The notes beneath the pieces were generated by a model. The model had not been told where the DNA came from, did no database searches, and saw nothing but the letters and a program-made list of their open reading frames with translations. Shown one piece after another: positions 1 to 22,423 of a DNA stretch of 22,423 nt. Positions within the stretch are counted from its first letter, which is position 1, and each line of letters starts with the position of its first letter. A program made the translations under genes and the position numbers. This stretch comes from a virus: positions 1 to 22,423 of the IMG/VR virus record IMGVR_UViG_3300001748_000032. One strand, written 5' to 3'.

Positions 1-16
1 GACATTGTAATTAAAT

Positions 17-289
17 ATGAATACGAAGCAAACGAAACTCAGTATAATCCAAGCTGGGCAAAAAGCAGTTGAGGAGTTAATTAAGGTAGCTAAAGAAGCT
101 ATTGTAGATTCAGATGATGATATATCAGCTGACAGACTCAAGAACGCTGCCGCTACAAAAAAGCTAGCAATATTCGATGCGTTTGAAATACTTAACCGTA
201 TTGAAGAAGAAAAAGCTATGCTTGAAGACGGTAAGAAAGAAACTAAAGAAAAAAGCTTTAAAGGTTTTGCAGAAGGAAGATCTAAGTAA
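17..289 (+). CDS. Putative terminase small subunit-like protein
   Basis: A 90-residue acidic, helix-rich protein directly in front of the large terminase. Its TAA stop shares its last A with the ATG of that gene (TAATG), a classic translational coupling. The central part (DISADRLKNAAATKKLAIFDAF, about residues 36-57) is predicted helical and is followed by a Glu/Lys-rich tail ending in KGFAEGRSK. The position suggests a DNA-recognition or regulatory partner of the terminase motor, but no helix-turn-helix is obvious and 90 residues is short for a small terminase subunit. The start is the first ATG after an A/T-rich stretch (TTAAAT). A TAA at 8-10 may be the stop of an upstream gene outside the window. 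Function is inferred from position only; it could be an unrelated small structural or assembly protein. Confidence 0.5.
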   Translation: MNTKQTKLSIIQAGQKAVEELIKVAKEAIVDSDDDISADRLKNAAATKKLAIFDAFEILNRIEEEKAMLEDGKKETKEKSFKGFAEGRSK

Positions 290-2502
290 TGTACGAACAA
301 ACTTTAGTTAAAACACTTACAGATCACATCAAACCTGCTATTGTAAAAAAGAACAATAGATACAAGAAATGGAAATATGGTTATGATGCAGAGCATGATA
401 TAGTTATCATAAGCAGAGACGGTACACTAGGCGAGGTTATTGAAATACAAAACCTAGTTATTGGACTTCCACAGTCGCCGGAAAATGTTTATGAGAACAA
501 AGATAAGATGTGGAAACGTATACCATATCCTAAAGATCTTGAAAAAATTAAAAGTGTATTTGACTGGAATAAATATCCAGCTACATTTAAAGAAAAGTAT
601 TATGACTATATCGATGAAGAGTTTAATCGTCGTGAAAAAGGTTTTTGGTTCGTTAATAAAGATAAGCCTACTTATGTTACTGGCTCTCACTACATGTACT
701 TGCAGTGGAGTAAAATTGATGTTGGGGCAGCAGACTATAGGGAATCAAACAGATTATTCTTTATATTCTGGGAAGCTTGCAAAGCAGACCAAAGATGTTA
801 TGGTATGTGCTACCTCAAAAACAGACGGTCTGGTTTTTCGTTCATGGCATCAGGTGAAACTGTTAACCAAGCTACAATATCAAGCGACGCAAGATTCGGT
901 ATATTGTCAAAGTCTGGTGCTGATGCCAAAAAAATGTTTACCGACAAGGTAGTACCAATATCAGTTAACTACCCTTTCTTTTTTAAACCAATACAAGACG
1001 GTATGGACCGTCCAAAAACAGAGTTAGCGTATAGAGTACCAGCGTCTAAATTAACAAGACGTAAGCTTGATGCAGGCGAGGTTGATGAAGATATTGAAGG
1101 ACTTGATACAACTATTGACTGGAAAAATACAGGTGATAACAGCTATGATGGTGAAAAACTAAAGCTATTAGTACACGATGAATCTGGTAAGTGGGAAAGA
1201 CCTGATAATATATTAAACAACTGGAGAGTTACTAAAACAACATTAAGACTTGGTTCTAGAATTGTTGGTAAGTGTATGATGGGTTCAACGTCTAATGCAC
1301 TGGAAAAAGGTGGTGGAAACTTTAAAAAATTATACTATGCTTCAGACGTTACACAAAGAAACCGCAATGGACAGACTAGCTCAGGATTATATTCTTTGTT
1401 CATACCTATGGAGTGGAATTACGAAGGATTCATTGATGCTTATGGATTACCTGTATTCGATCCGCCAAAAGACGAAGTCAAAGATCCGCATGGTGAGTTA
1501 ATAATTACAGGTGTTATTGAGCACTGGGAAAACGAAGTTGATGGTTTAAAGAGCGATCAAGATGGTTTAAACGAATACTATCGTCAGTTTCCTAGAACAG
1601 AGAAACATGCTTTCAGAGATGAAGCAAAAGAATCTTTATTTAATCTAACTAAGATATACGAGCAAATAGATTATAATGAAGATGTTAAAAACAAATCACT
1701 AGTTACGCGTGGTAGTTTTCAGTGGGAAGGAGAGAAACAAGATACTATAGTAAGGTTTGTTCCAAACAATAATGGAAGATTCTTAGTATCGTGGGTGCCA
1801 CCTGCAAACTTACAAAATCGTGTGATAGTAAAGAATGGAGCGAAATATCCAGGTAATGAGCACATAGGTGCTTTTGGATGTGACTCATATGATATATCAG
1901 GTACAGTAGATAAGAAAGGTTCTAAAGGATCACTGAGTGGTCTTACAAAGTTTAGCATGGAAAATGCTCCAGCTAATATGTTTTTCTTAGAATACATTGC
2001 AAGACCTGAAACAGCCGAGATATTCTTTGAAGATGTACTCATGGCATTACACTTTTATGGTATGCCAATACTCGCGGAGAATAACAAACCAAGGCTTCTG
2101 TATTATTTAAAACGTAGAGGGTATAGAAACTTCTCTATGAATAGACCGGATAAAGTTTATAACAAACTATCCGTAACAGAAAAAGATATTGGCGGAATAC
2201 CAAACTCGTCAGAAGATATTAAACAAGCACACGCTGCTGCTATTGAATCTTATATTGAAGATTACGTTGGGATAACTAATGATGGTTATGGCCAGATGTA
2301 TTTCCAAAGAACACTGGAAGACTGGGGTAAATTTAATATAAACAATAGAACAAAGCATGATGCTTCTATTAGTTCTGGTTTAGCTATAATGGCTTGTAAT
2401 AAAAATAAATACACACCAGTCTATAGACAACAAAAACAAGCTGTACAGTTAGGTTTTAAAAAATATAACAACGCAGGCGATATTTCAAAAATAATAAAAT
2501 AG
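289..2502 (+). CDS. terL: Terminase large subunit (ATPase-nuclease)
   Basis: This is the DNA-packaging motor that docks on the portal, pumps DNA with ATP and cuts the concatemer. Its 737 residues fit a two-domain terminase. The N-terminal ATPase has a non-classical Walker A at about residues 176-186 (LKNRRSGFSFM), with the lysine at the front of the loop as in some large terminases, and a Walker B around residues 292-300 (LLVHDESGKW) with adjacent Asp-Glu. The C-terminal RNase H-like nuclease is suggested by an acidic cluster near residue 532 (GCDSYD) and by a late Asp at residue 691 in KHDASISSGLAIM. The gene overlaps its predecessor by one base, and its TAG stop directly abuts the portal ATG in the same frame. 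No frameshift or truncation is seen. Confidence comes from the combined motifs, length and context. Confidence 0.9.
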   Translation: MYEQTLVKTLTDHIKPAIVKKNNRYKKWKYGYDAEHDIVIISRDGTLGEVIEIQNLVIGLPQSPENVYENKDKMWKRIPYPKDLEKIKSVFDWNKYPATFKEKYYDYIDEEFNRREKGFWFVNKDKPTYVTGSHYMYLQWSKIDVGAADYRESNRLFFIFWEACKADQRCYGMCYLKNRRSGFSFMASGETVNQATISSDARFGILSKSGADAKKMFTDKVVPISVNYPFFFKPIQDGMDRPKTELAYRVPASKLTRRKLDAGEVDEDIEGLDTTIDWKNTGDNSYDGEKLKLLVHDESGKWERPDNILNNWRVTKTTLRLGSRIVGKCMMGSTSNALEKGGGNFKKLYYASDVTQRNRNGQTSSGLYSLFIPMEWNYEGFIDAYGLPVFDPPKDEVKDPHGELIITGVIEHWENEVDGLKSDQDGLNEYYRQFPRTEKHAFRDEAKESLFNLTKIYEQIDYNEDVKNKSLVTRGSFQWEGEKQDTIVRFVPNNNGRFLVSWVPPANLQNRVIVKNGAKYPGNEHIGAFGCDSYDISGTVDKKGSKGSLSGLTKFSMENAPANMFFLEYIARPETAEIFFEDVLMALHFYGMPILAENNKPRLLYYLKRRGYRNFSMNRPDKVYNKLSVTEKDIGGIPNSSEDIKQAHAAAIESYIEDYVGITNDGYGQMYFQRTLEDWGKFNINNRTKHDASISSGLAIMACNKNKYTPVYRQQKQAVQLGFKKYNNAGDISKIIK

Positions 2503-4911
2503 ATGGTTTACACTAATGTTAATAGCTCTTTCCCAAGTCAGGTAGTACCGGACGCAGAAAAGTCAACAATGGAATATGGCTACGCTGTAGGTAGAGCTAT
2601 AGAGAACGAATGGTTCAGAGGTGATCGAGGCTTAGGCGCTGGTGGTCGTTTTGGAAACAACTGGCAGTACTTTCATAATTTAAGATTGTACGCAAGAGGT
2701 GAACAGTCTGTGCAAAAATACAAAGATGAATTATCTGTTAATGGTGATTTATCTTATTTAAATTTAGACTGGAAACCTGTAGCTACACTATCTAAGTTTG
2801 TTGATATTGTAGTTAACGGTATGACTGATAAAGGTTATAAAATTAAATCTTACGCTACAGATCCTTTTGCTGTAAAACAAAGAACACAACACGCTACGGC
2901 TATAGCTCAAGACGCGTTTGCAGCTGATTTAATAAAGCAATCTGAGCAAAACTTAGGGGTTAGTTTAAAAAGATCTAATGTACCAGAAGATCAATTACCT
3001 AAAAGTAAAGAGGAGTTGGAGCTTCACATGCAGCTTTCTTATAAGCAAGCTATAGAAATAGCAGAAGAAGAGCTCATTGAAAATGTTTTTGATTATAACA
3101 AATACGAAGAAATTAAAAAACGTGTAGCTTATGATTTAACTGTTTTAGGTATTGGTGCTACTAAAACTGATTTCAACTTAGCTAATGGTATTACAACTCA
3201 TTACGTAGATCCAACAAATCTTGTTTATTCATACACTGAAGATCCAAACTTTGAAGATATATACTACGTTGGCGAAGTTAAATCAATGAGTTTGCAAGAA
3301 GTTAAAAAGTTATTTCCTTACTTAACTGATGCAGATCTTTCAGAAATAGAAAAATATCCAGGTGATGTTAACTATACTAGAGGTTATTACGGTATAGATG
3401 ATGATTACAACAATGTTCAAGTTTTATTTTTTGAATACAAGACTTACAATAATCAAGTATTTAAAATAAAAGAAACAGATCAAGGTCTTGAAAAAGCTCT
3501 TGAAAAAGATGACTCATTTAATCCACCTGAAGATGCTGAGAACTATAATAAAGTTCATAGAGCAATAGAAGTTTTATACAGCGGCGCTAAAATACTAGGG
3601 TTTGAAAAAATGCTTAAGTGGGAACTTGCTGAAAACATGACAAGACCTTACAGTGATCAAACTAAAGTAGAAATGAATTATACTATCTCTGCGCCTAGAA
3701 TGTATAAGGGTCGTATAGAAAGTTTGGTAAGTAAGTGTATTGGGTTTGCTGATATGATTCAGCTTACGCATTTAAAAATACAACAAGTGCTAGCCCGCAT
3801 GGTACCAGATGGTGTTTTCGTGGATGTTGATGGTTTAGCAGAAGTCGACCTTGGTAACGGAACTACATACAATGCTCAAGAAGCTTTGAACATGTATTTC
3901 CAAACTGGTAGTATTGTAGGTAGGAGCTTAACTCAAGATGGTGATCCTAACGGAGGTAAAGTACCCATTCAAGAGTTACAAACCTCCTCTGGCATGGCTA
4001 AGATACAAGCGCTTGTGCAAACATATCAGTATTATCTACAGATGATACGTGACGTGACCGGACTTAACGAAGCTAGAGATGGTAGTCAACCATCAAATGA
4101 TTCACTTGTAGGTTTACAAAAACTAGCGGCTGCAGCATCTAACACGGCTACTAAGCATATACTACAGTCTTTAATGTATATAACAGTTAGAACCGCTGAG
4201 AATATTAGTCTTCGCGCTGCTGATGCTTTGAGTTTTCCATTGCTTAAAAACGCACTTATGAATAGCATAAGTACATTTAATGTTGATACGTTAAAGCAGA
4301 TACAGAATTTAAATATGCATGAGTTTGGTATATTCTTAGAATTAGAACCTGAAGAAGAAGACAAGCAAATGTTAGAGCGTAACATACAAATAGCTTTGCA
4401 AAACGGAGGTATTGATCTTGAAGATGTAATAGATATTAGAGAGATATCTAATATTAAACTTGCTAACCAAATGCTTAAAATAAAACGTAAGCACAAGCAA
4501 GAACGCGATCAGCAAATTGCTCAAGCTAATATACAAGCTCAAGCGCAAGCAAATGCTCAAGCAGCTGAAAAAGCAGCTTTAGCAGAAATGCAAAAGCAAC
4601 AAGCTCTCACTGAAACTAAATTACAACTAGAGCAGGGTAAGTCTCAGTTTGAAATACAACGTATGCAAACAGAAGCTCAAATAAAAAGAGAGCTTATGGC
4701 TGAAAAGTTTAATTACGATATGCAGCTAGCTAGATTAGAAGTTGACGCACAAAAAGAAAAAGAAGATAAGATAGAAGATCGTAAAGACGAACGTGCTAGA
4801 ATTATAGGTACACAACAATCAGAAATGATATCACAACGAAAAAACGATGAACTACCTAAAAACTTTGAATCAACTAGTTTTGATTCACTTGGAGGATTTG
4901 GACTAGAATAG
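2503..4911 (+). CDS. Portal protein
   Basis: Probable dodecameric portal at the capsid vertex, the channel for DNA entry and exit and the dock for terminase and tail. The 802 residues include an N-terminal segment LRLYARGEQSVQKYKDEL (about 60-77) and WKPVATLSKFVDIVVNGM (about 91-108), a pattern typical of portals of short-tailed phages. The middle has an RDVTGLNEARDG segment like the loop preceding the portal tunnel helix. From about residue 650 to 780 the protein becomes a long Gln/Ala/Glu/Lys-rich coiled coil, which suggests an extended helical barrel projecting into the head, as in P22-type portals. It ends in a short FDSLGGFGLE tail. It starts without a single base after the terminase stop. 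The call rests on position after the large terminase, size and architecture; residue-level homology was not tested. Confidence 0.85.
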   Translation: MVYTNVNSSFPSQVVPDAEKSTMEYGYAVGRAIENEWFRGDRGLGAGGRFGNNWQYFHNLRLYARGEQSVQKYKDELSVNGDLSYLNLDWKPVATLSKFVDIVVNGMTDKGYKIKSYATDPFAVKQRTQHATAIAQDAFAADLIKQSEQNLGVSLKRSNVPEDQLPKSKEELELHMQLSYKQAIEIAEEELIENVFDYNKYEEIKKRVAYDLTVLGIGATKTDFNLANGITTHYVDPTNLVYSYTEDPNFEDIYYVGEVKSMSLQEVKKLFPYLTDADLSEIEKYPGDVNYTRGYYGIDDDYNNVQVLFFEYKTYNNQVFKIKETDQGLEKALEKDDSFNPPEDAENYNKVHRAIEVLYSGAKILGFEKMLKWELAENMTRPYSDQTKVEMNYTISAPRMYKGRIESLVSKCIGFADMIQLTHLKIQQVLARMVPDGVFVDVDGLAEVDLGNGTTYNAQEALNMYFQTGSIVGRSLTQDGDPNGGKVPIQELQTSSGMAKIQALVQTYQYYLQMIRDVTGLNEARDGSQPSNDSLVGLQKLAAAASNTATKHILQSLMYITVRTAENISLRAADALSFPLLKNALMNSISTFNVDTLKQIQNLNMHEFGIFLELEPEEEDKQMLERNIQIALQNGGIDLEDVIDIREISNIKLANQMLKIKRKHKQERDQQIAQANIQAQAQANAQAAEKAALAEMQKQQALTETKLQLEQGKSQFEIQRMQTEAQIKRELMAEKFNYDMQLARLEVDAQKEKEDKIEDRKDERARIIGTQQSEMISQRKNDELPKNFESTSFDSLGGFGLE

Positions 4912-4941
4912 TTTGAACCTCGTTAAAAATAAACTTTATTA

Positions 4942-4959
4942 ATTTTTATTATATTATAT
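4942..4959 (+). promoter_or_regulatory. Repeated A/T leader element, copy 1
   Basis: The 18-nt string ATTTTTATTATATTATAT ends two bases before the ATG at 4961. An identical copy sits at exactly the same distance before the ATG at 7751. A TTTATTAA lies just upstream in both places. The spacing conserved to the base suggests a translation-initiation leader or a phage promoter feeding two structural genes. Promoter versus leader cannot be decided from sequence alone. Confidence 0.4.
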
Positions 4960-4960
4960 T

Positions 4961-6178
4961 ATGTCAGAAGTAGCAACAAAACAAGAGGGAGAGTTTTCTT
5001 TAAAAGGTAAAAAGAAAACAAAACCAAAAAATCTTGGTAAAGCAAATGAAGTAACAAAAGTAGAACTACCTAAAGATATTGAAAAATCACAAGGCGAAGT
5101 AATACCAGAAGTTACTAAAATAGAAATAAAAACAGAAGACAATGCCATTCAAGAGCCAAGCGCAGATGAGGTATCTGTTCAGCCAACATCCGAAGATAGC
5201 AAAACAGTTTTTGAAGGAAACATCGAAGAAACAATTGCAGAACCTACCGGAGAAGGTGAGTCCCCTATCTCTCTTGTACAAGATGATGAGGAAGAACAAG
5301 TAAAAACAGGTGATTCACCTGTAACTACAGAAGTAGAGCAAGCGGTTAAAGACCAAAGAGTTCTACCTGAAAATATTGAAAAGCTAGTTTCTTTTATGGA
5401 AGAAACAGGTGGAGGCGTTGAAGACTACGTTAGGCTCAATGCTGATTATACCAATGTTGATAGCAACACACTTATTCGTGAATACTATAAACAAACTAAA
5501 CCACATCTTGATTCTGAAGATGTAAGTCTTTTACTAGAAGACTTTGATTACGATGAAGATATAGATGAACCAAAAGATATACGCAAAAAGAAAATTGCGT
5601 TTAAAGAGGAAGTTGCAAAAGCCAAAGACTTTTTAGAAGGTTTGAAGAGTAAATACTACGACGAGATCAAGTTGAGACCGGGCGTAACTCAAGACCAGCA
5701 AAGAGCTATGGACTTTTTCAATCGATACAATGAAGAGCAACAGGCAGTAGCTAAAAACCACGAGGGTTTTGTTAATCGTACTAACAGTTTACTAAATGAT
5801 AATTTCAAAGGTTTTGATTTTAAAATTGGTGAAAATAAATTTAGATATGGTGTTAAAAACCCAAGTCAAGTAGCAAGTGCGCAATCAGATATTACTAATT
5901 TCATTAAGACGTTCTTAAATGACAAAGGTGAAATCGGAGATGTACAAGGTTACCACAAAGCTTTATATGCTGCTAGAAACGCTGACACAATAGCACAACA
6001 TTTTTATGAGCAAGGCAAAGCCGATGCAGTTAAAGATGTTATGGCTAAGTCAAAAAATATTTCAACTGAACCTAGAAGAACCACTTCAGGTGATGTGTTT
6101 ATTGGTGGCTTAAAAGTTAAGTCAGTTAGCGGTCTTGATTCTTCAAAATTAAAAATCAAAACTAAAAAATTTAACTAA
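4961..6178 (+). CDS. Putative capsid scaffolding or assembly protein
   Basis: A 405-residue protein between portal and major capsid, the usual place for a scaffold or assembly chaperone. The first 125 or so residues are lysine-rich, then strongly Glu/Asp/Pro/Thr-rich and probably disordered. A conserved-looking helical core follows at about residues 155-237, including LNADYTNVDSNTLIREYYKQ and, later, EEVAKAKDFLEGLKSKYYDE. The C-terminal part ends in a basic stretch (KLKIKTKKFN), the kind of short charged tail by which scaffolds bind coat proteins. The core resembles proteins found next to capsid genes in uncultured marine phages, as far as I recall. In-frame tandem stops TAATAA end the gene. 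It is preceded by the repeated A/T leader. No protease catalytic motif is evident, so a scaffold is more likely than a maturation protease. Confidence 0.65.
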   Translation: MSEVATKQEGEFSLKGKKKTKPKNLGKANEVTKVELPKDIEKSQGEVIPEVTKIEIKTEDNAIQEPSADEVSVQPTSEDSKTVFEGNIEETIAEPTGEGESPISLVQDDEEEQVKTGDSPVTTEVEQAVKDQRVLPENIEKLVSFMEETGGGVEDYVRLNADYTNVDSNTLIREYYKQTKPHLDSEDVSLLLEDFDYDEDIDEPKDIRKKKIAFKEEVAKAKDFLEGLKSKYYDEIKLRPGVTQDQQRAMDFFNRYNEEQQAVAKNHEGFVNRTNSLLNDNFKGFDFKIGENKFRYGVKNPSQVASAQSDITNFIKTFLNDKGEIGDVQGYHKALYAARNADTIAQHFYEQGKADAVKDVMAKSKNISTEPRRTTSGDVFIGGLKVKSVSGLDSSKLKIKTKKFN

Positions 6179-6192
6179 TAAACATTTAAAAA

Positions 6193-7671
6193 ATGGCTTT
6201 AGATCCACTATTCGGTTCAATTAAACCGAGTCAAAAACAACAACTATTAGAAACAAACTTCTTGTCTTTTAACGGAGGCGCAGGAACTGGAGATTCTGAT
6301 ACATTTGCACAGCAGTACTTACCTGAAATCTACGAACAAGAAGTAGAGCGTTTTGGAAACAGAACACTTTCTGGATTCTTGCGTATGGTAGGAGCTGAAA
6401 TGCCAATGACATCTGACCAAGTTATCTGGTCTGAACAAAACCGTTTGCACGTAGCATACAACGACGTATCTGTCGAAGGTCTTGCAGCAAACAATACATT
6501 AACTTTTACAGTAGGTGGCGCTGGAGATACTTTCGTTGAGAACGTAATTTCTGCAAACCAAACTATCGTAATCTTAGACACAAGCGATCCAACAGTAGAG
6601 CTTAAAGCTTTAGTAACTGAATCAAGCCAAACTGGTGGTACTGCTACTCTTGTAGTTGCTCCTTATAGCCAAGCTGATTTAGCTGGGTTATCTACAACTG
6701 CTGGTGATCTTAAGATCTTTGTATACGGTTCTGAGTATGCAAAAGGTTCTTCTATCACTAACTCAACTGGAGCTACTGATACAACTGGTTACAAAAGTAT
6801 CACACCTTCTTTCACTCAATATTCTAACTCACCTATTATTATTCGTAACAAATACGTTGTGAACGGTTCTGACACTGCTCAGATCGGTTGGGTAGAAGTT
6901 GCTACTGAAGATGGTACATCTGGTTACCTATGGTATTTGAAAGCTGAGTCTGAAACTCGCTTACGTTTCGAAGATTACTTAGAAATGTCTGTAGTTGAAG
7001 GCGAGCTTGCAGCTGCTGGTTCAGGTGCTGCTACTGCTGGTGTAAAAGGTACACAAGGTCTTTTCGCTGCTATCGATGATCGTGGAAACGTAAACGATGG
7101 ATTTACAGCTACTGGAGGACTTGATGCTTTTGATGCTATTCTTAAGAACTTAGACACTCAAGGTGCTATTGAAGAGAACATGCTATTCTTAAACCGTCAA
7201 ACATCTTTGGATTTTGATGATATGTTAGCTGATATCTCTGCTGGTGCTCAAGGTGGTACTGCTTATGGATTGTTTGAAAACTCTGAAGAAATGGCGTTAA
7301 ACCTAGGGTTTAGCGGATTCCGCAGAGGTTCTTACGATTTCTATAAGACTGACTGGAAATACTTAAACGACGCTTCAACACGTGGTGGTATTAACACTGA
7401 AAACTCTACTATTGAAGGAGTTCTTATCCCAGCTGGTACTTCAACTGTGTACGACCAAATCCTTGGTACTAACATCCGTCGTCCATTCTTGCACGTACGT
7501 TACCGCGCATCACAAGCTGATGACCGTCGTATGAAGCAATGGTTGACTGGATCTGTTGGTGGTGCATTCACTAGCGATCTTGATGCAATGGAAGTAAACT
7601 TCCTGTCTGAAAGATGTCTATGTGTGCAAGGTGCAAACAACTTTGTATTATTCAAAGCTGCATCTGCATAG
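6193..7671 (+). CDS. Major capsid protein (HK97-type fold expected)
   Basis: 492 residues, the size and position of a major coat protein. The N-terminus contains TFAQQYLPEIYEQEVERFGN (about 38-57), then TLSGFLRMVGAEMPMTSDQV, resembling coat proteins of short-tailed phages of Bacteroidota as I recall them. Residues 85-200 are Thr/Gly/Val-rich and beta-like, probably an inserted surface or E-loop domain. The C-terminal third (RRPFLHVRYRASQADDRRMK, then LSERCLCVQGANNFVLFKAA) looks like the coat core. Codon use stands out: 16 of 19 Arg codons are CGT or CGC, whereas the 577-aa gene at 18804 uses almost only AGA or AGG. This fits the most highly expressed gene of the virion. In-frame tandem stops (TAG TAA) and a strong terminator follow. 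No cleavage site is evident. Confidence 0.85.
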   Translation: MALDPLFGSIKPSQKQQLLETNFLSFNGGAGTGDSDTFAQQYLPEIYEQEVERFGNRTLSGFLRMVGAEMPMTSDQVIWSEQNRLHVAYNDVSVEGLAANNTLTFTVGGAGDTFVENVISANQTIVILDTSDPTVELKALVTESSQTGGTATLVVAPYSQADLAGLSTTAGDLKIFVYGSEYAKGSSITNSTGATDTTGYKSITPSFTQYSNSPIIIRNKYVVNGSDTAQIGWVEVATEDGTSGYLWYLKAESETRLRFEDYLEMSVVEGELAAAGSGAATAGVKGTQGLFAAIDDRGNVNDGFTATGGLDAFDAILKNLDTQGAIEENMLFLNRQTSLDFDDMLADISAGAQGGTAYGLFENSEEMALNLGFSGFRRGSYDFYKTDWKYLNDASTRGGINTENSTIEGVLIPAGTSTVYDQILGTNIRRPFLHVRYRASQADDRRMKQWLTGSVGGAFTSDLDAMEVNFLSERCLCVQGANNFVLFKAASA

Positions 7672-7682
7672 TAATCAACTTG

Positions 7683-7726
7683 TAGTAATTACCCTCGTCA
7701 AACGGCGGGGGTAATTATTATTTTTA
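7683..7726 (+). terminator. Intrinsic terminator after the capsid gene
   Basis: TAATTACCCTCGTC at 7686-7699 pairs with GGCGGGGGTAATTA at 7704-7717 around the loop AAAC, giving a 14-bp stem with two G-U pairs. Flanking bases 7683-7685 and 7718-7720 can extend it. A T-rich run (TTATTTTTATT) follows. The GC-rich core is conspicuous in this AT-rich DNA. It would end or reduce the transcript after the coat gene, or protect its 3' end. Confidence 0.85.
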
Positions 7727-7731
7727 TTAAC

Positions 7732-7749
7732 ATTTTTATTATATTATAT
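7732..7749 (+). promoter_or_regulatory. Repeated A/T leader element, copy 2
   Basis: This is the same 18-nt string as at 4942-4959, again ending two bases before an ATG (7751). It lies directly downstream of the capsid terminator, where a new transcript or a reinforced translation start would be expected. The upstream TTTATTAA is also shared, with a small spacing difference between copies. Confidence 0.4.
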
Positions 7750-7750
7750 C

Positions 7751-8578
7751 ATGGCAGAAAAAGCTGTAGCAGAAGAAAATAATGAGGTTGCACCTCAAGT
7801 AAAGGTTAAGGCTAAACCTGTAAAACAAGAGCCGGTAAAACCTCAATGGGAAATTAAAGATAGAACCTATTTATTAAGAGGTAAAAAAACTCCGCTTACT
7901 TACACATTAAACTCTAAGCATACTAGAAAATACGCTATGCTTTGGTTTGATCCAGAAACAGGTAAGCAAGAGGAACTTAGGTATGCTACGAATCAAAGCT
8001 CACCTTTGGTTAGCGAACAAAAAGGCGAAGTAACACTTGGTCATATTATTTTTAGAGAAGGCGTACTTACAGTTCCAAAAGAAAAACAGAATCTACAAAA
8101 ATTACTATCTTTGTATCACCCTGCAAGAAACAGGGTATATCAAGAATTTAATCCAGTTGAAGTAGCTAAAGATGATTTAGATATTATTGATTTGCAAATC
8201 GACGCAATGAACGCTGCTAGAGACATGGATGTAGATTTTGCTGAAGCAATTATGCGTGTAGAGGTTGGTTCTAACGTTGCTAAGATGAGTTCTAAAGAGA
8301 TTAAACGAGATTTACTTATCTTTGCTAGAACGAATCCACAGCTGTTCTTAGAGCTAGCTAATGACGAAAACGTTCAACTGCGTAACTTTGCTATTAACGC
8401 TTCTGATGTTGGTATTATTAAACTATCACCAGATCAAAGACACTTTATGTGGGGATCAAACGGGAGAAAACTTATGGAAGTTCCTTTTGATGAAAACCCG
8501 TACTCGGCTTTTGCGGCTTTCTTAAAAACAGATGAAGGCGTACAAGTTTACAAATCAATAGAGAAAAAACTTCTCTAG
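7751..8578 (+). CDS. Unrecognised head-associated structural protein
   Basis: A 275-residue protein I do not recognise. The first 35 residues are an Ala/Lys/Val/Pro/Glu low-complexity tail, probably disordered. A beta-like region follows (RTYLLRGKKTPLTYTLNSKH, about 43-62), then a predicted helical part from about residue 130 to the end, including LDIIDLQIDAMNAARDMDVD. It sits between the coat gene and the first ring-type gene, after its own leader and before a hairpin, so it may form its own transcription unit. A capsid-decoration, vertex or head-completion role is inferred from place only. A coding region without frameshift and plausible composition make it a real gene. No enzymatic motif was seen. 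Confidence 0.7.
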   Translation: MAEKAVAEENNEVAPQVKVKAKPVKQEPVKPQWEIKDRTYLLRGKKTPLTYTLNSKHTRKYAMLWFDPETGKQEELRYATNQSSPLVSEQKGEVTLGHIIFREGVLTVPKEKQNLQKLLSLYHPARNRVYQEFNPVEVAKDDLDIIDLQIDAMNAARDMDVDFAEAIMRVEVGSNVAKMSSKEIKRDLLIFARTNPQLFLELANDENVQLRNFAINASDVGIIKLSPDQRHFMWGSNGRKLMEVPFDENPYSAFAAFLKTDEGVQVYKSIEKKLL

Positions 8579-8590
8579 CATGTAATAATA

Positions 8591-8620
8591 ATATAAGGCC
8601 CGTTAATTCGGGCTTTATAT
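8591..8620 (+). terminator. Twelve-bp hairpin, terminator-like
   Basis: ATATAAGGCCCG (8591-8602) pairs with CGGGCTTTATAT (8609-8620) over the loop TTAATT. All 12 pairs form, one of them G-U. The GC core and the intergenic place after a stop codon fit a terminator, but no long T-run follows the stem, so it may be weak, or a processing or mRNA-stability element at the 5' side of the next gene's leader. Confidence 0.6.
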
Positions 8621-8645
8621 ACCATAACAAACAAACAACTAAACA

Positions 8646-9353
8646 ATGGCTATAAACGTAAACCAGGTATATAAATCTGTACTTGTGGTATTGCAACAAG
8701 AAAAAAGAGGTGTATTAACACCCACAGAGTTTAACAAGATTGCAACTCAATCACAGCAAGAAATATTTACAGAGTATTTTGATGAGCTAAATCAACTACT
8801 TAGACAACCACAAACTAGCTTGGCTTATGCTGATAGATTCGCCTTGTTAGATGAAAAAATATCTTTATTTAAAAGAAGTGACGCTGTTAACTTTACAGCT
8901 GGAACTACAGATGTAACAGTTCCTTCAAACGTTCAAGAGCTAGGCACTGTTATATATAACAATAGAGAGGTTCAAAGAATACAAGAATACGAAGTTTATA
9001 CTACAAACCAATCACCTCTTACAGCTCCAACAGCTTTCTACCCGGTATATACATACGAGAATGGTATTATAAAACTATACCCAGCTGACACTGCTATTGT
9101 AACAGGTGATGGTATTACTTTAAATTATTTAAAATATCCATCAGATCCAAAATGGGGATTCACTATTGATACTGAACTTGGTAATTATATTTACAGCGAA
9201 CAAGCTTCAACTGATTTTGAATTACATCAGTCTGATCAACCTTTGTTAATAGACAAGATACTAGGATATGCAGGTGTTATGACTAGAGATCAATTAGCTT
9301 TATCTTTAGGCACACAAAAAGAACAACAAATAGACGTCGACGGACAAAAATAA
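8646..9353 (+). CDS. Putative head-tail ring/adaptor protein, A copy
   Basis: A 235-residue protein whose first 76 residues match the 256-aa gene at 9949 at roughly 44 positions by eye (shared MAINV, TP-EFNK-ATQ, LR-PQ, KIS-FK). Similarity continues to the end, for example YPVYTYENGIIKLYP against FPVYLYESKKINVLP. The helical N-terminal half and the location after the head genes and before the nozzle genes suggest a ring or adaptor extending the portal, as in tails of short-tailed phages. The function is inferred, the paralogy is seen. The gene is followed by in-frame tandem TAA stops and by its partner seven bases on. The leader before the ATG (8621-8645) contains no G. Confidence 0.65.
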   Translation: MAINVNQVYKSVLVVLQQEKRGVLTPTEFNKIATQSQQEIFTEYFDELNQLLRQPQTSLAYADRFALLDEKISLFKRSDAVNFTAGTTDVTVPSNVQELGTVIYNNREVQRIQEYEVYTTNQSPLTAPTAFYPVYTYENGIIKLYPADTAIVTGDGITLNYLKYPSDPKWGFTIDTELGNYIYSEQASTDFELHQSDQPLLIDKILGYAGVMTRDQLALSLGTQKEQQIDVDGQK

Positions 9354-9359
9354 TAAATC

Positions 9360-9938
9360 ATGGCTACAACTTTATCAAACGCTTTTATATCACTAAACGA
9401 TATTATAAACAACTTTTTAATATCTTATACGGGTCCTGGTAAATTAATACCAGATGCAGTTAGAACAGAGGTTATATTCCACGCGCGTAGGTGCTTACAG
9501 GAATTTGCTTACGAAACTATTAAAAGTCAATTTACTGAAGGTCCTACCTCTGTTACAGCTGGAAATGCTATTAGTTTACCAACTGATTTTGTGGCTGTTA
9601 TATCAGCTGAAAATACTGGTTCTTCAGAAAATCCATTGACTGAAGTTTCTACGCCACCGCCTTCCGCTGGAGAATATTACATAGACTATGTAGCAAGAAC
9701 AATTACATACGGTGATACTGGAAACGCTACGTTAAAGTATCTATCGAATGCACTTACAACAGATGAATCAGCAGCTATACCTAAGCTAGCTGAAGAGGCT
9801 TTATACTCTTGCATGGTATATGCTATACTAGCTAACAGAGACAACAGTAGACCTGACGTGCTACAAAGATTACTCATAGAAAAAACAGATAAGTTAGAAA
9901 GAGCTAAATCAAGATTAGTATTTACAAACTTTGACTAA
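9360..9938 (+). CDS. Putative head-tail ring/tail-tube-like protein, B copy
   Basis: A 192-residue protein paired with the A gene six bases upstream. The segment INNFLISYTGPGKLIP (about 16-31) and the later IPKLAEEALYSCMVYAILAN recur in the gene at 10723 as VNNFLVAYVGDGKLIP and VPKLAEEALYAHISHAVLAS. Helical ends flank a short beta-rich middle. This layout resembles the tail-tubular or adaptor class that oligomerises as a ring below the portal, but assignment is from context and the paired copy. The final residues (LERAKSRLVFTNFD) are helical and basic. The start has no Shine-Dalgarno; the gene ends in TAA ten bases before the next ATG. Confidence 0.65.
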   Translation: MATTLSNAFISLNDIINNFLISYTGPGKLIPDAVRTEVIFHARRCLQEFAYETIKSQFTEGPTSVTAGNAISLPTDFVAVISAENTGSSENPLTEVSTPPPSAGEYYIDYVARTITYGDTGNATLKYLSNALTTDESAAIPKLAEEALYSCMVYAILANRDNSRPDVLQRLLIEKTDKLERAKSRLVFTNFD

Positions 9939-9948
9939 ATAAAATAAC

Positions 9949-10719
9949 ATGGCGATTAACGTAGATAACGTATATCAAACTGTGTTGCTTATATTAAACA
10001 AAGAGCAGCGCGGTTTAATGACGCCTGATGAGTTTAATAAAACAGCTACACAAGTTCAATTAGATATATTCGAACAATACTTTGATGATTTAAATCAACA
10101 ATTAAGAGTACCACAAGCTGATTATGATTACACTGATAGGCAGTTAAATATAGATGATAAAATATCTATATTTAAATGTATAGGTAATTGTAGTTATTCA
10201 TCTGGTAGATTTGATCTTCCAGTTTTAGATGACATTACGGGTAAAACCATAGTATATAATGACGCTCCAGTTAATACCAACTCTGGTTTTCAATACGCTT
10301 TCTACAAAGTAGGTACGATAACTTATGATGGTGGCACTTATCCTATTGAATTAGAAAGGCTACAAAGAGATGATTTTTACGAAATACAAAAGTCTGATCT
10401 GACAATACCTAGTGAAAACTTCCCTGTTTATTTATACGAAAGCAAAAAGATAAACGTGTTACCAAATACCATACAGAGCGATGTAAAAGCTTCTTTCATC
10501 AGAAAACCTAGAAATGTTAACTGGTCATATTCACCTGGAGGCTTTGGTCAATATGAATACGATTCAACTAACTCTGTTAATTTTGAAATACAAAGTAGTG
10601 AACAAGTAAATGTTATTCTTAGAATACTTCAATACTCTGGTATTATAATTAGAGATCCACAAATAGTTCAAGCGGCTGCGTCTGAAATACAACAAAACGA
10701 AGTAAATAAAAAAAGCTAG
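9949..10719 (+). CDS. Putative head-tail ring/adaptor protein, A' copy
   Basis: A 256-residue paralog of the gene at 8646. It differs mainly by an enlarged middle, about residues 77-135 (Gly/Tyr/Thr-rich), before similarity resumes at the IPSENFPVYLYESKKINVLP segment. The C-terminal half also aligns (NWSY, then QYEYDSTNSVNFEIQSSEQV). Its TAG stop is followed by a single codon (CAT) and then, in the same frame, the ATG of the next gene. If the copies form successive rings, the larger middle could contact a different neighbour; that is inference. The start is placed at the ATG after AAATAAAATAAC, matching the MAINV opening of its paralog. Confidence 0.65.
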   Translation: MAINVDNVYQTVLLILNKEQRGLMTPDEFNKTATQVQLDIFEQYFDDLNQQLRVPQADYDYTDRQLNIDDKISIFKCIGNCSYSSGRFDLPVLDDITGKTIVYNDAPVNTNSGFQYAFYKVGTITYDGGTYPIELERLQRDDFYEIQKSDLTIPSENFPVYLYESKKINVLPNTIQSDVKASFIRKPRNVNWSYSPGGFGQYEYDSTNSVNFEIQSSEQVNVILRILQYSGIIIRDPQIVQAAASEIQQNEVNKKS

Positions 10720-10722
10720 CAT

Positions 10723-11934
10723 ATGTCATTATTAAAAGAAAACAATAGGCAATATTACGAAGGTGCTCAAAGCTTTACAGGTGATGGTAGTAAAGTTAGT
10801 TTCACAACTACCTTTAATACTGATTTAGTATTTGGAGCTGCTAGCAATACAAATGTAAATTATGGTTTAAATAATTTTAAACTATACACTAGCTCTTCAG
10901 CCGCACCAGGAAGTTGGAGTGAAGTTGTTTCTGGTTATTCAGTATCTGGAAATGTAATAACATTTGATATTGCACCAACAGCTGACACTTATATCGTTGT
11001 TCAGTTAAAAAAACTAGATGGTGGCAACTACGGTAGCACAGTTCAAGATAAAGCTTATGGAGACACTGTAGAGAAAAACTACGGCTCATATTCTTATATA
11101 TCTATAGATGACATTGTAAACAACTTCTTAGTAGCTTACGTTGGCGATGGTAAACTTATACCAAGCGCTAAAAGAACTGATATTGTTTTTCATGCTAAAC
11201 GAGGACTTCAAGAGTTTAGCTATGATACTTTAAAAAGTATTAGATCGCAAGAACTAACTGTTCCAACTAGTCTTAGCATACCACTTCCGCAAGACTATGT
11301 AAATTACACAAACATATACTGGGTTGACAAACAAGGTGTTAAGCATATAATAATGCCAGTAAACAATTTAACTGGTAGTCCTTACACTGTACCCGTTCAA
11401 GATGCCAAAGGTGTTCCAACACAAGATAACTTTAACAACGATATTCAAGGTGATTCTATTATAGAAGAAAGATGGAATACTAACGATTTAAAAAATAAAA
11501 ACATTAACGTAGATGATACAGTTCTAGCATCGTTCTATTATAACTATGATTTTCCAAATCTTGGGTATGGCGAACTGTACGGCTTAGAACCTCAGTATGC
11601 TAATATAAATGGTTACTTTCAATTAAATGAAAGAGAGGGTAAGATATCTTTTTCAAATGATCTTGTAGATAAGATTATTTTATTTGAATATATATCTGAT
11701 GGTCTTGCGACTGATGATGATACAAGAGTACCTAAATTAGCTGAAGAAGCCTTGTATGCGCACATATCTCATGCTGTGTTAGCTTCTAGGATAAATCAAA
11801 ATGAATACGTGATACAACGTTTAAAACGTGAACGAAGCGCTAAGCTTAGAAACGCTAAAATACGTTTATCAAACCTCAAGCTAAACGAGCTAGTGCAAGT
11901 TATGCGTGGCAAATCTAAATGGATTAAACACTAA
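10723..11934 (+). CDS. Putative ring protein, B' copy with extra N-terminal domain
   Basis: A 403-residue protein in two parts. Residues from about 124 onward are paralogous to the 192-aa gene at 9360. Residues 1-123 are absent from that copy and form a Gly/Ser/Thr-rich beta-like domain with YYEGAQSFTGDGSKVSFTTT near the start and YIVVQLKKLDGG near its end. A further insertion lies around residues 210-300, and a short basic tail (VMRGKSKWIKH) is added. The gene is last of the duplicated module and directly upstream of the nozzle gene (6-base gap), so the gained domain could bind the nozzle or fibres. This is inference. The beginning at ATG 10723 is supported because the additional domain has no break from the paralogous part. 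Confidence 0.65.
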   Translation: MSLLKENNRQYYEGAQSFTGDGSKVSFTTTFNTDLVFGAASNTNVNYGLNNFKLYTSSSAAPGSWSEVVSGYSVSGNVITFDIAPTADTYIVVQLKKLDGGNYGSTVQDKAYGDTVEKNYGSYSYISIDDIVNNFLVAYVGDGKLIPSAKRTDIVFHAKRGLQEFSYDTLKSIRSQELTVPTSLSIPLPQDYVNYTNIYWVDKQGVKHIIMPVNNLTGSPYTVPVQDAKGVPTQDNFNNDIQGDSIIEERWNTNDLKNKNINVDDTVLASFYYNYDFPNLGYGELYGLEPQYANINGYFQLNEREGKISFSNDLVDKIILFEYISDGLATDDDTRVPKLAEEALYAHISHAVLASRINQNEYVIQRLKRERSAKLRNAKIRLSNLKLNELVQVMRGKSKWIKH

Positions 11935-11940
11935 AATTAA

Positions 11941-14900
11941 ATGGCTGAAGTTAAAAACGCGTTCATCAAATCTAAGATGAACAAAGACTTAGACGCAAGA
12001 TTAATACCTCAAGGTGAATACCGAGATGCTGTTAATGTGCAGGTGAGTAAATCTGAAGGTGATGATGTCGGTGCACTTGAAAATGTTCTCGGCAACTTTA
12101 GCGTAGCTGAGTTTGAACCAACTGTTTCAGATTTAACTTGTATAGGTTTTTTAGTTAATGAATTTAACTCTACAGTTTATTTATTCTTTACTGATTATAC
12201 AGATGATTACGAATCTAACGGTGGTAATCCTACTTACAATCCAGACGCTAAAAATTTTATATATCAATATAATACGTTATCTTCTAATTCAAATAAACTA
12301 GTTGAAGGTGCTTTTTTAAACTTTTCAAAAAATAGACCTATAATAGGCATTAATATCTTAGAAGAGTTTTTGTTTTTTACTGATAACAGAAATCAACCTA
12401 GAAAAATAAACGTAACTAGAGCGCTTGATAACAACCAGTATTATCAAACAGAAGATCAAATATCTGTAGCAAAATACAATCCTTACCAGCCTATATATCT
12501 TTGGAAAACAAGCGAACTTGAAGCAGCTGAAACCGCTATACCTACCGTTGTTGGTAATGTTACGGATTCTTTTGTAATTGAAATTGAATCAGCGATTGAT
12601 TGGGATATAAGCGTTGGTCAAGGAGTCGTAGGTAAAGGTGGATCTGTTATAAAACCTTATACATACGTAGAGGCTGTAAATGGCACTACAATAACACTTA
12701 GTAAAGCGCAAACTTTATCTGACGGAGACTCTATAGCTTTTGTAGATTTAGAAACATCTATGTATGATGTTGCTAATAAGTTTTTGCCGAATGGCACTAC
12801 AAATCCTTATTACAGAGAAGACGAGCAAGGAGAGTCTTTGTTCGCAGGTGATCCTAAGTTTTTAGAAGATAAATTTGTAAGATTTTCATATAGGTTTAAG
12901 TTCGACGATGGTGAATATTCTCTACTTGCTCCTTTTACGCAACCATGTTTTATACCAAAGCAAGACGGTTATTTTACCGAAGGAGACGAGCAGCAAGCGG
13001 TAGCTTCTACAATATTAAGCTTCATGGAAAATAAAGTAAATCAAATAGATTTACAAATACCATTACCTACAGCTGGAAATTTACTTTCAAGTGAATTAAA
13101 AATAGCTGAATTAGAAATTGTATATAAAGAGTCAGACGCTTTAGCTTTACAGTCTATAGATATTATACAAGTTGCTAGTATAAGCTCTTCAGCCGGAGAA
13201 AATAATGTTTTTGAGTACACATACAACTCTACAAAACCATTTAAAACTTTACCAGCTAACGAAATAACAAGAGTTTACGATAAAATTCCAGTAAAAGCAT
13301 TTGGTCAAGAAATAATATCAAACAGAGTTGTTTATAGTAACTTTCAAGACAAGCATACGCCTCCTGCTGCTTTAACATATCAAGTAGCCGCTAGTGAAAA
13401 ATATGATTTTAATACAGGTGAATCTATTTTTAGTTCTAAAACTACTATAGAATATCCAAACCACAGTGTAAAAGAAAATAGAAACTACCAAGTTGGTGTT
13501 GTTCTATCTGATAGATACGGTAGACAGTCAACTGTTATATTATCTAACGATGATTCAGATAAAAACAATGAGTTTGGTGCTGACACTGTGTATATTCCTT
13601 ACGATGATTCTGATGTTTATAACCCTACTACTTTTTTAGGAAACTCTATAAAAGTACTATTTAACAGTTTTATAACAAGTGATAAAAATGAAGTGTTTGG
13701 AAGACCTGGTCTTTACAATGGCGATGCTACTAGTAGCGCTTATAACCCGCTTGGTTGGTATAGTTATAAAATAGTAATAAAACAAATAGAACAAGAATAC
13801 TATAATGTGTACGCTGCTGGCGCCATGAAAGGAAATCCAATACAACCAAATTCAGAAACCAATACATCGTTTATAACAGTTATAAATGATAATATAAATA
13901 AAATACCTAGGGACTTATCAGAAGTAGGTCCTCAAGATAAAACATTTAGAAGTAGCGTAAGACTTTTTGGAAGAGTAGTAAACACAATTAGAAGTTTTAA
14001 TAATCAAGGTAACAAACAATACCAACCAGAACAAACAGGTTTATCTTTTACAACAAATAATATAGAAGATTTATATGATCTTTTTGATATTGCTGGTTAT
14101 AATGAAACGGAAAACAAGCCCATTACTGATCCTACAAACAAATTTCATGCTTTTTACAAAGCTGAATCTAATCCTTTTATAGCAGAGTTTGTAACGTCTC
14201 AACTTGACGCCGATAAGTTTGGTATACGAAATACAGTTTCATCACAGGCCAATGAATATCCTAAAAACGAAAACTTAATTATTCTTGAAACAAACCCAAC
14301 TGTATCTAACATAGATATATTCTTTGAATCTAGTACCGCAGGTTTAATATCAGAATTAAACATAGCTATTGACACAGATGGTGCGTTTGCCACAGAAGGT
14401 TTTCAATATACTCACGATGAATCATACGATATCGGAGCCGATGTTACATTGGATTTTCAATTTAAAGATGTTTTAAATGAAATAGTAGTACCTACTGCAA
14501 CTCCAGTTTTATCTGTATTAGATAACACAGGTGTTGACAGAAGTAGTGATTTTTCAATATTTGTAGTAGATGATGTTGCTGGGATATACAAAATAAAAAC
14601 CGCGAGTTATTTCTACTACGGTCAAAACGCTATTAACCTTGAATCGTATACTTTCACTTTTACAGTTACAGTAGGTGAAGCTATCACAGACGTAACTGAG
14701 TCCGGTGCTCTTACAAATGTACCTCCTATCATATTAAATGATAACACTCCTGATATAAATGTAGATCAAGGAGCTAGGGAGATACCACTGCCATTTACCC
14801 CAGATTCAGCCGGTGGTATAGATGCTGTTAATGGATCTAATATCGCTGGAGGTAGATCAAAAGAAGATTTAATATATCAAATAAGCTCACAGACTGGTAA

Positions 14901-16128
14901 TGGTGTTTTTGAATTACAAGGTTTATCAGTTGTAAATACAGATCCTAACGCTATAGGTAGAGGAAGTTTTGAATTATTAGTTGCTGATGTTAGTAGGGGA
15001 GAATATAAAACATTTAATGTTAACTTCGGTCAACCACCTGTTACAGCTGCGTTTAACAGCGAATCGCCTTCTTTTATATACGATGCAGATGGTCAAGCTG
15101 ATTTCTACGCAAGTGAGAACAAGGCTTTAACATCTAACACACCTGCTTATTTATCAAGTTATCTTACAGGTTTTCAAGCACCAACTCCTCCTGATACTTT
15201 TTTAGCTGCCCCTGTTTGTCCTACAGGTTCTACTCTCGATGCTAACTTTTATAATATTTTTTATGAAACAGGATTAACACAAGGTACTTTTTTTGTTTAT
15301 ATAAACCCTGAAAATTTTGATCAAACAACAATTAACTTAAATAGGTTTAGCACACTAGTTATATGGTCTGTTCAATATAGAGCAAACAGTTCTTCGAATT
15401 GGTCTGATGCAGTTGATATAAACAATGTTATACCGGAAAAATACGGAAAATGGTATTATGATGAAGATTCAGGTGTTATAGGTATGCAAGCTTATGGCCA
15501 AGGTTTTGGAGGAGAGTTAGGAATAAACTCTGAAATTATATCTTCAACACAAGGACAAACACCTTCTTTTAGTGGTAGAGTATTAGCTTTTAATTTAGTT
15601 GGAGAGTATAGAGTAATATTCGGAAACTTAGCAAGCAACTATACAGCTCCAGACGCGCCTGGAAATACAGCTCCTGCTTACCGTATTGGAGGTTCAGCAG
15701 ATTGTAGTCAAAATCAAAACCCAAATATTAGTGCTCAATATTGGACTCAAGATTTTTATAAACCTGGAACTAACTTTGCACCAGATGCAGATCCTAACAC
15801 TCCAAATGTTTATAGATATCAAATAGCTACTAATAGTAGTAGTAGTACCGATTTCGTCTCTGACGGCGTTAATTACTACGCGGCTGAACCTTTTGCAAAC
15901 TATATAACTCAATTATACCTAGACGAAGCTTTAACTCAGAAAGCTAGTTTTACTACCGGCGGGGATAGAAGGTATAGAAGAATGGATCGAATTAGTCCAA
16001 GCTCAACAAGGGTATTCAACCCAGAGTTTACAAAAGACGGTTCTTACGTTGCATATTTCAATAGTACAGGTTTAAGAGATACAAGCCCAGACAATATACC
16101 ATTTCCTTCTTTATATTCATTTAATTAA
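11941..16128 (+). CDS. Large tail nozzle/muzzle-like protein
   Basis: At 1395 residues this is the longest complete gene. The N-terminus carries KMNKDLDARLIPQGEYRDAV (about 12-31), followed by GDDVGALENVLGN. I recall this opening from tail proteins of Crassvirales-like and marine phages. Other landmarks are NRVVYSNFQDKHTPPAAL (about 461-478), YPNHSVKENRNYQVGVVLSD (about 505-524) and NPTVSNIDIFFESS (about 785-798). About residues 930-1035 look cadherin-like or Ig-like (PPIILNDNTP, then GSFELLVADVSRGEY), as in modular tail domains. The beta-rich, Asn/Thr/Tyr-heavy composition and place after the ring genes suggest the tail tip through which DNA exits. No signal peptide or transmembrane segment is expected or seen. 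It is separated from the next gene by one base. Confidence 0.6.
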   Translation: MAEVKNAFIKSKMNKDLDARLIPQGEYRDAVNVQVSKSEGDDVGALENVLGNFSVAEFEPTVSDLTCIGFLVNEFNSTVYLFFTDYTDDYESNGGNPTYNPDAKNFIYQYNTLSSNSNKLVEGAFLNFSKNRPIIGINILEEFLFFTDNRNQPRKINVTRALDNNQYYQTEDQISVAKYNPYQPIYLWKTSELEAAETAIPTVVGNVTDSFVIEIESAIDWDISVGQGVVGKGGSVIKPYTYVEAVNGTTITLSKAQTLSDGDSIAFVDLETSMYDVANKFLPNGTTNPYYREDEQGESLFAGDPKFLEDKFVRFSYRFKFDDGEYSLLAPFTQPCFIPKQDGYFTEGDEQQAVASTILSFMENKVNQIDLQIPLPTAGNLLSSELKIAELEIVYKESDALALQSIDIIQVASISSSAGENNVFEYTYNSTKPFKTLPANEITRVYDKIPVKAFGQEIISNRVVYSNFQDKHTPPAALTYQVAASEKYDFNTGESIFSSKTTIEYPNHSVKENRNYQVGVVLSDRYGRQSTVILSNDDSDKNNEFGADTVYIPYDDSDVYNPTTFLGNSIKVLFNSFITSDKNEVFGRPGLYNGDATSSAYNPLGWYSYKIVIKQIEQEYYNVYAAGAMKGNPIQPNSETNTSFITVINDNINKIPRDLSEVGPQDKTFRSSVRLFGRVVNTIRSFNNQGNKQYQPEQTGLSFTTNNIEDLYDLFDIAGYNETENKPITDPTNKFHAFYKAESNPFIAEFVTSQLDADKFGIRNTVSSQANEYPKNENLIILETNPTVSNIDIFFESSTAGLISELNIAIDTDGAFATEGFQYTHDESYDIGADVTLDFQFKDVLNEIVVPTATPVLSVLDNTGVDRSSDFSIFVVDDVAGIYKIKTASYFYYGQNAINLESYTFTFTVTVGEAITDVTESGALTNVPPIILNDNTPDINVDQGAREIPLPFTPDSAGGIDAVNGSNIAGGRSKEDLIYQISSQTGNGVFELQGLSVVNTDPNAIGRGSFELLVADVSRGEYKTFNVNFGQPPVTAAFNSESPSFIYDADGQADFYASENKALTSNTPAYLSSYLTGFQAPTPPDTFLAAPVCPTGSTLDANFYNIFYETGLTQGTFFVYINPENFDQTTINLNRFSTLVIWSVQYRANSSSNWSDAVDINNVIPEKYGKWYYDEDSGVIGMQAYGQGFGGELGINSEIISSTQGQTPSFSGRVLAFNLVGEYRVIFGNLASNYTAPDAPGNTAPAYRIGGSADCSQNQNPNISAQYWTQDFYKPGTNFAPDADPNTPNVYRYQIATNSSSSTDFVSDGVNYYAAEPFANYITQLYLDEALTQKASFTTGGDRRYRRMDRISPSSTRVFNPEFTKDGSYVAYFNSTGLRDTSPDNIPFPSLYSFN

Positions 16129-16129
16129 C

Positions 16130-17554
16130 ATGGGAGCAGTAGTAGAAGTAAAATATTTTAACTCTTTTTTATTAAAGAAGACTATAAGAGATACTTTAGG
16201 TCCACCTCAATGGAACGGTAGTACAGGTGTTCCACCAACTGTTAGCGGTGGCTTCCCTGTATTTTCTCAAGACCAAACAAATGTAGAGGCTAGTTGGCTT
16301 ATAGAAGAGTCTAGAATTAGAGGTGGTTACAATAACACAAACGTTGATTATGGTGTTAGGGCTTATCTAGTAGAAGATAAACCAAATTCTAGCGTTAGAT
16401 TTAATTCTCTTATATACTCTGGTATATTTAACTCTAGAACAGGCGTTAACGATACAAATGTATTTTCAGTTGCTGATGATATTACTAAGTCTGTAGACCC
16501 TGCAAATGGAAGTATACAGAAACTTTACGCTGAAGATACAAACTTAATTGTGTTTCAAGAAAATAAAGTTAGTAGAGCGCTTATAGATAAAGATGCTATA
16601 TACTCAGCTGAAGGAGGAGGTAGTGTAACTTCTAGCAATTTAGTTATTGGGCAAATAGTTCCTTACGCTGGTAACTTTGGTATATCTAAAGATCCAGAAA
16701 GCTTTGCTGTTTATGGTTATAGAAAATACTTTACTGATAGAAACAGAAATGCTGTAATGCGTTTATCACAAGATGGTCTCACTGAAATATCTAACTACGG
16801 TATGATAGATTATTTTAGAGATGAATTTGGTAAACTAAGTAATACAGATAAAATATACGGTGCTTTTGATATATACACGAAGCAATATGTAGTTAGTATT
16901 CAAGGTGAAAATATTGAAGATACATATCAAACATTGGCATTTGACGAAACTGTAAGAGGTTGGACTAGTAGATTTACATACAAACCTGATGAAATATTTA
17001 GTATACAAAATAAATACTACAGTACTAAAGGTAATAAGCTTTGGCAGCATAACTACATGACTGGTTTTAATAATGACAGGTCTATATTCTATGATGTATA
17101 CTATGACTCTAGCGTAAAGTTTATATTTAACCCGAACGTTAGTCTTTCTAAAAACTTTAAAACAGTTAACTACGAAGGATCAACTGGTTGGCAGATAACT
17201 GAGTTTAATGGTCAAAGAGAATTTGATATAGTTGACACTTCTAACTACCCGAGAGAAGCTTTAAATGATTTAGACGTGTCTGTTGTTAGCTATGATGAAG
17301 GTGGTTACGAGTTAAATGGTATACAGTACTACGCTGGATTTTACAAAAAAGAAGGTAAGTATAAAGCAAACCTTGTTAATAGTAGTGGGGCCACATCTAA
17401 AGAAGTTGTATTTGGTCCTAGCGTTTCAGGTGTAAAAGGTTACTATGCAACTGTAACTATAAAAACAGATAGTAGTACACAAGTGGCTGGTAATGGTGGT
17501 AAAACACGTGAGCTATTTGCCGTGTCATCTGAGTATGTAGAATCAGCTTATTAA
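16130..17554 (+). CDS. Tail-tip/nozzle protein, probable propeller-like partner
   Basis: 474 residues, one base after the 1395-aa gene. It is beta-rich with recurrent short Tyr/Phe-Gly motifs. Landmarks are IQKLYAEDTNLIVFQENKV (about 129-147), VPYAGNFGISKDPESFAVYG (about 177-196), FTDRNRNAVMRLSQDGLTEI (about 201-220) and YGMIDYFRDEFG. This pattern of repeated strands reading out YFTD-R and LS-DGL fits a beta-propeller-like fold of the kind present in short-tail nozzle proteins. I recall homologous segments as the C-terminal part of single large nozzle proteins in other phages, so the gene may be the detached C-terminal portion of the same nozzle. It ends in TAA followed by AATTAAATGG, the start context of the next gene. 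Confidence 0.55.
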   Translation: MGAVVEVKYFNSFLLKKTIRDTLGPPQWNGSTGVPPTVSGGFPVFSQDQTNVEASWLIEESRIRGGYNNTNVDYGVRAYLVEDKPNSSVRFNSLIYSGIFNSRTGVNDTNVFSVADDITKSVDPANGSIQKLYAEDTNLIVFQENKVSRALIDKDAIYSAEGGGSVTSSNLVIGQIVPYAGNFGISKDPESFAVYGYRKYFTDRNRNAVMRLSQDGLTEISNYGMIDYFRDEFGKLSNTDKIYGAFDIYTKQYVVSIQGENIEDTYQTLAFDETVRGWTSRFTYKPDEIFSIQNKYYSTKGNKLWQHNYMTGFNNDRSIFYDVYYDSSVKFIFNPNVSLSKNFKTVNYEGSTGWQITEFNGQREFDIVDTSNYPREALNDLDVSVVSYDEGGYELNGIQYYAGFYKKEGKYKANLVNSSGATSKEVVFGPSVSGVKGYYATVTIKTDSSTQVAGNGGKTRELFAVSSEYVESAY

Positions 17555-17560
17555 AATTAA

Positions 17561-17971
17561 ATGGAATTAAATATACGTCGCTTAGAAGAAAGCGATTGGG
17601 AAACATTATGTTCTTGGTGGGAAAAGTGGCCTGAATGGGTTAACCCACCTAAAGACTTTTTACCTGACAATGGTACTGGTGGACTTATGGTTTATAAGGA
17701 TAAAACACCTATTGTTGCAGGGTTTATATATTATACTAACTCTAAAGGAGCTTTATTGGAATGGATAGTATCTAATCCGGATTATAGAGAAGCTGACAGA
17801 AAAGACGCTATAGAGCTTTTTATAAATGCAGCTGAAGAAGTTTGTAAAGCAAACGGAGTTAAGTATATGTTTACAATAGGTAGAACAAAACCTTTGATAG
17901 AAACGCACCGTAAATTAGGTTGGGTTGTTGATGATAGCCCATCTCATGAAATAACTAAAAGAATAAATTAA
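17561..17971 (+). CDS. GNAT-fold acetyltransferase-like protein
   Basis: 136 residues with the size and order of elements of an N-acetyltransferase fold. It has an N-terminal LNIRRLEESDWETLCSWW opening, a central beta pair (IVAGFIYYTN, about 51-60), a motif-A-like region at about 69-90 (IVSNPDYREADRKDAIELF) and a C-terminal PLIETHRKLGWVV (about 111-123). The usual R-x-x-G-x-G/A acetyl-CoA loop is replaced by RxADRKDA, so acetyl-CoA binding is doubtful. It lies in the tail operon between nozzle and internal virion genes, so it may modify a virion or host protein, or be a structural use of the fold. Gaps are 6 and 1 bases. Confidence in the fold is higher than in enzymatic activity. Confidence 0.65.
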   Translation: MELNIRRLEESDWETLCSWWEKWPEWVNPPKDFLPDNGTGGLMVYKDKTPIVAGFIYYTNSKGALLEWIVSNPDYREADRKDAIELFINAAEEVCKANGVKYMFTIGRTKPLIETHRKLGWVVDDSPSHEITKRIN

Positions 17972-17972
17972 C

Positions 17973-18689
17973 ATGGCAGTAGTAGCAGCAATAGCCGGAG
18001 CAACAGTAATAGCCGGAGCAGTCGGAGCTAACCAAGCAAAACAAGCCGCTAAAGGAGCGAGGGGTGACAAAGCTAGAGCTGAGGCGGAGTTAGAAAAAAT
18101 AAAAAAATCGCGGCAGAATATTATAAATCCTTACGAAACAGTTAAAGATTTAAGTGGGCTTGCTAAAGACCTATCAGATACTTTGAGTAATCCTTTTGCA
18201 CAGTTAAGTGTAGCTACTCAAGCAGCTGAAATACAAATGGAGCAAACCGACATTGCGCTCGCGAATACGCTTGATACTCTTAGAGCTACAGGCGCTTCCG
18301 CTGGTGGTGCAACTGCACTTGCTCAAGCTGCACTTCAAAGTAAAAAAGGTATAGCAGCTAGTATAGAATCTCAAGAAGCTCAAAACGAAAAACTTAGAGC
18401 TCAAGGAGAGGCTAATCTTCAGTCTCAAAAAGCGGCTGAACAACAAAGACTTCAATCGATTGCCATTTCAGAAGGGCAAAGGGTTCAAGCTGCTGAAGCT
18501 GCTGGTAAACAATTTGAGTTTCAAGTGCGAGAAGATAGAACTAACGCGGACCTTGATAGAGCTGCTGCTAAGATTACTCAAGCACAGCAAAATATAGCTT
18601 CAGCTAATCAAGCTAAAGCAGCTGCTTGGGGAGGTGTAGCCTCTTCTTTGGGAGGTATAGCTGGTGCTGTAGCGGGAAATCCGGGGTAG
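17973..18689 (+). CDS. Internal virion/cargo-like protein, Ala/Gln-rich
   Basis: 238 residues. The N-terminus is hydrophobic and small-residue rich (AAIAGATVIAGAVGANQ), made by two copies of ATAGCCGGAGCA at 17991 and 18009. Residues about 30-210 are Ala/Gln/Glu/Lys-rich coiled coil. The end (AAAWGGVASSLGGIAGAVAG) is again a glycine-rich apolar segment, giving a membrane-active look at both ends. This resembles internal core or ejection proteins of short-tailed phages, such as the T7 gp14 class, by composition only. The TAG stop follows a GGGG run at 18683-18686. A -1 shift there would add 28 more residues (see the frame at 18686-18772). The start follows TAA by one base in the common AATTAACATGG context. 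Confidence 0.65.
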   Translation: MAVVAAIAGATVIAGAVGANQAKQAAKGARGDKARAEAELEKIKKSRQNIINPYETVKDLSGLAKDLSDTLSNPFAQLSVATQAAEIQMEQTDIALANTLDTLRATGASAGGATALAQAALQSKKGIAASIESQEAQNEKLRAQGEANLQSQKAAEQQRLQSIAISEGQRVQAAEAAGKQFEFQVREDRTNADLDRAAAKITQAQQNIASANQAKAAAWGGVASSLGGIAGAVAGNPG

Positions 18690-18772
18690 GAAGTAGTTCT
18701 GTAAATCCAACTCCAACGTATACAAGGTCAGAATTAATGAACACTTTTGGTGGAGCTCAAGTAAAAATTTAG
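18686..18772 (+). other. Orphan -1 frame tail of the upstream gene
   Basis: After the TAG at 18687-18689, the -1 frame from base 18686 stays open for 28 codons (VGSSSVNPTPTYTRSELMNT, then FGGAQVKI) and ends at TAG 18770-18772. It has no usable start near its beginning. It fills almost the entire 114-base gap before the next gene and has normal-looking coding composition. It is either a natural C-terminal extension reached by frameshifting at GGGG, or evidence that the run length is wrong or mutated. A chance reading frame remains possible. Confidence 0.5.
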
Positions 18773-18803
18773 GTTATTGCTATAGTGTTTAATAAAAATA
18801 AAA

Positions 18804-20537
18804 ATGAGTTATAGAAATCCACAAATAATCGTTGATCGTTCAGCAGAAATATGGGCACAGAGCATGACTAAGTTTAGTGAAAATTTAGTTGGTGGTTTAG
18901 AAAAATATTATGCTGCCAAGAGAGAGGCTTCTGAAAAGAAAAAGAAAATAGACGACGCGAAGCAGTTGTATAGAAATAAAGCAATATTCGAAGCAACTAA
19001 AGAAATAAACGAATCAGCTTCTAAAATTAAAGACCCTTCTTTAATGGAGCAGTTTACAACAAACGCTACCAACATGCTGACTGAGGGTGAACCTTATAAA
19101 TACAAAGGTGTAGAATATAACATCAGCGCTATAGATGCTCAAACAGAAATAGCTATAAATCCTAACCTAACACCAGATCAAATAACCGCTTATACAAATA
19201 TAGCTACATCTTCTACTAAATATCAAACAGATATGCTTGAAAAAACAGGAGCTGTTATTGCTAACTTACAACCACTTCAAGAAAGCGGTGCTTACCAAAT
19301 AGGTAATACTATTGACATTGCAGGTCAAGGAATTGATGAGTATAAAAACTTAGTAGCTGCTAATGCTTTGCTTAACCAAAAAGCAGATGGTGTTAACACT
19401 AAAAAAGAACTAACAAGAAGAAGAAACGAAGATGGCTCTTATAGTAACATGCTAAACGTTAGTGCTTCTTTTGACACTAAAAGTGATGTTTGGCAAAACT
19501 TAAAAAAAGCTTACGACTTATCAGATGAAGACGCTAGCTTCACTTGGGAAAGAGACGTTGATAAATGGGCAGGTCAGGGTGATTTAGTAGTTAATTTAAC
19601 GCCAGACGTAGACACCAACGAAGCTTTAATAGCTTCTGGTTTTATAGATGACAAGCATAATCAAACAAGTAAAGGTTTTGTATCTAAACTAGTGACAACA
19701 AGAAACGTTCAAGACGGAAGAGAGTTTGTGACAACTGAATCTCATTTTGATGCTAATCAACTAAGAAACAATAAAGTTTATAGAGATGCTATAGCAGGTA
19801 AAGCTGCTAACATATTAGCTATGGAGCAAGATCAAGTAGCTAAATACGTTTCAAATAATTTAGGTTGGGGAGATAAAATTACTGCTGAAAATTTATACGC
19901 TTCGAATATAACACCAGAACAAAGAGAAAATTTTATAGAAGAGCAGTTGATGGAAAAAGACTTAAGAAAAATAATGCCTAACTATAAAACTAGAACAGCA
20001 AGGCAATCTGATGTTGATGCCTATAATAACGATACTGTTATTTCTGAAGATATCAAAAAAGGTATAACAGAACCTTTAAAGTTAGGTGATACTCTTTATT
20101 ACGTAGAAAAAGGTACTACAAGTACAAAAGTAACGAAAGATGATGGACCTACAGCTACAGAAAGAAGAGAAGCTAAAAAATTAAAAGAATCTCAAAGTAG
20201 ATTTAAAAGAGCTGAAAGTTTAATACAACAAGAAGGCAAACTACCTGAAGTACCTACTAACCCTTTTAATCCTGTGGGTGTAATAACTGATGAGGGTAAA
20301 AGGTTTAGAGCTGCTGTAGCTCCTATAATAACAGATAGTGGAGGAAAACTTGTTAAGTTTGTTGTTAGTGAAGTTACAGGTGAACCAAGTGTTATAGTTA
20401 AATACCCAGGTGTTGACGAAAAAGAAATAAGTTTAGCTAATTTTAGAAATCCAAGTTTATTAACAGCTAAATTTGAAGAAGCTACAGGTGCTGGTACTGG
20501 CTTAATAGATCAGTATTTTGGTATTAATCTAGATTAA
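18804..20537 (+). CDS. Unrecognised probable internal virion protein
   Basis: 577 residues with no recognised domain. The N-terminal 80 residues are predicted helical and lysine-rich (LEKYYAAKREASEKKKKIDD). The middle has a Thr/Asn/Asp-rich stretch, with RRRNEDGSYSNMLN at about residues 206-219. The C-terminal quarter has a helical linker (ERREAKKLKESQSRFKRAES) and then a small beta-like part ending in FGINLD. It lies between the Ala/Gln-rich protein and the long truncated protein, with the same start context (AATAAAAATGAG), so it is probably a virion internal or ejection component. Arginine codons are almost all AGA or AGG, unlike the coat gene, which suggests lower expression. Function is inferred from location only; a tail-associated role is the alternative. 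Confidence 0.6.
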   Translation: MSYRNPQIIVDRSAEIWAQSMTKFSENLVGGLEKYYAAKREASEKKKKIDDAKQLYRNKAIFEATKEINESASKIKDPSLMEQFTTNATNMLTEGEPYKYKGVEYNISAIDAQTEIAINPNLTPDQITAYTNIATSSTKYQTDMLEKTGAVIANLQPLQESGAYQIGNTIDIAGQGIDEYKNLVAANALLNQKADGVNTKKELTRRRNEDGSYSNMLNVSASFDTKSDVWQNLKKAYDLSDEDASFTWERDVDKWAGQGDLVVNLTPDVDTNEALIASGFIDDKHNQTSKGFVSKLVTTRNVQDGREFVTTESHFDANQLRNNKVYRDAIAGKAANILAMEQDQVAKYVSNNLGWGDKITAENLYASNITPEQRENFIEEQLMEKDLRKIMPNYKTRTARQSDVDAYNNDTVISEDIKKGITEPLKLGDTLYYVEKGTTSTKVTKDDGPTATERREAKKLKESQSRFKRAESLIQQEGKLPEVPTNPFNPVGVITDEGKRFRAAVAPIITDSGGKLVKFVVSEVTGEPSVIVKYPGVDEKEISLANFRNPSLLTAKFEEATGAGTGLIDQYFGINLD

Positions 20538-20548
20538 AATTAAATATA

Positions 20549-22423
20549 ATGGCTAGAAGTAAAGAGCAAAAAGATCAATTGAAAAGTTTAGTAGATCAAT
20601 TAAGATCTGAAGGTTTATCTACAGATGAAATACAAGCTAGAGTTGATGAGCAGAAAGCTTTGTTTGACGCTAAGCAAACAACTACTGTAGAAGTTACAGA
20701 CGAAATACAAACACCTGTAACTGAGGGAAAGACAAACGGTGCTGCGGCAGAGGGTGCAACTGCGACACCGGTAACCGGGCAAGCACCCGAGAGTACGGAA
20801 TCAGAATCGGTAGATACTTTTGGGGAATCACAAGATCCTAAACTACGTTTTATTGATTTTAAAATAAACGGAAAAGAAAGTGTATTATATGAAAGTGATT
20901 ATAATGAGCTAGCGGGTCAACCTATACCTTCAACGTATGGACCTGGTTATGCTGGTAAAAATTATCCTGAAACATTTGAAGAATATGCCGAGCTTTTTAA
21001 AACACCTATACAAACAATAAATAAAGGTGTAGATTTAGAATCTGGTATAAAAATAGAACCATTAGAAGAGGTAGTTGTAACAGGCAAAGCTACACCTAAA
21101 ACAAAAAAAGCTAGACAAATAGCTTCAGGCGTTTTAGAAACACAATCAAAAATTACTGTAGACGATAGTGAAGATTTAATTGTATCTGGTATTTTTCAAC
21201 CAGTACAAAGTATATACAATAAATATGATCAGTCTATAAAGGAACAAGGCTTTTACGTAACAGCTATAGAAGATGTTGAACAAAGACAAAAAAGGTATGC
21301 TGAAATAGTAGAGCAATTAGAGAAAGAAAGAGACGAGGCTATAATTCAAGAAGTTGGACAGGAATATTTTAATCTTTTTAAAAATAATGGTTTTACCTTT
21401 ACAGATATAACTACTGACGACTTACATGCTAAAGATATTGAAAATCAAATAACTAAACTAAGATCTCAATCTGCTGAAAATTATATTAGACAGCAAATAC
21501 AAGGTACTGACATAGATCCTAGAGCTATAGATATACAAATAGGGTACGAGCAAGAAAGTTTTACTGAAGATATTTTTGGACAAACAGAAGTTCAAAACGT
21601 TATAAACGAAAACAGAAGAGTAATTCAAGAATATCAAAATGATTTAGGATATTTAGCTGCAAGAAGACCTTTAGAATATGACGTGCCTGTTACTTTCAAT
21701 AATAAAACTTACTTAGTTAAAACACCGCCTAATTTAGGTGAAATAGAAAATAGAGCAGTTCAAAAAACTTCTAAAGTTTTAGAACAACAGTCTAAAGATA
21801 TTTTAAAAAGACAAAAAGATCAGCAAAAAAAATCTCAACCTTATTTAGATCAGATAGAAGAGTATGATAAGCGTGTAGATGCTATGGGTGATCCTGAAAA
21901 CATATTCACTCAAGCTAGTTTAGATTTATATAATAATCTTGTTTCAAAAAGAAATAAAGTTATTACTAAATTGAACACTGTCGTACCTGTTGAAGATCAA
22001 CAAAAATTAGTTAACGATGCCAATGCGTTTAGTTCTGAGTTAAAACAACTTGAAGAAAATGCTAAAAATATTGGCAGTACGTATATTGCTGGATCTGCTC
22101 TTTCAAAAAATTATAGTTTATATGATAAACTAATGGCTACTCTTGAAAGTCAATTAGTAGCACCAACGGTTAAAATTGGTGCTGAAGTAGCTTCTGGTAT
22201 TTTAGCTTTTGATCAAGAGCTAAGCAAAAACTTAAGCGAAACAAGTACAGATTATTTTCAAAGAATATCTGACTTTAGACAGACTGAATTTCCACAAGAT
22301 GTTACAAAAGTAAATGGAGATTTAAACGCTGACTGGACAATGAAGCTTACAGACATGAGTATAAATAATGCTCCAACAATAGCTTCTGTACTTCTTCCAC
22401 AAGCTGGTGTTACTTTAGGCGTA
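20549..22423 (+). CDS. Large internal virion protein, truncated by window end
   Basis: An open frame of 625 codons with no stop before the window ends, so the C-terminus is missing. It starts at ATG 20549 (MARSKEQKDQLKSLVDQLRS) after TAAAATTAAATATA. Residues 1-45 are helical, residues about 50-95 an Ala/Thr/Gly/Glu/Ser low-complexity linker whose DNA is unusually GC-rich. Residues about 98-155 form a compact part (FIDFKINGKESVLYESDYNE, then ETFEEYAELF). LEEVVVTGKA lies at about 172-181. Helices and coiled coils with Lys/Glu/Gln-rich runs follow (about 238-275, then 390-450). The last visible residues (SINNAPTIASVLLPQAGVTLG) are apolar. Size, order and location suggest a DNA-ejection, cargo or tape-like protein. 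No lytic transglycosylase or polymerase motif was recognised in the visible part; either could lie beyond the window. Confidence 0.6.
   Translation, partial: MARSKEQKDQLKSLVDQLRSEGLSTDEIQARVDEQKALFDAKQTTTVEVTDEIQTPVTEGKTNGAAAEGATATPVTGQAPESTESESVDTFGESQDPKLRFIDFKINGKESVLYESDYNELAGQPIPSTYGPGYAGKNYPETFEEYAELFKTPIQTINKGVDLESGIKIEPLEEVVVTGKATPKTKKARQIASGVLETQSKITVDDSEDLIVSGIFQPVQSIYNKYDQSIKEQGFYVTAIEDVEQRQKRYAEIVEQLEKERDEAIIQEVGQEYFNLFKNNGFTFTDITTDDLHAKDIENQITKLRSQSAENYIRQQIQGTDIDPRAIDIQIGYEQESFTEDIFGQTEVQNVINENRRVIQEYQNDLGYLAARRPLEYDVPVTFNNKTYLVKTPPNLGEIENRAVQKTSKVLEQQSKDILKRQKDQQKKSQPYLDQIEEYDKRVDAMGDPENIFTQASLDLYNNLVSKRNKVITKLNTVVPVEDQQKLVNDANAFSSELKQLEENAKNIGSTYIAGSALSKNYSLYDKLMATLESQLVAPTVKIGAEVASGILAFDQELSKNLSETSTDYFQRISDFRQTEFPQDVTKVNGDLNADWTMKLTDMSINNAPTIASVLLPQAGVTLGV

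Follow-up and report, generated by a model that had tools for sequence, protein, structure and literature searches.

The 22,423 nt marine phage record analysed here (22.4 kb; IMGVR_UViG_3300001748_000032, hereafter the window) carries four genes for tail-barrel ring proteins between its capsid and muzzle genes, arranged as two paralogous pairs in the order A-B-A'-B'. We propose that all four products are ring (adaptor) proteins of the tail barrel, and that A'-B' would be the ancestral, universal pair. A single pair duplication within this clade of Bacteroidota phages would have given rise to A-B, after which B lost position-specific parts. A-B would now be an optional cassette, lost repeatedly and exchanged by recombination, and its products would add two rings to the barrel and thereby lengthen the tail. 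By analogy with ΦcrAss001, B' would lie at the portal end with A' facing the muzzle, and the N-terminal domain of B' may have a docking role or belong to a fibre base. We put the probability of this reading, taken as a whole, at about 0.7.

The gene run lies on the + strand and comprises terminase, portal, a probable scaffold gene, MCP, g7, A, B, A', B', a split muzzle gene and others. Gene g7 (7751-8578) is a fixed neighbour upstream of the ring genes in all loci, and its position is that of crAss001 gp33. It is followed by A (8646-9353; 235 aa), B (9360-9938; 192 aa), A' (9949-10719; 256 aa) and B' (10723-11934; 403 aa). The muzzle/nozzle homologue adjoins the ring genes. Its first part (11941-16128) matches phrog_14478 positions 1-184 and occupies the slot of crAss001 gp44; its second part (16130-17554) matches PF25729 crAss_MUZ_C above cut-off (E 8e-8) and phrog_14478 positions 927-1200. 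In the window and in most marine relatives this homologue (11941-17554) occupies two neighbouring ORFs; it appears as a single ORF in phi38:1 (1324 aa), elemo (1470 aa) and locus L226 (2124 aa). Just 3' of the muzzle genes lies a short GNAT acetyltransferase-like ORF (17561-17971; 136 aa), which is kept in many relatives including GenBank phages; the copy in L002 is annotated as an acetyltransferase subunit.

A first-pass annotation had described two adjacent paralogous pairs in the same order, and this description holds. A and A' align over their whole length with 33% identity (258 columns, E 3e-41) and score 144 bits, where the best of 100 shuffles reached 28.5. The earlier estimate that the A copies share about 44 of their first 76 residues proved exact (44/76). 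B and B' match in two blocks, with 53% identity over 76 residues (E 1e-20) and 48% over 62 (E 1e-13), scoring 79 bits against a maximum of 24.3 in 100 shuffles. The shared B segments are real, but the B copies differ more than had been claimed: B lacks an N-terminal domain of ~115 residues, a middle stretch (~194-320, without BLAST match) and an 18-residue C-terminal tail, all present in B'. A and A' both match phrog_14543 (A' with E 7e-28), and B and B' both match phrog_13977 (E 4e-10 and 3e-37). The family A profile matched B weakly (E 0.002, probability 14%), so the case for a ring fold common to A and B rests on structure.

AlphaFold2 was run on family alignments from which four rows from GenBank records were left out. 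The model of A was good (mean pLDDT 85) and that of B' moderate (mean pLDDT 77, with the N-terminal domain mostly at ~90). In a Foldseek search of the PDB, the top matches of A were the ΦcrAss001 barrel chains 7qoj_D/F/E (E 1e-7 to 1e-6), followed by Pa223, SU10 and GP4. Sequence look-up identified 7qoj_D as ring protein 3 (gp35) and 7qoj_E as ring protein 4/5 (gp34), giving A an R3/R4-like predicted fold. The best matches of B' (E 1e-5) were 7qog_B, which is ring protein 1 (gp43), and 7qoi_FS; the latter we take to be R1 as well, judging from its chain length and the proteins in that entry. Matches to the crAss rings had TM scores of 0.3-0.55 and rmsd of 6-15, and SU10 chains were among the fold matches of both A and B'.

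As modelled, A and B' both have the ring fold. PDB sequence searches with A, B' and family profiles matched no ring protein; fold comparison alone did so. Family A aligned collinearly with crAss gp34 at a non-significant E of 0.045, and the remaining sequence comparisons with crAss ring proteins were null. In Pfam, A reached the cut-off of PF24175 SU10_adaptor (27.3 against 27 bits) and B fell below it (22.1 bits, E 2e-4); A' and B' were not listed. The window holds at least two paralogous ring-protein genes with a ring fold, as judged from the paralogy and the predicted folds of A and B'. The head-to-tail ring role suggested at first pass thereby gains direct fold matches for A and B', and extends to A' and B through homology. 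The family name that had been left unestablished can now be given as SU10_adaptor (PF24175)/crAss ring-protein fold. In Cellulophaga phage phi18:3, the homologues gp112 and gp113 carry a virion protein annotation based on MS/MS.

In the ΦcrAss001 barrel, the ring proteins R1 (gp43), R2 (gp40), R3 (gp35) and R4/R5 (gp34) form a stack that runs from R1 next to the portal to R5 next to the muzzle (Bayfield et al. 2023, PMC10172136). As in the window, several paralogous ring genes lie between capsid and muzzle genes, in the order MCP, one gene, ring genes, muzzle, and the R1 gene adjoins the muzzle gene. The best fold matches, R3/R4-5 for A and R1 for B', would by this analogy put B' on the portal side and A-type rings on the muzzle side, and the rings may be dodecamers. 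Unlike the window, crAss phages have the order R4/5, R3, (others), R2, R1, with no repeated two-gene unit; R3/R4 is a single-gene duplication with 30.6% identity (PMC10172136). Their ring proteins have no significant sequence match to the A and B types, and their ring number varies between groups, whereas here it varies among close relatives and through exchange. Judged by sequence, the window has no crAss-type MCP and is not placed in Crassvirales: its MCP matches phrog_13704, and that of crAss001 matches phrog_11589.

The GenBank relatives belong to Pervagoviridae, Elemovirus and Pachyviridae, which are filed outside Crassvirales. Cellulophaga phi38:1 (Pervagoviridae), Flavobacterium elemo (Elemovirus), Maribacter phage Panino and phi18:3 (Pachyviridae) encode homologues at the corresponding position ahead of the muzzle gene, but only a single pair, with a B protein of 269-307 aa that is without the N-terminal domain of B'. 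A ring fold between portal and nozzle is also found in the SU10 adaptor gp11 (PF24175; PMC9509320) and in T7-type adaptors. SU10 has one adaptor ring protein where the window has four.

We collected 155 distinct loci from three IMG/VR scans and a few GenBank phages. Carriers of the extra pair are over-represented in this sample because A and B served as queries in two of the scans. The arrangement A-B-A'-B' was present in 54 loci (two with a split gene) and a complete single pair up to the muzzle gene in 64. No other order of ring genes occurred among the 155, the remaining loci being cut by contig ends, and first-pair A and B were always present or absent together. Of the 80 loci closest in A', 15 carried the extra pair. 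No second copy of A was found elsewhere in 12 single-pair records of 41-69 kb; two further single-pair records (G013 and G014) have one A' each, matched in two pieces. Each matched GenBank phage record has one place for a ring pair, and none of the cultured phage records searched carries the extra pair. A candidate third ring pair in a 63.6 kb IMG contig (G020; loci L192 and L234) was rejected as part of a second whole head module. This contig combines two distinct head modules, in one of which B' is frameshifted, and is probably a chimeric assembly.

In the phylogenetic trees, first-pair A and first-pair B each formed a single, fully supported clade. The genes of single-pair relatives grouped among A'/B', which makes the single pair orthologous to A'-B'. 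When the trees were rooted on the GenBank phages, first-pair A and B nested inside A'/B', and trees with first-pair A/B outside A'/B' were rejected (AU p 0.0124 and 0.0135). This nested position is moderate evidence, owing to the long stems of the first-pair clades. The A and B trees match, in agreement with the first-pass proposal that the pair was duplicated as a unit. The paralogous copies are, however, not equal sisters: A'-B' is universal, and A-B is extra, optional and exchanged.

Mapped on a tree of portal, MCP and g7, the cassette switches between present and absent ~12 times, and at least 10 times by starred branches. In pairwise identity, A'/B' follow the capsid protein (rho 0.76/0.82) and A/B do so much less (rho 0.50/0.30), while A and B follow each other (rho 0.62). 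The clearest swap is in locus L119. Its A-B pair is 86-94% identical to that of L116/L117 (A ~91-92%), but outside the cassette the MCP is only 52% identical and A' and B' 33-40% (A' 33-35%). Between L119 and L117, dS was 0.36 for A and 0.27 for B against 1.68 for MCP, and DNA identity goes up at A and falls ~100 bp into A'. The same pattern was seen for L195/L197 (dS 0.16 and 0.19 versus 0.93). In L119, the backbone excluded the cassette grouping (p 5e-30), and rejection of the backbone grouping by the cassette data was borderline (p 0.065). Taken together, the nested clades, the ~12 changes in presence and the swaps with DNA identity falling near the edges indicate that the pair was probably duplicated once and then exchanged between phages as a cassette. 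A and A' resemble each other in DNA sequence at their 5' ends, which may offer a natural recombination site at which the pair could be deleted or inserted.

On a rival account, the A-B pair of a related phage was acquired beside the resident pair and no tandem duplication took place within any one genome. The pair has clearly been exchanged laterally, and the same gene order would result from recombination between relatives. First-pair A and B nest in the clade's own A'/B', in one clade each, which places the source inside the clade. Both this route and duplication in place fit the present data, and the function would be the same either way; we regard an acquired pair as unlikely. We consider it less probable still that the A-B copy is decaying or non-structural and does not belong to the virion. 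The pair is dispensable, lacking or not seen in 65 of the 80 loci closest in A', but median identity is higher for first-pair A/B (0.69/0.66) than for A'/B' (0.48/0.53). Moreover, A and B sit among virion genes and are under purifying selection, with dN/dS of ~0.05-0.24 in most pairs tested; the exception was A of L175/L188, with almost no synonymous change.

A rival of the longer barrel is that A and A' (and B and B') co-assemble in mixed rings, for instance six plus six, which would alter ring symmetry and leave the barrel at its length. A and A' are similar in size and of the same fold family, and mixed rings could help the barrel to pass from the 12-fold portal to the 6-fold muzzle (PMC10172136). 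Lateral A-A' contacts should, however, couple the evolution of A and A', and the nearly identical A proteins of L119 and L116/L117 stand beside A' proteins that are only about a third alike. The three B' segments missing from B would, moreover, make a ring of both uneven. We therefore judge mixed rings improbable, and the heteromeric stack offered as one option at first pass is disfavoured. Since the cassette works beside A' proteins that are only one third identical, it would make its main contacts within itself, and an inserted A-B double ring fits such a self-contained cassette better than mixed rings do. That the extra pair is optional, always comes whole and has moved between distantly related phages suggests a plug-in module that would lengthen the tail.

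Multi-ring barrels, including those of crAss phages, and variable ring numbers are already known, and a review of Crassvirales ties ring gene number to tail length (PMC10136315). A mobile two-ring cassette would be new among these. Within the literature covered, which is incomplete, we found no report of a two-gene ring unit that has undergone tandem duplication, that close relatives may carry or lack, and that passes laterally between phages. That ring number sets tail length in crAss-like phages has so far been proposed solely from comparisons of distant groups. Close relatives that differ by one ring-pair cassette, which some of them have swapped, provide natural near-isogenic pairs for this question. 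A core part of the head-to-tail connection behaves here as an interchangeable module. More tentatively, at somewhat less than even odds, the two-gene cassette would be a two-ring barrel segment that is gained, lost and traded; tail length would then pass horizontally between phages, perhaps in keeping with how thick the host surface layer is.

The N-terminal domain of B' (~residues 1-115; 10723-11067) has a predicted fold that appears to resemble the N-terminal anchor domains of T7-type fibres and spikes, namely those of Kp7, phiM1, LME-1 and CBA120 TSP4 (chains 7y22_e, 8vbx_S, 9efk_AE and 7rfv, placed on this domain via alignment length and DSSP layout). The Foldseek probabilities were 0.8-0.99 but the E values 1.7e-3 to 0.5, and Pfam gave no fibre match for the domain. 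Searched with the model of this domain, the ORFs of the fetched loci gave no match in any other gene; two matches outside the listed set, in the loci L036 and L192 left out of it, agree with B' in size and location. The SU10 adaptor has a fibre-dock domain, whereas the domain of B' instead appears closer to the fibre's own anchor; it may have a docking role or belong to a fibre base. The literature covered, again incomplete, held no report of a ring protein with a fibre-anchor-like domain.

The C-terminal tail of B' (residues 386-403; 11878-11931) is conserved and ends in KSKWIKH. Both it and the N-terminal domain are absent from the first-pair B proteins aligned, and the aligned GenBank single-pair phages are without the N-terminal domain but keep a similar tail. 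We infer that B is an internal ring of reduced form, no longer engaged in the contacts that B' makes.

Size variants were seen in both families. In seven single-pair loci (L053, L054, L058, L071, L077, L082 and L084) B' has 490-510 aa, the extra ~100 residues lying within the N-terminal domain in the members aligned. In five carriers (L109, L199, L202, L226 and L222) B' has only ~301-304 aa, and the fibre-anchor-like domain appears to be missing in L109 and, by size, in the other four. In L174, L175 and L188, first-pair A is annotated with a longer reading frame (~331-333 aa) that contains ~95 inserted or added residues.
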